Positions 1 to 64,000 of a stretch of 64,000 nucleotides of DNA are shown here, piece by piece. A model generated the notes under the pieces. It was not told the origin of the DNA, searched no databases, and worked only from the letters and a program-made list of their open reading frames with translations. The stretch is from Flavobacterium eburneipallidum (GTDB lineage Bacteria; Bacteroidota; Bacteroidia; Flavobacteriales; Flavobacteriaceae): positions 1,736,001 to 1,800,000 of the forward strand of contig NZ_CP114291.2 in assembly GCF_027111355.2 (NCBI RefSeq). Direction: 5' to 3'. The first letter of the stretch is position 1. Each line of letters starts with the position of its first letter. Made by a program: the position numbers and the translations under genes.

Positions 1-1
1 G

Positions 2-1081
2 AAGAGAATATCTGTTTTCGCAGGCGCACTTGCCTTGTTGTGTCTAATAAGTTGTACAAACAAAAAAGAAGAAAAAGAAGAAGCTGAAAAATTTGTGGTG
101 ACCAATCCCATAAAAATCGATACTTCATTTACCAAACAATATGTTTCGCAAATCCGTTCGGTGCGCAATATTGAAATCCGAGCTCAAGAAAAAGGATACT
201 TGCAAAACATTTATGTTGACGAAGGGCAGTATGTAAAAGCAGGTCAGTTGCTGTTCCGAATTATGCCGGGAATGTATCAGGCAGAATTGCTAAAAGCACA
301 AGCCGAAGCCAAAGGAGCTGAAATTGAATTACAAAATGCTAAAAGTCTTGCGGATAAAAATATCGTTTCTAAAAACGAGCAAGCATTGGCTCAAGCCAAA
401 TTAGAGCAGGCTAGGGCAGAAGTAGCTTTGGCAAAATTACATTTATCATTTACCGAAATCAGAGCGCCATTCTCAGGAACTATCGATAGAATTCCATTAA
501 AATTAGGAAGTCTTATTGATGAAGGCGAATTACTAACGAGCCTTTCTGATAACAGTCAGATGTTTGCTTATTTTAATGTTTCCGAGCCGGAATATTTGGA
601 TTATCAAACCCATATAAAAGACAGAGCCAATACCAAAGTTAGTTTGCTTTTGGCAAATAACGAAGTCTTTAAATTCAAAGGAAATGTGGAAGTAATCGAA
701 AGTGAGTTTAATAATGAAACTGGAAATATCGCTTTCAGAGCACGATTCCCAAATACAGATAAATTATTAAAACATGGTGAAACAGCAGAAGTTCAAATGA
801 TTGTTCCATTGAAAAATGCTATCGTAATTCCACAAAAAGCGACTTATGAAATTCAAGATAAAAAGTATGTTTTTGTCGTGAATAAAAACAATGTAATCGA
901 GTCCAAAGAAATTACAGTTACAGGTGAAATTCCTGATTTATACGTGATTGCCAGTGGAATTTCTGTGGACGATAAAATTTTATTAGAAGGCGTTCAGAAA
1001 GTGAAAGACGATGACAAAATTAAATACGAATATGTGTCACCAAACGAAGTAATTACTCATTTGCGACTAAAAGCAGAATAA
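2..1081 (+). CDS. RND efflux periplasmic adaptor (membrane fusion protein), 5' end outside window
   Basis: This is the adaptor of a tripartite RND pump, linking the inner-membrane permease to the outer-membrane channel. The reading frame is open from base 2 and begins inside a lipoprotein signal peptide (hydrophobic ALALLCLISC, lipobox ending in Cys, then a charged KKEEKEE stretch), so the true start lies left of the window. Two lipoyl half-motifs (GYLQNIYVDEGQYVKAGQ and RAPFSGTIDRIPLKLG) flank an Ala/Glu/Lys-rich alpha-hairpin, followed by beta-barrel and membrane-proximal regions. This is the usual AcrA/MexE order. The permease gene follows after 64 bases and the outer-membrane factor after that, which supports the assignment. 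The substrate cannot be read from the sequence. Confidence 0.95.
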   Translation, partial: KRISVFAGALALLCLISCTNKKEEKEEAEKFVVTNPIKIDTSFTKQYVSQIRSVRNIEIRAQEKGYLQNIYVDEGQYVKAGQLLFRIMPGMYQAELLKAQAEAKGAEIELQNAKSLADKNIVSKNEQALAQAKLEQARAEVALAKLHLSFTEIRAPFSGTIDRIPLKLGSLIDEGELLTSLSDNSQMFAYFNVSEPEYLDYQTHIKDRANTKVSLLLANNEVFKFKGNVEVIESEFNNETGNIAFRARFPNTDKLLKHGETAEVQMIVPLKNAIVIPQKATYEIQDKKYVFVVNKNNVIESKEITVTGEIPDLYVIASGISVDDKILLEGVQKVKDDDKIKYEYVSPNEVITHLRLKAE

Positions 1082-1145
1082 AAAGTGATCAGTATTCAGG
1101 TTGCAGTTTCAACTTCAATTGGTTTAATCATTAAAAAATAAATAA

Positions 1146-4100
1146 ATGTTTAATAAATTCATACAAAGACCAGTGCTATCCATAGTGATATCGCTTATAA
1201 TTGTCTTTTTAGGGGTATTGTCGGTACTCAATTTACCGATTACCCAGTTTCCTTCCATTTCGCCACCTATGGTAAATATTACCGCTGATTATCCTGGATC
1301 CAATGGAGAATTGATGATCAAATCGGTTATCATTCCGTTAGAAAGAGCGTTAAATGGAGTTCCGGGAATGAAATACATGACTTCCGATGCCGGAAATGAC
1401 GGTGAAGCCAGTATTCAGGTCGTTTTTAATTTAGGAACCGATCCGAATCAGGCGGCGATTAATGTACAGAATCGTGTGGCTTCGGTTACCAATAAATTGC
1501 CACCATTAGTAGTTCGTGAAGGGGTGAAAATTACCCGTGAAGTACCGAGTATGTTGATGTATGTGAATCTTTATAGTACGGACAAAAATACCGATATGAA
1601 GTTCTTGTACAATTATGCCGACATCAACGTATTATCCGAATTAAAAAGAGTAAACGGTGTAGGTTCCGGAGATATTTTGGGAACACGTGAATATGCGATG
1701 CGTATTTGGCTAAAACCAGACCGTATGTTAGCATATAAAATTTCTGCCGAAGAAGTAATGGAAGCATTATCGAGCCAAAGTTTGGAAGCTTCGCCAGGAA
1801 AAACGGGAGAAAGTTCGGGAAAACGTTCACAAGCTTTTGAATATGTATTGAAATATTCGGGGCGTTTTACCACCAAGGAACAATACGGAAATATTGTAGT
1901 ACGATCCAATAGCAACGGTGAATTGTTGCGTTTGAAAGACATTGCCAAAGTGGAATTTGGTAGTTCGATGTATGATATTTATTCGAATTTGAACGGAAGA
2001 CCATCTGCGGCGATTGTATTAAAACAATCTTTTGGATCGAATGCGAATCAGGTTATTAAAGATCTAAAAACCAAACTTGAAAAAATTAAGACCAAATTCC
2101 CAAAAGGAATGGATTATGAAATCTCCTATGACGTTTCTAAATTCCTGGATGCTTCTATCGAAAAAGTAATTCATACTTTAGTTGAAGCCTTTATTTTGGT
2201 AGGATTGGTGGTATTTCTTTTCTTGGGCGATTGGCGTTCCACGGTAATTCCTGCCATTGCAGTACCTGTTTCTTTGGTTGGAACTTTTGCCTTTATGACT
2301 TTCTTCGATATTTCCCTAAACTTGATAACATTATTCGCCTTGGTTCTTGCCATTGGAGTCGTCGTCGATGATGCGATTGTGGTTATCGAAGCTGTTCACG
2401 CCAAGATGGAGGAAGAACATCTTTCGCCACTAAAGGCAACTAAAAAAGCGATGCACGAAATTGCTGGAGCTATTATAGCGATTACATTTTTGATGGCTGC
2501 TGTATTTATTCCAGTTGCGTTTATGTCGGGTCCGGTTGGAGTTTTTTACAGACAGTTTTCGATTACGATGGCAACGGCTATTATCCTTTCGGGAATTGTC
2601 GCTTTGACTTTGACACCGGCGCTTTGTGCGATAATGTTGAAAAACAATCACGGTAAACCAAAAAAGAAAACGCCTATCAATCAATTTATTGATGGTTTCA
2701 ATAACAAATTCAATTTTGCTCAAGGCAAATACCAAAACGTATTAGGTAAAATCGTTAATAGAAGATCGGTTACGCTTATTGCTCTTCTTGGATTTTGCGC
2801 TGGAACCTGGTTTGTTAGTAGCACTGTTCCTTCAGGATTTATTCCAAATGAAGATCAGGGAATGTTTTATGCGATTATTCAAACACCTCCGGGATCTTCG
2901 CTAGAAAGAACCAATAATATTGCAGAGAAATTGCAAAAAGAAGCCGAAAAAATTGATGGTGTAAAATCAGTTTCCTCATTAGCAGGTTACGAAATTTTGA
3001 CCGAAGGAACTGGAGCCAATGCTGGAACTTGTTTGATTAATCTTAAAAGTTGGGAGAACCGAAAAGAATCGGTACAAGAGATAATGACAGAACTGGAAGA
3101 AAGATCGAAAGATATTCCAGGAGCCAATATCGAATTTTTCCAGCCACCAGCAGTTCCTGGATATGGAGCAGCAGGAGGATTTGAACTTCGTTTACTAGAC
3201 AAAACTGGAACCAGTGATTTCAAAAAATTGGAAGAAGTCAATAAAGAATTTGTTGAGGAATTGAATAAACGTCCCGAATTAACGAATGTTTTTAGTTTCT
3301 TCAGCGCCAGTTTCCCTCAATATATGATGAAAGTCGATAATGATATCGCACAGCAAAAAGGTGTTTCTATCGAAAATGCGATGAATACATTGTCAACTTT
3401 AGTGGGAAGTAATTACGAAATCAGTTTCATTAAATACGGAATCAACTATAAAGTAATAGTTCAGGCGGCTCCAGAATATCGTGCGCAACCCGATGATATT
3501 TTGAAATTGTATGTCAAAAATAACAGAGACGAAATGGTGCCATTTTCAGCCTTTATGAAATTAGAAAAAGTATATGGACTTTCGGAAATCACCCGACACA
3601 ATATGTACACTTCTACTGAAATTAGTGGTGGAGCTGCGCCAGGCTACAGTTCCGGAACAGCAATTAAAGTGATTCAGGAAGTGGCAGCCAAGAAATTACC
3701 AAGAGGCTACGATATTGATTGGGCGGGAATTTCTGCCGATGAGGTAGCGCAAGGTAATCAGGCCATTTGGGTATTCCTGATTTGTTTGGGATTTGTCTAT
3801 TTGGTTTTGGCGGCTCAATATGAAAGTTTCATTCTGCCTTTATCCGTAATTCTTTCTTTGCCGGCAGGTATTTTTGGAGCTTTCTTTTTACTGAAAATAG
3901 CAGGATTAGAAAACAACATTTATGCCCAAGTGGCAATGGTAATGCTTATTGGTTTGCTGGGTAAAAATGCCGTACTGATTGTCGAATTTGCCATTCAAAG
4001 GCACGCCGCTGGTAAATCAGTTCTAGACGCAGCGATGGAAGGAGCAAAAGCCAGATTCCGTCCTATTTTGATGACTTCATTTGCTTTTATTGCAGGTTTA

Positions 4101-4313
4101 ATTCCGTTGGTATTTGCTTCTGGACCAGGTAAAATTGGTAACCGAACTATAGGTACGGCTGCTGCAGGAGGAATGCTCATCGGAACGATTTGCGGTGTAT
4201 TTATTATTCCAGGCTTGTATTATGTTTTCGGAAAGATTGCTGAAAAATACAAACTGGTCAAAACTGAAAAAGAAAATCCATTAACCGAAGAATTTGATGA
4301 TAATGAAGCTTAA
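1146..4313 (+). CDS. RND multidrug efflux permease, HAE1/AcrB type
   Basis: Inner-membrane proton-driven drug exporter of the AcrB/MexF family, 1055 residues, the normal family length. The N-terminus (FIQRPVLSIVISL) is the typical first transmembrane segment. The proton relay is intact: a DD pair at residues 408-409 in VVVDDAIVVIE and Lys940 in LLGKNAVLIVEF match AcrB Asp407, Asp408 and Lys940 almost exactly. Two large periplasmic loops lie between TM1-2 and TM7-8, and the second TM block follows residue about 870. It sits between the adaptor and the outer-membrane factor in one operon, whose coding sequence it overlaps by a few bases. The drug range is unknown. I see no regulator gene within the window. 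Confidence 0.97.
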   Translation: MFNKFIQRPVLSIVISLIIVFLGVLSVLNLPITQFPSISPPMVNITADYPGSNGELMIKSVIIPLERALNGVPGMKYMTSDAGNDGEASIQVVFNLGTDPNQAAINVQNRVASVTNKLPPLVVREGVKITREVPSMLMYVNLYSTDKNTDMKFLYNYADINVLSELKRVNGVGSGDILGTREYAMRIWLKPDRMLAYKISAEEVMEALSSQSLEASPGKTGESSGKRSQAFEYVLKYSGRFTTKEQYGNIVVRSNSNGELLRLKDIAKVEFGSSMYDIYSNLNGRPSAAIVLKQSFGSNANQVIKDLKTKLEKIKTKFPKGMDYEISYDVSKFLDASIEKVIHTLVEAFILVGLVVFLFLGDWRSTVIPAIAVPVSLVGTFAFMTFFDISLNLITLFALVLAIGVVVDDAIVVIEAVHAKMEEEHLSPLKATKKAMHEIAGAIIAITFLMAAVFIPVAFMSGPVGVFYRQFSITMATAIILSGIVALTLTPALCAIMLKNNHGKPKKKTPINQFIDGFNNKFNFAQGKYQNVLGKIVNRRSVTLIALLGFCAGTWFVSSTVPSGFIPNEDQGMFYAIIQTPPGSSLERTNNIAEKLQKEAEKIDGVKSVSSLAGYEILTEGTGANAGTCLINLKSWENRKESVQEIMTELEERSKDIPGANIEFFQPPAVPGYGAAGGFELRLLDKTGTSDFKKLEEVNKEFVEELNKRPELTNVFSFFSASFPQYMMKVDNDIAQQKGVSIENAMNTLSTLVGSNYEISFIKYGINYKVIVQAAPEYRAQPDDILKLYVKNNRDEMVPFSAFMKLEKVYGLSEITRHNMYTSTEISGGAAPGYSSGTAIKVIQEVAAKKLPRGYDIDWAGISADEVAQGNQAIWVFLICLGFVYLVLAAQYESFILPLSVILSLPAGIFGAFFLLKIAGLENNIYAQVAMVMLIGLLGKNAVLIVEFAIQRHAAGKSVLDAAMEGAKARFRPILMTSFAFIAGLIPLVFASGPGKIGNRTIGTAAAGGMLIGTICGVFIIPGLYYVFGKIAEKYKLVKTEKENPLTEEFDDNEA

Positions 4314-5736
4314 AATAAAACCTTATAAATATCTTATCCCGCTAGGCATTTGCTTGGCGGTGACAAGTTGTACGCCAACTCTTGCACCATTGGCAGATAC
4401 CAAATCGTTACCACAATCTTTCGATAAAAGTACCGATACAACGAATACAGCAGCGACTTCCTGGCGCACTTATTTCAAAGAACCAAATCTGATTAATCTG
4501 ATTGACATTGCTTTGAAAAACAATCAGGAATTACAGATTACCTTACAGGAAATAGAAATCGCTAAAAACGATATTCGGGTTCGCAAAGGAGCTCTGTTAC
4601 CAAAAGTGGGTATCGGAGCAGGAGCAGGAATCGAAAAAGTAGGCAGATATACCAGTCAAGGAGCTGGAGATGCTTCTACTGAAATTACGCCTGGTAAAGA
4701 AACTCCAGATCCATTGGGCGATTTGAAAATAGCAGCTTATGCCAATTGGGAAGTCGATATTTGGAAAAAATTACGCAATTCCAAGAAAGCAGCCGTGAGT
4801 CGCTATTTATCAAGTGTCGAAGGAAAGAATTTTGTGATCACTAATCTTATTGCCGAAGTTGCCGATTTGTATTACGAATTGTTGGCTCTCGATAGTCAGT
4901 TGGATATTGTAAAACAAAATATCGCCTTACAATCAAACGCTTTGGAAATCGTAAAATTTCAGAAACAAGCTGCCAAAGCAACAGAATTAGGCGTTCAAAA
5001 ATTTCAGGCAGAAGTTATGGCTTCCAAAAGTATGGAGTTTGAAATTGTTCAAAACATAAAAGAAACGGAGAATAAGATCAACTTTTTGCTAGGACAATAT
5101 CCGCAGGAAATCAAGAGAGACAAAACCAATTTTGTAGATTTGTTGCCTTCGGTAATTAATTCAGGAATTCCGTCACAATTGTTAGCGAATCGACCTGATA
5201 TCAAACAAGCCGAATTAGAACTGGAAGCTGCAAAACTGGATGTAAAAGTAGCTCGTGCCGAATTTTATCCTTCGCTGGATATTACAGCAAATATAGGTGT
5301 CAATGCTTTTAAACCATCCTATTTATTTACGCTTCCTGAATCGTTGTTGTATTCTTTGGCAGGAGATTTGGCCGCACCATTGATTAACAGAAATGCACTC
5401 AAAGCTGAATACAGTTCGGCCAATGCCCGACAAATTCAGGCTTTGTACAATTACGAACGTACGATTCTGAATGCGTATCTGGAAGTTTCGAGTCAGCTTT
5501 CTAAAATCTCTAATTTAGAGAAAAGCTATGATTTGAAATCCCAACAAGTAGCTGCTTTAAATCGTTCTATTGATGTAGCGGGTGATTTATTCAAGTCGGC
5601 AAGAGTAGATTATTTTGAAGTTTTGATGACCCAACGTGATGCTTTGGAATCCAAACTCGAATTGATTGAAACCAAAAAAGAACAACTGAAAGCCTCTGTC
5701 CACGTTTATAGAGAACTAGGCGGCGGTTGGAAATAA
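4303..5736 (+). CDS. Outer-membrane efflux lipoprotein, NodT/TolC family
   Basis: Outer-membrane channel of the RND pump, 477 residues from the ATG at 4303. In-frame alternatives exist at 4297 (ATG) and 4294 (TTG), but 4303 gives the cleanest signal peptide: MKLKIKPYK, then a hydrophobic run ending in LAVTSC, a lipobox. The body shows the repeated helical pattern of TolC-like proteins, with two outer-membrane efflux repeats. LLANRPDIKQAELELEAA is the family hallmark in the second half. The start overlaps the end of the permease gene, which implies translational coupling. A strong intrinsic terminator follows at 5756, so this is the last gene of the operon. Confidence 0.95.
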   Translation: MKLKIKPYKYLIPLGICLAVTSCTPTLAPLADTKSLPQSFDKSTDTTNTAATSWRTYFKEPNLINLIDIALKNNQELQITLQEIEIAKNDIRVRKGALLPKVGIGAGAGIEKVGRYTSQGAGDASTEITPGKETPDPLGDLKIAAYANWEVDIWKKLRNSKKAAVSRYLSSVEGKNFVITNLIAEVADLYYELLALDSQLDIVKQNIALQSNALEIVKFQKQAAKATELGVQKFQAEVMASKSMEFEIVQNIKETENKINFLLGQYPQEIKRDKTNFVDLLPSVINSGIPSQLLANRPDIKQAELELEAAKLDVKVARAEFYPSLDITANIGVNAFKPSYLFTLPESLLYSLAGDLAAPLINRNALKAEYSSANARQIQALYNYERTILNAYLEVSSQLSKISNLEKSYDLKSQQVAALNRSIDVAGDLFKSARVDYFEVLMTQRDALESKLELIETKKEQLKASVHVYRELGGGWK

Positions 5737-5755
5737 TACCATTTTTTATTGTTGG

Positions 5756-5792
5756 AAAGCCCTAAACAGAGTTGAGTGTTTAGGGCTTTTTT
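5756..5792 (+). terminator. Intrinsic terminator of the efflux operon
   Basis: A perfect 13-bp stem (AAAGCCCTAAACA at 5756-5768 pairing with 5777-5789) with an 8-base loop and a run of T. It lies 20 bases after the stop of the outer-membrane factor gene and ends the three-gene efflux operon. The A-rich left flank could also serve the converging gene at 5820. Confidence 0.93.
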
Positions 5793-5819
5793 GTGTTTAT
5801 ACGAACTTTTATTATGGAG

Positions 5820-6227
5820 TTATTCTGCAGGAAGTTTAGTCATATCCATATAGAAAATTTCCCAAGTGTGACCGTCAAAATCTTCTATGGTGCGCTGTTG
5901 CATAAAGCCATAATCTCTCAATTCGATTGGTTCAGTTCCGCCTGCTTCTAGTCCATTAGTGACTATAGTGTTTACCTCTTCAAGGCTTTCTACCGATAGC
6001 GAAAAAAGTCCTGCTACAGCAGTTTTAGTTTCTGCAATGGGTTTAGTGATAAAACTTGCAAATTTTTCGTGAGACAAAATCATTACAAAAATAGTTTCGC
6101 TCCAAACCATACATTTTCCAGTGTCGTCAGAGAATTGAGGGTTATTGGTGAATCCTAATGCAGTATAAAAGGCCATCGATTTTTCAACATCTTTTACTGC
6201 TAAATTGATAAATACTTGTTTTGCCAT
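5820..6227 (-). CDS. VOC (glyoxalase/bleomycin resistance fold) family protein
   Basis: A 135-residue single-domain protein of the vicinal oxygen chelate superfamily. The N-terminus FINLAVKDVEKSMAFYTALGF is the standard first beta-alpha unit, and the C-terminal part DGHTWEIFYMD carries the usual metal-site Glu. The family covers dioxygenases, glyoxalases and antibiotic-binding proteins. This subgroup (FMILSHEKF, RDYGFMQQRTIEDFDGH) resembles small cytosolic members annotated only as VOC proteins, so no substrate can be given. It converges with the efflux operon and is probably a single-gene unit. Confidence 0.9.
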   Translation of the reverse strand: MAKQVFINLAVKDVEKSMAFYTALGFTNNPQFSDDTGKCMVWSETIFVMILSHEKFASFITKPIAETKTAVAGLFSLSVESLEEVNTIVTNGLEAGGTEPIELRDYGFMQQRTIEDFDGHTWEIFYMDMTKLPAE

Positions 6228-6316
6228 TGTATTTTTTTTTAGTAATTTAACGAATGATATGAGATAAAGATAGTTTTTTTATGTTTTGAAAAATAACCAT
6301 CTTATAGTTTTTTGTA

Positions 6317-6616
6317 TCAAAGCCAAAGAACCACATTAATCGTTTTTTGTGCTTCGATAGTTTCTTTTTTTCTTATCTCGGCTTTTAGTGGTAACAAATA
6401 GGTTTCTTTTTTTGAATCAAACCAAATCGCTGTTTGCCAATTAGTACTGTCGATTTGGGCAGTGGCTTTTAATCTTCCCCAGCCTTCTTCTTCGGATTGT
6501 AGTAAGTTTCTAATTTCTTTGGCCATTTCTTCTGGAAGCGAAACAAAATACCAGCCTCCAGGCGCACTATGTTGCCAAACTGTTGCAGTAAACTCATATT
6601 TTATTTTTCCATTCAA
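6317..6616 (-). CDS. DUF1905 domain protein
   Basis: A 99-residue protein matching the DUF1905 family: TATVWQHSAPGGWYFVSLP near the start, then GWGRLKATAQI and a closing Leu-rich strand. The family forms a small beta-barrel, and related domains are sometimes fused to YdeI/OmpD-associated domains. Its function is unknown. No in-frame ATG lies between the upstream stop and the conserved region, so TTG at 6616 is the most likely start; an out-of-frame ATG at 6612 is followed at once by a stop. The 89-base gap to the VOC gene downstream allows cotranscription. Confidence 0.8.
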   Translation of the reverse strand: MNGKIKYEFTATVWQHSAPGGWYFVSLPEEMAKEIRNLLQSEEEGWGRLKATAQIDSTNWQTAIWFDSKKETYLLPLKAEIRKKETIEAQKTINVVLWL

Positions 6617-6710
6617 AGCGAATCTGGTTTGTTTGAAATTTTTATTTAAGGATTTTTGGAAGAATTTGGGGGGCTAGTTTCTAGCGGACATATCTAGCAG
6701 ATTTAATTTT

Positions 6711-7291
6711 TTATAATTTTATTACCGCACCTATATTTAGATTACCTCCTTTATTTTTAAGAATATAAATTTCATCTTGATCTACATTTGTTAATCCTGA
6801 AAAACCTTGGTAGTCTAATAAAATTCCTATATTTTTTCTTATTTCAATTTTGTAACCAATTCCAAGATCGATACCAGTTTGTTTATTTTTAATTTGTGCT
6901 CCTAAAATATTTTGTCTTTCAGAATTGTTTGTTCTAAAACTTGCTGTTATCCCGAAGTTTAAATTCCATTTTCTGGTGCTTCCAAAATGCCAATTTGCAT
7001 TAATCGGAAAATTGATATAATCAACTTCAAAATTATCATTAAATGTTTTTCCGCCCATTTTTTTGATAAAGTAAACCTGTGCGTAAACTCCAAATTCTAT
7101 TCAGATAATAATCACCAGTAATGCCAAAATTTGTAGAACTTAATGAACTTGATGGATTTCCTGATACGTAATAATTAAAAGTTGATATTCCAATCTTGGG
7201 TGTCAATTCTAGATCATTTTTTTCTCGAATTTGAGAATACAAATTCATGGAACTAAAATAAAAACACAACCAAGTAAATAATTTTCTTCAT
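6711..7291 (-). pseudogene. Outer-membrane beta-barrel (porin-like) protein gene with two homopolymer frameshifts
   Basis: Read on the minus strand, an ATG at 7291 opens a typical signal peptide (MKKIIYLVV) but meets a stop after 12 codons. Removing one T from the T5 run near 7259-7263 joins it to YFSSMNLYSQ, a signal-peptidase I site, and to barrel strands ending at LLYQK. A second break occurs in an A7 run near 7059-7065. Removing one A there joins LLYQK to MGGKTFNDNFEVDYINFP and continues to the natural stop at 6711. The restored protein would be about 190 residues with alternating barrel strands (GIGYKIEIRKNIGILLDYQGF) and would belong to the PorT/outer-membrane beta-barrel class. Both lesions are single-base changes in homopolymers, so a sequencing artefact is a real alternative to a true pseudogene. 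Confidence 0.72.
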
Positions 7292-7500
7292 TTTAGTTTT
7301 TTGGATTAAATCAGGATTGAACAGGATTTTAATTGTTCGTGCTGCCGCAGACAAAGAAACTCTATCTGTTTTTGGTGTTGGTTTTTTATTTAGTCTCGAC
7401 TTATCAAAATTAACATATTATGATTGTTTTTTTGTCATTAATTTAAATAGTTTTTTAGTATTAAAATAAATTACTACATTTCATCCATAAAAAAATATTT

Positions 7501-8289
7501 ATGCAACCGTTACAACTCATTTCCATTGGCGGAATAATGACAGGAGGAACTACGAGACCTGTCAATATAATTGCATTAGATGAAAATGGTAATCCAAATA
7601 AATATATTATGAAGGTTTTTACCGAAAAAAATATATTGCAAAATGTTTCGGTAGCTAAAGAGATTATTTGTTCAGAGTTGGCGAGAGATTTTGATTTAAT
7701 TTGTCCAAATTATAGTATAATAAACTTCGATCATTCAGAAATTATAGATTTATATGATGAGCATAAATATATAACTTTAGATAAAGGTTATAAATTTTGT
7801 AGTGAATTTGTTGAACAAAATGCAATCTTTAATCCATTAGTAACTAATTCTTTTTTAAAAGATTATGAGGCTGCAAATATTTTTGCTTTTGATTTGTTTG
7901 TTTATAATGTTGATAGAGGAGGAGAACATAATAAGCCAAATTTATTAATTAATGATACGAGTCTTATTTTAATTGACCATGAGTTAACTTTTCCTTTTAT
8001 AAACGATACAAATCAGATTGTTGATTATGAGATTTTTTTAGGAAATTATCAATTTCAAAAACATATATTGATAAAACATTTGAGGTCTTTAAGAAACAAA
8101 GAAGGAATTTTTGATGGATTTTTGGAAATGTTAAAACATTTGAATATTAATAATTTAAGTGCTATTTTTGATGAAATGGATAAATTTAATATTTCATATG
8201 TTGAAAGACAAAAATTTATACATTACTTTGTATGGGCTAAAAATAATGTTGTTATTTTTGAACGATATTTAAAAGGAATGATAGGATGA
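7501..8289 (+). CDS. HipA-like kinase domain protein (HipA_2 type)
   Basis: A 262-residue protein resembling the HipA-like kinase family rather than full-length HipA. A glycine-rich loop (GGIMTGGTTRP, residues 10-20) and Lys38 in YIMKVF suit ATP binding. NVDR at 136-139 with Asn147 suits the catalytic loop, and Asp159 in LIDHE suits the metal-binding Asp. The N-terminal HipA subdomain and any HipB-like XRE partner are absent. It overlaps the DUF3037 gene by 4 bases (ATGA), so the two are translationally coupled. Base composition is unusually AT-rich: in 7741-7800 I count 10 G or C in 60 bases, unlike the flanking genes. Function is unknown; toxin-like or defence roles are inference. Confidence 0.78.
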   Translation: MQPLQLISIGGIMTGGTTRPVNIIALDENGNPNKYIMKVFTEKNILQNVSVAKEIICSELARDFDLICPNYSIINFDHSEIIDLYDEHKYITLDKGYKFCSEFVEQNAIFNPLVTNSFLKDYEAANIFAFDLFVYNVDRGGEHNKPNLLINDTSLILIDHELTFPFINDTNQIVDYEIFLGNYQFQKHILIKHLRSLRNKEGIFDGFLEMLKHLNINNLSAIFDEMDKFNISYVERQKFIHYFVWAKNNVVIFERYLKGMIG

Positions 8290-9149
8290 AAACTAATTTT
8301 TATACATACTGTATTTTAAAGTATAAGCACTCACCTTATTTAGATGAGAGTATAAATATTGGCGTGCTTATTTATTTTAATGACACTCAAAGATTTTTGT
8401 TTAAATATTCAAAGACTTTGAATAGGGTAAAAAGTATTTATAATAATGTGCCTGAAAAAACAATTAAAGAATATATTAGACAAATTGATAGACATTTAAA
8501 AATTTATCAAAACACGTTTGATAATATTTTTCCTTTAAATGATTTAAATTTAAAAACATTTTTATCTCGTTATATTTTACCTAATGATAGTTCTGTTTTA
8601 CAATTTTCACATTTTAAAACTGAATCTTTAAGAGATTTTAGTGAAGAATTTATTGAAAAAATTGTTTTGGATAAAGTGTTTATTGATGATTTAAAAACAC
8701 AAATAAGCCATCAACAAGAACCTAAAATTATATCAAAACTTTTATCTACTTTAAAAGATTCTGGATTAAATCAATTTCGTCATAAAACTAGTAGATTTCA
8801 AGAAGATTATGTTTTAACAAATGAAACTGGAAATGAGTTTAAATTTGATATTGCATGGCAAAATGGTACGCTTAATTTGGTTAAACCAATTGGTTTTGAT
8901 TTGAAAGAAGGAATAGGTATTGCAAATAAAGCACATAAAAATTTTGGTCAATTTTACGATCTTCAAAGTGAAGCTGAAAAAAATAATTTATGTTATGATT
9001 TAATTTTAGGAAGGCCTACTAATCGAAATCTTTTCAAAGATTATGATCACGCCGTAAAGCTTTTACAAAACATAAAGAATTCAAGATTAATAGATGCAGA
9101 TGACCTTAAGGAATATTCTAAAAAAGTGATTACTGCAATTTCTGAATAG
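8286..9149 (+). CDS. DUF3037 domain protein, partner of the HipA-like kinase
   Basis: A 287-residue protein whose first part (FYTYCILKYKHSPYLDESINIGVLIYF) fits the DUF3037 family, a domain of unknown function that I recall lying next to HipA-like kinase genes in other genomes. No signal peptide or membrane segment is visible. The middle is Lys/Asp/Phe-rich and helical in appearance. It starts inside the stop codon of the kinase gene and shares its AT-rich composition, so the two were probably acquired together. It could be a substrate, regulator or antitoxin of the kinase, but the sequence does not decide. A bidirectional terminator follows at 9376. Confidence 0.75.
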   Translation: MKTNFYTYCILKYKHSPYLDESINIGVLIYFNDTQRFLFKYSKTLNRVKSIYNNVPEKTIKEYIRQIDRHLKIYQNTFDNIFPLNDLNLKTFLSRYILPNDSSVLQFSHFKTESLRDFSEEFIEKIVLDKVFIDDLKTQISHQQEPKIISKLLSTLKDSGLNQFRHKTSRFQEDYVLTNETGNEFKFDIAWQNGTLNLVKPIGFDLKEGIGIANKAHKNFGQFYDLQSEAEKNNLCYDLILGRPTNRNLFKDYDHAVKLLQNIKNSRLIDADDLKEYSKKVITAISE

Positions 9150-9375
9150 TTAGTTTTTCTGCGTTTTTCCTAAACTTACGCCCAAACTTGTATATACACG
9201 CTACAAACCTTCACACATACACCCAAAATCAACAAGATTAGGGAAGTTTTGTTCCGCTTTTTACTTTTTCAAATATATTGATTTTTTCCTGCAAATTTAA
9301 AAAAATTAAATATTTTTCGTACTAATAATTTGCGCTCAATTATTCCTAATGAGTGTTTGGAATAAGTAGTTACAA

Positions 9376-9407
9376 AAAAAAACAGCTTCGTAAAAAGCTG
9401 TTTTTTT
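9376..9407. terminator. Bidirectional intrinsic terminator between DUF3037 and E1 genes
   Basis: A 13-bp stem (AAAAAAACAGCTT at 9376-9388 pairing with 9395-9407) around a 6-base loop, with A-tract and T-tract on the two sides. It can stop transcripts from both directions and lies between two converging genes. The rest of the 280-base gap (9150-9375) shows no gene. It shifts from the AT-rich island to more mixed composition. Confidence 0.85.
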
Positions 9408-9429
9408 ATACTTATTGGAGCCAAACTTT

Positions 9430-11841
9430 TTAATACAAAGCAGGATATTTAATAGGATTTACTTCGTTCATCATGGCATATACTTTTTCAAAAACATCTT
9501 CAATAGAGGGTTTCGAGAAATAATCGCCATCGGTTCCGTAAGCGGGTCTGTGGGCTTTGGCTGTCAAGGTTTGTGGCTTGCTGTCTAGGTATTTGTATCC
9601 GTCTTGCTCTTCGATAATTTGTTGCAAAATATAAGCAGAAGCTCCACCAGGATGGTCTTCGTCAACAATCAAAAGGCGATTGGTTTTAGCCAAACTCTTG
9701 GTAATATCATGATGAATATCAAAAGGAAGTAAGGACTGAATATCTATTATTTCGCATTCAATTCCGTTTTCTTCTGAAAGTAATTTGGCAGCTTGTTCTA
9801 CTAATCGCAAGGTAGAACCATAACCCACCAATGTAATATCAGCTCCTTTTCTTATGGTTTCGACCACTCCAATTGGAGTTTTGAATTCGCCATAATTCTG
9901 TGGTGTTTTTTCTTTTAATCGGTAGCCATTTAGGCATTCGATAACCAGTGCAGGTTCGTCACATTCTAATAAAGTATTATAAAAACCAGCGGCTTTAGTC
10001 ATATTTCTAGGTACTAAAACGTGTATGCCTCTGATGGCGTTTAGAATCATTCCCATTGGCGAACCCGAATGCCAAATTCCTTCCAATCGATGACCGCGAG
10101 TTCTAATGATTAATGGTGCTTTTTGTCTTCCCGCAGTTCGGTATTGCAAGGTTGCCAAATCGTCACTCAAAATTTGAATAGCGTAAAGCAAATAATCTAA
10201 ATATTGAATTTCGGCAATCGGGCGCAATCCTCTTAATGCCATTCCTATTCCTTGCCCAATGATGGTGGCTTCTCTAATACCAGTATCGGCAACTCGTTCG
10301 TCGCCATATTTTTCTTGTAATCCAACAAGACCTTGGTTGACATCGCCAATGTTTCCGGCATCTTCGCCAAAAATTAAGGCTTCGGGATATTTGGTAAAAA
10401 GGGCATCAAAATTGTCTCGAATAATCATTCGACCATCCGTATCTTCAATAGTATCTTTTTCGTATTTGGGCAAAATTTCTTTTACAGAAAACACATTCCA
10501 TTGGGATTCTGAAAATAAATTACTGCTGAATTTGGGTTGGGTTTTATGCAGGTAATTTTTAATCCAGTTGGCTAGTTCTTGTTGTCCAGCCTCATGGACT
10601 ATTATTCTTAAAACCGTGCGAGCCGATACTAATATTTCTTTTTTCAAAGGGTTTTTTATACGGCTTAAATCGGAAGCTATTTTTTGAATTTTTTCTTTGT
10701 TTTTGCTATCGGAAGCTATTTTTCCAAGCAAGGTAACCAGTTCTTTTTTCTCTTCGATAATGGGTTCGATAAAGGCGTTCCAAGCGGTGATTTTGGCTTC
10801 TAAAACTTCTTTTTTGGCATTGGCATCAATTTCGTCTAACTCTTCTGGAGAAGCAATATTGATGGCAATCATCCACAATCTCATTTGGCGCAAGCAATCA
10901 TATTCTTTTTCCCAGTCGAGTCTAATGGCATCTTTGTATCTTTCGTGTGATCCTGAACTTGAGTGTCCTTGAGGTTGTGTCAATTCGCACACATGAATTA
11001 AGACAGGTGTATGTTTTTCACGAGCTAAATTAGCCGCTTTTTCGTAGGTTTCAATCAAACTAACATAATCCCAACCTCTTACTTTTAGGATTTCGATTCC
11101 ATTACTGTTGCCTTCTCGCTCGTATCCTTTCAGGATGTCCGAGATGCTTTCTTTAGTAGTTTGATGTTTGGCATGAACCGAAATTCCGTATTCATCATCC
11201 CAAACGCTCAAAATCATAGGCACTTGTAAAACTCCTGCTGCATTTATGGTTTCAAAAAACAAACCTTCGGATGTGCTGGCATTACCTATGGTTCCCCAAG
11301 AGATTTCATTTCCATCTACTGAAAAATTATCTTTATTAGGAATTCCATCTACATTTCGGTACACTCTTGAGGCTTGAGCTAGTCCCAAAAGGCGTGGCAT
11401 TTGAGCCGCTGTTGGCGAAATATCTGCACTAGAATTTTTTTGTTCGGTTAAGTTTTTCCAGCTGCCATCATCGTTCAAACTGTGGGTTACAAAATGACCT
11501 CCCATTTGACGTCCTGCTGACATGGGTTCGTGAGCAATATCTGTATGACCGTATAAACCAGCAAAAAATTGTTGCACGCTCAATTCGCCAATGGCCATCA
11601 TAAAAGTTTGATCGCGATAATAACCCGAACGAAAATCTCCGTTTTTGAAAAACTTTGCCATAGCTAGTTGTGGCACTTCTTTTCCGTCACCAAAGATTCC
11701 AAACTTTGCTTTGCCTGTCAACACTTCTTTTCGTCCTAGCAAACTACATTCTCTACTAGTAATAGCGATTTTGTAATCGTTTAGAACTTCGGTTTTAAAG
11801 TCTTCAAAAGTCAATGCAGTGTTGGTTTTTTCTTTTATCAT
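9430..11841 (-). CDS. Fused 2-oxoacid dehydrogenase E1 (alpha and beta in one chain)
   Basis: An 803-residue thiamine-diphosphate enzyme with the E1-alpha part (about residues 30-370) and E1-beta part (about 465-803) in one polypeptide. WGTIGNASTSEGLFFETIN and VWDDEYGISVHAKHQT lie in the alpha half. FGEDAGNIGDVNQGL, ADTGIREATIIGQGIGMA and IVDEDHPGGASAYILQQI lie in the beta half. Such fused E1 chains in Bacteroidetes serve branched-chain 2-oxoacid dehydrogenase, feeding acyl-CoA primers to iso-fatty acid synthesis, with E2 and E3 encoded elsewhere. It is a single-gene unit; a TAAATTTG -7 box lies 25 bases upstream of the start. Pyruvate as substrate is less likely but not excluded. Confidence 0.88.
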   Translation of the reverse strand: MIKEKTNTALTFEDFKTEVLNDYKIAITSRECSLLGRKEVLTGKAKFGIFGDGKEVPQLAMAKFFKNGDFRSGYYRDQTFMMAIGELSVQQFFAGLYGHTDIAHEPMSAGRQMGGHFVTHSLNDDGSWKNLTEQKNSSADISPTAAQMPRLLGLAQASRVYRNVDGIPNKDNFSVDGNEISWGTIGNASTSEGLFFETINAAGVLQVPMILSVWDDEYGISVHAKHQTTKESISDILKGYEREGNSNGIEILKVRGWDYVSLIETYEKAANLAREKHTPVLIHVCELTQPQGHSSSGSHERYKDAIRLDWEKEYDCLRQMRLWMIAINIASPEELDEIDANAKKEVLEAKITAWNAFIEPIIEEKKELVTLLGKIASDSKNKEKIQKIASDLSRIKNPLKKEILVSARTVLRIIVHEAGQQELANWIKNYLHKTQPKFSSNLFSESQWNVFSVKEILPKYEKDTIEDTDGRMIIRDNFDALFTKYPEALIFGEDAGNIGDVNQGLVGLQEKYGDERVADTGIREATIIGQGIGMALRGLRPIAEIQYLDYLLYAIQILSDDLATLQYRTAGRQKAPLIIRTRGHRLEGIWHSGSPMGMILNAIRGIHVLVPRNMTKAAGFYNTLLECDEPALVIECLNGYRLKEKTPQNYGEFKTPIGVVETIRKGADITLVGYGSTLRLVEQAAKLLSEENGIECEIIDIQSLLPFDIHHDITKSLAKTNRLLIVDEDHPGGASAYILQQIIEEQDGYKYLDSKPQTLTAKAHRPAYGTDGDYFSKPSIEDVFEKVYAMMNEVNPIKYPALY

Positions 11842-11865
11842 AATGGAAAAGTTAGCTTAACGAAG

Positions 11866-11873
11866 CAAATTTA
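11866..11873 (-). promoter_or_regulatory. Putative -7 box of the E1 gene
   Basis: On the minus strand this reads TAAATTTG, an exact match to the Bacteroidetes -7 consensus TAnnTTTG, 25 bases upstream of the ATG at 11841. No clear TTTG -33 element is seen at the usual distance, so the call rests on the -7 box and its position. Confidence 0.45.
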
Positions 11874-12031
11874 CTTAAAAAACTGACTATTTCATAGATT
11901 CATTAAATGAAATGCAATTTTTAGCAATTTATTTTTTAAAATAAATAATTACTTGAACTTTGTTGTTGTAATGCTAAATTATTGAAATTAAGTAATTTTC
12001 GTTTGTTTACTACCTAAATAAACACCATTTA

Positions 12032-14863
12032 TTAAAACCATTTTCTAGTAAAAAGCGGAATCAACCTACCCGGATCGAGTGTAACTACAAACCTTACTTT
12101 TTCGTTATAATGCCGTTGTGCCACTTCCCAACCGTTATTAGAATACAAAGGAAAATACAATTCAAAATAATCGGGGAGTAAATTAAAGCGTATGCCACTA
12201 TCATAAACAAAATTGGCTTTTTGATGACTGTTTTTTACCAATCCAACATCGCCATAGGCTTCAATCCAATTCCAGATAGAGTAACTGGCATTGAGGGTGC
12301 TAATCCATTGATTTGCAAATGGAGTATTCAACTTGGATTTGAAACCACCTTCCGCCAAAATAAATTCCTGACTTACAATTCCTGTGCTGGAAGATCGACC
12401 TAAATAAGCATAATCAAAGAGATAATCCGTTGGACGATCCAGGGCAAAACTAAAGAAATCAGAATCGGTTTTATTGTATAAAAAACTACCTGCATACAAG
12501 CGTAAATTGAGTTGGCGATTGTTCTCAAAGAGCTTTCGGTATTGCACTTGCGAGGCTATTTTTCCGAATTCTCTCGAAAATTGTACATCGCCAGTAAAAC
12601 TGATGTGATAGGTTAATTCTGTTTTAGAATTGATATATTTCAAATTAGAAATGGAATAATCTTCGAGTGAATTATCAATCACAATGGCACTTTTTTGTCG
12701 GTCAACAATTACATGACGAGCATAAATTAGTTGTTTTCTGTTGTCTCTATAATTGGCATCATTGCGAATTTGCATCAAAACCATAGGGTTTATTTTCAGG
12801 TAAGTAGCGTCAGGTGCATAGTGAAAATAGTTGCCGCTGATGGAATATTTAATATTGAATAGGTTGCTATTTCGATAATCTTTATTAACAACAAAAGCAG
12901 CACTACCTGTCAAGGTTTTTGATAGAAAGGAATAAGTAGGATTGATGTCATACACAAATGGACGGTTCAAAATTGTTCGATTATGAAAGCGCATTCCAGG
13001 CGAAAGTCCGTCATAAACATTATAGTTTACGATGGGTGCATAGATAATTTGGTTGTAATAAGGATCTTCTAAATCTTTAATCAGTGTGAACTTGAACGGA
13101 CGGTTGTTCGGGAAAAATCCATCCAGTTTAGCCCAGTTATTCCTTAAATTAAATTCAGGAACTTCATTTTTATAATTGATGATTATTTTATCGGCTTCTT
13201 TTCTTTCGAACTGGTAAATACTGTCGCTTTTTGTGGTTTCTATCCATTTTTTAAAGACAATAGAATCGTTTTTTATTCCATAAATAGGAATGGGAACAGC
13301 TATATTGGTTTTGTTTTTTAAAGAAAAGCTAACGCTATCTTTGGTTTTTGAAACGGTTTTGAATTTATAATCAATAATGTCGCGAGTGTCAATAATAGTT
13401 TTAAAAAACCAATCAATATTTTTATTAGTATTCGATTTTAATAATGTTTCAAAGTCAAGTCGAGTGGTTTGTTTTTCTTGATTTATGGCAATAAATTCTT
13501 GAATACTTTTTGAAATAAATGGTGCACCAATGTATTGGTCCAGATACATAAAACTCAATCCAGCTCTGTATTTATTGGCAATTTGTTCGTTGAATTTGAT
13601 CAAACTGTTTTTTGGAAAGCCAATGGGTTGGTCTAAATTTTTTCGAGCCATTAGCTGGTAAAAATAGCTGTACTGTTCGTTGAAATCCAAGTTGATTAAG
13701 TTGTACCCTTTTAATAATTTAAAATCCGCAACACGTCCCATCATTTTAGCATTAGGATAATTTTCTTCCATATAGCGCATCATTGCATAGACTTGAATGC
13801 CATCATAAATCCAATTGTCTTTTCGAGGGTTTAATTTTAGGGTGTTTTTGAGGTAATTATTCAAATAGGTTTTCAAGAATTTAATTTCAAAAAGAAATTC
13901 ATCTGGAAATGGAGCCAAAAAAGCAGGTAGTTGATTCAAACCATAAAAAGGATTTTTATTATAATCTGCTTGCGAAACGGTTAATTTTCCAAAAGGGTAT
14001 TTCCCAATTAAATCGTTGGTAAAATGAATGATTCTGTCAATGATAATCGCTTTTTGGATTTCGTCTGTTTTGTAGCCTTTAATATTGGTCAAAACTTCTA
14101 CAAGGTCGTTTTTATAACTTCTGAAATTGGATTTGGATTCTAAATAAAGGCTAAAATCGGTTCGGTTGTTTCCAGATAATTTGTAATAAGATAAGGTGTC
14201 TGTTTGTTGGGTTTTAATACTTTCTAAATCGGTGGTGGGTAGTAAATTGTTGGGACAAATGAAATCAATTTCATAATCAGAAACGGCATTAGCAATATCG
14301 TCTGTATTGCAATTGCTGTTTTTTACAAAAGCACGATTTTCGAATCGGGCAGGAGTGAGAAACCAGTTTTTGAGGATCATTCCCTCATTTTCAGTATAAC
14401 CAAAACCCGTGAATTTCTCACTTGGAATTTTTACGATATAAAAAAAATGCAGTGTGATTTTTTCGTTGGGAGCTAATTTTCGTTCTAATTCAAGATGTAT
14501 TAAATCAGGTTTTTTTTCAGTTCTTGTCCACGAAAGCTGTTTTTTTTCTACGTTGGTAATACTTAAATTTGTTGTTCCGCCTCGTTCTTTTTCATGAGCA
14601 AGATGGAATCCTCTATAAAACTCATCCGAGAATTTTTTGGCCAGCGGAGATGTTTTAGTCGAGTAGCCATTCATCCAATCGTTCAAAACAATTTCTGATA
14701 AAGTATCTTCTGATTGATTATAAAACACCATTTCTTGAAGTATGGTCAAGGTTTTACTGGTCTCATTTACCTCGGCAACAATATGAGAATGGTGCTGACC
14801 ATATTGCTGGAACGAAGTAAATAAAACGAGTAAAAAAATAGCATTTTTATAAATAATCTTCAA
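12032..14863 (-). CDS. M1-peptidase-like protein lacking zinc ligands, with C-terminal barrel-like domain
   Basis: A 943-residue exported protein with signal peptide MKIIYKNAIFLLVLFTSFQQYGQ. The N-terminal half follows the M1 aminopeptidase (gluzincin) layout: a beta-sheet domain, then GLNQLP at 308-313 where the GAMEN-like strand would be. However, the HExxH position reads KTYLNN (331-336) and the downstream NEG motif reads YDG (353-355), so all zinc ligands are missing. From about residue 590 the sequence is rich in alternating strands with Tyr/Asn and ends in RKWF, a terminal Phe as in outer-membrane barrels. I infer a non-catalytic peptidase-fold domain tethered to an outer-membrane barrel. 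Its role is unknown. It lies 24 bases downstream of the LOG-family gene and may be cotranscribed with it. Confidence 0.7.
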   Translation of the reverse strand: MKIIYKNAIFLLVLFTSFQQYGQHHSHIVAEVNETSKTLTILQEMVFYNQSEDTLSEIVLNDWMNGYSTKTSPLAKKFSDEFYRGFHLAHEKERGGTTNLSITNVEKKQLSWTRTEKKPDLIHLELERKLAPNEKITLHFFYIVKIPSEKFTGFGYTENEGMILKNWFLTPARFENRAFVKNSNCNTDDIANAVSDYEIDFICPNNLLPTTDLESIKTQQTDTLSYYKLSGNNRTDFSLYLESKSNFRSYKNDLVEVLTNIKGYKTDEIQKAIIIDRIIHFTNDLIGKYPFGKLTVSQADYNKNPFYGLNQLPAFLAPFPDEFLFEIKFLKTYLNNYLKNTLKLNPRKDNWIYDGIQVYAMMRYMEENYPNAKMMGRVADFKLLKGYNLINLDFNEQYSYFYQLMARKNLDQPIGFPKNSLIKFNEQIANKYRAGLSFMYLDQYIGAPFISKSIQEFIAINQEKQTTRLDFETLLKSNTNKNIDWFFKTIIDTRDIIDYKFKTVSKTKDSVSFSLKNKTNIAVPIPIYGIKNDSIVFKKWIETTKSDSIYQFERKEADKIIINYKNEVPEFNLRNNWAKLDGFFPNNRPFKFTLIKDLEDPYYNQIIYAPIVNYNVYDGLSPGMRFHNRTILNRPFVYDINPTYSFLSKTLTGSAAFVVNKDYRNSNLFNIKYSISGNYFHYAPDATYLKINPMVLMQIRNDANYRDNRKQLIYARHVIVDRQKSAIVIDNSLEDYSISNLKYINSKTELTYHISFTGDVQFSREFGKIASQVQYRKLFENNRQLNLRLYAGSFLYNKTDSDFFSFALDRPTDYLFDYAYLGRSSSTGIVSQEFILAEGGFKSKLNTPFANQWISTLNASYSIWNWIEAYGDVGLVKNSHQKANFVYDSGIRFNLLPDYFELYFPLYSNNGWEVAQRHYNEKVRFVVTLDPGRLIPLFTRKWF

Positions 14864-14887
14864 ATTAGGTAGTTTGGGAAGTTTAGC

Positions 14888-15616
14888 TTAAAAATTAGGT
14901 GACAAATCGTATTTTTTATAGAATTTATCCAAAGTTTCTAATACTTCGTCTTCGGTATCTACAATTTTGAAAATATCTAAATCGCTTGCATTTATCGTTT
15001 TTTCTTGTTCGATTAAAACGGTTTTTATCCAATCAATCAATCCTGACCAAAATTGAGTTCCCACTAATATTATTGGGAATTTTCCAATTTTTTTGGTTTG
15101 AATTAAAGTCAATGCTTCAAACAATTCGTCTAATGTACCAAATCCTCCCGGCATGGCTACAAATCCTTGTGAGTATTTGACAAACATTACTTTTCGAACA
15201 AAGAAATAATCGAAATTCAGGTTTTTGTCGTGATCGATATAAGGATTAAAATGTTGCTCGAAAGGCAATTCAATGTTGAGTCCAACAGAAGTTCCGCCAC
15301 CTAAATGAGCTCCTTTATTCCCTGCTTCCATAATGCCCGGACCGCCGCCAGTGATTACTCCATAACCTGCCTTACTGATTTTATAGGCTATTTTCTCGGC
15401 CAATAAATAATAAGGAGTATCAGGTTTTATGCGAGCCGAACCAAAAATGGTTACACAAGGACCAATGCGCCCCATGGTTTCGTATCCATTAACAAACTCT
15501 GACATAATTTTAAAAATGGCCCAGCTGTCATTGGTTCTTATTTCGTTCCAGGTTTTTCTTTTGAATTTATCCTGAATTACTTTTTCGTCATCATTATCAA
15601 AATCTTCTAATCTCAT
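14888..15616 (-). CDS. LOG family protein (TIGR00730 Rossmann fold)
   Basis: A 242-residue protein with the LOG signature: GGGPGIMEAGN (nucleotide-binding loop) and PGGFGTLDE (catalytic PGGxGTxxE motif). Family members are cytokinin-riboside 5'-monophosphate phosphoribohydrolases or related pyrimidine/purine nucleotide nucleosidases (PpnN-like). In Bacteroidetes the usual annotation is TIGR00730 family protein. It has no signal peptide and is cytosolic. It is the first gene of a possible two-gene unit with the M1-like barrel protein, though I see no functional link between them. Confidence 0.9.
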   Translation of the reverse strand: MRLEDFDNDDEKVIQDKFKRKTWNEIRTNDSWAIFKIMSEFVNGYETMGRIGPCVTIFGSARIKPDTPYYLLAEKIAYKISKAGYGVITGGGPGIMEAGNKGAHLGGGTSVGLNIELPFEQHFNPYIDHDKNLNFDYFFVRKVMFVKYSQGFVAMPGGFGTLDELFEALTLIQTKKIGKFPIILVGTQFWSGLIDWIKTVLIEQEKTINASDLDIFKIVDTEDEVLETLDKFYKKYDLSPNF

Positions 15617-15794
15617 ATTGGTATATTTTTATAGAAATTCTTTTTCAGCTATTTTTTTGTTATCTAAAGTAAGACTTTTTTCAAAAATCTTGAATTCTAA
15701 TTTATGCTATTTGAATTTAATCTTCTCTTAAAATTTTAATAAAATATAGAGGTGTTTAGTTTGTTGGTATTCAATACTTTGATTTGTTTTTTAC

Positions 15795-15835
15795 AAAAAA
15801 AAAGTCGTCTCACAATCAAACTTGGAGACGACTTT
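15795..15835 (-). terminator. Intrinsic terminator of cobA
   Basis: A perfect 10-bp stem (AAAGTCGTCT at 15801-15810 pairing with 15826-15835). Read on the minus strand it is followed by a run of nine T. It lies 21 bases beyond the stop of the cobA gene and ends that transcript. The remaining 15617-15794 stretch holds no gene that I can support. Confidence 0.88.
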
Positions 15836-15856
15836 ATGCTAACTAGAACGTTTATT

Positions 15857-16666
15857 CTATTGTAAACGTTCTATAAGATCTAAATTTTGAAAGACAAATT
15901 CGTCTTCACTAACATTTTCTTCTGTAATGAATGGAGAGAAATTCAGGGTATTTTTGACTACTTCGCCAATCACAATAATAGCTGGTGACGAGAGTTGCTG
16001 TTTTGCTACAAGTGAGGCAATGGTACTGATATTTCCAAAAACTTTTTTCTCGGTGCTTTTAGTTCCGTTTTGAATGATGGCAACTGGCAAATCATCGGTT
16101 CTGTTGCTTTGATAAATAGCAATAATTTCTTCTAATTTATTCATTCCCATCAAAATCACTACAGTTGCTGATGATTGTGATGCCAAAGTCACGTCTTTGG
16201 ATAATTTATGATCAGAAGTTGTGCCTGTGATGACCCAAAAACTTTCGGAGACTCCTCTTTGTGTTAAACTAATTCCATTGGCAGCAGGAACTCCTAAAGA
16301 AGAGGAAATTCCGGGAACAATAGCGGTAGCTATACCAAATTGTTGTGCGTATTCTATTTCTTCACTACCACGACCAAAAACAAATGGATCCCCACCTTTT
16401 AGCCGAACTACATGACCATAACGTTGCGCCATCGAAACAATCAGTTCGTTAATTTGATCTTGGGTATAAGCATGACAACCAATTCTTTTTCCTACGAAAA
16501 GCACTTCTGCATTTGGATTAGCATATTGTAATAATTCTTCATTGATAAGCGCATCATACAGAATTACATCGGCATTTTCTATCGCTTTTATAGCTTTCAA
16601 AGTGATTAATTCTACATCACCTGGTCCAGCACCTACAATGGTTAGTTTTGGATTATTGTGTGTCAT
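15857..16666 (-). CDS. cobA: Uroporphyrinogen-III C-methyltransferase
   Basis: S-adenosylmethionine-dependent methyltransferase making precorrin-2, the branch point to sirohaem and cobalamin. The 269-residue length from ATG 16666 fits SUMT/CobA. An in-frame ATG 36 bases upstream (16702) would add a Lys/Thr-rich extension unlike the family, so 16666 is preferred. Motifs: VGAGPGDVELITLKA, VRLKGGDPFVFGRGSEE, VPGISSSLGVPAANGISLTQRG, and a C-terminal VVILMGMNKLEEI. It stands alone, with no nitrite or sulfite reductase or cysG partner in the window. A clear terminator follows. Confidence 0.95.
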   Translation of the reverse strand: MTHNNPKLTIVGAGPGDVELITLKAIKAIENADVILYDALINEELLQYANPNAEVLFVGKRIGCHAYTQDQINELIVSMAQRYGHVVRLKGGDPFVFGRGSEEIEYAQQFGIATAIVPGISSSLGVPAANGISLTQRGVSESFWVITGTTSDHKLSKDVTLASQSSATVVILMGMNKLEEIIAIYQSNRTDDLPVAIIQNGTKSTEKKVFGNISTIASLVAKQQLSSPAIIVIGEVVKNTLNFSPFITEENVSEDEFVFQNLDLIERLQ

Positions 16667-16863
16667 GATTCTGTTTTTTTTAGTTGATGTTGCACTCTTC
16701 ATATAAACTTAATTTTTAAATTAAGTATAAATACGTAGTGCAAATATATGAAATATAAGTATTTTGAGAGCTAAAATAGTGGATTTTTTTAAATCAATTT
16801 ATATTTTATTTCCAATCAGGGCATTCATTTTTAAATAAAAGACACATTGAATGCAAAAACATA

Positions 16864-16972
16864 CCGCAGATTCGCAGATTTTCACAGCATAAATCAAGAT
16901 GAAATCAACGCAGATTTTAAATTAGTGAAATAAAAAAAGCTCTTTTTATTTTTAAAATCTGCGAATCTGCGG
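16864..16972. repeat. Inverted-repeat element with CGCAGATT units, 3' of fumC
   Basis: Perfect 19-bp arms (16864-16882 and 16954-16972) enclose about 70 bases. The left arm holds two tandem CGCAGATT units (16865, 16873) and a third copy lies at 16909. It begins 7 bases past the fumC stop and could fold as a 3' mRNA hairpin. The element at 45828 has the same design with CACAGATT units, so the two look like members of one dispersed family. Confidence 0.8.
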
Positions 16973-16979
16973 CGGAATT

Positions 16980-18386
16980 TTAAAAGTGAATACCTTGATT
17001 TCCTATCATATCCTCTGGTTTTACCCAATCATCAAAATCTTCGGCAGTAACATAACCCAAACGAATGGCTTCTTCTCTTAAAGTGGTTCCGTTTTTGTGA
17101 GCCGTTTGAGCAATTTCTGCCGATTTATAATAGCCAATTTTAGTATTCAAAGCCGTAACGAGCATCAGAGAATTGTTGACTAATACTTCAATTCGTTTGT
17201 AATTGGGTTCGATGCCGCTGGCACAATGTTCTTCAAAAGAAAGGCAAGCATCGCCCAACAATCTCGCCGATTGTAGAAAATTAGCCGCCATCATGGGTTT
17301 AAAAACATTCAATTCATAATGTCCTTGCATTCCTCCAACCGAGATTGCCACATCATTGCCCATTACTTGAGCACAAACCATAGTCAAGGCTTCGCATTGT
17401 GTTGGATTTACTTTTCCGGGCATAATTGAAGAGCCTGGTTCGTTTTCAGGAATAATAATTTCGCCAATTCCAGAGCGTGGTCCTGAAGCTAGCATCCGAA
17501 TATCATTTGCAATTTTGTTTAAAGAAACGGCAAGTTGTTTTAATGCTCCATGGGTTTCTACAATGGCATCGTGTGCCGCCAAGGCTTCAAATTTATTCGG
17601 AGCAGTTATAAAGGGATGTCCTGTAAATTTTGCAATATATTCGGCTACTTTTACGTCATAGCCAGCAGGTGTATTCAATCCTGTTCCGACAGCAGTTCCG
17701 CCCAAAGCGATTTCTGACAAATGAGGCAAAGTGTTTTTTAAGGCTTTTAATCCGTAACTCAATTGTGCTGCATAACCTGAAATTTCTTGTCCTAATGTCA
17801 AAGGAGTGGCATCCATTAAATGAGTGCGTCCTATTTTGACAACGGATTGGAATGCTAAAGCTTTCGACTGTAGCGTATCTCTTAATTTTTCGATGCTAGG
17901 AATTGTTATTTCTACCACCATTTTGTAAGCTGCAATGTGCATTCCTGTTGGAAAAGTATCGTTAGATGATTGCGATTTATTTACATCATCATTGGCTTTG
18001 ATAAAGGGTTCGCCTTCGCCAATGTTGAAGCCTTTTAGAATTTGCGCTCGATTAGCAATCACTTCATTCACATTCATATTACTTTGTGTTCCCGAACCCG
18101 TTTGCCAAATTACTAGCGGAAATTGATCAGCTAGTTTGCCTTCTAAAATTTCGTCACAAACAACTGCAATAGCATCTCGCTTTTCTGTAGAAAGTACGTC
18201 CAAATCACAATTGGCGTAAGCAGCAGCTTTTTTTAAATAAGCAAATCCTTCGATGATTTCCATTGGCATAGAAGCCGAATCTCCAATTTTGAAATTGTTT
18301 CTCGAACGCTCTGTTTGTGCTCCCCAGTATTTATCAGCAGGGACTTTCACTTCGCCCATAGTATCTTTCTCTATTCGGTATTTCAT
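16980..18386 (-). CDS. fumC: Fumarate hydratase, class II
   Basis: Iron-independent fumarase of the TCA cycle, interconverting fumarate and malate. From ATG 18386 the protein is 468 residues, the family norm. An open extension to 18437 (MCACLKSK and so on) is unlike FumC and is not used. Signature [15 protein letters not shown] is present. [20 protein letters not shown] and [18 protein letters not shown] are the substrate-site motifs, and [16 protein letters not shown] carries the active-site His. It is a single-gene unit on the minus strand, followed directly by the inverted-repeat element at 16954-16972. Confidence 0.97.
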
Positions 18387-18542
18387 TTTGTGATGATTTA
18401 TTGCCATTACTACTTTGCTTTTTAGGCAAGCACACAATTGACAGTTAATGAGATGGTGTTCAAATATTTTAAAATTACAAATAACTTCTGTTTTTAGATA
18501 ATATTATTCGTTATTTTATTAGTAAAAAAAAAATATTAAACA

Positions 18543-18550
18543 TACATTTG
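18543..18550 (+). promoter_or_regulatory. Putative -7 box of the small membrane protein gene
   Basis: TACATTTG, an exact TAnnTTTG match, 27 bases before the ATG at 18578. Its last three bases are an in-frame TTG, which would lie upstream of the expected transcript start. This argues for the ATG at 18578 as the real start. No convincing -33 TTTG is seen. Confidence 0.5.
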
Positions 18551-18577
18551 TGGCTACATTCAAAAATTCCGGAAAAT

Positions 18578-18742
18578 ATGTTTGAATTTCATCAGTATTT
18601 AGGCTTTTTACTTTTCTTGACCGTCCTTACAATAGGATTTTGGTTAATGTTTTTCTTGGTTGGTTTCGTATCTTATTGGGTAGGTGGAGCAACATGGGAA
18701 GCATACAAAGAAAAGAAAGCAAAAAAGAAAGAATCACTTTAA
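18578..18742 (+). CDS. Small membrane protein with Lys-rich tail
   Basis: A 54-residue protein starting MFEFHQYLGF, then a long hydrophobic stretch (about residues 8-36, one long or two short membrane helices) and a highly basic C-terminal tail (YKEKKAKKKESL). I do not recognise a family. An ATG start, a -7 box upstream and a strong terminator downstream all mark it as a genuine expressed gene. The positively charged tail would face the cytoplasm. Its role is unknown. Confidence 0.65.
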   Translation: MFEFHQYLGFLLFLTVLTIGFWLMFFLVGFVSYWVGGATWEAYKEKKAKKKESL

Positions 18743-18760
18743 AATTGATTCTAAAATAAA

Positions 18761-18793
18761 AAAAGGATTCGTGAAAACGAGTCCTTTTTTTTT
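18761..18793 (+). terminator. Intrinsic terminator of the small membrane protein gene
   Basis: Stem 18761-18772 pairs with 18777-18788 (one G·T wobble) around a GAAA tetraloop, followed by a T tract to 18793. It lies 18 bases after the stop at 18742. Confidence 0.85.
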
Positions 18794-18850
18794 GAATATT
18801 TTCAGACGTAACAATAGGAGTAAAAAGCGAAAGACTAAAATAAATCTTTG

Positions 18851-19495
18851 TTAACTAATTTTATTTTGTCTGTTATTAAGCAATAAGGCGATGTAGATTA
18901 AATCAAAAGTAGCAATTAAAATTCCTGTAACCAATAGAAAAAAATTGGGACCTCCAAATTCGTTTATTCCAACGATGCCAAACAATATTGATGGCGCAAG
19001 TGTGCCTATAAACTTACTTATGGCTATAGTTAGATTTTGTCCCTGATCACTACGCCTTTGAATAAACATTTCAATAAAAAGCACAGACATAATTAGGTTT
19101 TGAAGAAATGCCGAATAGGATGCACCTTTAACTAATCCGTATTCGTGCACAAATATATATTGAATGCAATAGGAAAATACAAGCACTATTAAACTCCATA
19201 CTAAAAATATTTTTTTCGGAAGAAAATTAGTAAAGTGTTTATATCCAAATTTGAAGTAAGTAAGCAAAATGAGAACGTCAAATAAAAACCAAATTGTATT
19301 GAAAATAACCTGAATTGACAACCCGTTTTCTCTGTATCCTAAAATAGAATGTATGGTTTCCCAAGCTATATTTAGAGCCAATGCCCAAAATGGCATTGCA
19401 TAAGTTTTTTGCTTAAAACCTAATCTTATACATTCAATGTAAACAATTGTCCAACAAATGCCAGATGTGCCACTTAAAATTAAATAGATGTCCAT
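18851..19495 (-). CDS. Pyr4-like transmembrane terpene cyclase homologue
   Basis: A 214-residue polytopic membrane protein with about seven hydrophobic helices and hardly any loops. The pattern ALALNIAWETIHS in helix 2, IWFLFDVLILL in helix 3 and ATFDLIYIALL in the last helix resembles the integral-membrane terpene cyclases typified by fungal Pyr4/PaxB. Pyr4 needs Glu63 and Asp218 for protonation. Here Glu46 and Asp198 are 152 residues apart, against 155 in Pyr4. In fungi these enzymes cyclise epoxidised meroterpenoids; bacterial homologues are mostly uncharacterised. No prenyltransferase or epoxidase gene is adjacent (menA is 24 kb away), so the substrate is unknown. A generic membrane protein of unknown function remains possible. 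Confidence 0.6.
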   Translation of the reverse strand: MDIYLILSGTSGICWTIVYIECIRLGFKQKTYAMPFWALALNIAWETIHSILGYRENGLSIQVIFNTIWFLFDVLILLTYFKFGYKHFTNFLPKKIFLVWSLIVLVFSYCIQYIFVHEYGLVKGASYSAFLQNLIMSVLFIEMFIQRRSDQGQNLTIAISKFIGTLAPSILFGIVGINEFGGPNFFLLVTGILIATFDLIYIALLLNNRQNKIS

Positions 19496-19859
19496 TCAAA
19501 TTAATTTATTATTTTTTGCAATTACAATTGATTTAGCAATTCAAAAACTAAATGTAAATATTTTTTTCGGGTTTAAAGTGTTATTTTAAATGTTTTTTAA
19601 TAGGGTTGATATAGTATTAGTTTTTGTTAAAATAATACTATAAGCATAATTATAATAAAATTAATTTTAAGATTATTATTTTTAGCCAATAAAAGAGTGA
19701 CTATTTTTAAAATAAATCTTTTTTAGACAGTTTGTAAAAGGAATTTTCTAAATATTTATTTGATGTCAAGTAGCATAAAACCTGAATTTTAAAGGTTTGA
19801 AATTCATTCAAAACTATTTTTAACCAAAAACAACCATAAGAAAAGCAGCATCTAACACA
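19496..19859. other. Intergenic region before the glycoside hydrolase operon
   Basis: A 364-base, very AT-rich gap between the divergent terpene cyclase-like and GH97 genes. I see no open frame worth calling. It holds the putative GH operon promoter at 19731-19762 and roughly 100 bases of leader before the GH97 ATG. No convincing hairpin or operator was found by eye. Confidence 0.6.
19731..19762 (+). promoter_or_regulatory. Putative promoter of the glycoside hydrolase operon
   Basis: TTTG at 19731-19734, a 20-base spacer, then TTTATTTG at 19755-19762, which matches TAnnTTTG except for one base. Spacing fits Bacteroidetes -33/-7 promoters. The leader to the ATG at 19860 would be about 90 bases. 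It is a weak match, so confidence is low. Confidence 0.35.
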
Positions 19860-21866
19860 ATGAAAAAAAAACTAATACTTCCCGTCTTATTCCTATCTAT
19901 AGGTATAAGTAATGCTCAAGGCAACAAACCAAAATCCTATGAATTGTCTTCACCAGAAGGAAAAAATAAAATTCAATTTCAACTGGTAAATAATGCGCCT
20001 AAATATAGTGTGTCTCATGGAAAAACAGTTCTGATTTCTCCTTCTGATTTAGGATTTACATTGAAGAATAATGAAGATTTAAGTACCAATTTTGAAATTA
20101 TCAAAGTAGAAAATACCTCTTTCGATGAAACTTGGGAACAGGTTTGGGGCGAAAAGAAAAAGATTAGAAATCACTACAACCAAATGGTGGTTCAGTTGCA
20201 ACAAAAAGGGCAAAACAAACGCAAATTAGAAATTCAGTTTCGTGCTTTTGATGATGGAATTGCTTTTCGATATGTTTATCCGAAGCAAAATGTAAAAGAC
20301 AGTATTTTCATTATGGATGAAAAAACGACTTTCAACCTCAAAGAGGATGGAAAAGCGTGGTGGATTCCTGCTAACAGAGCCGATAGAGATGAATATTTAT
20401 TTAAAGATTCGCCAGTGAGTACCCTAGATACGGTTTTGACACCCTTAACAATCGAAAGCAAAAGCGGATTAGCCATAAGTTTTCACGAAGCCAATTTGGT
20501 GGATTTCGCCAGTATGACATTGGTAAATACTACTGGAAATCAACTCAAATCTGATTTAGTGCCTTGGGCTGATGGTGTAAAAGTGCGTGTAAAAGATACG
20601 TTTACTTCTTCTTGGAGAACGATTCAAATTGCCGAAAAACCTACCGATTTGATTACGTCTTATTTGATTTTAAACCTCAACGAGCCTAATAAATTAAAGA
20701 GTATTAGTTATTTCAAACCTTATAAATACTTCGGGATATGGTGGGGAATGCACATCGGGAAATATTCTTTTTGGGAAGGGCCAAAACAAGGAGCAACAAC
20801 CAAACATGCCGAAGAATATATTGATTTTACCGCCAAAGAAGGTTTTCATCATCTATTGATTGAAGGCTGGAACAAAGGTTGGACACCAGCTTGGTACGAA
20901 AATAGAATGCACATGTTTAGCTTTACCAAAAGTGCCGATAATTTTGACCTAGAAAAAGTGGTAGAATATGGTAATAAAAAAGGAGTGGCACTTATTGGGT
21001 ATCATGAAACGGGTTCTAATTTGATTAATTATTTAAAAGAAATAGACGAAGGTTTTGCGTTGTACAAAAAACTAGGCATTCATTCAGTTAAAATTGGTCA
21101 TGTTGGTTCTAAATTAAATATGAAAGAATGGCATTTTGGACAATTTGGAGTGAATTATTTCAGATATGTTTTAGAAAAAGCTGCCGAATATGATTTAGCC
21201 GTTTTGTATCACGAGTCTATAAAAGATACTGGAGAGCGTAGAACATTTCCCAATATGGTTTCTAGAGAAGCAGCCAGAGGTCAGGAATACAACGCCTGGA
21301 GCGAAGGAAATCCACCAAATCACTTGACGATTCTTCCGTTTACCAGATTGCTTTCAGGGCCAATGGATTTTACGCCTGGAATTTTTGACGTTGAAGTAAA
21401 ACAAGGGTATAATGGACGTAGAGTTCACGGAACTGCGGCTCAACAATTGGCATTGTATGTAACGATTTATGCTCCAATTCAAATGATGGCAGATCTTCCT
21501 GAAAATTATGAAGGAAAACCGGCTTTACAATTCTTAAAAGATGTTCCAACGGATTGGGAAGACACCAAAGTATTAGAAGGTAAAATAGGAGAATACATTA
21601 CTACAGTTCGAAAAGATAGAAATAGTGCAGATTGGTATTTAGGAAGTATTACCAATGAAAAAGCTCGTGAGGTTAAAATTCCATTATCATTTCTAGATAA
21701 AAATACAACTTACGAAGCTCAAATTTATGCCGATGCAGAAGGAACTGATGAAACGCATAATCCATCAGCGATAGCCATTTCTAAAAAAACGGTTAAAGCT
21801 TCGGATGTATTGCAATTGAAATTAGGTGGAGCAGGAGGAACAGCCATTCGATTCAAAAAATTATAA
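19860..21866 (+). CDS. GH97 alpha-glycosidase (SusB-like, inverting type)
   Basis: A 668-residue exported enzyme (signal peptide ends ISNAQ) of glycoside hydrolase family 97: N-terminal beta-sandwich, central (beta/alpha)8 barrel, C-terminal beta domain. Catalytic and calcium-binding residues can be placed: Glu383 in GYHETGSN, Glu452 in YHESIKD, Glu470 in SREAARG and Glu476 in GQEYNAW. Their spacing (69, 18, 6) equals that of SusB Glu439, Glu508, Glu526 and Glu532 as I recall them, which points to the inverting alpha-glucosidase-type mechanism rather than the retaining alpha-galactosidase type. It is the first gene of a five-gene hydrolase operon. The substrate within that operon could be alpha-glucosyl or alpha-galactosyl side chains. 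Confidence 0.95.
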   Translation: MKKKLILPVLFLSIGISNAQGNKPKSYELSSPEGKNKIQFQLVNNAPKYSVSHGKTVLISPSDLGFTLKNNEDLSTNFEIIKVENTSFDETWEQVWGEKKKIRNHYNQMVVQLQQKGQNKRKLEIQFRAFDDGIAFRYVYPKQNVKDSIFIMDEKTTFNLKEDGKAWWIPANRADRDEYLFKDSPVSTLDTVLTPLTIESKSGLAISFHEANLVDFASMTLVNTTGNQLKSDLVPWADGVKVRVKDTFTSSWRTIQIAEKPTDLITSYLILNLNEPNKLKSISYFKPYKYFGIWWGMHIGKYSFWEGPKQGATTKHAEEYIDFTAKEGFHHLLIEGWNKGWTPAWYENRMHMFSFTKSADNFDLEKVVEYGNKKGVALIGYHETGSNLINYLKEIDEGFALYKKLGIHSVKIGHVGSKLNMKEWHFGQFGVNYFRYVLEKAAEYDLAVLYHESIKDTGERRTFPNMVSREAARGQEYNAWSEGNPPNHLTILPFTRLLSGPMDFTPGIFDVEVKQGYNGRRVHGTAAQQLALYVTIYAPIQMMADLPENYEGKPALQFLKDVPTDWEDTKVLEGKIGEYITTVRKDRNSADWYLGSITNEKAREVKIPLSFLDKNTTYEAQIYADAEGTDETHNPSAIAISKKTVKASDVLQLKLGGAGGTAIRFKKL

Positions 21867-21926
21867 TATTTTGAGAATCTGAATCTATTTTCAATGCCTG
21901 TTTAATTTAATGAATAACATTTTAAA

Positions 21927-23501
21927 ATGAATAAATACCTAGCATTATTTCTAGTATTGTGCATCAGCAATATTCAATTGTTTGGACAAAATGCCAATTT
22001 TTACAGAACCATAAAAGTAGATTACAATCAATCTGCTGGCCCAATGAATACCATGTTCAAAGAATGTATTGGAGCGGGTCGTGCCAACGAAGGATTGCGA
22101 GCCGACTGGCAACAACAACTAGCAATAGTAAAAAAAGAATGCGATTTTAAATACATTCGAATGCACGGATTATTGACAGATGATATGGGCGTTTATCGTG
22201 AAGATGCCAAAGGAAATCCAGAGTACAATTACCAGTATATTGATGCTTTGTACGATTATATTTTGAGTATCAAGATGAAACCTTTTGTCGAATTAGGATT
22301 TATGCCATCGGCTTTGGCTAGCGGCAAACAAACTATTTTTTGGTGGAAAGGCAATGTAACGCCTCCTAAAGATTATAAGAAATGGGAAGATTTAATTCGC
22401 AATTTAACCCAGCATTGGACAGAACGTTATGGAGCTGAAGAAGTGAAAACTTGGTATTTCGAAGTTTGGAACGAACCCAATTTAACTCCCGCTTTTTGGA
22501 CAGGAACTCAAGAAGAATATTTTAAATTGTATGAGCATAGTGCTCGTGCTATCAAAAGTGTAAATGGCGATTATAAAGTTGGAGGGCCAGCCACAGCAGG
22601 AGCGGGTTGGGTACCTGAAACTATTGAATTTGCTACTAAAAATAATGTTCCACTAGATTTTATTTCCACGCATACTTACGGAGTAAAACAAGGCTTTTTA
22701 GACGAATACGGAACAACAGGAACTATTTTGAGTAAAGACGAATCCAGTGTAAGTGGCGATGTTTTGAATTCCAGAAAACAAATTGCAAATTCTGCCAAAC
22801 CGAATCTGGAATTGCATTACACGGAATGGAGTTCTTCCTATACACCTGCCGACCCCGTTCATGATAGTTACCATTCGGCTGCTTATATTTTGCAAAAACT
22901 AAAACAAGTGGGTAACGCACCTACATCTATGTCCTATTGGGTTTTTACTGATATTTTTGAAGAATCCGCTCCAAGATTTACGCCTTTTCACGGAGGATTT
23001 GGATTGTTGAATACGCAAGCAATTAAAAAACCTGCTTATTTTTCGTATTCCTATTTAAACAAATTAGGAACTACCGAACTTCAAAATACCGATACTTCTT
23101 CTTGGGCGACCAAAAATAAAAAGGGAGATGTTCAATTGTTGTTTTGGGATTTTACTAATACACATCCAGGCGATTCCATTAACAATCAGCAATATTACAT
23201 TCAAGATTTACCGTCTAAATCAAAAGGAAGTGTAAAAATTGAAGTAACAGGTTTGCAAAAAGGAAAATACACATTAGAAATTTATAAAGTAGGATATAAA
23301 GTCAACGATGTTTACACGGATTATTTGGAAATGAACAAACCGAACCAATTAACCAAACAACAAGTAGAAAAACTAAAAGGGAAAAATAACGGAGAACCTA
23401 TCGCAACCGAAACTCTCGTAATGGATTCAAAAGGCAATTACAGTAAGGATTTCAAGATCAATGAAAATGATGTTTTGCTTTTGAATTTTATAAAACAATA
23501 A
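21927..23501 (+). CDS. GH39 family glycosidase (beta-xylosidase-like)
   Basis: A 524-residue exported enzyme (signal peptide MNKYLALFLVLCISNIQLFGQ) of glycoside hydrolase family 39, clan GH-A. The acid/base Glu183 lies in WNEPNL and the nucleophile Glu300 in HYTEWSS. The barrel start (FKECIGAGRANEGL, YIRMHGLL) is typical, and a beta-sandwich C-terminus follows. GH39 members include beta-xylosidases, alpha-L-iduronidases and beta-galactosidases/glucosidases; the sequence alone does not choose between them, though beta-xylosidase is the commonest annotation for this type. It lies 60 bases after GH97 and 13 before GH3, firmly in the operon. Confidence 0.9.
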   Translation: MNKYLALFLVLCISNIQLFGQNANFYRTIKVDYNQSAGPMNTMFKECIGAGRANEGLRADWQQQLAIVKKECDFKYIRMHGLLTDDMGVYREDAKGNPEYNYQYIDALYDYILSIKMKPFVELGFMPSALASGKQTIFWWKGNVTPPKDYKKWEDLIRNLTQHWTERYGAEEVKTWYFEVWNEPNLTPAFWTGTQEEYFKLYEHSARAIKSVNGDYKVGGPATAGAGWVPETIEFATKNNVPLDFISTHTYGVKQGFLDEYGTTGTILSKDESSVSGDVLNSRKQIANSAKPNLELHYTEWSSSYTPADPVHDSYHSAAYILQKLKQVGNAPTSMSYWVFTDIFEESAPRFTPFHGGFGLLNTQAIKKPAYFSYSYLNKLGTTELQNTDTSSWATKNKKGDVQLLFWDFTNTHPGDSINNQQYYIQDLPSKSKGSVKIEVTGLQKGKYTLEIYKVGYKVNDVYTDYLEMNKPNQLTKQQVEKLKGKNNGEPIATETLVMDSKGNYSKDFKINENDVLLLNFIKQ

Positions 23502-23514
23502 GTTTGAATTTATT

Positions 23515-25740
23515 ATGAAAAATAAAATAATCACATTGTCTCTTTTTGTATCCCTATCATTTGCAGGATTTCATTCGAATGCGCAAGCTGTAAAAAGCAC
23601 AAAATTGCAAGAAACTCCAAAATCATTAAGTTCTACCTACGATACCGAAATCGATAAGTTAGTAGCTCAAATGACATTAGAAGAAAAAATTGGAATGTTG
23701 CACGGTAACACTATGTTTTCTTCTGGTGGTGTCGAGCGATTGGGAATTCCAGAACTAAAAATGGCGGATGGTCCTTTGGGCGTTCGGGAAGAAATTTCTA
23801 GAAACAATTGGTCGGCTGCGGGTTGGACTAATGATTTTGCTACTTATTATCCTGCTGCAGGAGCTTTGGCTGCGACTTGGGATACTGGATTGGCGGGTCT
23901 ATTTGGAAGCAGTATTGGACAAGAAATGCGTGCCAGAAATAAAGATATGTTGCTTTCGCCAGCCATCAATATTGTTAGAACGCCACTCGGAGGAAGAACC
24001 TATGAATACATGACCGAAGATCCTTTTTTGAACAAAAAAATGGCGGTATCATTGATTGTTGGATTACAAAATAATGATGTTATGGCTTGTGTCAAACATT
24101 ATGCAGCCAATAATCAGGAAACCAATCGGGATTTTGTGGATGTGCTGATTGATGAACGAACCTTACGTGAAATTTATCTTCCAGCCTTTGAAGCCGCTGT
24201 AAAAGAAGCGAATGCTTACAGTATCATGGGAGCTTACAACAAGTTTAGAGGTGATTATTTGTGTGAGAACGATTATATGTTAAACAAAATTCTACGTGAC
24301 GAATGGGGATTCCAAGGCGTTGTAGTTTCGGATTGGGCAGCGGTTCATAGCACAGTAAAATCATTGAAAAATGGTTTGGATATCGAAATGGGAACACCAA
24401 AACCGTTTAAGGATTTTTTCTTTGCCGATAAATTAATCGCTGCGGCAAAAGCAGGAGAGGTTTCAGAAGCCGAAATTGATATTCACGTCAAAAGAATTTT
24501 AAAAGTCCTGTTTCAAGTAAAAGCCATTGGCGGCAAAGACCGTATTACAGGAAGTATTGCCACCGAAGCGCATTATCAAGATGCTTACAAAATTGCTGCT
24601 GAATCGATAGTTTTATTGAAAAACGAAAAAAATGCTTTGCCTTTACAATTGGACGGAGTAAAAACAATTGCAGTTATTGGAAATAATGCCACCAAGAAAA
24701 ACGCCTTGGGTGGATTTGGCGCAGGTGTAAAAACCAAAAGAGAAATTACACCTTTAGAAGGTTTGAAAAATAGGTTACCCAATTCCATCAAAATCAATTA
24801 TGCCGAAGGCTATTTAGAGCGATATGAGAAAAAAAACAAAGGTAATCTCGGGAATATTACGGCTAATGGTCCTGTAACCATCGATCAATTGGACGCTGCT
24901 AAATTGCAAGAAGCGATTGAAGCAGCTAAAAATTCCGATGTAGCTATAGTTTTTGCAGGTTCGAATCGTGATTATGAAACCGAAGCTTCGGATCGTAGCA
25001 GTTTGAAATTACCATTTGGTCAAGAAGAATTAATCCAAAAAATTGTAGCCGTTAATCCGAGAACGATTGTGGTCATGGTCGCTGGAGCACCTTTTGACAT
25101 TGATGCGGTTAGTAAAAAAACTTCAACTTTGATTTGGTCTTGGTTCAATGGTTCCGAAGGTGGAAATGCCTTGGCAGATGTGTTGTTAGGAAAAGTAAAT
25201 CCTTCTGGAAAATTGCCATGGACAATGCCTAATAAGATTGAAGATTCATCTGCTCATGCCACCAATAGTTTTCCTGGCGATAAATCGGTGACTTATTCAG
25301 AAGGAATTTTGGTTGGTTACCGTTGGTTTGATACCAAAAAAGTTACGCCTTTGTATCCTTTTGGTTATGGTTTGTCTTATACTAGTTTTGCTTTTAATAA
25401 TGTTAAAACCGATAAAAAAATATATTCCGAAGACGAAACCATTCAAGTTTCAGTAACTGTTAAAAACATTGGTAAAGTAGAAGGAAAAGAAGTAGTTCAA
25501 GTCTATACTTCTAAATCCGATTCGAAAATTTCTCGGGCGGCTCAAGAGTTGAAAGGTTTTCAGAAAGTTGATGTTAAGCCAGGAGATTCCTGTATAGTTC
25601 CAATTCATATTCCTGTAAAAGAATTGGCTTATTATAATGTTGAAACCAAAAAATGGACGGTTGAGCCTGGAAAATATACTCTCAAAATAGGTAACTCATC
25701 CAGAGATATTAAGCAAGAAGTTGTCGTGATCATTAAGTAA
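23515..25740 (+). CDS. GH3 beta-glucosidase
   Basis: A 741-residue exported enzyme of glycoside hydrolase family 3. Layout: signal peptide (ends HSNAQA), N-terminal barrel with KMADGPLGVRE, substrate-site KHYAANNQE and nucleophile Asp273 in VVVSDWAAVH. A C-terminal alpha/beta sandwich (SNRDYETEASDRSSLKLP) and a fibronectin III-like domain (PFGYGLSYTSFAF onward) follow. It would release terminal beta-glucose (or xylose) from oligosaccharides made by the GH5 enzyme. It sits in the operon 13 bases after GH39. Length and all key motifs are normal. Confidence 0.96.
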   Translation: MKNKIITLSLFVSLSFAGFHSNAQAVKSTKLQETPKSLSSTYDTEIDKLVAQMTLEEKIGMLHGNTMFSSGGVERLGIPELKMADGPLGVREEISRNNWSAAGWTNDFATYYPAAGALAATWDTGLAGLFGSSIGQEMRARNKDMLLSPAINIVRTPLGGRTYEYMTEDPFLNKKMAVSLIVGLQNNDVMACVKHYAANNQETNRDFVDVLIDERTLREIYLPAFEAAVKEANAYSIMGAYNKFRGDYLCENDYMLNKILRDEWGFQGVVVSDWAAVHSTVKSLKNGLDIEMGTPKPFKDFFFADKLIAAAKAGEVSEAEIDIHVKRILKVLFQVKAIGGKDRITGSIATEAHYQDAYKIAAESIVLLKNEKNALPLQLDGVKTIAVIGNNATKKNALGGFGAGVKTKREITPLEGLKNRLPNSIKINYAEGYLERYEKKNKGNLGNITANGPVTIDQLDAAKLQEAIEAAKNSDVAIVFAGSNRDYETEASDRSSLKLPFGQEELIQKIVAVNPRTIVVMVAGAPFDIDAVSKKTSTLIWSWFNGSEGGNALADVLLGKVNPSGKLPWTMPNKIEDSSAHATNSFPGDKSVTYSEGILVGYRWFDTKKVTPLYPFGYGLSYTSFAFNNVKTDKKIYSEDETIQVSVTVKNIGKVEGKEVVQVYTSKSDSKISRAAQELKGFQKVDVKPGDSCIVPIHIPVKELAYYNVETKKWTVEPGKYTLKIGNSSRDIKQEVVVIIK

Positions 25741-25781
25741 TCAAACACTTTTCAAATTATTAATTTTATAGATTAAATAAA

Positions 25782-27293
25782 ATGATTGAATCAATTAAAA
25801 ATAAAGTGTTTACAGTTATATTCAGTACGCTTTTTTTTGGAATTATGGCTTGCAGCAGCGATTCTTCTTCTGAAAATACTGTGGATAAATCCCTTGCTGT
25901 AAGTGCAGCTTCCCTTAATTTTTTAAGTGCAGGAAACAGTGCCAGTTTTACCATCACAACAAATGTTGATGCTTGGACAATTACCAATCCAGATGCGAGT
26001 TGGATTCAGTTGAACAAAATTTCAGGAGCCTCGGGTACAACGATTGTGAATGTAACAGTTTTAGCCAATACAACCACAACAGTTCGAACTGCTACTTTAA
26101 CAGTGAATTCAACACAAACGACTGCGGTCAATATTGTACTTACCCAAGCAGCAGGTGTAGTTGTTCCTCCAGTTACAGCCTTGTATCCAAGTTATAATAC
26201 CAATCCCATTGCGGCTGATGCAACCGGAATGACTAGCAATGCAACACAATTAGCAGCAAAGATAAAGCTGGGTTGGAACATCGGAAATACGCTTGAAGCA
26301 ATTGGTGGAGAAACTGCTTGGGGCAATCCAAAAGTAACTAAAGCCTTAATTGATTTGGTTAAAGCCAATGGGTTTAATGCTGTTAGAATACCTTGTTCAT
26401 GGAATCAAAATTTAGAGAATACTACAACCGCAAAAATTAAAACGGAATGGCTTAACCGAGTGAAAGAAGTAGTTCAGTATTGTGTGGACAATGATATGTA
26501 TGTGGTGCTAAATATTCATTGGGACGGTGGTTGGTTAGAAAACAATTGTACCGAAGTCAAAAAAGTAGAAAATAATGCCAAACAAAAAGCGTTTTGGGAA
26601 CAAATCGCGACTCATTTGCGAGATTTTGATGAACATTTACTTTTTGCAGGTGCTAACGAACCTAATGTTGAAAATGCTACCGAAATGGCAGTTTTAAATT
26701 CCTATCATCAAACATTTATTGATGCCGTTCGTTCTACAGGCGGAAAAAATGCCAACAGAATTTTAGTCATTCAAGGACCTACAACCGATATAGAAAAAAC
26801 CAATAAATTGATGCTCACTTTGCCAACAGATAAAGTTGCCAATCGCATGATGGTTGAGGTTCATTATTATAGCCCATGGAATTTTGCAGGTTTGACCAAA
26901 GATGAAACTTGGGGGAAAATGGCTTATTATTGGGGATCAAATTATCTTTCTGCAACAGACACTCAAAGAAATGCTAGTTTTGGAGAAGCCGATTTAGAAA
27001 AACTTTTTAAGTCCATGAAAACGCAATTTGTTGACAAAGGAATTCCTGTTTTATTGGGAGAATTTGGAGCAATTCGCCGTACTACTCTGACAGGCGATGC
27101 TTTAACATTGCATTTGAATTCAAGAGCTTATTATTTGAAAACCGTAGTAAAACAAGCCAAAGCCAATGGAATATTGCCTTTTTATTGGGATGAAGGAAGC
27201 CTTGGAAATAATGGTTTTGGAATTTTCAATAGAACAAATAATACGGTTTATGATACTCAAGTTTTGACTGCATTACTCGATGGATTGAAATAA
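25782..27293 (+). CDS. BACON-GH5 endo-beta-glucanase lipoprotein
   Basis: A 503-residue lipoprotein (lipobox IMAC, then Ser/Asp-rich residues compatible with surface export). Residues about 38-130 form a BACON domain (AASLNFLSAGNSASFTITTN, ASWIQLNKISG, TATLTVN), a carbohydrate- or mucin-binding module confined mainly to Bacteroidetes. The catalytic GH5 barrel follows, with acid/base Glu293 in GANEPNVEN and nucleophile Glu427 in LLGEFGAI, plus LGWNIGNTLEA and FYWDEGS. The same BACON-GH5 arrangement occurs in the Bacteroides ovatus xyloglucanase BoGH5A, so a GH5_4-type endo-xyloglucanase or endoglucanase is the best guess. It is probably the only surface-located endo-enzyme of the operon. Confidence 0.92.
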   Translation: MIESIKNKVFTVIFSTLFFGIMACSSDSSSENTVDKSLAVSAASLNFLSAGNSASFTITTNVDAWTITNPDASWIQLNKISGASGTTIVNVTVLANTTTTVRTATLTVNSTQTTAVNIVLTQAAGVVVPPVTALYPSYNTNPIAADATGMTSNATQLAAKIKLGWNIGNTLEAIGGETAWGNPKVTKALIDLVKANGFNAVRIPCSWNQNLENTTTAKIKTEWLNRVKEVVQYCVDNDMYVVLNIHWDGGWLENNCTEVKKVENNAKQKAFWEQIATHLRDFDEHLLFAGANEPNVENATEMAVLNSYHQTFIDAVRSTGGKNANRILVIQGPTTDIEKTNKLMLTLPTDKVANRMMVEVHYYSPWNFAGLTKDETWGKMAYYWGSNYLSATDTQRNASFGEADLEKLFKSMKTQFVDKGIPVLLGEFGAIRRTTLTGDALTLHLNSRAYYLKTVVKQAKANGILPFYWDEGSLGNNGFGIFNRTNNTVYDTQVLTALLDGLK

Positions 27294-27331
27294 AATGTAC
27301 TATTTTTATAGAATTAATTAAAAACGAAAAA

Positions 27332-29740
27332 GTGAAATCAAGCTCAATTAAAATAGTACTTCTCGCCGTTTTCAGCTCTGTTATTTGCGGAAAATTGCTG
27401 GCACAATCCAATCATGTTTTAAACTACAAACAACCCGCTGAATTTTTCGAAGAAAGTCTAGTTTTAGGAAACGGAAAGATGGGAGCGACCGTTTTTGGCG
27501 GTGTCAATTCGGATAAAATTTATTTGAATGACATTACACTTTGGTCGGGTGAGCCTGTAAATGCTAATATGAATCCCGAAGCTTATAAAAATATTCCAGC
27601 CATTCGCGAGGCTTTAAAAAACGAGAATTACAAGCTAGCCGAAGAACTGAACAAGAAAATTCAAGGTAAAAATTCCGAGTCCTATGCACCATTAGGAACG
27701 ATGGAAATCAATAATCATCATACTGGAAAAGCGTCGAATTATCACAGAGAATTAGATATTTCTAATGCCGTTTCTAAAGTGAGCTATGAAATAGATGGTG
27801 TAAAATTTACCCGAGAATATTTTGTTTCAGCTCCTGATCAAATTATGGTAATCAAACTGACCAGCAGTCAAAAAGGAGCTTTGAGTTTTGATATAAATTC
27901 GACTAGTTTATTACAATTTAAAACCGAAATTCAAAATAATGTGCTTGCTATGAATGGTGTAGCACCGATTCATGAGAATAAAGGTTATGAAGTTGTACCT
28001 GCATTTTTGAAAGAAAAAGAAATAGGAACACGATTCACTACTTTGATGAAAATAAAAAACACAGAAGGAACCATTGTAAGTTCGAATAATAGTTTAGGAT
28101 TACAGAACGGAACCGAAGCCTTAATTTATGTTTCCATTGCTACCAGTTTCAATGGTTTTGACAAAAATCCAGCCACACAAGGATTGGATAACAAAGCTAT
28201 TGCTACAACTCATTTAAACAAATCCTTTTCCAAATCTTTTGATAAATTAAAAAGCAATCATGTTGCTGATTACCAAAAATTCTACAATCGGGTGAGTTTA
28301 GATTTAGGGAAAACCACTGCTCCCGATTTGCCAACAGACGAACGATTGTTGCGTTATGCGGATGGAAAAGAAGATAAAAATTTAGAGATTTTGTATTTTA
28401 ATTTCGGGCGTTATTTGCTTATTAGCATTTCCAGAACTTTGGGTGTTCCAGCTAATTTACAAGGACTTTGGAATCCGCATTTGAATCCTCCTTGGAGTTC
28501 GAATTACACGATGAATATCAATTTGGAAGAGAATTATTGGTTGGCCGAAAACACTAATCTTTCGGAATTGCATCTTCCACTTTTGAGTTTCATCAAAAAT
28601 CTTTCGGTAACAGGAAAAGTGACCGCCAAGACTTTTTATGGAGTTAGTGAAGGTTGGTCGGCAGCACACAATTCCGATATTTGGGCGATGACGAATCCTG
28701 TAGGGCAATTTGGAAAAGAAGATCCAATGTGGGCGTGTTGGCCAATGGCAGGAGCTTGGTTGAGTACCCATATTTGGGAACATTATATCTTTACACAAGA
28801 TAAAAAATACTTGAAAAATGAGGGTTATCCGTTGATGAAAGGAGCAGCTCAATTTTGCAGAGGTTGGTTGGTAACGGATAAAAATGGAAATTTAATTACT
28901 GCTCCATCTACTTCGCCTGAAAATCAATACAGGACTCCTGATGGTTTTATTGGAGCAACACTATATGGAGGAACAGCTGATTTGGCGATGATTCGAGAAT
29001 GTTTTGATAAAACCATAAAAGTGGCTAAAATTTTAAATGTTGATGCCGATTTTATAAGCCAGTTAGAAGCCGATTTGACAAAATTACATCCGTATCAAAT
29101 TGGAATAAAAGGAAATCTCCAAGAATGGTATTTCGATTGGGAAGACAAAGATCCGAAACACCGTCATCAATCGCAATTATTTGGACTTTTTCCAGGCGAT
29201 CATATTACACCTCTAAAAACTCCTGATTTGGCTGCAGCTTCCAGAAAAACCTTGGAGATAAAAGGAGACGAAACCACGGGTTGGTCAAAAGGTTGGCGTA
29301 TTAATCTTTGGGCAAGACTGTGGGACGGCAATCGAGCTTACAAAATGTATAGGGAATTGCTTCGTTATGTAGATCCAGACAAAAAGAAAGTGGAAAAATC
29401 AAGACGAGGAGGAGGAACTTATCCTAATTTATTGGATGCGCATCCACCGTTTCAAATTGATGGCAATTTTGGGGGAACAGCCGCTGTTGCTGAAATGTTG
29501 GTACAATCGAATGAAACAGAAATTCGACTGCTACCAGCTTTACCCGATGCTTGGGAAAGCGGAACGGTAAAAGGAATTTGTGCCAGAGGAGGATTTGAAA
29601 TAGCGATGGAATGGAATTCTAAAGAACTAAAAAAAGTAACTATTTTTTCTAAAAAAGGAGGAAAAACAACCTTGATTAGCGGAGATAAAAAACAAAATAT
29701 TAGTTTGAAAAAAGGACAAAAATTGGTTGTTAATTGGTAA
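27332..29740 (+). CDS. GH95 alpha-L-fucosidase/alpha-L-galactosidase
   Basis: An 802-residue exported enzyme (signal peptide ends GKLLAQ) of glycoside hydrolase family 95, starting at GTG 27332. Motifs of the (alpha/alpha)6 barrel are complete: Asn395 and Asn397 in TMNINLE, Glu530 in TSPENQY and Asp710 in QIDGNFGG. These correspond to Asn421, Asn423, Glu566 and Asp766 of the bifidobacterial 1,2-alpha-L-fucosidase AfcA. The enzyme removes terminal alpha-1,2-linked L-fucose or L-galactose, which decorates xyloglucan and some hemicelluloses. It is the last gene of the five-gene operon and converges with the MFS gene only 12 bases away. I see no terminator between them. Confidence 0.95.
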   Translation: MKSSSIKIVLLAVFSSVICGKLLAQSNHVLNYKQPAEFFEESLVLGNGKMGATVFGGVNSDKIYLNDITLWSGEPVNANMNPEAYKNIPAIREALKNENYKLAEELNKKIQGKNSESYAPLGTMEINNHHTGKASNYHRELDISNAVSKVSYEIDGVKFTREYFVSAPDQIMVIKLTSSQKGALSFDINSTSLLQFKTEIQNNVLAMNGVAPIHENKGYEVVPAFLKEKEIGTRFTTLMKIKNTEGTIVSSNNSLGLQNGTEALIYVSIATSFNGFDKNPATQGLDNKAIATTHLNKSFSKSFDKLKSNHVADYQKFYNRVSLDLGKTTAPDLPTDERLLRYADGKEDKNLEILYFNFGRYLLISISRTLGVPANLQGLWNPHLNPPWSSNYTMNINLEENYWLAENTNLSELHLPLLSFIKNLSVTGKVTAKTFYGVSEGWSAAHNSDIWAMTNPVGQFGKEDPMWACWPMAGAWLSTHIWEHYIFTQDKKYLKNEGYPLMKGAAQFCRGWLVTDKNGNLITAPSTSPENQYRTPDGFIGATLYGGTADLAMIRECFDKTIKVAKILNVDADFISQLEADLTKLHPYQIGIKGNLQEWYFDWEDKDPKHRHQSQLFGLFPGDHITPLKTPDLAAASRKTLEIKGDETTGWSKGWRINLWARLWDGNRAYKMYRELLRYVDPDKKKVEKSRRGGGTYPNLLDAHPPFQIDGNFGGTAAVAEMLVQSNETEIRLLPALPDAWESGTVKGICARGGFEIAMEWNSKELKKVTIFSKKGGKTTLISGDKKQNISLKKGQKLVVNW

Positions 29741-29752
29741 TCATTCAGCTTT

Positions 29753-30985
29753 TTATTTGGCTTTTCTTTTGACTAATTGATCTACACGATACATGAGTAT
29801 TAAGGAAAGTATTAAAACCATGCAAATTATAATTCCTAGCGTATCGTAATGTTCTAATGGACTCATTTTGTCTTTTTGTACCACAATAGTTCCAGCAAAA
29901 GCGGCTGCAATTCCCCCAGCTATTTGTTGTAATGAGGAATTGATACTCATAAATGCACCTCGATCCTGCATATCAGGAATGGAAGTAACTAATGCTGTTG
30001 AAGGTACCATTCGGCTCATGATTCCAGCCATCATCAGTACGTTGAAAACTAGGACTAAATAAAAAGGAGTTACGCCAAGATTCGTGTAAACGGCAACCAT
30101 AACCATTGTCCACAAAGAGGCAAAAGCGAATATTTTGAACTTGTCTATTTTGTCACTTAATTTTCCAACGACAGGCATAATTATTAAGGTTGATATTCCT
30201 GCGACCATAAACATGATCGGCAATTCGTGTTCGGTAATTTTTAAATTATTGATGGCAAATGCACTACCAAAAGGCATCATCATAAATCCACCAATGGAAA
30301 GTAAGGCGGTAGAAGTAAATCCGATGCGGTAATCTTTATTAGCAATAGTATGAATTAAGTGTAGAAAAGCTGATTTTTCTTGTTTGATTGCTAAATGCTT
30401 AGTAATGGGTTGAAGCTTAACGGCAATGGCTATAGCGACAATTCCTGCCATTACTGCTATCCATAAAAAAGGCGAGTGCCAGCCCCAAGCATTGGCAAGG
30501 TATAATCCAATTGGAATTCCTAAAATTTGACTAGCTCCAAAACCCATTTGGACAAAACCCATAACTCGTCCTCGTTGTTGTAGTGTAAAAATGTCAGCAA
30601 TAATCGCCATCGATATAGAACCAATTACACCACCAAATAATCCAGTAACGATTCTGGCAGCGAGTAGTAAAGGATAGGAGGTAACCACTCCGCAAAGGAT
30701 TGTTCCGCCAATGAAACCAATGTAAAAGAATAGTAATAGTTTTTTTCGGTCGAATTTATCAGCAAAACCAGCTGTAAGCAATCCAGAAATTCCAGCACTA
30801 AAAGCATAAGCCGAAACGACTAGACCAAAATTAGAAGGTTTTAAATCGAGCGATTTCATTAGCATATCGCCTAGTGGAGACATTACCATAAAATCGAGTA
30901 TTACTGTAAATTGAGTAATGGCGAGTATAAAAACTACAAATTTCTGATAAGCTGTAAATGGGATTGCTGACGTTTGATCTTTCAT
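29753..30985 (-). CDS. MFS transporter, DHA1-type exporter
   Basis: A 410-residue inner-membrane protein with about twelve membrane helices. Motif A (GFADKFDRKKLL) lies in the loop between helices 2 and 3, and a motif C-like sequence (GFGASQILGIPIG) in helix 5 marks it as an antiporter of the drug/sugar efflux (DHA1) group. The substrate is unknown. It converges with the GH operon and is transcribed alone, so it is unlikely to be the sugar importer of that operon. Length and topology are normal. Confidence 0.92.
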   Translation of the reverse strand: MKDQTSAIPFTAYQKFVVFILAITQFTVILDFMVMSPLGDMLMKSLDLKPSNFGLVVSAYAFSAGISGLLTAGFADKFDRKKLLLFFYIGFIGGTILCGVVTSYPLLLAARIVTGLFGGVIGSISMAIIADIFTLQQRGRVMGFVQMGFGASQILGIPIGLYLANAWGWHSPFLWIAVMAGIVAIAIAVKLQPITKHLAIKQEKSAFLHLIHTIANKDYRIGFTSTALLSIGGFMMMPFGSAFAINNLKITEHELPIMFMVAGISTLIIMPVVGKLSDKIDKFKIFAFASLWTMVMVAVYTNLGVTPFYLVLVFNVLMMAGIMSRMVPSTALVTSIPDMQDRGAFMSINSSLQQIAGGIAAAFAGTIVVQKDKMSPLEHYDTLGIIICMVLILSLILMYRVDQLVKRKAK

Positions 30986-31191
30986 TTTATGCTGAATTAA
31001 CTTTTGTCAAAGGTATTAAAGGGTTTGGTTTATTATAGACTAGTGTATTTAAAATCTTTCTTCTTAACAACTTGCATTAAGATTTTTTTGTAGAAATAGA
31101 GTTCTATTATTTCATTATTTTTGCAATTGTCTTGAACAATTTATAATTTAAAAGGTTCTGTAATTTCTAAAAAAAAAAGCGATAACCCAAT

Positions 31192-32193
31192 TTATCTTCC
31201 TGTATAATTAGGGCAACCAAAGCATTTTACATCAAGGTTGAATTGATAGGTTAAAGAAAGTTCGTATGCTCCACCAGTTTTTCCAATTTTGGAAGTATTG
31301 GCATCATAGGAAAGACCTAGCCTTAAATTTTCGTATTGTAATCCTGTAAAAAAATTGATAGAGGTAAGGAGGTGACTGTTAATGCTGTTTTTGGCAGGAT
31401 TGGTAACAGCTGTAATGCCAAAAAACATTTTTTCGAATAAGATAGAAGTACCAATATCTAGTCTATTGTAACGCCCTTGTTGCATATAATTAGAAGTTAG
31501 AAACATTTTTGTAGCATACGGAAAGAATTGAACATCGATATATTCTGCCAATAGAAATTCATAACCAGTACTTAAAGAAAAGAAAGTGTCTAAAGGAATA
31601 TTTCCGTTGGCTGCAAATGATATATTGGGTTTGTTGAGATGTTTCATTGATAATCCAATCCATAGTGCATCGGTATTGAAAACCATACCTGCACTAATAT
31701 CAAAAAAACTAACTTTATCATTAAGTAATAATGGGTCAATCGAACCAGTATTAATTGTACCAGTTCTGATATTGATTTGGTCTTCCAATAATAAATTTTG
31801 AAAAGCAAAAGATTTTAGTCCGAAACCAGCTTCGATAGCGGGTCTAAAATACCAATCGTCATTCAATCTTACTCGATAGGTATAATTGGCGTTAACTTGT
31901 GCAAAATTATAGTTTGTTGTATTTTCTCTTTGATTCAAGACACTAATTCCAAAACTACTATTCATTTCCTCGCTCCAAGTATTAACAAAAGCATAATCGG
32001 TAGTGACTTTAAAATCTAAATCAGGCCATTGTTCTCGGTGAATAATTCCGGTGTAAGTGGTTTCCATAAAACCAGAGAAACCAGGATTTAGAGTTTCGGG
32101 AACTAAAAAATATTGTGTAAAAACGGGATCTTGAGCTCTTGTTTTAGAATAAAAGCAGCAGCTTATAATTATGATAAATAGTCTGAATTTCAT
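31192..32193 (-). CDS. PorP/SprF family type IX secretion outer-membrane protein
   Basis: A 333-residue outer-membrane barrel protein with signal peptide ending KTRAQ. It opens with QDPVFTQYFLVPETLNPGFSGF, the hallmark of the PorP/SprF family, and shows alternating strands throughout. In gliding Bacteroidetes, SprF-like proteins sit next to large SprB-like surface proteins and are needed for export or anchoring of those type IX secretion cargoes. Here it lies 16 bases downstream of a 1462-residue cargo gene on the same strand, so the two form a cargo/anchor pair. Confidence 0.95.
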   Translation of the reverse strand: MKFRLFIIIISCCFYSKTRAQDPVFTQYFLVPETLNPGFSGFMETTYTGIIHREQWPDLDFKVTTDYAFVNTWSEEMNSSFGISVLNQRENTTNYNFAQVNANYTYRVRLNDDWYFRPAIEAGFGLKSFAFQNLLLEDQINIRTGTINTGSIDPLLLNDKVSFFDISAGMVFNTDALWIGLSMKHLNKPNISFAANGNIPLDTFFSLSTGYEFLLAEYIDVQFFPYATKMFLTSNYMQQGRYNRLDIGTSILFEKMFFGITAVTNPAKNSINSHLLTSINFFTGLQYENLRLGLSYDANTSKIGKTGGAYELSLTYQFNLDVKCFGCPNYTGR

Positions 32194-32209
32194 TGTAAAG
32201 AGGTTGCTT

Positions 32210-35200
32210 TTATTTTAGTAATGTAAATGTTCCTTTTTCGGTTATGGTGTGATTGTAGAAAGTTTTTGCCGTAATTTTAAAATAATAATTTCCATTTTCG
32301 GCATTGATGTCTTTTACTTTTCCGTGCCAACCTCCTATGTTTTCTCCAGTTTCTGAATAGATAACTGCTCCCCAAGTATTGTAAACATCGAGTGTAATGT
32401 TTGTCAAACCTAGAAAAACAGGAGCAAATGAATCGTTTATGCCATCATTGTTGGGAGTGAAGGCATTAGGCATCATCAAGCTGTATCCTTTCTCTAGAAT
32501 CAATGTAGTAAAATAGGTATATTGACATCCAAAAGGATAAGTAACAGTTTGTTTTATGGTATAAGTTCCTTCTCTGGTATAAATATGTTTTGGATTTATT
32601 TCATCTGAAAAATTACCATCGCCAAAATCCCATGCTACAGATGTAAAATCTCCTGAGGCTAAATTGGTAAACAAAACAGGATCGTAGATAGAATATAAAT
32701 CATATACTTCTTTGCCATGGGAAGTGGTAGAGAAATTGGCTTTGCCTAAAACAGGCGTATCTACATTGTAAGGAATATTGGCTTCGCAACCAAAACTATC
32801 GGTAACGCTAAAAATTACTAGCCCATTATTTTCGGTGTTCATAATCTCGTTATTGACTCCAGTAACGGTTCCGTCAGACCATTTCAGTTTGTATGGAGGA
32901 ACACCACCTTCTACGTGGCCTATAAAGGTTTGATGTACATATTTAGTTTCGCAATCGAAATTAGTTTTTACTTCAATGGTAGGAGTCAGTTGCTTGAATC
33001 GAGTAATTTTCCAAGTTTCCGATTTTTTGCAGCCATTGGCATCGGTTACGGTTACGGTGTAATTATCGGGTGTCAAATTCACCAAATCTTCTGTTGTAGC
33101 ACCGTTTGACCAAGCGTATTTAAAAGGTTGTGTTCCGCCAGTTACTACTAAATTAATAGCTCCAGTATTGGCATTGAAACAATTTAAAGGGTTTGAAACG
33201 TCAGCTTTTAATTCTAATAACAAAGGTTCAATAATATTGAAGGTTTCTTTTATTTTACACGATTTAGCATCAGTAATGGTTACTGTATATTTGCCAGGAC
33301 CTAAATTATTTCTTTCAATTCCTGCTGTAGCATCATCATCCCAAACCAATTTTACGGGAGCTTTTCCACCGATGAGGTTCAATCGGATGTAAGCATCTTT
33401 TTCGCCAAAGCAAGAAATTTGTTTTACATCAGGATTTATGGTAAAAACAGGTGCATTGTCTATAATTATTGTAAATACTTTTGGACAACCTAAAGAATCG
33501 GTGATGGTAATGGTATAAGTTCCTGCAGTCAAATTATTTTGTACTAGTCCTGTACCTAAATTACTCCATTTTATAAGATATGGATCGCCAGTTGCAAAAG
33601 GAACTCCACCCGTAATTTTATTAATAGTAATAGAAGCATCTGCATAATTGTAACAGGCAATTTCGGTTTTGGTATAATCTAATTTTATTTCATCGTTTTG
33701 AAGTAAAATAACTTGCAGTTGATCGGTACAGCCTGAATTGTCGGTTACGGTTAAATTATAAGTTCCAGCGGCTACATTTCTTAAATTTTGAAGATTGCTT
33801 CTAAATCCGTTAGGGCCAGTCCAGCTGTATCTGTAATTGAAAACACCTGGTGAAGTTTCGGTAGCTCTTCCTCCAATGGTTTTTATATCAATTTCTCCAG
33901 TGAAATAACCGTAGCATAAAATATTTACTTGGCTTACAAGACTAACTTCTAATAATGGCGGTTCTATAATAGTATAGGTACCGGTAAGGACACCACAATT
34001 ATTAAGTTCTGTAATGGTTACATCATAAACTCCAGGCTTCAAATTAGAAAGGTCTTCGGTAGTAGCAAACGGATTTCCGTCTTTTTTCCAAACATATTTG
34101 TAAGGTTGAGTTCCTCCAGAAGCGGTTATATTAATTCTACCATCGTTTAAGCCAAAACAGCTAATGTCATTTTTGCTGGATGAAAATTGAAATAAACCAG
34201 GTTCACTAACGAAATAACTTTTCGTAAAAGGGCAATTGCCATTGTCGTTTATGCTTAAATTATAAGTCCCAGGTTTTAAGTTCGAAATATCTTCATCTGT
34301 ACTGGTAAAACCATTTGGACCAGTCCAAGATATATTGTTGGGTTTTCCAGTTGTAAAAGGAATTCCTCCTGTTACTGTAATATCAATTGAAGCATCGTTT
34401 GAACCAAAACAAGTGCTGTTTTTTTGATTCAAAGCAACTTTTATTAATGGGTCAACAGTTATGGTAATGGTAAAATTAGGCCCTGGGCAGCTTACTGATA
34501 TTGGTGAAACTGTATAAGTTACTGTAGCTGGATTATTGGTTAGGTTGGTTAAAGTTTGGCTAATGTTTGTTCTTGGAGTAGTTTGAGCTGTAGCACCGCT
34601 TATGGCTCCTGCAGGAGAAACGATTGGATTTGACCAAATATAAGTTGTTCCAGCAGGCACGTTGTCTGTTCCATTTGTAACGGGCGTAACCTGAAAAGAA
34701 TCGCCACTACACATTTTCAAGACCTTTGGTTTTATAATTGGAGAAAGTACTAAATCTACAGAGAAATTGGCCGTTTTGGTAGTTGTGCCGCAACTATTGG
34801 TAACACTAAAAGTCGCTTGATAGTTACCACTTACAGTATAATCAATTGGACCAGGATCAAGAGCGGTAGAACTAGAAGGTGTTCCGCCAGGAAAACTCCA
34901 TAAATAACTTATTTCTGAAGAAGGTGAGCAAGTTTCGGTCACTTTTCCCACAGGTCTGATGGTTGCCGAATTACAAAAATCCGAAATAGGATCTAAAGTA
35001 GTAACAGGTGGTTTTTTAACATCTATGGTTTTGGTAATTGATCGGTCAATTCCACATGAATTTCGAGTAGTAAGTCGAACATAGTAGGTGCCTGGAAGTA
35101 CAAAATTAAAAACAGGACTTTTAGAGTAATAATTTGTTCCATTAACAAAATTCCATTGTCCTCTTCCGGTTCCTGTAATAGTTTCTTTACCACAAAAACC

Positions 35201-36598
35201 TTCATAATATTGAATCACTTCCCAATAATAGCTTTCGGTTCCACAGCTTAAACGGGTGTCGGTGGTATTGGTCATTTCAACATTGGAAGAAGCACAAGCA
35301 TTGCCAAAAGTAAAATTAGGCTGCAATATAGGTTCTACACATATTGTTCTTGTAGTAGAAGTTCCAATTCCGCAAGGAGTTTGAGCCGATAATCGAATGG
35401 TATAAGTACCTGGTGTGGTATAAACGTGACTTGGGTTTACTTGTCTAGATACGGGACTTCCGTCTCCAAAATCCCAAGTATAAACATTAAAAGTACTGCA
35501 ATCATTGGTGTAACCAGCTATGGTTGTATTATTGAAGTAAACAGATGTGTTAGCGCAAACAATATTATTCACGTTAAAACTTATCGTAGGTACATCCAAA
35601 ATAATAATAGGACCTGCTGTAAGATAAGTACTTCCGCAAGAGGTGGTTATTGTTAAGCTTACAGTATTTCCAGACGGACAGTTGAAACGGGTAAAAGTAT
35701 GAGGAATAGGGAAGTTTTGAGAAGCTGGAGGATTCACTGAATTATAATACGGCGAACTTTCTAATTGCGCTTGTGTGTAACTTACAATTGTGCCGTCTCC
35801 ATAATTTACTTGGTATCTTGTGTCCGATGGATTTCTTGACCATGATCCTATAGCAAATTCCATTGGAGGAACTGGAGTACATAAATTAGTTGTATTCCCA
35901 GGAGCAATAAGAGCACCAATTGGATTATTAGAATTTTTGATGACATAAGTAACAGTGTTATTACAACTGCTACTACCTATTCCAGTAATTGTCATATTGA
36001 AAGATCCTAATTGATTATAAGTATGTGCTCTAGGGAAGCTTACATTAGTTTCAGAACTACCATCGCCCCAATCTACATTATAAGAAGTAATACAAGAAAT
36101 GGAACTAGAACTATTTCCTATATTGACTGTGTATTTAGAATCGGAATTATTATCTCCGCATTTTTCAAAAGGAGCAGTTGAGCCTGCAGGTGCATTTAAG
36201 TTGACGAACTTTAAGTCGGGTTTTTGTTGAACTGAAATTACTTTGGTCACAGAATTTGTTGCTCCATTAGCATCGGTAACAATTAATTTTACAGTAAAGT
36301 TTTGAAAGCCACAGCCCAGTGCAGTGAACGAATGTGTTGGATTACTATTGATAGAAGTTGTTCCGTCGCCAAAATCCCATTGATACTTAAAGGGTGCATC
36401 ACCACTAACTACTGGCGTAAAAGTAATTGGTGTTCCAGAGCAAGTTCCACTATTATTATAATTAAAGTCAACATTTGGAGCTAGAACTATTGTTTTATAA
36501 CTTGTATAGTTTGAAGTTATTTCTTTACTGCTAAAGGCATAAATAGAAGTAGTTACTATTAATAATAAGCTATGGGTCAGAAAAAAAAGTTTCCTCAT
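32210..36598 (-). CDS. Giant PKD/SprB-repeat surface adhesin with type B T9SS sorting domain
   Basis: A 1462-residue exported protein. After a signal peptide, the N-terminal half has PKD-type repeats (WDFGDGTTSINSNPTHSF near 75, VDWGDGSSE, TWDFGDGSPVSRQVNPSHVY near 375). Between about 735 and 1240 come six SprB-type repeats, each opening with Cys-Phe/Tyr (STCFGSNDASI, ISCFGLNDGRI, ILCYGYFTGEI, IACYNYADASI, ISCFGEKDAYI, LNCFNANTGAI), and a seventh diverged copy. A last PKD domain (AWDFGDGNFSDEINPKHIY) precedes the type B C-terminal sorting signal (MPNAFTPNNDGINDSF to the end). It would be secreted by the type IX system with help of the adjacent PorP/SprF protein and act in adhesion or gliding. 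Confidence 0.95.
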   Translation of the reverse strand: MRKLFFLTHSLLLIVTTSIYAFSSKEITSNYTSYKTIVLAPNVDFNYNNSGTCSGTPITFTPVVSGDAPFKYQWDFGDGTTSINSNPTHSFTALGCGFQNFTVKLIVTDANGATNSVTKVISVQQKPDLKFVNLNAPAGSTAPFEKCGDNNSDSKYTVNIGNSSSSISCITSYNVDWGDGSSETNVSFPRAHTYNQLGSFNMTITGIGSSSCNNTVTYVIKNSNNPIGALIAPGNTTNLCTPVPPMEFAIGSWSRNPSDTRYQVNYGDGTIVSYTQAQLESSPYYNSVNPPASQNFPIPHTFTRFNCPSGNTVSLTITTSCGSTYLTAGPIIILDVPTISFNVNNIVCANTSVYFNNTTIAGYTNDCSTFNVYTWDFGDGSPVSRQVNPSHVYTTPGTYTIRLSAQTPCGIGTSTTRTICVEPILQPNFTFGNACASSNVEMTNTTDTRLSCGTESYYWEVIQYYEGFCGKETITGTGRGQWNFVNGTNYYSKSPVFNFVLPGTYYVRLTTRNSCGIDRSITKTIDVKKPPVTTLDPISDFCNSATIRPVGKVTETCSPSSEISYLWSFPGGTPSSSTALDPGPIDYTVSGNYQATFSVTNSCGTTTKTANFSVDLVLSPIIKPKVLKMCSGDSFQVTPVTNGTDNVPAGTTYIWSNPIVSPAGAISGATAQTTPRTNISQTLTNLTNNPATVTYTVSPISVSCPGPNFTITITVDPLIKVALNQKNSTCFGSNDASIDITVTGGIPFTTGKPNNISWTGPNGFTSTDEDISNLKPGTYNLSINDNGNCPFTKSYFVSEPGLFQFSSSKNDISCFGLNDGRINITASGGTQPYKYVWKKDGNPFATTEDLSNLKPGVYDVTITELNNCGVLTGTYTIIEPPLLEVSLVSQVNILCYGYFTGEIDIKTIGGRATETSPGVFNYRYSWTGPNGFRSNLQNLRNVAAGTYNLTVTDNSGCTDQLQVILLQNDEIKLDYTKTEIACYNYADASITINKITGGVPFATGDPYLIKWSNLGTGLVQNNLTAGTYTITITDSLGCPKVFTIIIDNAPVFTINPDVKQISCFGEKDAYIRLNLIGGKAPVKLVWDDDATAGIERNNLGPGKYTVTITDAKSCKIKETFNIIEPLLLELKADVSNPLNCFNANTGAINLVVTGGTQPFKYAWSNGATTEDLVNLTPDNYTVTVTDANGCKKSETWKITRFKQLTPTIEVKTNFDCETKYVHQTFIGHVEGGVPPYKLKWSDGTVTGVNNEIMNTENNGLVIFSVTDSFGCEANIPYNVDTPVLGKANFSTTSHGKEVYDLYSIYDPVLFTNLASGDFTSVAWDFGDGNFSDEINPKHIYTREGTYTIKQTVTYPFGCQYTYFTTLILEKGYSLMMPNAFTPNNDGINDSFAPVFLGLTNITLDVYNTWGAVIYSETGENIGGWHGKVKDINAENGNYYFKITAKTFYNHTITEKGTFTLLK

Positions 36599-36826
36599 AA
36601 TGGTATATAAATCTTTAATTAGGCTCGTAAAAGTATGTATATAATATTACAAAATAATTACAAATATTGCTTTTTTTTCAAATTATAAATAAAAGGTTAT
36701 GAGATCACAAAAAATAAATGGTTTTTGAGTTGTTTTGGAGAGAATATGAAAGGTCTAGTATAGAAAATTAAAACATAGTTCTATTTATTGTGGAGTCTTT
36801 CCTCACGTTGGTATTTTCAAACTTCG

Positions 36827-36834
36827 TACCTTTG
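36827..36834 (+). promoter_or_regulatory. Putative -7 box of cvfB
   Basis: TACCTTTG, an exact TAnnTTTG match, 22 bases upstream of the ATG at 36857. A TTG at 36808-36810 may be the -33 element, though the 16-base spacer is short. Placing the transcript start near 36840 supports ATG 36857 and excludes the open frame that extends up to 36788. Confidence 0.55.
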
Positions 36835-36856
36835 CGCCACAAGAAAATACAAGAAA

Positions 36857-37711
36857 ATGATTGAAATAGGAAAATACAACACACTTACCATATTACGTGA
36901 TACCAAAGTGGGATTATTTTTAGGAAATCCCGAAAAAGATCCTGAAGGAATTCACGACATACTTTTACCCAATAAATACGTCCCTAACGAATGGGAAATA
37001 GGCGAAGAAATTATTGTCTTTGTATATTTAGACCACGAAGAACGACCAGTTGCTACCACATTGGAGCCTTATATTTTGTTGAATGAATTTGCACTTTTAC
37101 GTGTCAATTATGTCAACCAAGTGGGGGCTTTTATGGATTGGGGAATGGAAAAAGATATTCTAGTGCCGTTCAAAGAGCAAGCTCGACCGATGGAAAAAGG
37201 AAAACGCTATTTGGTTTACCTTTACATAGACGAAAAAACAAAACGTTTAGTAGCATCCAGCAAAACCAATCAGTTTTTGAAAAATGATCATCTAACGGTT
37301 GAAAAAGGAGAAGAAGTAGATTTAATCGTTTCGCATATTACCGAATTGGGTATCAATGTTATCATCAATGAGCAACACAAAGGTTTGTTGTATAAAGATG
37401 AGGTTTATGACGACGCTATTCGAACAGGAGATAGAATGCGTGGTTACATCAAAAACATTCGCCCTGATAATAAAATAGATGTGGCTTTGCAAATTCAAGG
37501 CTATCAAAATATTGAGCCCAATGCAGAGAAAATACTGGATGAACTTCGTGCCAGTCGTGGTTTTTTACGATTAACCGATAATTCGCATCCTGAAGACATT
37601 AAAACAGTCTTAAAAATGAGTAAGAAAACCTTCAAGAAAGCCATTGGAGCTTTGTACAGAGAAAAACGTATAGAAATTAAAGAAGACGGAATTTATTTGG
37701 TCAAAGAATAA
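36857..37711 (+). CDS. cvfB: CvfB family S1-like RNA-binding protein
   Basis: A 284-residue cytosolic protein of the CvfB/YitL family: S1-like domains (YNTLTILRDTKVGLFLGN; FALLRVNYVNQVGAFMDWG with LVPFKEQ; and a third after residue about 150 with LLYKDEVYDDAIRTGDRMRGYIK), then a C-terminal winged helix (KKTFKKAIGALYREKRIEI). CvfB of Staphylococcus binds RNA and affects virulence gene expression; in Flavobacteria its role is untested. The start is set by the family alignment and the upstream -7 box. A hairpin with a T run follows at 37743. Confidence 0.92.
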   Translation: MIEIGKYNTLTILRDTKVGLFLGNPEKDPEGIHDILLPNKYVPNEWEIGEEIIVFVYLDHEERPVATTLEPYILLNEFALLRVNYVNQVGAFMDWGMEKDILVPFKEQARPMEKGKRYLVYLYIDEKTKRLVASSKTNQFLKNDHLTVEKGEEVDLIVSHITELGINVIINEQHKGLLYKDEVYDDAIRTGDRMRGYIKNIRPDNKIDVALQIQGYQNIEPNAEKILDELRASRGFLRLTDNSHPEDIKTVLKMSKKTFKKAIGALYREKRIEIKEDGIYLVKE

Positions 37712-37742
37712 ATTTAAGTAGTTTTTAGAATTGCATATAATT

Positions 37743-37790
37743 CCACAAACTGACGCCTCAAATACGGGTGTTGGTTTGTGGTTTTTTTTT
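37743..37790 (+). terminator. Intrinsic terminator of cvfB
   Basis: CCACAAAC at 37743-37750 pairs with GTTTGTGG at 37774-37781. The stem extends inward with several G·T pairs, and nine T follow at 37782-37790. It lies 31 bases past the cvfB stop. Confidence 0.88.
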
Positions 37791-37800
37791 AAGAACCCCT

Positions 37801-37833
37801 CAATGATTTAAAAAAGAGGCTTTTAAATCATTG
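37801..37833. repeat. 13-bp perfect inverted repeat after the cvfB terminator
   Basis: CAATGATTTAAAA (37801-37813) pairs perfectly with 37821-37833 around a 7-base loop, followed by GTTTTATTT. It may be a second, weaker terminator or an mRNA stabilising hairpin. It separates cvfB from the kinase promoter. Confidence 0.7.
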
Positions 37834-37860
37834 GTTTTATTTCTAAAATTGCTAAATAGG

Positions 37861-37929
37861 TGTAGAATTAATTCTACATCTATTAGTAAGTAGTTCTACA
37901 TAAAATAGGGTTCAGGCTGGTTATATTTA
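37861..37929 (+). promoter_or_regulatory. Operator/promoter array of the membrane histidine kinase gene
   Basis: TGTAG at 37861, TTCTAC at 37872, TTCTAC at 37894 and a -7-like TATATTTA at 37922-37929. The two TTCTAC sites are 22 bases apart start to start, about two helical turns, and the first is part of a perfect 18-base palindrome, TGTAGAATTAATTCTACA. The same elements recur at identical spacing upstream of the second kinase (40676-40744). An activator bound at the TTCTAC sites would sit just upstream of the polymerase site. The LuxR-type response regulator encoded at 39928 is the obvious candidate, by inference. Confidence 0.6.
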
Positions 37930-38167
37930 CAGTGTAATTCTCTATTTAGATATTGAGTTAATTTTTTTTAAAAGACTTTCCCCAAATTTCTTTTGTCTTT
38001 TTTTAATGTGAGAATTATTCATAATAGCCAATGAGTAATTATAATAAAGTAGCGATTAGTAAGCAGACAAAATAGCAGATTTTATTGGCTTTGTCTGAAT
38101 ATTAAATATCATTTAGCTTCTTGGATTTATTTTAATTCATTAACTTTAGTTTAAAAAAAAAATAATT

Positions 38168-39901
38168 TTGATTAAAAAACATTTTACAGGGAATACTTTT
38201 GATTTTAAAAGGATTAAAAACAGAAAAATAATTCATTTTTCTTTGTTGGCATGTATTATTCTTTTACAAGTTATAGCTGGAGTAATTTGGTACAATGATT
38301 CTCAAATTTCTAAAGCATTTGATCAGATGGCAACATCTAATGAAATTGAAAAGTATTCGAATCGGGCTAATAATTCTTTGATTCAATCGCAACAGTATTT
38401 TAATGATTATTTCAATCATAGAGATGAAAATTCTTTGAAAAAGTACACGACAAGCTTGAGCGAAATTAGTGGTTTGATGGATAGTTTGCGTTTGGTTTCT
38501 AACGAAAATGAGAGTTTTAAAAGAATATTGGGTGATAAAAAACAAACTGAAGCCGATATTTTAGCTCTAAAAACAGCTATCGATTCTATTATCGACAAGC
38601 AAATAGGAACGGGACATGATGATGTTTCTGAAATTTTTAAATTCAACAAGTTTGGATACAAGAAAATTTTAGACAGCGTCAAAACCGAGACTTATATAAA
38701 AGTAGATAGTGTAACTCGATATGGATTGATTTCGAGATTAGGAGATGCGTTTACAGGAAAGTATCGCATTCAAAAAGAGCGCTTGAACACCATTGTGACC
38801 ATGCAATACAAAGACAAAGTTTCGTCTGGATCTATCGAACAACAAATCAAAAATGTTTTCTTGATGAGTAATAGATATTACGAAAATGAGTTCAATAATT
38901 TGAATAAAAAATTTCTTGATTTAAGAGATAAAGACTTGAAATTAAGGAAAATTAATAGTGAATTGTTAAGCAAAGGTCAAAGTGTATTGTCTAGTTATGG
39001 TAAATTAGATAATGTACTTCAATTAAATAATAAAACGTATTTAAAAGAAGAATATAAAACGAATAAAACCATCAAAGATAGCGCGATAATTATACTGATA
39101 TTACTGATGTTTGTTATCTCCATCATACTTTTTAGTTTTACCCGAATGGCTTTTGAATACGAGAAAAAACTTGTAGTTGCTCAAAATCAAATTCGTCAAA
39201 GTCTTGCTTTTAAAAATAGAATTGTGGGCATGATAAGTCATGAAATTCGTTCACCCTTGAATATAATTTCCATTTACAGCCAAAAATTAGTGGCTACTGT
39301 TAAAGATTCAGACATAAAAGAAACGTTCAAATCGATTCTGTTTACAACCAATTCGCTAATTCTTTTGTCTAATCAAATTTTAGAGTATTCGAAAGATGAA
39401 AACCACAAACCGAAATTGAAAAACAAAAATATCAATTTAAAGAAAGAAATCGAATCAATTATTTATTCACTTACACCTTTATTAGAGGTTAAAGGAAATA
39501 AAATGGAACTGGTTTCTAATTTAGAACCCGATTGTGAAGTATATTCAGATGCTACAAAAATTCACCAACTTTTCTATAATATAATTGGTAATGCCAATAA
39601 GTTTACAGAAAATGGATTAATAGCAATTCAAGTTGTTATAGAAACGCTATCCGAATTCGAAATGAATTTGAAAGTAACCATCAAAGACAACGGATTAGGG
39701 ATTGCTCAAAATGATTTGAAAAATTTATTTGAAGCTTACTATCAAGGAACAGTTTCGGGTAAAGTAAATAATTTGGGAGTTGGTTTAGGATTAAATCTTT
39801 GCAAAGAAATTGTAGAATTATTTGATGGCGAAATCGAAGTAAAAAGTCAAGAGAACAAGGGGACGCAGGTGATTTTTAATTTGATAGTAAGCCAAGTCTA
39901 A
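38168..39901 (+). CDS. Membrane sensor histidine kinase
   Basis: A 577-residue kinase. TM1 spans about residues 24-45 and TM2 about 308-328, enclosing a roughly 260-residue extracytoplasmic domain that looks all-helical (four-helix-bundle/CHASE3-like; many Leu, Lys, Asn). The cytoplasmic part has the H-box with His358 in MISHEIRSPLN, N-box NIIGNANKFTENG, G1 DNGLGIAQNDL and G2 GVGLGLNLCKEIVELF. The start is TTG 38168: the next in-frame ATG (residue 53) would delete TM1. The response regulator gene follows after 26 bases. The signal sensed is unknown. Confidence 0.92.
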   Translation: MIKKHFTGNTFDFKRIKNRKIIHFSLLACIILLQVIAGVIWYNDSQISKAFDQMATSNEIEKYSNRANNSLIQSQQYFNDYFNHRDENSLKKYTTSLSEISGLMDSLRLVSNENESFKRILGDKKQTEADILALKTAIDSIIDKQIGTGHDDVSEIFKFNKFGYKKILDSVKTETYIKVDSVTRYGLISRLGDAFTGKYRIQKERLNTIVTMQYKDKVSSGSIEQQIKNVFLMSNRYYENEFNNLNKKFLDLRDKDLKLRKINSELLSKGQSVLSSYGKLDNVLQLNNKTYLKEEYKTNKTIKDSAIIILILLMFVISIILFSFTRMAFEYEKKLVVAQNQIRQSLAFKNRIVGMISHEIRSPLNIISIYSQKLVATVKDSDIKETFKSILFTTNSLILLSNQILEYSKDENHKPKLKNKNINLKKEIESIIYSLTPLLEVKGNKMELVSNLEPDCEVYSDATKIHQLFYNIIGNANKFTENGLIAIQVVIETLSEFEMNLKVTIKDNGLGIAQNDLKNLFEAYYQGTVSGKVNNLGVGLGLNLCKEIVELFDGEIEVKSQENKGTQVIFNLIVSQV

Positions 39902-39927
39902 CAAAAATAAAACCAAGAATTAGTAAA

Positions 39928-40572
39928 ATGAAATCATCAAATAAACATAGTTTTTTAATTGCCGACGACCATATTGTAGTAAGGCAAGGGGTTTCTTTAT
40001 TAATTAAAGAACTTTTTCAAAATCCTATTATTTATCAAGCAGGAAGTTTTAAAGATACTTTCAAAATACTGAACGAAACCCCAATTGATTTATTGGTTTT
40101 AGACATCAATTTTCCGGATGGCAATAGTTTAAACATTATTGCTGATGTAAAAAATATTCAACCCAAAATCAAAATTTTAATATTTTCAGGCTATGATGAA
40201 GATATTTATGCCATGCGTTATTTGAATGCCGGAGCTTCAGGTTACTTGAACAAAGGAAGTTCAGAAGAGGAAATGAAACAAGCACTGCAAAGCATGTTTG
40301 TATCTGGAAAATATATTACCCAAAAAATAAAAGATCGAATTCTAGATTCTTATATTTCCAAAACCCCTATTAATCCTTTGGAGCAATTATCAAACCGAGA
40401 AGTTGAAGTGGCCAGATTGCTAATCAAGGGATATGGAAACCTAGAAATATCCGAGCTTTTACAAGTAAAAAAAACTACCGTAAGTACCTTTAAAAATAGA
40501 ATTTTCGAAAAATTAGAAATTGACAATCTCGCTTCATTGATAGAAATTTTTCATTTGTATTTCGAAGATTGA
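39928..40572 (+). CDS. LuxR/NarL-type response regulator
   Basis: A 214-residue two-component response regulator. The receiver domain has the acidic pocket (IADDH, residues 11-15), phospho-acceptor Asp59 in VLDINFPDG and Lys near 107 in YLNKGSSEEE. The C-terminal NarL/FixJ helix-turn-helix (LSNREVEVARLLIKGYGNLE, then KKTTVSTFKNRIFEKL) binds DNA as a dimer. It is encoded 26 bases after the membrane kinase and is its likely partner. Two promoters with shared TTCTAC direct repeats flank the pair, so it may control both kinase genes. Length and key residues are normal. Confidence 0.93.
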   Translation: MKSSNKHSFLIADDHIVVRQGVSLLIKELFQNPIIYQAGSFKDTFKILNETPIDLLVLDINFPDGNSLNIIADVKNIQPKIKILIFSGYDEDIYAMRYLNAGASGYLNKGSSEEEMKQALQSMFVSGKYITQKIKDRILDSYISKTPINPLEQLSNREVEVARLLIKGYGNLEISELLQVKKTTVSTFKNRIFEKLEIDNLASLIEIFHLYFED

Positions 40573-40675
40573 AATTATTTTTACTCTTGCTTTCAACATT
40601 CTTATCAGTCTGAAAAATCCTTTTCTATTTAGATACTTATAAATAGGAATCAATTATTTTTTTTTAAGTTTTTTC

Positions 40676-40744
40676 TGTAGATACAATTCTACTAATCCTT
40701 GTTGTATGTTCTACGAATAGTTGGTTTTGTTGGGGGTATATTTG
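40676..40744 (+). promoter_or_regulatory. Operator/promoter array of the soluble histidine kinase gene
   Basis: TGTAG at 40676, TTCTAC at 40687, TTCTAC at 40709 and an exact -7 box TATATTTG at 40737-40744. The order and every spacing (11, 22, 28 bases start to start) equal those of the array at 37861. The transcript would start near 40750, giving a leader of about 115 bases. The preceding 40573-40675 stretch shows no terminator with a clear stem, so some read-through from the response regulator gene is possible. Confidence 0.62.
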
Positions 40745-40866
40745 TAATACAACCAATGAGGATAGCGTTTTATTGCAATGTTAAAGAAAGAAATTTTTAC
40801 TAAATTTTTCATTTTTAGCTTATTTCACAAAAGCGATTAAAATTTTATTCTAAAACTAAAAACAGT

Positions 40867-41625
40867 ATGATAATAGATTTTTATAATATTGAAAATAAGG
40901 AAATTACAAATAAAAATTACAAGAAATTGTTAGAAATGATAGAAGCCCAAAGTGAATACAATCAAAGATTGGTTAATTTTTCTTATATCGTTTCTCATAA
41001 TTTGAATTCACATGCTGGCAATATCAAAGGACTTTTGGATATGATTGATTCAGATGAAAAACAATTAGAAAATTCAGAAGCTTTAAGTTATTTGCGAATG
41101 GTTTCAAACGATTTGAATGAAACAATTGCTAATTTAGCTCAAATAGTTCATGTCCAAAACAACTTGAATGTTTGCAAAGAACCCTTGGATTTGAATCTAT
41201 TTATCGAAAAAAACAAAAATATAATCAATAATCATGACCATGATAACAAAGCTATTATCATCAACAATGTAGCCAAGGAAACTGTTATTAATTTTAACCC
41301 TGCTTATCTCGAAAGTATTCTTTTGAATTTCAGTACAAATGCCATAAAATATGCTCATCCCGATAGATTTCCTATAATTGAGTTTAATTTTTTTATAGAA
41401 AACGGTAAGAAAGTATTAACCATTAAAGACAATGGTTTGGGGATTGACCTAGAAAAATATGGTGATTTATTATTTGGAATGTATAAAACCTTTCACAAAC
41501 ACGAAAAAGCAAATGGAATAGGCTTGTATATTACCAAAAATCAAGTCGAAGCTATGAATGGAAAAATAACGGTTGAAAGTAAAGTAGGAGTAGGAAGTAC
41601 ATTTAAAATTATTTTTTCAGACTAA
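40867..41625 (+). CDS. Soluble histidine kinase without sensor domain
   Basis: A 252-residue kinase consisting of little more than the dimerisation and ATPase domains. After a short helix (NYKKLLEMIEAQSEYNQ) comes the H-box with His44 in VSHNLNSHAGNIKG, then N-box FSTNAIKYAHPD, G1 DNGLGIDLEKYG, F-box MYKTFHKHEKANGIGL and G2. There is no membrane segment, PAS, GAF or receiver domain, so it may receive its signal from another protein. Its promoter copies the operator layout of the neighbouring membrane kinase, which suggests it is a regulated member of the same circuit. Confidence 0.88.
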   Translation: MIIDFYNIENKEITNKNYKKLLEMIEAQSEYNQRLVNFSYIVSHNLNSHAGNIKGLLDMIDSDEKQLENSEALSYLRMVSNDLNETIANLAQIVHVQNNLNVCKEPLDLNLFIEKNKNIINNHDHDNKAIIINNVAKETVINFNPAYLESILLNFSTNAIKYAHPDRFPIIEFNFFIENGKKVLTIKDNGLGIDLEKYGDLLFGMYKTFHKHEKANGIGLYITKNQVEAMNGKITVESKVGVGSTFKIIFSD

Positions 41626-41631
41626 AAAAAA

Positions 41632-42462
41632 TTAAAAACTAGCCGAAAAACTTACGCCCCAAACAGGTGTTTTCGAAAACTGATTTACTCCAACAGGAGC
41701 AAAATTCATTTGAGTTTTTACTCTTTCTTTGTATCCAAATCTATCCAGAATTGTGTTAAAAGGATCCATCAACATCAAAGCAGTATATCCTAAAATTTTT
41801 GATTTTAATATTTTGTGATTGTGCCTTACAATTGATTTTTTGGCATAGAAAAATCCTTCGCCAACTACAGAACCTACCACTGGAGTAATAATAAGGTCTT
41901 GCACAGAAGGAACCTCTGCAAAAGATTCGATACCGTATTCCCAAAAAAAAGTGGACATTAGAGCCGAATAACCAAATGATTCTAATCGATTAAAGCCGCT
42001 ACTTCGGGCTGTCATATAGTAAACTCCTCCGCAATAAGGATGGGTTACCCAATTCAAAACCCAGTCGTCTTTATCCCAAACTGGTCCTTCCTTTACGTTT
42101 TGTTTCCATTTCCATAAAATTCCTTTTTTACGCATTTCTTCTTTGTCCCAATTCGTTGCGCTTTCAGGCATAGCCCAAAGTACACCAAAGCCAATGATAG
42201 CAGCACCAGCAAATATGCCAGTATTGTAACCCAATCTTCTATAATCTTTAAATTGTGGTGGGTAGGCTGCTAAACTGTCTTTTTTTTGGATTGAAACAAA
42301 AGAATCGTCAACTATTTTATTAGTATCTAATACAATTATAGTTTCGTTCGAACTGACTAGAGTACTATCTATAACGCTTGTACTAGATGATAATACCAAA
42401 GTATCTTCGGCAAAAGAAGGTGTACAAATAAGGAGTAACAAAAAGATAAAAGTTCGAATCAT
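41632..42462 (-). CDS. DUF3943 domain exported protein
   Basis: A 276-residue protein from ATG 42462 with signal peptide MIRTFIFLLLLICTPSFAED. A TTG four codons upstream is less likely. The mature part contains the DUF3943 region: NTGIFAGAAIIGFGVLWAMPE (hydrophobic), DDWVLNWVTHPYCGGVYYMTARSSGF, SFFWEYGIESFAEVPSVQDL in the middle, and a C-terminal strand ending SFSASF. It is probably an outer-membrane or periplasmic protein of unknown function. It converges with the soluble kinase, with 6 bases between stop codons. Confidence 0.85.
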   Translation of the reverse strand: MIRTFIFLLLLICTPSFAEDTLVLSSSTSVIDSTLVSSNETIIVLDTNKIVDDSFVSIQKKDSLAAYPPQFKDYRRLGYNTGIFAGAAIIGFGVLWAMPESATNWDKEEMRKKGILWKWKQNVKEGPVWDKDDWVLNWVTHPYCGGVYYMTARSSGFNRLESFGYSALMSTFFWEYGIESFAEVPSVQDLIITPVVGSVVGEGFFYAKKSIVRHNHKILKSKILGYTALMLMDPFNTILDRFGYKERVKTQMNFAPVGVNQFSKTPVWGVSFSASF

Positions 42463-42691
42463 AATGAAGGGCAAAATTGAAAAAACTGACTTTAGAATAG
42501 CATAAAACTAAAAAAGCAGCAGGAAAATTTTTTAATATTCTTTGGTTTTAAAATTATCGACGCCAAATGTAGTCATATATAAAATTTTACGGAAATTTTT
42601 GTTAAAAAATCCCAATTGATTTAATTTCGGATATAGTATAAAAATGTAAAAAATCGTCTATTTTTACACAGCTAAATTTAAAACGAATAGA

Positions 42692-43522
42692 ATGGATTGG
42701 ATTACCGTAAAGGAGTACGAAGATATAACTTATAAAAAATGTAATGGTGTCGCTAGAATAGCGTTCAATCGCCCTGATGTGAGAAATGCTTTCCGCCCAA
42801 AAACAACTTCGGAATTGTATAATGCTTTTTACGATGCCCAAGAAGATACTTCAATAGGAGTGGTTTTGCTTTCAGCAGAAGGTCCTTCGAGCAAAGATGG
42901 GATTTACTCTTTTTGTAGTGGTGGCGATCAAAACGCTCGTGGTCATCAAGGTTATGTGGGTGATGATGGTCAACATCGTTTGAATATTCTCGAAGTGCAA
43001 CGATTGATTCGTTTTATGCCAAAAGTAGTTATTGCTGTAGTTCCTGGTTGGGCTGTTGGCGGTGGACACAGTTTACACGTCGTTTGCGATATGACGTTGG
43101 CCAGTAAAGAACACGCCATTTTTAAACAAACTGATGCCGATGTAACTAGTTTTGACGGTGGTTATGGATCGGCTTATTTAGCAAAAATGGTCGGACAGAA
43201 AAAAGCTCGTGAGATTTTCTTTCTTGGAAGAAATTATTCTGCTCAAGATGCTTTCGAAATGGGAATGGTCAATGCCGTTATTCCGCACGCAGAGTTAGAA
43301 GACACCGCTTACGAATGGGCACAGGAAATTTTGCAAAAATCACCAACATCCATCAAAATGCTAAAATTCGCCATGAATTTAACAGATGACGGAATGGTAG
43401 GTCAACAGGTTTTTGCTGGTGAAGCCACAAGATTAGCCTATATGACTGAAGAAGCCAAAGAAGGAAGAAACGCTTTCCTTGAAAAGAGAAAACCGAATTT
43501 CGAAAAAAAATGGTTACCGTAA
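42692..43522 (+). CDS. menB: 1,4-dihydroxy-2-naphthoyl-CoA synthase
   Basis: Crotonase-fold enzyme closing the naphthoquinone ring in menaquinone synthesis. Its 276 residues match the family. Motifs: RIAFNRPDVRNAFRPKT, FCSGGDQNARGHQGYVGDDG (oxyanion hole and MenB-specific loop), VVPGWAVGGGHSLHVVCD and TSFDGGYGSAYLAKMVGQK. It lies 76 bases upstream of menA. The intergenic stretch holds an AGTGTTCAGT sequence also found near 57242. Confidence 0.97.
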   Translation: MDWITVKEYEDITYKKCNGVARIAFNRPDVRNAFRPKTTSELYNAFYDAQEDTSIGVVLLSAEGPSSKDGIYSFCSGGDQNARGHQGYVGDDGQHRLNILEVQRLIRFMPKVVIAVVPGWAVGGGHSLHVVCDMTLASKEHAIFKQTDADVTSFDGGYGSAYLAKMVGQKKAREIFFLGRNYSAQDAFEMGMVNAVIPHAELEDTAYEWAQEILQKSPTSIKMLKFAMNLTDDGMVGQQVFAGEATRLAYMTEEAKEGRNAFLEKRKPNFEKKWLP

Positions 43523-43598
43523 ATTTAGTTGGCAGTGTTCAGTAGCAGTTTGCAGATACAAATTACCAAATAAACGATTAAACAAATAAACATAAGAA

Positions 43599-44558
43599 AT
43601 GAAACATTGGATTGAAGCCGCACGATTAAGAACCTTACCCTTATCGGTTTCGGGCATAATTGTGGGCAGTATGTATGCGCTCCGACCTACAGATGCTATT
43701 GATACGCCAACAGATGTTTTCAGTTGGAAAATATTTGGTTTGGCAATGTTGACCACTTTGGGATTACAAATTTTATCCAATTTTGCCAATGATTATGGCG
43801 ATGGCGTAAAAGGAACAGATAATGCCGATAGAGTTGGTCCACAACGTGCCATTCAGAGTGGAGTGATTACGCCACAAGCTATGAAACGCGCCATTGTAAT
43901 TACGTCAATACTAACTTTATTGTCGGCAATTGCGCTGATTTATTTTGCCTTTGGACAAACTAATATTGTGTATTCCTTATTCTATTTGGTTTTAGGAATT
44001 TTAGCTATAGCTTCGGCGATTCGTTATACTGTAGGTAATTCAGCTTACGGTTACCGTGGTTATGGCGATGTATTTGTTTTTGTATTCTTTGGTTTGGTCA
44101 GCACTTTGGGAGTGAATTTTTTGTATTCCAAACAGTTGGATTTTAACCTTTTCTTGCCCGCCACCGCCATCGGATTATTGAGTGTAGGGGTTTTGAATCT
44201 AAACAATATGCGAGACGAAGCATCCGACAGAAAATCGAATAAAAACACCATTGTAGTTCAAATTGGTGGAGTCAAAGCCAAAAAATATCATTATTTCCTT
44301 ATTGTTTCGGCAATGGTTTTGGTGTTGCTTTTTGCCATTTTAAGCGAATATCGTTTAGATCAATATCTATTTGTATTGGCTTATATTCCTTTAATCAAAC
44401 ATTTAAGTACTGTTCGTAAAAATCAAGAGCCAAGACTATTAGATCCTGAATTAAAAAAATTAGCATTAAGTACTTTTGCACTTTCCATACTTTTGGCATT
44501 GTGTATGGTTTCGTTAATTCAGGATATTGTCGTGAATGTCTTTTTGGGAGGAAGGTAA
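43599..44558 (+). CDS. menA: 1,4-dihydroxy-2-naphthoate polyprenyltransferase
   Basis: Integral-membrane UbiA-family prenyltransferase attaching the isoprenoid tail to dihydroxynaphthoate, giving demethylmenaquinone. It has 319 residues with about eight or nine membrane helices. First Asp-rich motif: NDYGDGVKGTD in SNFANDYGDG. Second: NNMRDEASDRKSNKNT. It starts WIEAARLRTLPLSVSGIIVGS, the typical MenA N-terminus. It follows menB in the same direction; menC lies 3.3 kb further on. Confidence 0.97.
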   Translation: MKHWIEAARLRTLPLSVSGIIVGSMYALRPTDAIDTPTDVFSWKIFGLAMLTTLGLQILSNFANDYGDGVKGTDNADRVGPQRAIQSGVITPQAMKRAIVITSILTLLSAIALIYFAFGQTNIVYSLFYLVLGILAIASAIRYTVGNSAYGYRGYGDVFVFVFFGLVSTLGVNFLYSKQLDFNLFLPATAIGLLSVGVLNLNNMRDEASDRKSNKNTIVVQIGGVKAKKYHYFLIVSAMVLVLLFAILSEYRLDQYLFVLAYIPLIKHLSTVRKNQEPRLLDPELKKLALSTFALSILLALCMVSLIQDIVVNVFLGGR

Positions 44559-44605
44559 ATTGAAAATAATAATGTTGCTAGTAAGATAACTAATAAATTA
44601 TATAA

Positions 44606-45049
44606 TTGGAAAACGTAAAATTTGACTTTTTAAAACCAACAATTGTTTTTTCTATTATTGGGTTTTTTATTCCTGGATTTACTGTGTTTGGATTAATTGG
44701 TACTCAATATTTGTTAAGTTTAAGTGGAATAGAATGTTCAATTTCATGGAAAATAATATGGAGTTTAACTGCAATTTTTGCAATATTTTTACCCATTATT
44801 TTTGCGAATTATATAAGAAACATTTCTAAAGAAAAATTGAAAACTTTAAAAACAAAATTGATTCTATTTAATTTGATTGAATATGTTTGTATCCAATCAA
44901 GTTTTGGAAGTTTATTCTCAAATAGTAACACATTATGTTATGAAAGTGATGAACAAAATGGATTAGAATTAATATTTACTGCTTGGCTTGCATTACCCAT
45001 TTTAGTGATATTAAGTATAATGTTTAATAAAATAAGTAATTCTAATTAA
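44606..45049 (+). CDS. Hypothetical four-helix membrane protein
   Basis: A 147-residue protein with about four hydrophobic segments (IVFSIIGFFIPGFTVFGLIG, IIWSLTAIFAIFLPIIFANY, LILFNLIEYVCI, LIFTAWLALPILVILSIMF) and no recognised family. The only reasonable start is TTG 44606, 47 bases after menA. Base composition is more AT-rich than the men genes. Three cysteines are spread over the extracytoplasmic-looking part. Function cannot be given. Confidence 0.6.
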   Translation: MENVKFDFLKPTIVFSIIGFFIPGFTVFGLIGTQYLLSLSGIECSISWKIIWSLTAIFAIFLPIIFANYIRNISKEKLKTLKTKLILFNLIEYVCIQSSFGSLFSNSNTLCYESDEQNGLELIFTAWLALPILVILSIMFNKISNSN

Positions 45050-45132
45050 ACAATATAGCTAAATTAAATATACCTCTTTCTTAATACTTTCAAATTGCTA
45101 TTTAAAACTAATCACTTAAAAAATAAAAAAAA

Positions 45133-45810
45133 ATGAAAATTACATTTTACGGACACGCCTCTTTAGGCATCGAAGTGGGAGGGAAAAATATTATTGTAGA
45201 TCCTTATATTTCTGCTAATCCCAATGCTTCTCATATCAATATTGACGACCTAAAAGCGGATTATATTTTGTTGACTCATGCTCACGGCGATCATATTTTG
45301 GATGTAGAAAGTATTGCCAAACGCACAGGAGCTACCATTGTTTCGAATGCAGAAATCGCTACTTATTATGGAACGAAAGGGTTTAATTCGCACCCAATGA
45401 ATCACGGTGGAAGCTGGAATTTCGATTTTGGAAAAGTAAAATATGTAAACGCTATTCACTCTAGTTCTTTTCCTGACGGTATCAATGGCGGTAATCCAGG
45501 AGGTTTTGTTATCGAAGGCGAACACAAAAATATTTATATCGCTGGCGACACGGCTTTGACTATGGATATGAAATTAATTCCGATGCGAACCAAACTCGAT
45601 TTAGCAATTTTGCCAATTGGTGACAACTTCACCATGGATGTGGAAGACGCTATTCTTGCTTCAGATTTTGTAGAATGCGATAAAATATTAGGATATCATT
45701 ATGATACTTTTGGTTACATCGAAATCAATCACGAAGAATCCATTCGTCAATTTTTCAATAAAGGAAAAGATTTAATGCTGCTCAATATTGGCGAAAGCAT
45801 TGAATTGTAA
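45133..45810 (+). CDS. UPF0173-type metallo-beta-lactamase fold hydrolase
   Basis: A 225-residue metal-dependent hydrolase. Metal-binding motif THAHGDH (HxHxDH) follows residue 48, with NHGGSWNF, HSSSFPDG and AGDTALTMDMK providing further ligands and the family look of UPF0173/UlaG-like proteins. These are cytosolic, probably phosphodiesterase- or lactonase-type enzymes of unknown physiological role. An inverted-repeat element starts 17 bases after the stop and may act as a terminator. Confidence 0.93.
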   Translation: MKITFYGHASLGIEVGGKNIIVDPYISANPNASHINIDDLKADYILLTHAHGDHILDVESIAKRTGATIVSNAEIATYYGTKGFNSHPMNHGGSWNFDFGKVKYVNAIHSSSFPDGINGGNPGGFVIEGEHKNIYIAGDTALTMDMKLIPMRTKLDLAILPIGDNFTMDVEDAILASDFVECDKILGYHYDTFGYIEINHEESIRQFFNKGKDLMLLNIGESIEL

Positions 45811-45827
45811 TAAAGATTTAATTTTTT

Positions 45828-45906
45828 TGCCACAGATTTCACAGATTAGCACAGATTAATTCGCCACATAATTAGAAAATCTTTTTAATCTGTGAAATCT
45901 GTGGCA
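45828..45906. repeat. Inverted-repeat element with CACAGATT units, 3' of the hydrolase gene
   Basis: Perfect 21-bp arms (45828-45848 and 45886-45906) with three CACAGATT units (45831, 45840, 45850) and a T run after the right arm. The design equals the element at 16864-16972 except for G/A changes in the unit. Both lie within 20 bases of a stop codon, suggesting a dispersed REP-like family that can double as a 3' hairpin. Confidence 0.8.
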
Positions 45907-45981
45907 TTTTTAATAATTGTTGTCGTGTTCTCATATTTGTGGAAATGAATTCCTTTATTTAGATTATCAATACTTATCAAA

Positions 45982-47190
45982 ATGAATTTCAATAAATTAT
46001 TTTTGGTGCTATTCATTAGCATTTTATCCAATGTTGTTTTTGCTCAAAAAGACGGTTATTGGGACAAAGAAAGAGCTTTCAAAAAAGAAGTTGTGGTTTC
46101 GGCAAGAGAGAGAATTGTCATTAAAACCGATGATTTGCCAGTAGGAACTACGGAAGTTGTTTTTAGAATAACACTTTTGGATGAAAACCAACAAATGGCG
46201 AGTAGTTTGGTTTCGGTCTTGAAAGCCATTCCAGATCCGTCTGGAATTAGTCAAGGTTCGGCTGGGGCAGTTTTGTTATTATCCAAAATTTCGGGAGATG
46301 ACAAATGCAAATACGCTATTTTTTCGAATGCAGATTTGGCAGCTCAATACAAAAAAAACGGCACTACCGAAAAGGCTTGTTTAGAACAAGAAGAAGCCGT
46401 TAGTAAAGATGCCAAAAGACTTTCGATAGATAAATCTTTGTGTTTGTCATCGAGTTCTACTACGATGTGGTTTGGTTTCGAAAGCAAAAATTGGATTATG
46501 AACCAAAAAATTGTTCTAGAAGTTGTGCCTTGGGTAAACAGTCGTTTGAGTAGCGGTTGGACATTAGAAAACCGAAAATTCATTATCAACCAATGTAAAA
46601 CTTCTGATTTGGCGAAGAAAATTATCAATTCCGATGATTTTTGTGTTTGTATCTTGAATAAAATGCAAAAGGAGTACAAGTTTCAGGAATTTGAAAAACT
46701 ATTGGCAGTCGAAAAATCAAAGGCTTACAAAGATTTTGGGAATGTTTGTTACAATGAAATTGGGACTTCGAGCGAGACTAATTTGGATTTGCGCAACCAA
46801 GCTAGAGATTTGGCAAAACAAGGCAAATATGGCGAAGCAATCAATAAATTAAGTGTTGTTGTGGTCAATGGAAAAGCGAATGCTACTGATTTCAACAATT
46901 TGGGTTACGCTTATTTAATGACTAAACAATATGCAAAAGCTATTAAATCACTTAAATCAGGCGAAAAACAGGACGATTCAGAGTTGTTGATACAAATGAA
47001 TTTAGCGCACGCTTATTTAATGGATAATGATTTTAAATCGGCCAAAACGATTTATAAAAAATACCAATCCCAAAATGTAACCGATAGCATTAGTTGGACT
47101 CAAAAAGTAAAACAGGATTTCGAAATTTTCAAGAAAGCAGGATTACCGAGTGGCGATTTTGACAGAGTATTGAGGTTGTTGGAGGATTAG
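45982..47190 (+). CDS. Exported TPR-repeat protein
   Basis: A 402-residue protein with signal peptide ending NVVFAQ. The N-terminal 250 residues (DGYWDKERAFKKEVVVSARE, LPVGTTEVVFRITLLDENQQ) resemble an uncharacterised Bacteroidetes domain. The last about 130 residues contain three TPR units (ARDLAKQGKYGEAINKLSVV, FNNLGYAYLMTKQYAKAIKS, MNLAHAYLMDNDFKSAKTIY). It is probably a periplasmic scaffold protein; no catalytic motif is seen. A lipoprotein gene follows after 21 bases in the same direction. Confidence 0.8.
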   Translation: MNFNKLFLVLFISILSNVVFAQKDGYWDKERAFKKEVVVSARERIVIKTDDLPVGTTEVVFRITLLDENQQMASSLVSVLKAIPDPSGISQGSAGAVLLLSKISGDDKCKYAIFSNADLAAQYKKNGTTEKACLEQEEAVSKDAKRLSIDKSLCLSSSSTTMWFGFESKNWIMNQKIVLEVVPWVNSRLSSGWTLENRKFIINQCKTSDLAKKIINSDDFCVCILNKMQKEYKFQEFEKLLAVEKSKAYKDFGNVCYNEIGTSSETNLDLRNQARDLAKQGKYGEAINKLSVVVVNGKANATDFNNLGYAYLMTKQYAKAIKSLKSGEKQDDSELLIQMNLAHAYLMDNDFKSAKTIYKKYQSQNVTDSISWTQKVKQDFEIFKKAGLPSGDFDRVLRLLED

Positions 47191-47211
47191 TAAATTATTC
47201 TGTATTAATAT

Positions 47212-47748
47212 ATGAAAGTTAACATATCAAAATTATATTTTATACCAATTATGGTTTTTGCAATTTTAATTAGTTGTAAAAATTCATCTAATGAAAAAAT
47301 AGAAATTGATTTAGAAACAGAATTTTCAGATTCTATTTCCAAAGACAAAGCTGAATATTTTAATTACTTATACGACGGTTTGGTTCCGCAAGAATCATAC
47401 TTTGTGAAATCTAAACTTAAATATTTAAAATTTAGACATGAACCAGAATCTGGGTTTGTTGAAAGGAAAGTTTATTTTGATTTAAAGACAGGTTCGATTA
47501 AAAAATTTGTTTTAAGGCTAGTAATTCCTGATGTGAATAGTTTTAGTAATGGTGTTTATGAAAAACATTTTGATACTATTTTTGTTGTTTTTCCTAAACA
47601 AAAGTTGATGATTACATATTCTGATAATAAGATTATTGATTCAACTTTTCGAAAATCTATATTTGATGAAAACGAGGAATTTATCTATAAAATTAAATTA
47701 ATTACAGAGCAAAATTATAATCAAGAAAAAACTAATAGAATTGATTAA
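47212..47748 (+). CDS. Hypothetical lipoprotein
   Basis: A 178-residue protein with a clear lipoprotein signal (hydrophobic IPIMVFAILISC, then KNSSNEK). The mature part is rich in Lys, Phe and Asp with beta-strand character (FEKRKVYFDL-like stretches, IFVVFPKQKLMITYSD). No family is recognised. It lies 21 bases after the TPR gene, so the pair may be cotranscribed. Confidence 0.65.
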   Translation: MKVNISKLYFIPIMVFAILISCKNSSNEKIEIDLETEFSDSISKDKAEYFNYLYDGLVPQESYFVKSKLKYLKFRHEPESGFVERKVYFDLKTGSIKKFVLRLVIPDVNSFSNGVYEKHFDTIFVVFPKQKLMITYSDNKIIDSTFRKSIFDENEEFIYKIKLITEQNYNQEKTNRID

Positions 47749-47779
47749 AAATTAGTCAAATGATAAGAGCAACTGATGT

Positions 47780-47803
47780 GATTGCTTCGTTTTCGCAATG
47801 ACA
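47780..47803. repeat. Fragment of a dispersed ATTGC...GCAAT repeat
   Basis: A short dyad, GATTGCTTCG then TTTTCGCAATGACA, in which ATTGC pairs with GCAAT. It resembles the widely dispersed small palindromic repeat of the form GTCATTGCGA-CGAAGCAATC known from many bacterial genomes. It sits between the lipoprotein gene and menC. Confidence 0.4.
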
Positions 47804-47847
47804 TAAAAGACTAGATTCTTAAACACACAACCTACAACATTCAGCCC

Positions 47848-48888
47848 TTGAAAGCAACCTACCACAAATACATTCTCAATTTCAAACGACCTTCAGGAAC
47901 TTCCCGAGGCATTATGACCGAAAAAGAAACCTGGTTTATTATTCTGGAAAAGGATAGTAAAAGAGGAATAGGTGAGTGTGGTATTTTGAGAGGTTTGAGT
48001 GCAGATGATCGACCAGATTATGAAGCCAAATTACAATGGGTTTGTGATAATATTAATTTAGGAGAAAACCAACTTTGGGAAGCCTTAATCGAGTTTCCTT
48101 CGATACAGTTTGGGGTTGAAATGGCATTTCAATCTTTAGGCAGTGAAAACCCTTTTTTACTCTTTCCTTCGGACTTTACTAATGGCAAAAAAAGTATCGA
48201 GATTAATGGCTTGGTTTGGATGGGAGAAGAGGCTTTTATGAAGCAACAAATCGAGGAAAAACTAGCCGATGGTTTTAAGTGTGTAAAACTCAAAATTGGT
48301 GCTATAGATTTCGATCAAGAACTACAATTATTGCGTTATATTCGTCAATATTTTACTCCAGAACAAGTGGAAATTCGGGTGGATGCTAATGGTGCTTTTG
48401 ATACATATTTAGCTTTATATAAATTAAATCAATTGTCTGAATTTGAATTACATAGTATTGAGCAGCCAATTCAAAAAAATAACACTGACAGTATGGCAGA
48501 GCTGTGTAAAACCACTCCAATTCCCATTGCTCTTGATGAAGAGCTAATTGGAGTGTTTTCACTGGAAGAAAAAGAAGCTTTACTGCAAAAAATCAAGCCT
48601 CAATACATTATTTTGAAGCCTAGTTTTATAGGTGGCTTTCGAGGTACAAAAGAGTGGATTTTGCTTGCCGAAAAATACAACATCGGTTGGTGGATTACCT
48701 CGGCTTTAGAATCGAATATTGGATTAAATGCCATCGCACAATGGACGTTTTTACAAAACAATTTAATGCCTCAAGGACTAGGAACAGGAGCATTATATAT
48801 CAATAATTTTAATTGTCCTTTGACTGTTTCTCAAGGGCAATTGTGGTATAAAAGAGAACTGGATTGGGACTTTAATTTTGATCTATAA
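47848..48888 (+). CDS. menC: o-succinylbenzoate synthase
   Basis: Enolase-superfamily enzyme dehydrating SHCHC to o-succinylbenzoate in menaquinone synthesis; 346 residues. Catalytic lysine motif CVKLKIGA, metal ligands in RVDANGAF, SIEQPI and ALDEELIG, and second lysine in YIILKPSFIGGF are all present. The start is TTG 47848, since the first in-frame ATG lies 23 codons into the conserved domain. It completes the menB/menA/menC grouping here; menD, menE and menF are not in the window. Confidence 0.93.
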   Translation: MKATYHKYILNFKRPSGTSRGIMTEKETWFIILEKDSKRGIGECGILRGLSADDRPDYEAKLQWVCDNINLGENQLWEALIEFPSIQFGVEMAFQSLGSENPFLLFPSDFTNGKKSIEINGLVWMGEEAFMKQQIEEKLADGFKCVKLKIGAIDFDQELQLLRYIRQYFTPEQVEIRVDANGAFDTYLALYKLNQLSEFELHSIEQPIQKNNTDSMAELCKTTPIPIALDEELIGVFSLEEKEALLQKIKPQYIILKPSFIGGFRGTKEWILLAEKYNIGWWITSALESNIGLNAIAQWTFLQNNLMPQGLGTGALYINNFNCPLTVSQGQLWYKRELDWDFNFDL

Positions 48889-48890
48889 AT

Positions 48891-48933
48891 AAAAAATACC
48901 GCTGATTCAAAGTGTGAATTAGCAGTATTTTTT
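48891..48933. terminator. Bidirectional terminator between menC and the DUF3817 gene
   Basis: A long hairpin: AAAAAATAC (48891-48899) pairs with 48925-48933, and after one mismatch 48901-48909 pairs with 48915-48923 (one wobble) around a 5-base loop. A- and T-tracts on either side suit both converging transcripts. It starts 2 bases after the menC stop. Confidence 0.88.
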
Positions 48934-48954
48934 ATTTATTTAAAACCTATTTCG

Positions 48955-49248
48955 TTATACGCTTTGAGGGATTTTTACATATTTCTTTTCAACATAAAAA
49001 GTAGCAAAAGGTAGTAAAGAAGCTATTAATACGATGGATAGTGTTTTAAAATCCCACTTTTGAGACTTTGTAATCAGCAATGCCAAGACTACATATCCTA
49101 TGAATAAAACGCCGTGTGACATTCCTATTGGATAGAGTAAAGATTTGTAAAGTGGTAAATTGTTGGGTTTGATCAAGAGCATATTAACAAATAAAACCAA
49201 ATAGGATATTCCTTCAAGAATTGCGGTAATTTTAAAAATTTTGACCAT
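48955..49248 (-). CDS. DUF3817 membrane protein
   Basis: A 97-residue inner-membrane protein with three hydrophobic helices. AILEGISYLVLFVNMLLIKP with the Glu in helix 1 and PIGMSHGVLFIGYVVLA are characteristic of DUF3817, sometimes described as related to the YdzA family. Function is unknown. It is a monocistronic gene, converging with menC across a bidirectional terminator. Confidence 0.88.
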   Translation of the reverse strand: MVKIFKITAILEGISYLVLFVNMLLIKPNNLPLYKSLLYPIGMSHGVLFIGYVVLALLITKSQKWDFKTLSIVLIASLLPFATFYVEKKYVKIPQSV

Positions 49249-49436
49249 TATTTAAGTGCGTTATTGTTGATAATTCAGAATACAAAATTAAGGATTAACA
49301 TTGGTTTTTTGGTGCTTTGTTTGTTAAACAAATTTACTTTTTTGTCTTTACTTTATTTAAAATAAGTTTGACTTGTGTGTCTTTTTATGGCTAGCAAATG
49401 CTTTTAGATTAATCCAATTTCTAATGCTTAAATCCT

Positions 49437-49444
49437 TATTTTTG
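49437..49444 (+). promoter_or_regulatory. Putative -7 box of the PcrA/UvrD gene
   Basis: TATTTTTG, an exact TAnnTTTG match, 19 bases before the ATG at 49464. A -33 TTTG is not evident at the usual spacing. Confidence 0.5.
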
Positions 49445-49463
49445 CATTCAACAGAAAAAATTT

Positions 49464-51797
49464 ATGCAGAAGTATATTGAACAACTAAACGAAGCCCAAC
49501 GCGAACCTGTACTCCAAAAAGACGGCCCAATGATTATTATTGCTGGTGCTGGCTCTGGAAAAACCCGTGTGTTGACCATCCGAATTGCATATTTGATGAG
49601 TCAAGGTGTGGATGCTTTTAATATTTTGTCCCTAACCTTTACCAACAAAGCAGCTCGCGAAATGAAAAAGCGAATCTCTGATATTGTGGGTTCTAGCGAA
49701 GCCAAGAATCTTTGGATGGGAACTTTTCACTCCGTTTTTGCTCGAATTCTTCGTTCTGAAGCTGATAAGTTAGGTTATCCAACGAACTTCACGATTTATG
49801 ATTCACAGGATTCTGTGCGAGCCATTTCAGCCATTATTAAAGAAATGCAATTGGATCGAGATGTTTACAAACCCAAACAGGTTTTAAGTAGAATTTCCTC
49901 GTATAAAAATAGTTTAATTACCGTAAAAGCGTATTTCAACAATCCTGAATTGCAAGAAGCCGATGCCATGAGCAAAAAGCCTCGTTTGGGCGAAATTTAT
50001 CAAAATTATGTGGATCGCTGTTTCAAGGCGGGCGCGATGGATTTTGATGATTTGTTGTTAAAAACCAATGAATTACTAACTCGTTTCCCCGAAGTTTTAG
50101 CCAAATATCAAAACCGTTTTCGCTATCTTTTAGTCGATGAGTACCAAGATACCAATCATTCGCAGTATTTGATTGTTAGGGCTTTGTCGGATAAATTTCA
50201 GAATATTTGTGTAGTAGGCGATGATGCGCAGAGTATTTATGCCTTTCGAGGTGCCAATATCAATAACATTCTGAATTTCCAGAAAGATTATGACGGTGTG
50301 AAAACCTTTCGATTGGAACAAAATTACCGCTCTACCAAAAATATTGTAGAAGCAGCCAATACGATAATTGACAAAAACAAAGTCAAATTAGACAAAATCG
50401 TTTGGACAGCCAATGATTTGGGACCGAAAATAAAAGTGCATCGCAGCCTGACTGATGCAGAAGAAGGGCGTTTTGTAGCCAGTACGATTTTTGAACAAAA
50501 GATGCAAAACCAGTTGATGAATGGTCAGTTTGCCATTTTGTATCGCACTAATGCGCAATCCCGTGCGATGGAAGATGCGTTGCGAAAAAGAGATATTCCG
50601 TATCGAATTTACGGTGGTTTGTCTTTTTACCAAAGAAAAGAAATCAAAGATGTTTTGTGCTATTTGCGATTGGTTTTGAATCCAAAAGATGAAGAAGCCT
50701 TGGTTCGAGTAATCAATTATCCAGCCCGTGGAATAGGGGATACGACAGTTGAAAAGCTTACCGTTGCCGCCAATCATTACAAGCGTTCGATATTCGAAGT
50801 AATGAAGAATATTGACAAAATCGACTTGAAACTGAACTCGGGAACCAAGCAAAAATTGCAAGATTTTGTAACGATGATTGAGAGTTTTCAAGTTATTAAC
50901 GAAAATCAAGATGCTTTTTTTATCACCGATCACGTGGCCAAAAAAACAGGATTGGTTCAGGAATTAAAAAAAGATGCGACTCCAGAAGGAATGGCAAAAG
51001 TTCAAAATATTGAGGAACTATTAAACGGTATCAAGGATTTCACCGAAGGTCAAAGAGAAATTGATGGAGCTCGTGGTGCGTTATCTGAATTTATGGAAGA
51101 CGTAGCGTTAGCTACCGATTTGGACAAAGATACCAGCGACGAAGACCGTGTGGCTCTGATGACCATACATTTGGCTAAAGGATTGGAATTTCCACACGTT
51201 TTTGTGGTCGGAATGGAAGAAGATTTGTTCCCCAGTGCGATGAGTATGAGTACCCGAAGCGAACTTGAAGAAGAACGTCGTTTGTTTTATGTAGCTTTAA
51301 CCCGTGCCGAACATCAAGCTTATTTGACCTATTCGCAATCTCGCTACCGTTGGGGAAAATTGACCGATAGTGAGCCTTCGCGTTTTATTGAAGAAATAGA
51401 TAGTCAATATTTAGAATACCTGACTCCAGCCGAAAATAATTACCGTTACAAACCAATGATTGATAGTGATATTTTTGGTGATGTCGATAAATCCAAATTG
51501 CGTTTGGCAAAACCTGTTGCTGGAACGCCACCTAATTATGTTACCAGTAACGAACCAAAACCCGATATGAACATTCGAAAACTAAAACCTGTTTCGAGTA
51601 ATTCGGGTTCAGGAACTGCTAATTTATTTGACAACAAACTTGTCGCAGGAAATATTGTAATGCACGAACGTTTTGGCAAAGGTGAAGTCTTAAACCTTGA
51701 AGGCGTTGGCGCAGACAAAAAAGCAGAAATCAAATTTGAAGTGGGAGGGATTAAGAAATTGTTATTGCGTTTTGCGAAATTGGATGTTATTGGGTAA
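49464..51797 (+). CDS. pcrA: ATP-dependent DNA helicase, PcrA/UvrD type
   Basis: Superfamily 1A 3'-5' helicase of 777 residues acting in repair and replication-fork maintenance. Motifs in order: Q motif (LNEAQREPV), Walker A AGAGSGKT near 29-35, Ia LSLTFTNKAAREMKKR, Walker B LLVDEYQDTNHSQY, III VVGDDAQSIYAFRGA, IV EQNYRS, V MTIHLAKGLEFPHVF and VI LFYVALTRAEHQ. The C-terminal about 60 residues contain the PcrA-type tudor-like end (VMHERFGKGEVLNLEG). A lipoprotein gene begins 10 bases after the stop. Confidence 0.96.
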   Translation: MQKYIEQLNEAQREPVLQKDGPMIIIAGAGSGKTRVLTIRIAYLMSQGVDAFNILSLTFTNKAAREMKKRISDIVGSSEAKNLWMGTFHSVFARILRSEADKLGYPTNFTIYDSQDSVRAISAIIKEMQLDRDVYKPKQVLSRISSYKNSLITVKAYFNNPELQEADAMSKKPRLGEIYQNYVDRCFKAGAMDFDDLLLKTNELLTRFPEVLAKYQNRFRYLLVDEYQDTNHSQYLIVRALSDKFQNICVVGDDAQSIYAFRGANINNILNFQKDYDGVKTFRLEQNYRSTKNIVEAANTIIDKNKVKLDKIVWTANDLGPKIKVHRSLTDAEEGRFVASTIFEQKMQNQLMNGQFAILYRTNAQSRAMEDALRKRDIPYRIYGGLSFYQRKEIKDVLCYLRLVLNPKDEEALVRVINYPARGIGDTTVEKLTVAANHYKRSIFEVMKNIDKIDLKLNSGTKQKLQDFVTMIESFQVINENQDAFFITDHVAKKTGLVQELKKDATPEGMAKVQNIEELLNGIKDFTEGQREIDGARGALSEFMEDVALATDLDKDTSDEDRVALMTIHLAKGLEFPHVFVVGMEEDLFPSAMSMSTRSELEEERRLFYVALTRAEHQAYLTYSQSRYRWGKLTDSEPSRFIEEIDSQYLEYLTPAENNYRYKPMIDSDIFGDVDKSKLRLAKPVAGTPPNYVTSNEPKPDMNIRKLKPVSSNSGSGTANLFDNKLVAGNIVMHERFGKGEVLNLEGVGADKKAEIKFEVGGIKKLLLRFAKLDVIG

Positions 51798-51807
51798 AAT
51801 TAGACAG

Positions 51808-52257
51808 ATGAAAAATATATTATTTACTTTATTCTTTTTTACTCTGATTTCCTGTAATGTTGGCAAAGACGGTCGGAGAGAAATAATTCTAGAAAGAATT
51901 AAGGAATTTAATGAAGAGAAAAAGGAATGGAATAATTTAACTCAATGTATTTTAAAAGATAAAACGGTAAATTACAAGTTGGGTGAACTAATAAGTCCGA
52001 ATGATTTAGATAAATCAATTGCAGATAAATTAAAAGATAGACAAATTAAATATATATCTGTTAGAAATAGCCCCGAATGTCAAGAAGTTGAATATCAAAA
52101 AGATTGGGATAATTCTATAGGAACTCAATATTTAAAATTTACAACTTGCGACACTTTGAAAACTAAAAAGGGATATTATCAATCGGATTCAAGTCCTATC
52201 GAAGTTTTTGGAATAGGAGATAATTGGTTGATTTGGATTGATAATGATCCAATATAA
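51808..52257 (+). CDS. Hypothetical lipoprotein
   Basis: A 149-residue protein starting MKNILFTLFFFTLISC, a classic lipoprotein signal. The open frame extends upstream to 51697 inside the helicase gene, but that part has no family sense, and ATG 51808 directly precedes the signal peptide. The mature part is charged and helical (REIILERIKEFNEEKKEWNN) followed by strand-like segments with one free Cys pair region (NSPECQEVEY, FTTCDTL). No family is recognised. The 10-base gap suggests cotranscription with the helicase. Confidence 0.7.
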   Translation: MKNILFTLFFFTLISCNVGKDGRREIILERIKEFNEEKKEWNNLTQCILKDKTVNYKLGELISPNDLDKSIADKLKDRQIKYISVRNSPECQEVEYQKDWDNSIGTQYLKFTTCDTLKTKKGYYQSDSSPIEVFGIGDNWLIWIDNDPI

Positions 52258-52308
52258 AAAACATTATACTTTGATAATATTATACACGATTCACGGAAAA
52301 ATAATAAA

Positions 52309-52929
52309 ATGGCACAATTCATAAAAATATACGAAGACAAACCCAGCGAAGCAGCAATAGCCAAAGTCGTGAAGGTTTTGCAAGACGGTGGTTTAGTAAT
52401 TTATCCAACTGATACTGTTTATGGTTTGGGATGTGATATTACCAATAGCAAAGCTTTGGAGCGGATTGCTAAAATAAAAGGAGTGAAGCTAGATAAAGCG
52501 AAGTTTTCGTTCATTTGTCATGATTTGAGTAATCTTTCTGATTATGTGAAGCAAGTTGATACAGCCACGTTTAAATTGCTAAAAAAATCTTTGCCTGGAC
52601 CTTACACCTTTATTTTACCCGGAAATAATAATTTGCCAAAAGAATTCAAAAAGAAAACAACTGTAGGTATTCGTGTACCTGAAAATAATATTACTTTAGA
52701 AATTGTAAGACAACTTGGAAATCCAATTGTTACAACCTCTATTCGAGATGAAGACGAAGTGATTGAATACACCACCGACCCAGAACTTATTTTCGAAAAA
52801 TGGCAAAATCTTGTCGATATGGTTATTGATGGAGGTTATGGCGATAATACCGCTTCGACCATTATTGATTTATCAGGACATGAACCTGTTGTTGTTCGTG
52901 AAGGTAAAGGAAGTTTAGATATACTTTAA
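52309..52929 (+). CDS. L-threonylcarbamoyladenylate synthase (Sua5/YciO/YrdC family)
   Basis: A 206-residue YrdC-domain protein. The family makes threonylcarbamoyl-AMP, the first intermediate of the t6A modification of ANN-decoding tRNAs. Motifs: GGLVIYPTDTVYGLGCD, KAKFSFICHDLSNLSDYV, PGPYTFILPG, VGIRVPENN, TTSIRDEDEVI and STIIDLSG. It has no C-terminal Sua5 domain. Some genomes carry a YciO paralogue of unclear role, so the precise function is likely rather than certain. Confidence 0.9.
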   Translation: MAQFIKIYEDKPSEAAIAKVVKVLQDGGLVIYPTDTVYGLGCDITNSKALERIAKIKGVKLDKAKFSFICHDLSNLSDYVKQVDTATFKLLKKSLPGPYTFILPGNNNLPKEFKKKTTVGIRVPENNITLEIVRQLGNPIVTTSIRDEDEVIEYTTDPELIFEKWQNLVDMVIDGGYGDNTASTIIDLSGHEPVVVREGKGSLDIL

Positions 52930-52992
52930 AGTTGTGTTTTTGTTTAAGTGCTTGTTGAAAATAATACAGCTAAATGTTTAAAAGCAAAAATC

Positions 52993-53733
52993 TTATATTA
53001 AGTTTAATTGCAAGGCAAAACAGTTTTTATTTTCTTTGGTAATACTGAAAACAATGATTTCATCTGAAAGATTTTCGTGAATCATAACCTTATCTCGAAT
53101 CGAAAGTTCTCTCATAAAGTTCATTTCAAAACTCCTTACTTTTTGTTGCAGAATAATATTTTCGTCCACTACATCCATGCACCATTCTAGATATTTCACG
53201 TGATTGACATGATTTACAATATCTAAATCGGATAGAATCACTGTTTTTTCAAAAAGTTCTTCTTTCTCGGGATGAATTTCAATTTTTGAAAAACCCAGAT
53301 TAGTAGCTTTCATTTCTGGAAATAATTCAAAATGTTCGTGTTCCAACATCAAATTTTCAGGACGGCGTTTCTCGGTATTGAATACAGCCCAAAAGGTTTC
53401 GGCACCGATGATTTTTTCCCCATTGCGATAAATTTCTAAAGCTCTGACAGAACGGGAATTTTCCAAAGTATTAATCCAAGTTTTAACGGTAACTGTATCT
53501 TTCCATCGTGGTAATTCCTTGATTTCAACTCGTATTCTGCTCAATACCCAAGCCTGATTAAACGCTTGCATGTCCGTAAAACTAATGCCTCCCATTTCTG
53601 CGTGTGTAGCTGCCGAAAGTTGCAGTAGATTACAAAGTTCAGTATATTTCAATCCTCCCGATGGCAAACATTGTGTAAAATTGATTTCGTAATCAAGGCT
53701 TAAAATGGAACTAAAATTAGGATCTATTGGCAT
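52993..53733 (-). CDS. Acyl-ACP thioesterase (FatA-like, double hot-dog)
   Basis: A 246-residue double hot-dog thioesterase of the acyl-ACP thioesterase family. The second half contains the catalytic region SDLDIVNHVNHVKYLEW (Asn/His), as in plant FatA/FatB and bacterial homologues. It hydrolyses acyl-ACP to free fatty acids. It starts directly after the stop of a small membrane protein gene, which itself overlaps miaA, so all three are one transcript. Confidence 0.9.
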   Translation of the reverse strand: MPIDPNFSSILSLDYEINFTQCLPSGGLKYTELCNLLQLSAATHAEMGGISFTDMQAFNQAWVLSRIRVEIKELPRWKDTVTVKTWINTLENSRSVRALEIYRNGEKIIGAETFWAVFNTEKRRPENLMLEHEHFELFPEMKATNLGFSKIEIHPEKEELFEKTVILSDLDIVNHVNHVKYLEWCMDVVDENIILQQKVRSFEMNFMRELSIRDKVMIHENLSDEIIVFSITKENKNCFALQLNLI

Positions 53734-53946
53734 TTATTTTTTTGTTTTAAAATAAGGAGAAAATAGTTTATAGTTAATAAAAACGAGAGCTAATAATATG
53801 ATTCCAAAAATAATGAATTCTTTAGTATTGAGATTCTTAAGATGGGGCTCCTCAATTTTCATTGCTAATGCCATAGAATATGGAACTATCAAATATATAG
53901 TGAAAATTAGAAATACGATTTTACTTATTAGTTTTAATGTGTTCAT
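53734..53946 (-). CDS. Small two-helix membrane protein
   Basis: A 70-residue protein with two hydrophobic helices (KIVFLIFTIYLIVPYSMALA and FIIFGIILLALVFINYKLF) and basic ends (PYFKTKK). No family is recognised. Its ATG overlaps the miaA stop by 4 bases, and its stop abuts the thioesterase ATG with no gap. This tight packing supports a real, translationally coupled gene. Its role is unknown. Confidence 0.65.
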   Translation of the reverse strand: MNTLKLISKIVFLIFTIYLIVPYSMALAMKIEEPHLKNLNTKEFIIFGIILLALVFINYKLFSPYFKTKK

Positions 53947-54845
53947 ATTAAATCGTTCTTTATATACTTAATAATATCCTTTCTATTCGTGAGATAATCA
54001 AACCATTTGGTATTTTCGTTTCTTTTGAACCAAGTGAGTTGTCGTTTGGCAAATCGTCGTGTGTTTTTCTTGATTTCTTCAATGGCAAATTCCAAGGAGA
54101 TTTCGCCCTCAAAATAACGGAATAATTCTCGGTAACCCACAGTTTGTAACGCATTCAAATCTTTGTGAGGCAATAATTCTTTGGCTTCTGCCAATAAACC
54201 CTCGTTCATCATAATGTCAACTCGCTGGTTGATTCTATTGTAAATTACGCTTCTTTCGGCTTCTAAACCAATGAGAATAGGGGTGAAGTTACGCGTTTTT
54301 TTCTTTTGGTTTAAAAAGGATGAATACGGTTTTCCAGTACCAATACAAACTTCCAAAGCACGCATCATCCGTTGTGGATTTTCTCTGGCAACGACTTCAA
54401 AATAATTGGAATCTCGTTTTTCTAATTCGGTTTGCAGGTATTCGATTCCTAATTTTTCATAATTAGAAGTTACTTCCTCCCGAACCGAAGCATCAATTTC
54501 AGGAAAATCATCAAAGCCTTTTAAGACTGCATCCACATATAAACCAGAACCACCAACCATTACAGCATAATCATTGGTTAAGAATAATTCGTCCAATTTA
54601 GCAATGGCTTCTTTTTCGAAATCGCCTACGGTATAATTTTCAAAAATGGATTTATTTTGGATAAAATGGTGTTGCGCTCCTGCCAATTCTTCGGTTGTTG
54701 GAACAGCAGTGCCAATACACATTTCCTTGAAAAACTGACGGCTGTCACAGGAAATAATATCGCAATTGAAATGTTGTGCCAAGTCGATACTTAAGGAAGT
54801 TTTTCCTATAGCTGTTGGTCCAACGATGGTAATTAAGTATTTCAT
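53943..54845 (-). CDS. miaA: tRNA dimethylallyltransferase
   Basis: Adds dimethylallyl to A37 of tRNAs reading UNN codons (i6A). It has 300 residues. P-loop VGPTAIGKTSLS at the start, DFD-type motif region SCDSRQFFKEM, GGSGLYVDAVLKGFDDFPE, ENPQRMMRALEV and GYRELFRYFEGEISLEFA are all present. It is the first gene of a three-gene transcript with the small membrane protein and the thioesterase. A structured repeat element lies just upstream of its start. Confidence 0.96.
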   Translation of the reverse strand: MKYLITIVGPTAIGKTSLSIDLAQHFNCDIISCDSRQFFKEMCIGTAVPTTEELAGAQHHFIQNKSIFENYTVGDFEKEAIAKLDELFLTNDYAVMVGGSGLYVDAVLKGFDDFPEIDASVREEVTSNYEKLGIEYLQTELEKRDSNYFEVVARENPQRMMRALEVCIGTGKPYSSFLNQKKKTRNFTPILIGLEAERSVIYNRINQRVDIMMNEGLLAEAKELLPHKDLNALQTVGYRELFRYFEGEISLEFAIEEIKKNTRRFAKRQLTWFKRNENTKWFDYLTNRKDIIKYIKNDLI

Positions 54846-54852
54846 ATTTTTT

Positions 54853-54996
54853 TAGCCCAGATGGAAACGGAAACCCCGCAGTTGTGAAAGTTAGTTTTTC
54901 TTGGTGTAAAAGAGCGACCAACGGAAGCTCCTTTTACAGCTTTAGAAAAACAACTTGAATAACGAGGAGTTGCAGTGTACAGCTGGAATAGCTTCT
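54853..54996. repeat. Structured intergenic repeat element upstream of miaA
   Basis: About 145 bases with nested dyads: GTTAGTTTTTCT (54890-54901) pairs with AGAAAAACAAC (54944-54954), and inside it GTAAAAGAGC (54906-54915) pairs with GCTCCTTTTAC (54927-54937) with one bulge. Outer blocks TAGCCCAGATGG and CAGCTGGAATAGCTTC frame it. It has higher GC than usual intergenic DNA here and no open frame. It resembles a dispersed repeat I recall from other Flavobacterium intergenic regions; that link is from memory. Confidence 0.6.
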
Positions 54997-54998
54997 AA

Positions 54999-55844
54999 TT
55001 AATTGGTTGTAAAAGGATAACCACAATGATAACAAAAATGGGCACTTTTATAATGATTTTCTGCGCCACAATTGCCGCATTTGTTTTTTTCTGGTTCGGT
55101 ATTATCAGTATTACTAGCGTTCGTTTTTGCAAATTCAGCAGTTACAATTCCCGTGGGAACAGCAATGATTCCGTAACCTAAAATCATAACCATTGAGGCG
55201 ATAAATTGTCCTAATGGAGTTCCTGGTGAAATGTCGCCATAGCCCACGGTTGTTAGGGTTACTATTGTCCAATAAATGCTTGTTGGTATGCTCGTAAATC
55301 CGTTTTCTTCTCCTTCGACTACATACATCAATGATCCAATAAGGATAGTACTAATAATGATAAAATAGAGGAAAATGGTAATTTTTCGTCTGCTGGCATC
55401 CAATGCTCTTAATAAATGCTGGGATTGCCCCATGAATTTTGGATGGTTTAATATTTTGAATAATCGTAGTAATCGCAAGGCTCGAATTACAGAAAAGACC
55501 TTTGATCCTACGAAGAAAAAGGACAGATACATGGGTAAAATAGCAATCAAATCGATAATACCGAAGAAACTGAAAATATATCTTCGAGGTGTATTGGTCG
55601 TAATGATTCGAAGGATATATTCAAGGGTGAAAAATACAGTTATAATCCATTCGAGGATAATGAGTTCATGATGGTATTTTACATCAAACCCTTTGACGGT
55701 TTCAAGCATAACACAAAAAACACTCAAGAGAATTAGTCCCAATAAAATCAGGTCAAATAATCTTCCAGCTTTTGTATCCGAACCATATATGATGATGTGG
55801 ATTCTTTGCCTGAGAATGTTGAGTTTTGTTTTTGGTTGTCGCAT
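54999..55844 (-). CDS. Voltage-gated K+ channel with C-terminal zinc ribbon
   Basis: A 281-residue six-helix ion channel. S4 carries regularly spaced charges (Arg121, Arg124, Arg127, Lys130), and the selectivity filter TVGYGD lies at 199-204, the K+ signature. The cytoplasmic tail ends with two CxxC pairs (Cys256/Cys259 and Cys271/Cys274), a zinc-ribbon-like fold. KvAP-like bacterial channels usually end shortly after S6, so the metal-binding tail may act as a tetramerisation or sensing element (inference). It lies 10 bases downstream of the exonuclease/GIY-YIG gene. Confidence 0.92.
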   Translation of the reverse strand: MRQPKTKLNILRQRIHIIIYGSDTKAGRLFDLILLGLILLSVFCVMLETVKGFDVKYHHELIILEWIITVFFTLEYILRIITTNTPRRYIFSFFGIIDLIAILPMYLSFFFVGSKVFSVIRALRLLRLFKILNHPKFMGQSQHLLRALDASRRKITIFLYFIIISTILIGSLMYVVEGEENGFTSIPTSIYWTIVTLTTVGYGDISPGTPLGQFIASMVMILGYGIIAVPTGIVTAEFAKTNASNTDNTEPEKNKCGNCGAENHYKSAHFCYHCGYPFTTN

Positions 55845-55854
55845 AATGCAAATA

Positions 55855-57216
55855 TTAGAATTTGATTATTTTCAAGGTTTTGCTTTTTCGGATATAAGCC
55901 TGAATAATATTTCGAGTATCTCGATTGTTCTCCATCGGAATAAGAATGTTTTTCAGGATTTCGATATTGGTAATTTGGTAATTCAAATCATAAAAAGCAT
56001 AGCCTTTGTAAATTCCGTTTTCAATTAAAACCGCACTGTGTTCACTACTATTTCGACCTTTGTCTATGATTATCAAATTGTTGTCTTCAAAACTATTTCT
56101 ATCGATAAATTCGAGTACTCTTAAATTGTATTCTTCGGGTAAAACTTCGCCAATACAAGCTCCATCACATTCTTTTGTTTTATATTGAAAACATTCTTTT
56201 TTAGTGATGTACAATCCTGTATACTTTTGGCACAAATGGTAATGCGATGTAATTCTAAACAACGCATTTTTTGCTTCTTGTAGGGAGGCGAAAGAAGTAA
56301 TTTCTTTTTTTCGACCATCTGCTTTTTGCAAAATTAAATTCAAATAGCCATTTTCATCTTTCTCGGCATAAAGTGCAAATTGAAAAATACTTTTTCTTTG
56401 CGCCCGATTAAGCATGGGTTTGTTGATTTTTATCTCTTGGCTTTCTTTCAATAAAGCTATGAGTTCACTGCCCGTTTCATCATAAGTTACGGTATAAACT
56501 TCGGTTTGAATTTTTTTGCATTTGGTTGTAGTTCCTGTAAAATGCTGATTGATGCGTTTTTTTATATTTCGGCTTTTTCCAATATATATGAGCTTTCCTT
56601 TTTCGTCGTGAACGTAATAAACCCCAGTTCGTGAAGGCAAACTTTCTACAATATCCATCAGTTTAGGAGCAATTCCTTTTTTGATTTCAAATTTGATGAG
56701 TTCTTTGACGATTTCTTTGTTCAAATCTTTATCCAAAAGCATTTTGAATAACTTCACAGTTGCCATTGCATCTCCGCTGGCACGATGTCTGTCTGCCATT
56801 GGGATTCCTAAAGCTCGAACCAATTTTCCAAGGCTGTGAGAAGGTTGTTCGGGTAATAATCTTTTGGATAATTCTACTGTACAAAGTGTTTTTACATTAA
56901 AGTCATAACCCAAACGACGAAATTCCGTGCGAAGTATTCGATAATCAAAATCGGCGTTGTGTGCCACCAAAACGCAATCGTTAGTCATTTCGATAATGCG
57001 TTTGGCTACTTCAAAAAACTTTGGAGCAGAGCGTAACATTGCATTATTAATTCCAGTCAATTTCACTACAAAAGGCTGAATCGGAATTTCAGGATTGACT
57101 AAACTAATGAACTGATCCACGATTTCGTGACCATCAAATTTATAAATAGCAATTTCCGTAATTCCTTCTTCGTTGAATTGTCCTCCTGTAGTTTCTATGT
57201 CGAGTATGGCGTACAA
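55855..57216 (-). CDS. DEDDh exonuclease fused to UvrC-like GIY-YIG nuclease
   Basis: A 453-residue two-nuclease protein. Residues 1-165 are a DnaQ-like 3'-5' exonuclease: Asp6 and Glu8 in LDIETTGG, Asp89 in HNADFDY, His144 and Asp149 in HRASGDA. Residues 195-275 are a GIY-YIG domain (GVYYVHDEKGKLIYIG, Arg216). The C-terminal part has four cysteines, Cys329, Cys342, Cys350 and Cys354, spaced x12-x7-x3, close to the [4Fe-4S] site I recall for UvrC. It is usually annotated as DNA polymerase III epsilon-like or Cho-like, and repair is its probable role. It lies upstream of the K+ channel gene with a 10-base gap. Confidence 0.9.
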   Translation of the reverse strand: MYAILDIETTGGQFNEEGITEIAIYKFDGHEIVDQFISLVNPEIPIQPFVVKLTGINNAMLRSAPKFFEVAKRIIEMTNDCVLVAHNADFDYRILRTEFRRLGYDFNVKTLCTVELSKRLLPEQPSHSLGKLVRALGIPMADRHRASGDAMATVKLFKMLLDKDLNKEIVKELIKFEIKKGIAPKLMDIVESLPSRTGVYYVHDEKGKLIYIGKSRNIKKRINQHFTGTTTKCKKIQTEVYTVTYDETGSELIALLKESQEIKINKPMLNRAQRKSIFQFALYAEKDENGYLNLILQKADGRKKEITSFASLQEAKNALFRITSHYHLCQKYTGLYITKKECFQYKTKECDGACIGEVLPEEYNLRVLEFIDRNSFEDNNLIIIDKGRNSSEHSAVLIENGIYKGYAFYDLNYQITNIEILKNILIPMENNRDTRNIIQAYIRKSKTLKIIKF

Positions 57217-57220
57217 AATA

Positions 57221-57280
57221 AGTGTTCGGTGTTCAGTTTTTAGTGTTCAGTTTCAGTTTGTCATTCCGTAGGAATCTTAT
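57221..57280. repeat. Short intergenic repeat cluster (GTGTTCAGTTT units)
   Basis: Imperfect tandem copies of GTGTTC(A/G)GTTT at 57222-57252, then CATTCCGTAGGAAT, itself a small dyad (ATTCC/GGAAT). The 10-mer AGTGTTCAGT also occurs between menB and menA at 43534. It resembles dispersed low-value intergenic repeats of Flavobacterium; no function is suggested. Confidence 0.4.
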
Positions 57281-57309
57281 CTTTATTAGGATCAAATTGC
57301 CATTGATAT

Positions 57310-57975
57310 TTATCGTCCCCCAAATATACTACTTCCTATCCGAACCATTGTACTTCCGCATTCAATTGCGAGTTGATAATCGCCAGACATTCCCATAGAA
57401 AGAGATTTCAGATTGCAGATTTCAGATTTCAGATTCTTATGATTGTCGAAAATTGATTTCAAATGCGTGAATTCTTTCTTGATTTGTTCTTGATTGTCCG
57501 TAAAAGTAGCCATTCCCATTAATCCAACGATTCGAATGTTTTTATAAATTTCATTGTTTTGAGTGATGAAACGAATAATTCCAGATAATTCATCTTCGTC
57601 TAAACCAAATTTACTTTCTTCTTCGGCGATATAAATTTGAAGCAAACAATCGATGATTCTATTGTTTTTTTTGGCTTGTCGGTTTATTTCGTGCAGTAAT
57701 TTCAAGCTGTCCACGCCGTGAATCAAACTCACGAAAGGCGCCATAAATTTGACCTTATTCGTCTGGACGTGACCAATCATGTGCCATTCGATGTCTTTTG
57801 GCATCGCTTCCCATTTCTCTGCCATTTCCTGGATTTTGTTTTCGCCAAAAATGCGTTGACCAGCATCGTAAGCTTCCATCAAATCAGGAATAGGTTTGGT
57901 TTTAGAAACAGCAACAAGGGTTACAGTTGATGGTAAAGTGGATTTTATTTGGAGGAGGTTATTTTTTATTGACAT
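57310..57975 (-). CDS. YggS family PLP-binding protein
   Basis: A 221-residue PLP homeostasis protein (PLPBP/YggS). The lysine in VAVSKTKP (residue about 25) binds PLP; FGENKIQEM, WHMIGHVQTNK and SMGMSGDYQLAIECGSTMVRIGS are hallmark motifs. It lacks catalytic activity and buffers cytosolic PLP. Its gene contains a 7-base tandem repeat (57404-57438) encoding an Asn-Leu-Lys-Ser-Glu-Ile-Cys type insertion just before SMGMSGD. It begins 1 base after the stop of a small exported-protein gene. Confidence 0.94.
   Translation of the reverse strand: MSIKNNLLQIKSTLPSTVTLVAVSKTKPIPDLMEAYDAGQRIFGENKIQEMAEKWEAMPKDIEWHMIGHVQTNKVKFMAPFVSLIHGVDSLKLLHEINRQAKKNNRIIDCLLQIYIAEEESKFGLDEDELSGIIRFITQNNEIYKNIRIVGLMGMATFTDNQEQIKKEFTHLKSIFDNHKNLKSEICNLKSLSMGMSGDYQLAIECGSTMVRIGSSIFGGR
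57404..57438. repeat. Heptamer tandem repeat within yggS
   Basis: GATTTCA, GATTGCA, GATTTCA, GATTTCA, then a partial GATTCTT, at 57404-57438 on the plus strand. It lies in the coding sequence, where it encodes a repetitive LKSEICNLKS-type stretch. Seven is not a multiple of three, so a change of one or two copies would shift the frame. Confidence 0.85.
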
Positions 57976-57976
57976 T

Positions 57977-58390
57977 TCAAGATTTAATTTTTAATCGTCC
58001 AATTATAATTCCTTTGGGATTTATTTTGTCGTAATATTTTAATATTATTTCTGCATTTCTATATTTCCCGAATAATAGATTTAATTTTTCTTTTTTGATT
58101 TTAAAACTTAAGCGAACATCATCATAAACAGAAACGGACTGAATTATTTTATTTTCGACAATAAATTCAATTTTCTTAAACGTTTTATCGCCAAAAAAAT
58201 CATAGAAAATATTAAAATTTAAACTTTTAAAATTATCGTTGAAATATATAATACCAATTTTTGATTTTTTTTCAAATTCATTACTTTTCAATAAAATTTT
58301 GTTGTCTTTGTAAAGCTGCCAATTTGTAATTGTATCAGCTCTCATAGAAAAGGATTGTATAGCTATAAAAATGAAAATTAGTTTTTTCAT
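57977..58390 (-). CDS. Hypothetical exported protein
   Basis: A 137-residue protein from ATG 58390 with a signal peptide (MKKLIFIFIAIQSFSMRADT). The upstream open extension to 58495 overlaps the dehydrogenase-like gene and is not used. The mature part is rich in Lys, Phe, Ile and Asn with strand-like segments (KIGIIYFNDNFKSLNFNIFYD). No family is recognised. It lies between the dehydrogenase-like gene (4-base gap) and yggS (1-base gap), so it belongs to a tight operon. It is more AT-rich than its neighbours. Confidence 0.62.
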   Translation of the reverse strand: MKKLIFIFIAIQSFSMRADTITNWQLYKDNKILLKSNEFEKKSKIGIIYFNDNFKSLNFNIFYDFFGDKTFKKIEFIVENKIIQSVSVYDDVRLSFKIKKEKLNLLFGKYRNAEIILKYYDKINPKGIIIGRLKIKS

Positions 58391-58394
58391 AACT

Positions 58395-58949
58395 TTAATT
58401 AAACTGCTTCGCCACTTTCTCTGCTTTTTTACTTTCACCAAAACCATAGTACTCAAGCGCAGATTTATCCAGTTTTTGAAACAAATTAAGGACAATTGGA
58501 TTGATTTCAGTATTGGAATTATCAGATTCTAATAAAAAATTCAAACCAATAAGTCGTTCAGGATGCGCTATGATTTTACTTATCGAATCAATGCAATTAT
58601 TTTGAGTTACAAAAATCGTATTGTGTGAACAAATTTCATTCAATTGCTTAAAAATTTTCAGTTTTAAGTCCAGATTTTCAGTGGATGCTTCAACAACCAA
58701 ATCCACACCTACAACTCCGTCTTCAATATCCGTATAGGTAATTATGTTATTTAAGGTCTTGAACTTATCTTCTTCGGAAATGGTTCCTTTGGCAACCATT
58801 CGGTCTAAATTGGCAAAAATAGTTGCCATTCCTTTATCCAAAGCTTTCTCGGAAACATCAATCAGTTTTACGGTGAAGCCACTTTGTGCAAAAGTATGCG
58901 CAATGCCGTTGCCCATTGTTCCTGTTCCGATGACGGCAATTATTTTCAT
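58395..58949 (-). CDS. Truncated 3-hydroxyacyl-CoA dehydrogenase-like protein (NAD-binding domain only)
   Basis: A 184-residue protein. The N-terminal Rossmann domain of 3-hydroxyacyl-CoA dehydrogenase is complete (VIGTGTMGNGIAHTFAQSGF; VVEASTENLDLKLKIF), but the normal proteins are about 285-300 residues. The catalytic His of the usual HFMNP motif is replaced (GLNFLLE, Asn137), the NTSS-type serine region reads TQNNCID, and the C-terminal helical dimerisation domain is absent. It instead ends in a short Lys-rich tail. I infer a non-catalytic NAD-binding remnant or repurposed protein. It sits 3 bases after the Gfo/Idh gene and 4 before the next gene. Confidence 0.8.
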   Translation of the reverse strand: MKIIAVIGTGTMGNGIAHTFAQSGFTVKLIDVSEKALDKGMATIFANLDRMVAKGTISEEDKFKTLNNIITYTDIEDGVVGVDLVVEASTENLDLKLKIFKQLNEICSHNTIFVTQNNCIDSISKIIAHPERLIGLNFLLESDNSNTEINPIVLNLFQKLDKSALEYYGFGESKKAEKVAKQFN

Positions 58950-58952
58950 CTT

Positions 58953-59918
58953 TTATTTTTTGAAACAATCAATAATTTGGTAAGCAACACGCAATGCTTC
59001 TGTAGCTTGTTCCAAAGTCACAACAGGAGTAGTATCGTTATTGATAGCATCTGCAAAGGATTCTAATTCATCCAGAATGGCATTATTTTGCTCCACATCA
59101 GGATTAGAAAAGTAGATTTGTTTTTTAACCCCTTCGGCATTTTGCAGAATAATGTCAAAATCACCAGGGATTTCTGGTGCGTCTTTCATTTTTACGACCT
59201 CACATTTTTTCTCTAAAAAGTCAACAGAGATATAAGCATCTTTTTGGAAGAAACGTGATTTACGCATATTTTTAAGGGAAATTCTGCTCGCTGTTAAATT
59301 AGCAACACAGCCATTTTCGAATTCAATTCGAGCATTGGCAATATCAGGAGTTTCACTAATTACCGAAACACCGCTGGCATGAACGTCTTTAACTTTCGAA
59401 TTCACTACACTCAAAATCGCATCAATATCGTGAATCATCAAGTCTAAAACCACAGGAACATCCGTACCACGAGGATTGAATTCGGCCAAACGATGCGTTT
59501 CAATAAACATCGGGTTTTCAATCATATCCTTTGTGGCTTTAAACGCAGGATTGAATCTTTCTACGTGTCCTACTTGGCCTTTTACCTTGTATTCATTAGC
59601 CAAAGCTATAATTTCTTCTGCTTCGGCAACGGTGGTAGAAATAGGTTTTTCTATAAACACGTGTTTGCCTGATTTGATAGCAACTCTAGCACATTTGTAA
59701 TGAGAAAGCGTTGGTGTTACAATGTCAATCACATCAACAGCATGGATTAATGTGGCAATGGTGGAGAATTGTTTGTATCCAAATTCTTGTGCTACTTTTG
59801 CTCCGTTTTCATGATTTTCGTCATAAAAACCAACTAATTCGTATTTTTCAGATTGTTGTAATAATCGTAAATGTATTTTTCCAAGGTGTCCAGCACCTAA
59901 AACTCCTACTTTTAACAT
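58953..59918 (-). CDS. Gfo/Idh/MocA family oxidoreductase
   Basis: A 321-residue NAD(P)-dependent oxidoreductase. Rossmann GVLGAGHLGKIHLRLL at the start, conserved EKP in HVFIEKPISTTVAEAEEI, and the C-terminal alpha/beta domain with GHVERFNPAFKATKDM and DLMIHDIDAILSVV. The family acts on sugars or related polyols, with many undefined members. It leads a compact minus-strand operon (gaps of 3, 4 and 1 bases to the next three genes), so all are likely cotranscribed. The substrate is unknown. Confidence 0.92.
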   Translation of the reverse strand: MLKVGVLGAGHLGKIHLRLLQQSEKYELVGFYDENHENGAKVAQEFGYKQFSTIATLIHAVDVIDIVTPTLSHYKCARVAIKSGKHVFIEKPISTTVAEAEEIIALANEYKVKGQVGHVERFNPAFKATKDMIENPMFIETHRLAEFNPRGTDVPVVLDLMIHDIDAILSVVNSKVKDVHASGVSVISETPDIANARIEFENGCVANLTASRISLKNMRKSRFFQKDAYISVDFLEKKCEVVKMKDAPEIPGDFDIILQNAEGVKKQIYFSNPDVEQNNAILDELESFADAINNDTTPVVTLEQATEALRVAYQIIDCFKK

Positions 59919-60050
59919 AAAAAAAGATTTTTAACAAATGTATAATTATTTTATTAATGGCGTAAAGTTTGAGGTTTAAAGTTTTAGAAATTCGTACTTG
60001 ATTTTTGAGATTTTAAAGTTTAATTTTACCAAAATAAACTAGCCAAAATT

Positions 60051-60692
60051 TTGAAAGACACTGCCAAACATCAAGGACTTCGTAATCAATTAGTAACCCT
60101 TTTGAAAGGAAAAGGAATTACTGATAAAAGTGTTTTGGAAGCCATCAATAAAATTCCAAGACATCTTTTTTTGAATTCTAGTTTTGCTGATTTTGCTTAT
60201 CAGGATAAGGCTTTTCCTATTGCCGCTGGTCAAACGATTTCGCAACCTTATACAGTCGCTTTTCAAAGTCAACTATTGGAAGTGCAAAAAGATCACAAAA
60301 TCCTAGAAATAGGAACAGGTTCAGGCTATCAAACGGCTGTTTTGTGTTTGATGGGTGCAAAAGTTTACAGCGTAGAAAGACAAAATGAACTATTCAAACA
60401 AACCTCGATTTTATTGCCAAAATTAGGAATCAGACCCAAACATCTTTCTTTTGGAGATGGTTATAAAGGTTTGCCTAATCATGCTCCTTTTGATAGTATT
60501 ATTGTAACAGCAGGTGCGCCAATAATTCCGCAGGCTTTGATGGCTCAATTAAAGATAGGAGGAAGGTTGGTTATTCCGCTTGGTGAAGAAAATCAGATTA
60601 TGACTTTGCTAATCCGAAAGAATGAAACCCAGTTTGAGAAACACGAGTTTGGAGATTTTAAATTCGTCCCTTTATTAGAAAATAAAAATTAA
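60051..60692 (+). CDS. pcm: Protein-L-isoaspartate O-methyltransferase
   Basis: A 213-residue SAM-dependent enzyme repairing isoaspartyl residues in aged proteins. Motifs: GITDKSVLEAINKIPRHLF, the substrate-binding AFPIAAGQTISQPYTVA, SAM motif ILEIGTGSGYQTAVL, YSVERQ, FDSIIVTAGAP and GGRLVIPLG. The start is TTG 60051; no in-frame ATG precedes the conserved region. A palindromic terminator follows 4 bases after the stop. Confidence 0.96.
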   Translation: MKDTAKHQGLRNQLVTLLKGKGITDKSVLEAINKIPRHLFLNSSFADFAYQDKAFPIAAGQTISQPYTVAFQSQLLEVQKDHKILEIGTGSGYQTAVLCLMGAKVYSVERQNELFKQTSILLPKLGIRPKHLSFGDGYKGLPNHAPFDSIIVTAGAPIIPQALMAQLKIGGRLVIPLGEENQIMTLLIRKNETQFEKHEFGDFKFVPLLENKN

Positions 60693-60695
60693 AAC

Positions 60696-60720
60696 AAAAT
60701 CCCGCAATTGCGGGATTTTT
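60696..60720. terminator. Bidirectional terminator between pcm and the Fic gene
   Basis: A perfect 10-bp stem (AAAATCCCGC at 60696-60705 with 60710-60719) around AATT, flanked by A and T tracts. It serves pcm and the converging XRE-Fic gene. The Fic stop codon (60719-60721) overlaps the end of the stem. Confidence 0.92.
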
Positions 60721-61768
60721 ATTGACCAATAATCGCTAGATAACGTTCTAAACTTTCTTTCTCGATTTGAGCAATAAATAAGAGAAAATCTTCTTTATTG
60801 TTTTTGGTTTGAGCGGTTTCTAGCGCTGTATAATACTGCATTCTGTTTTCGTAATCTCCTTTGATATTAGCAATTACATAGCCATTTTGCAATAGAATAA
60901 GATTCATTACCAAACGAGAAGTTCTTCCGTTTCCATCAATAAAAGGATGAATAGTAACCAAACGCTCGTGCATTTCTCCAGCCAAAACTATGGGATGTAA
61001 GCTGTTTTTATGGGTTTCATACCAAATAAAAAAATCTTCCATTTCCTTGCTAACCATAAAAGGTTGAGGAGGCATAAACGGACTTCCTTTTATCATCACT
61101 TGAACTTTGCGGTAACGACCTGCATCTTCAGGATTGATACCTCGTAAAATCAAGTTGTGAATAGATAAAACTTCTCGCTCATTTAAAGGCGTATTTTTAT
61201 CCATCAAATGTTTGATATATCCAATAGCTTCTTGATGATTGATTACTTCAAGATGTTCTCGCATACTTTTTCCAGAAATAGTCAAGCCTTCGTTGATGAC
61301 CAAATCTGTTTCACGAAGTGTCATAGTGTTTCCTTCGATGCGATTGCTTTCAAAAGTATATTCAAGTTCCAATGCTTGTGCAATTCTATAACTATCAAAT
61401 TGACGAAATTGATTTAATTTTGCTTTCAAAATGTCAATTTCTTCTAGAATAGTCAATAGTTTTTTGGAAAGTGATTTTTTTGTAACAACATAATTGTTAT
61501 TCATTTCTTCGCTTACCATATTGATAGCTTTTAGAGCAAATTCATCATTTCCAATTTCGTAAAGGATTTTCTCTTTGAGCCAAGCAACCATCAAGGTTTC
61601 AAAATCAATATCCAATAAAGAAGCCAATTTAACAATTTGATCTTTGGTTGGTTTTCTAGATCCGTTTTCGAATTTGCTGATTAGCGCTTGATCAATTCCT
61701 AAAAGTTGTGCCACTTCTCTTGTTTTCAATCCTTTTTGCTCTCTTGCATTTTTGAGTAGTGTTTTCAT
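60719..61768 (-). CDS. XRE helix-turn-helix protein with Fic (AMPylase) domain
   Basis: A 349-residue protein. Residues 1-60 form an XRE helix-turn-helix (NAREQKGLKTREVAQLLGID). After a helical linker comes an autoinhibitory helix motif SNRIEG (141-146), fitting (S/T)xxxE(G/N), and the Fic active site HPFIDGNGRTSR (274-285). This is the self-inhibited class with the inhibitory helix N-terminal to the Fic core. Fic proteins transfer AMP or other groups to protein targets; the DNA-binding domain suggests the protein also controls its own gene. It is probably monocistronic, with its own promoter and a perfect palindrome at 61792-61813. Confidence 0.93.
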   Translation of the reverse strand: MKTLLKNAREQKGLKTREVAQLLGIDQALISKFENGSRKPTKDQIVKLASLLDIDFETLMVAWLKEKILYEIGNDEFALKAINMVSEEMNNNYVVTKKSLSKKLLTILEEIDILKAKLNQFRQFDSYRIAQALELEYTFESNRIEGNTMTLRETDLVINEGLTISGKSMREHLEVINHQEAIGYIKHLMDKNTPLNEREVLSIHNLILRGINPEDAGRYRKVQVMIKGSPFMPPQPFMVSKEMEDFFIWYETHKNSLHPIVLAGEMHERLVTIHPFIDGNGRTSRLVMNLILLQNGYVIANIKGDYENRMQYYTALETAQTKNNKEDFLLFIAQIEKESLERYLAIIGQ

Positions 61769-61791
61769 TTTTATATACTTTATATGTCAAG

Positions 61792-61813
61792 ACAAATTTA
61801 GTCATAAATTTGT
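61792..61813 (-). promoter_or_regulatory. Palindromic operator over the -7 box of the XRE-Fic gene
   Basis: Perfect inverted repeat ACAAATTTA-GTCA-TAAATTTGT (9-4-9). On the minus strand its proximal half supplies TAAATTTG (61800-61793), an exact -7 box, 24 bases before the ATG at 61768. A repressor bound here would block the promoter. The XRE domain of the encoded Fic protein is the natural candidate, by inference. Confidence 0.6.
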
Positions 61814-61818
61814 AATAA

Positions 61819-61852
61819 AAAAAATCTTTCCAAAATTTTAGAAAGATTTTTT
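61819..61852 (-). terminator. smpB terminator overlapping the end of the coding sequence
   Basis: A 12-bp stem (61819-61830 with 61841-61852) around a 10-base loop. On the minus strand the left stem lies in the last smpB codons, the stop codon 61840-61838 falls in the loop, and a T run follows. It separates smpB from the downstream Fic gene. Confidence 0.8.
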
Positions 61853-62290
61853 TATTCTGTCCAAATCGCGTTTGGTGTCTTGTTCTTTCAAGGATTCTCG
61901 TTTATCGTATGTTTTTTTTCCTTTGCAAAGGCCAATTTCGAGTTTTGCTATTCCTTTTTCGTTGGTAAACAGTTTTAGAGGAACGATGGTTAATCCTTTA
62001 GCTTGAACACTTCGAGCAAGTCCTTTCAATTCACGTTTGTTCAGCAATAATTTGCGTTCGCTTCTGGATTTATGATTAAATTGATTGCCAAAAGCATATT
62101 CTTCGATATAAGTATTGATAGCGAAAAGTTCTGTTCCGCTAAATTCGCAGAAACTTTCGGTGATATTGGCTTTCCCTAAACGAATGGATTTTATTTCGGT
62201 TCCAGCCAAAACGATTCCAGCGGTAAATTTTTCGAGTATTTCGTAATCGAATCGGGCTCTTTTATTAAGTATGTTGACGTTTTTTTGCAT
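61838..62290 (-). CDS. smpB: SsrA-binding protein
   Basis: Trans-translation cofactor that delivers tmRNA to stalled ribosomes. From ATG 62290 the protein has 150 residues, normal for SmpB. ILNKRARFDYEILEKFTAGI, GTEIKSIRLGKANITESFCEF and the basic C-terminal tail (GKKTYDKRESLKEQDTKRDL) are characteristic. An open frame extends to 62359 but encodes a Phe/Ile-rich stretch upstream of the promoter and is not used. No tmRNA gene was recognised in the window. Confidence 0.97.
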   Translation of the reverse strand: MQKNVNILNKRARFDYEILEKFTAGIVLAGTEIKSIRLGKANITESFCEFSGTELFAINTYIEEYAFGNQFNHKSRSERKLLLNKRELKGLARSVQAKGLTIVPLKLFTNEKGIAKLEIGLCKGKKTYDKRESLKEQDTKRDLDRIKKSF

Positions 62291-62297
62291 GGGACAG

Positions 62298-62329
62298 CAA
62301 ATGTAAATACAAATGAATGAAACACCAAA
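62298..62329 (-). promoter_or_regulatory. Promoter of smpB
   Basis: On the minus strand: TTTG (62329-62326), a 20-base spacer, then TACATTTG (62305-62298). Both boxes and the spacing match the Bacteroidetes consensus well. The ATG at 62290 is only 7 bases beyond the -7 box, so the leader would be absent or a few bases long. Confidence 0.65.
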
Positions 62330-62348
62330 GAAATATATAAAAATGCCA

Positions 62349-62356
62349 TAAATTTG
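62349..62356 (+). promoter_or_regulatory. Putative -7 box of the VF530 gene
   Basis: TAAATTTG, an exact TAnnTTTG match, ending 4 bases before the ATG at 62361. The mRNA would be leaderless or nearly so. No -33 TTTG was found at the expected distance. Confidence 0.45.
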
Positions 62357-62360
62357 CAAT

Positions 62361-62591
62361 ATGGAAAAGCCACAATCAAAAGATCCGCTTCACGGAATTA
62401 CTTTACAGAAAATTTTGGAACAACTTGTCGATTATTATGGATTCGATACTTTAGGCGAATTAATTAAAATCAAATGCTTTACAGATAATCCAAGTATAAA
62501 ATCAAGTCTGACTTTCTTGCGAAAAACAGATTGGGCCAGAAAAAAAGTAGAAGAATTGTATGTCAGAACAATTCCTAAATTTAAGAATTAA
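62361..62591 (+). CDS. VF530 family DNA-binding protein
   Basis: A 76-residue protein of the VF530/DUF2132 family: DPLHGITLQKILEQLVDYYG, CFTDNPSIKSSLTFLRKT and a closing WARKKVEELYV. The family has a small helical fold, and a structural study of the Vibrio member suggested DNA binding; its role in the cell is unknown. It is divergent from smpB (70 bases between starts) and converges with the DUF3575 gene, sharing a TTAA for both stop codons. Confidence 0.93.
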   Translation: MEKPQSKDPLHGITLQKILEQLVDYYGFDTLGELIKIKCFTDNPSIKSSLTFLRKTDWARKKVEELYVRTIPKFKN

Positions 62592-63145
62592 TTCAGGCGA
62601 TACGAAATCATCAAACCACCACGGTAAGGGATCCATTCACCACTTTTATTTCTACCTTTAGCGTGGTCAAGCTCAAATCTTTTGCCAGTTTCTATGTAAT
62701 AACTGTGATAAAAACCTTGATGATTTCCTCCACCAATAAAAAAATCAAGCATTAATCTTTTATTTATTTTTTTTTCATAACCTATAGTTGCACCAAGGGT
62801 ATAACCAACACCTATTTGGTGTACTCCTATATCAATATAGTTCCACTTTGTTAGATTATAACTATCGAAACCCGCATTGGCTCCTGCATAAAAGCCATTA
62901 AATTTTTCGTGAAAATGGTATCTGTATTCAGTAGTAAATGTATAAAATTCATAAGGTTTACCTTTTATAGAACTCCAGAAAGAAGCTAGTGCATCAAATT
63001 GAAATGTAGATTTTTTTCCAATACTAGTTTCAATTCCTATGTTTGGTACTAAAGCTAATGCTGTTACAGCATTTCCTTTGACATAAGTTTGCGATTGAGA
63101 ATAAAATGATAGTAAAAGAAAGCTAAATAGGACTACTTTTTTCAT
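62588..63145 (-). CDS. DUF3575 outer-membrane beta-barrel protein
   Basis: A 185-residue exported protein (signal peptide MKKVVLFSFLLLSFYSQSQ) of the DUF3575 family. KGNAVTALALVPNIGIETSIG is the typical opening, and the rest alternates strands (FYAGANAGFDSYN, IGVGYTLGATIGYEKKI, FFIGGGNH). It probably forms a small outer-membrane barrel of unknown function. Its stop codon overlaps the VF530 stop within TTAA (62588-62591). Confidence 0.88.
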   Translation of the reverse strand: MKKVVLFSFLLLSFYSQSQTYVKGNAVTALALVPNIGIETSIGKKSTFQFDALASFWSSIKGKPYEFYTFTTEYRYHFHEKFNGFYAGANAGFDSYNLTKWNYIDIGVHQIGVGYTLGATIGYEKKINKRLMLDFFIGGGNHQGFYHSYYIETGKRFELDHAKGRNKSGEWIPYRGGLMISYRLN

Positions 63146-63218
63146 GAATTATATTATTTGTGAAAAATCAAAATTTGCGATGCGAATATAAAGATTATAG
63201 ATTGATGTAATCTAATTT

Positions 63219-64000
63219 TTATAAAATTTTGATGCTAAAATTACAGCTAAATGGTTTATTTGCATCCAAAAGTTGAATGGCTTCTTTTTCTAGAATATTT
63301 CCTGATGAATGAATCGTATCCGAATAACCAATCCAAGGTTCGATACATAAAAAAGGAGCATCTTTTTTTGTCCAAATACCTAGATTTGGAAAATCATTAA
63401 ACTCAACTCGAAGTAATGGTTTTTCATCCTCTAAAATGGTAATATTCTTTGATTGTAATTCCTTAAAAATTAAAGCATCTTTTTCGAATAAGGAGTAAGA
63501 AAGAGGCAGCTGGTTCCTCATCATTTCAAGATTAGTGACGGTATCTGAAAGCAAATCATTTTCTAATTCATAACTGGTTAAGGTTTCAGGATGTTCAAAT
63601 GCTAGAGAATAATTTTCGAAAGCTTTTGGTAATGCAAATGCTGGGTGAGCTCCAATACTGAAAGGCATTGTATGCTTATTTTTATTGATAATAGTGTATC
63701 CAATAAAGAGTTGGTTTTCGGTTAATGTATAACTGATTTGCAATTCAAATGCAAAAGGAAATACTTTAAGAGTTTCTTCTGATGAAGATAGTGAAAAGAC
63801 AACAGCACTTTCAGATTGTTCTGCGATTGCAAATTCCAAATCTCTAGCAAAACCATGTCTAGATAAATGATATTCAGAACCATCATAATAATAGGAATTG
63901 TTTTTTAGTGTACCAACAATTGGAAATAAAATAGGAGAATGTTTGCCCCAAAATGCAGGATTTCCTTCCCAAATGTATTCTTTGTTTGCTGTTGTTTTTA
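63219..64000 (-). CDS. Aldose 1-epimerase family protein, 5' end outside window
   Basis: The frame stays open to the window end: upstream of an internal TTG at 63839, codons encode KEYIWEGNPAFWGKHSPILF, FPIVGTLKN and HGFARD, the conserved N-terminal half of the aldose 1-epimerase (galactose mutarotase-like) fold. The downstream part has SIGAHPAFALP with a catalytic His and FLCIEPWIGYSD with the base Glu. At least 260 residues are present here, and the start lies right of the window. Members interconvert sugar anomers; this LacX-like subgroup is of uncertain substrate. Confidence 0.92.
   Translation of the reverse strand, partial: KTTANKEYIWEGNPAFWGKHSPILFPIVGTLKNNSYYYDGSEYHLSRHGFARDLEFAIAEQSESAVVFSLSSSEETLKVFPFAFELQISYTLTENQLFIGYTIINKNKHTMPFSIGAHPAFALPKAFENYSLAFEHPETLTSYELENDLLSDTVTNLEMMRNQLPLSYSLFEKDALIFKELQSKNITILEDEKPLLRVEFNDFPNLGIWTKKDAPFLCIEPWIGYSDTIHSSGNILEKEAIQLLDANKPFSCNFSIKIL

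Follow-up and report, generated by a model that had tools for sequence, protein, structure and literature searches.

A rigidly spaced palindrome-plus-half-site operator probably read by a NarL/FixJ-type response regulator upstream of kinase and surface-protein genes in Flavobacterium

The window, by which we mean the whole 64,000-nucleotide stretch of Flavobacterium eburneipallidum DNA that was analyzed, encodes two histidine kinases (kinase 1 and kinase 2) and, between them, a response regulator (Table 1). From its sequence, kinase 1 is probably a membrane protein. The regulator matched Response_reg with 67.6 bits and GerE with 51.8 bits, both over the cut-off. The phospho-acceptor Asp and the conserved Lys of its receiver were invariant in 78 aligned rows, and its recognition-helix region was nearly constant among closer orthologues. 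By sequence, its nearest solved structures are VraR and DevR.

Table 1. Genes and operator-promoter elements. Positions are those of the window, except for the third site, which lies outside it and is given in contig coordinates.
Feature	Position	Strand	Remarks
Operator 1, distal element, perfect 18-bp palindrome TGTAGAATTAATTCTACA	37861..37878	+	0 mismatches to TGTAGAAN4TTCTACA; kept upstream of kinase 1 in relatives
Operator 1, proximal half-site TTCTACA	37894..37900	+	about -40 to -34; offset +33 conserved
Operator 1, -7 promoter box TATATTTA	37922..37929	+	one base off TAnnTTTG; offset +61 conserved
Histidine kinase 1, 577 aa	38168..39901	+	HisKA and HATPase_c; two hydrophobic stretches read by eye
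NarL/FixJ-type response regulator, 214 aa	39928..40572	+	receiver and GerE HTH
Operator 2, distal imperfect palindrome TGTAGATACAATTCTACT	40676..40693	+	2 mismatches
Operator 2, proximal half-site TTCTACG	40709..40715	+	
Operator 2, -7 promoter box TATATTTG	40737..40744	+	exact TAnnTTTG match; offset conserved in relatives
Histidine kinase 2, 252 aa	40867..41625	+	HATPase_c only
Third site	1646456-1646524	minus	0 mismatches to the full pattern

A sequence-only reading of this DNA had reported that the elements TGTAG, TTCTAC, TTCTAC and TATATTT(A/G) occur at 37861-37929 (site 1) and again at 40676-40744 (site 2), with start-to-start spacings of 11, 22 and 28 bases that are equal in both. We found the elements and the identical spacings as described; the full pattern is TGTAG-N6-TTCTAC-N16-TTCTAC-N22-TAnnTTT(G/A). 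The last element corresponds to the Bacteroidota sigma-A -7 box, and the form TAnnTTTG proposed for it held exactly at site 2 and failed by one base at site 1, which ends in TATATTTA. The pair TTCTAC-N16-TTCTAC had two matches in the window, which are sites 1 and 2, and none in 100 dinucleotide shuffles. At the free positions the two sites were identical in 19 of 46 bases, and their 100-base flanks in 30/100 and 32/100, so a recent duplication is unlikely. Beyond the fact that the sequence is AT-rich, nothing speaks for the elements being shared by chance or through recent duplication. The shuffles, the reversed-pattern control, the unlike spacers and flanks and the conservation of the operator across the genus Flavobacterium all speak against it; we consider its probability negligible and discarded it. 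The earlier claim that selection rather than recent duplication maintains the sites is borne out by these dissimilar spacers and flanks and by the conservation across the genus.

The architecture differs from the direct-repeat array, with a period of 22 bases as for NarL/LuxR-type regulators, that had been suggested. TGTAG and the first TTCTAC are the arms of an 18-bp inverted repeat, and the third element is a lone half-site without a conserved left arm; the plain direct-repeat reading was rejected, and the operator instead combines a palindrome with a single half-site. A profile of 107 non-redundant sites out of 168, chosen by pattern so that its specified positions are inflated, reads TGTAGAA-nnAR-TTCTACA, 13 free bases, T-R-TTCTACA and then TAnnTTTG. 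The base after TAnnTTTG is mostly T or C. In the same profile, a weak T/G preference appears at about -27/-26, and the proximal half-site occupies the expected -33 position. According to the available portion of a transcriptome study of Flavobacterium psychrophilum, the -7 box lies at -12 to -5 (PMC9723704). On this scale, as far as that portion defines it, the palindrome would span -73 to -56 and the half-site -40 to -34; the start-site scale is thus inferred for our operators from another Flavobacterium species.

In the 3.85-Mb genome, a single contig with the window at 1736001-1800000, the search that the sequence-only reading had proposed gave three matches to the full pattern at up to 3 mismatches; both window sites are among them, and the reversed control returned 0. 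Downstream of the third site, on one strand, lie a 181-aa ORF whose start resembles a secretion signal by eye, an ORF of 5,564 aa, and proteins of 301 aa (PorP/SprF family) and 645 aa (OmpA-like). The 5,564-aa protein contains SprB repeats (PF13573, 44.7 bits versus a cut-off of 28) within its first 1,796 residues, and its C-terminus has a weak match to the type B sorting domain TIGR04131 (29.2 bits, below the cut-off of 35). The 301-aa protein matched TIGR03519 with 299.8 bits (cut-off, 90.55), while the best match of the OmpA-like protein, CHU_0125 OmpA, reached 454.8, below the family cut-off of 620. Palindromes with two mismatches were near background (46 versus 35 in the reversed control, per strand). 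Near-palindromes with one mismatch at 1861878 and 3276621 were rejected; they lie inside ORFs and are absent from the full-pattern matches. A TTCTAC-N16-TTCTAC match, L004, was also set aside, since a long ORF runs across it on the opposite strand and a -7 box is lacking within range.

We analyzed the co-occurrence of site and regulator in 398 Flavobacterium genomes, a sample of the larger genus. A regulator match at E<=1e-35 was present in 137 of them and a site with at most 3 mismatches in 84; the reversed control gave, by our reading of the same table, one match in each of 14 genomes. All 39 genomes with a regulator orthologue at E<=1e-90 carried a site with at most 3 mismatches. An orthologue at E<=1e-60 was found in 24 of the 25 genomes with an exact site (exception, G359), and a regulator match at E<=1e-35 in 39 of the 41 with a site of at most 1 mismatch. 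The two exceptions, G155 and G359, had best matches of 3.0e-28 and 5.8e-26 despite their good sites. Fisher p-values for co-occurrence ranged from 1e-18 to 1e-40, with shared ancestry ignored. Of the 63 sites with at most 1 mismatch, 48 are no more than 5 kb away from the regulator gene. Orthologues at E below 1e-59 were present in 76 genomes, of which 28 had no site with up to 2 mismatches and 14 none with up to 3; among the 84 genomes with a site of up to 3 mismatches, 22 were without such an orthologue. In this cross-table the E<=1e-60 class means E below 1e-59 and takes in G275 (1.7e-60) and G340 (2.1e-60). Some 3-mismatch matches (G328, G274 and contig C30 of G369) recur at intervals of about 755 bases and are repeat-like; they were kept in the genome tallies.

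If the first three elements had to be exact and the -7 box was not required, 6 of 150 relatives matched, the genome itself included. TAAATTTG follows with unchanged spacing in the genus members G005 and G013, and it was absent at that distance from the three matched relatives of another family. The TTCTAC pair and its spacing, whose loss from related genomes had been named as counterevidence, were found conserved in relatives.

The spacing was further analyzed in regions anchored by the palindrome TGTAGAA-N4-TTCTACA alone, a test less biased than the pattern-selected profile. For this, 78 non-redundant regulator loci were drawn from 60 stretches (regulator matches to about E 1e-65, part of the 137 regulator-positive genomes) and 63 named loci, some of them from distant relatives; nineteen further stretches (ten plus nine) served the target-gene reading only and are outside this count. 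A palindrome with at most 1 mismatch was present in 47 of the 65 regions that precede kinase 1 (mean of 0.1 in ten shuffles) and in 50 of the 78 that follow the regulator (mean of 0.0). With at most 2 mismatches, the counts were 51 and 56 (0.6 and 0.7 in the shuffles). Even with 3 mismatches allowed, it was absent from 9/65 and 18/78 regions, respectively, and upstream of regulators without a neighboring kinase 1 it was found in only 2 of 13.

In the regions with at most 2 mismatches, TAnnTTTG started at +61 in 27/51 cases upstream of kinase 1 and in 45/56 downstream of the regulator (72/107 in total); the other offsets averaged 0.13 and 0.02 (largest, 2 and 1). TTCTACA with at most 2 mismatches started at +33 in 38/51 and 47/56 cases; at other offsets the means were 1.3 and 0.9 (largest, 10 and 6). 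In a set of 109 anchored regions, which also took in regions upstream of regulators without kinase 1, the exact distances of 33 and 28 bases were kept in 62, and 20 more were off by one base at one or both. The distances between palindrome, half-site and -7 box were therefore within one base in 82/109 regions; they were off by more than a base in 15 and could be read in all but 12. The comparison of upstream regions in related species, suggested earlier as a check, thus found both the palindrome and the box offset kept.

The first ORF behind the 63 sites with at most 1 mismatch, called by a simple ORF script that left a few first ORFs doubtful (e.g., 82-83 aa in G454) and assigned by best match, was kinase 1 in 11 cases and kinase 2 in 9. 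Eight sites led to a "VGIGT" surface-protein family and seven to a 110-131-aa protein; six preceded a 123-159-aa protein that we took for a degenerate receiver, two an outer-membrane beta-barrel and two a 117-140-aa protein. The sole response regulator hit was a 25% match, an NtrC-like regulator in G359. No ORF was found within 1.1 kb of three sites (one at a contig end), and 14 were classed as other. The latter comprise long proteins from six genomes (611 to 2,381 residues, a few truncated where the contig or stretch ends), the 181-aa ORF at the third site, two small ORFs of doubtful status that stand ahead of kinases 1 and 2 in G454, a 162-aa ORF in G031 that resembles the start of kinase 2, and four with no link to the adhesin and kinase picture (G314, G376, G087 and G228).

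Several of the long targets had collagen, Ig-like, HYR, CshA or DUF11 domains above the cut-off, and the domain search found no surface-type domain in L164 and none over the cut-off in L160. PorP/SprF genes followed on the same strand in G334, G216, G158, G246 and G277. The modules of G216 and G158 include the type B sorting domain TIGR04131 (37.1 and 38.9 bits), and the long targets of G421 and G062 match type C sorting signals, in one case above the cut-off and in the other below it. In G277, a 418-aa protein before PorP scored 32.1 for the type B domain, below the cut-off of 35, and its counterpart in G246 had no type B domain match. The previously proposed circuit of two kinases is hence incomplete: both kinases do lie behind sites, but the sites also reach surface-protein operons, here and in relatives.

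Kinase 2 had been described as sensor-less. Indeed, the domain search detected no PAS domain in the window's kinase 2. However, among 37 different homologues (>50% identity over >200 residues), only 9 are short (232-277 aa) and 28 are longer (383-525 aa), and the lack of a sensor domain here probably reflects a local shortening. These homologues largely keep the H, N and G boxes. The nearest one (Flavobacterium sp. AED, L173) has 504 aa and a PAS_3 domain, and was the one long homologue scanned. A quick tree needed 3 changes between short and long forms. It placed the window's short kinase 2 with the long L173, with a support of 81, which is not strong; because of this grouping, its shortening looks separate from that of a seven-member short clade. 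The ninth short row (L152), from a contig of 4.4 kb, may represent a split ORF.

We propose, with a probability of roughly 0.8, that sites 1 and 2 are copies of one operator-promoter module and that the regulator encoded between them binds it and activates its own operon, kinase 2 and the adhesin operon. The co-occurrence and linkage in relatives are in line with the earlier view of a shared operator that most likely belongs to the LuxR/NarL-type regulator between the sites, and the conserved sites with that of an autoregulated kinase-regulator pair having the second kinase as a target. Binding of the operators by the regulator is very likely, based on the co-occurrence (39/39, 24/25 and 39/41 genomes), the 48/63 sites near its gene, the nearly constant recognition-helix region, and the kinases and T9SS-linked surface proteins behind the sites. 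The sites of G155 and G359 without a clear orthologue, the genomes that have an orthologue or a site but not both, the regions in which no palindrome was found and the off-spacing regions count against the proposal. The former two genomes could also point to another DNA-binding protein that reads the operator, with the regulator linked indirectly. This is quite improbable in view of the strong linkage and co-occurrence with the regulator gene and its conserved recognition region; moreover, a GerE domain fits an inverted repeat with TGTA/TACA ends.

Given binding by the regulator, activation rather than repression of its targets is likely. The half-site over the expected -33 element could also serve repression, and the same regulator could act there as an autorepressor that blocks polymerase. 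We regard autorepression as unlikely, since distances kept within one base in 82/109 regions suit a contact with polymerase, and since the related VraR and DevR, as far as the accessible parts of the cited studies (below) describe them, activate with the help of a weaker second site located at -35 or close to it. According to the favored activation model, a regulator dimer would occupy the 18-bp palindrome (-73 to -56). Two helical turns further downstream, a second dimer would be anchored by the single half-site TTCTACA (-40 to -34). Lying beside or over the -33 region, this second dimer would recruit sigma-A RNA polymerase at the TAnnTTTG box. Kinase 1 would phosphorylate the regulator, and the active regulator would raise expression of its own kinase-regulator operon and turn on both kinase 2 and the operon of the giant SprB-repeat surface protein with its PorP/SprF and OmpA-like partners. 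We infer the occupancy by two dimers and the phosphotransfer partners from the sequence.

The closest solved structure by sequence is VraR, a NarL-family regulator of Staphylococcus aureus, which also has an autoregulated kinase-regulator operon; its regulon concerns cell-wall stress, in contrast to the surface adhesins here. At the vraSR promoter, R1 is reportedly the distal site. The available text on this promoter describes a conserved R1 and a less conserved R2 at -46 to -26, the latter needing phosphorylated protein, with two tandem operator sequences that differ from ours and another promoter type (PMC6612188). DevR/DosR of mycobacteria, of the NarL subfamily and also among the closest solved structures, differs in operator, in its actinobacterial promoter and in its dormancy regulon. 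From the section of the DevR/DosR study at hand, it binds cooperatively to a primary site and to a low-affinity site next to it, and the proximal one overlaps the -35 element (PMC3029386). We liken our operator to these promoters because, by the same partial sources, both use a stronger site together with a weaker one at or near -35.

Within the phylum, the two-component system FimS/FimR of Porphyromonas gingivalis likewise targets surface adhesins: in the excerpt available, it activates fimbrial genes and FimR binds the promoter directly (PMC1974823). Its targets are fimbriae, however, and not T9SS type B proteins. The long homologue L173 scored 43.5 bits against HK_Porph_FimS (cut-off, 600) and so is not of the FimS family by the NCBIfam cut-off, and HK_Porph_FimS did not appear in the 25 top-scoring families listed for kinases 1 and 2 of the window. 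In Flavobacterium johnsoniae, SprF binds SprB, as stated in the accessible part of PMC9143113. Some of the target operons described here resemble SprB-SprF in their large repeat protein, with a weak or full type B match, and their PorP/SprF-family protein; they differ in lying behind the operator and in the added OmpA-like protein, and the likeness is drawn from genes, not from gliding. Among the matches listed in a search of titles and abstract starts in the openly licensed literature, we found no earlier description of this operator or of that of any Flavobacterium two-component regulator.

With moderate confidence, we suggest that a dedicated Flavobacterium two-component system governs entire T9SS adhesin modules (giant surface protein, PorP/SprF anchor and OmpA-like protein), its own kinase and regulator, and an accessory kinase. 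This control would pass through a rigid operator of palindrome and half-site, which would replace the -33 element at a distance from the -7 box that varies by a base at most in the 82/109 regions, and would amount to a genus-wide readable cis-code. As the regulator's probable binding site, the operator predicts which genes the regulator would control. Sequence thereby yields a testable candidate binding site, its geometry, a regulator and candidate targets in the 41 genomes that have a site with at most 1 mismatch. It would tie a sensor system to T9SS-associated surface proteins and may offer a clean case for how activators act at Bacteroidota promoters.

Long leaders separate the -7 box (the TAnnTTTG promoter element) from the start codons of both kinases in the window, and at the third site, elsewhere in the same genome, about 488 bases precede the 181-aa ORF. 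Close to the kinase locus lies a protein of 1,462 aa that carries a type B sorting domain of the T9SS; a genome search allowing up to three mismatches found no full operator match in its vicinity.

Among the relatives, operators also precede small proteins of 123 to 159 aa, for example in stretches L095 and L166. Judged by eye, they resemble receiver domains that lack the customary acidic site; a Pfam scan of the L166 protein returned no matches. In Flavobacterium sp. Root420, one locus (L192) carries two copies of the regulator, each followed by an operator.

Operators were also found in genomes without a close regulator, namely G359 (L163), G237 (L162/L272), and G155 (L166), where the best regulator matches were 5.8e-26, 1.3e-49, and 3.0e-28, respectively. 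An NtrC-like regulator gene stands behind the G359 operator. Since a close regulator is missing, and since no ORF of at least 100 aa starts on the operator's strand in the 6.7 kb scanned at the G237 site, some of these operators may be relics. The periodic three-mismatch matches in three relatives (G328, G274, and G369) are probably intragenic repeats.

Features near the kinase locus or behind operators, and periodic operator matches
Feature	Position	Strand	Remark
1,462-aa protein	window 32210-36598	-	T9SS type B sorting domain, 40.9 bits (cut-off 35)
Leader, -7 box to kinase 1 start codon	window 37930-38167		238 bases
Leader, -7 box to kinase 2 start codon	window 40745-40866		122 bases
Small protein behind operator	L095:6509-6988	-	receiver-like by eye
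Small protein behind operator	L166:5185-5556	-	receiver-like by eye
Three-mismatch operator matches	G328:C34:70760-74991		~755-base period
Three-mismatch operator matches	G274:C15:575784-576607		~755-base period
Three-mismatch operator matches	G369:C30:162158-162978		~755-base period

TGTAG-N6-TTCTAC-N16-TTCTAC is also present in three genomes from another family of the same order (L030 in G107, L031 in G126, and L032 in G118), with no -7 box at the fixed spacing. Behind the L031 and L032 elements stand proteins that look secreted and are of the VG(I/V)(G/N)T...D(V/I)NG type. Because of these proteins and the elements lacking a fixed -7 box, the system may extend beyond the family in a looser version.
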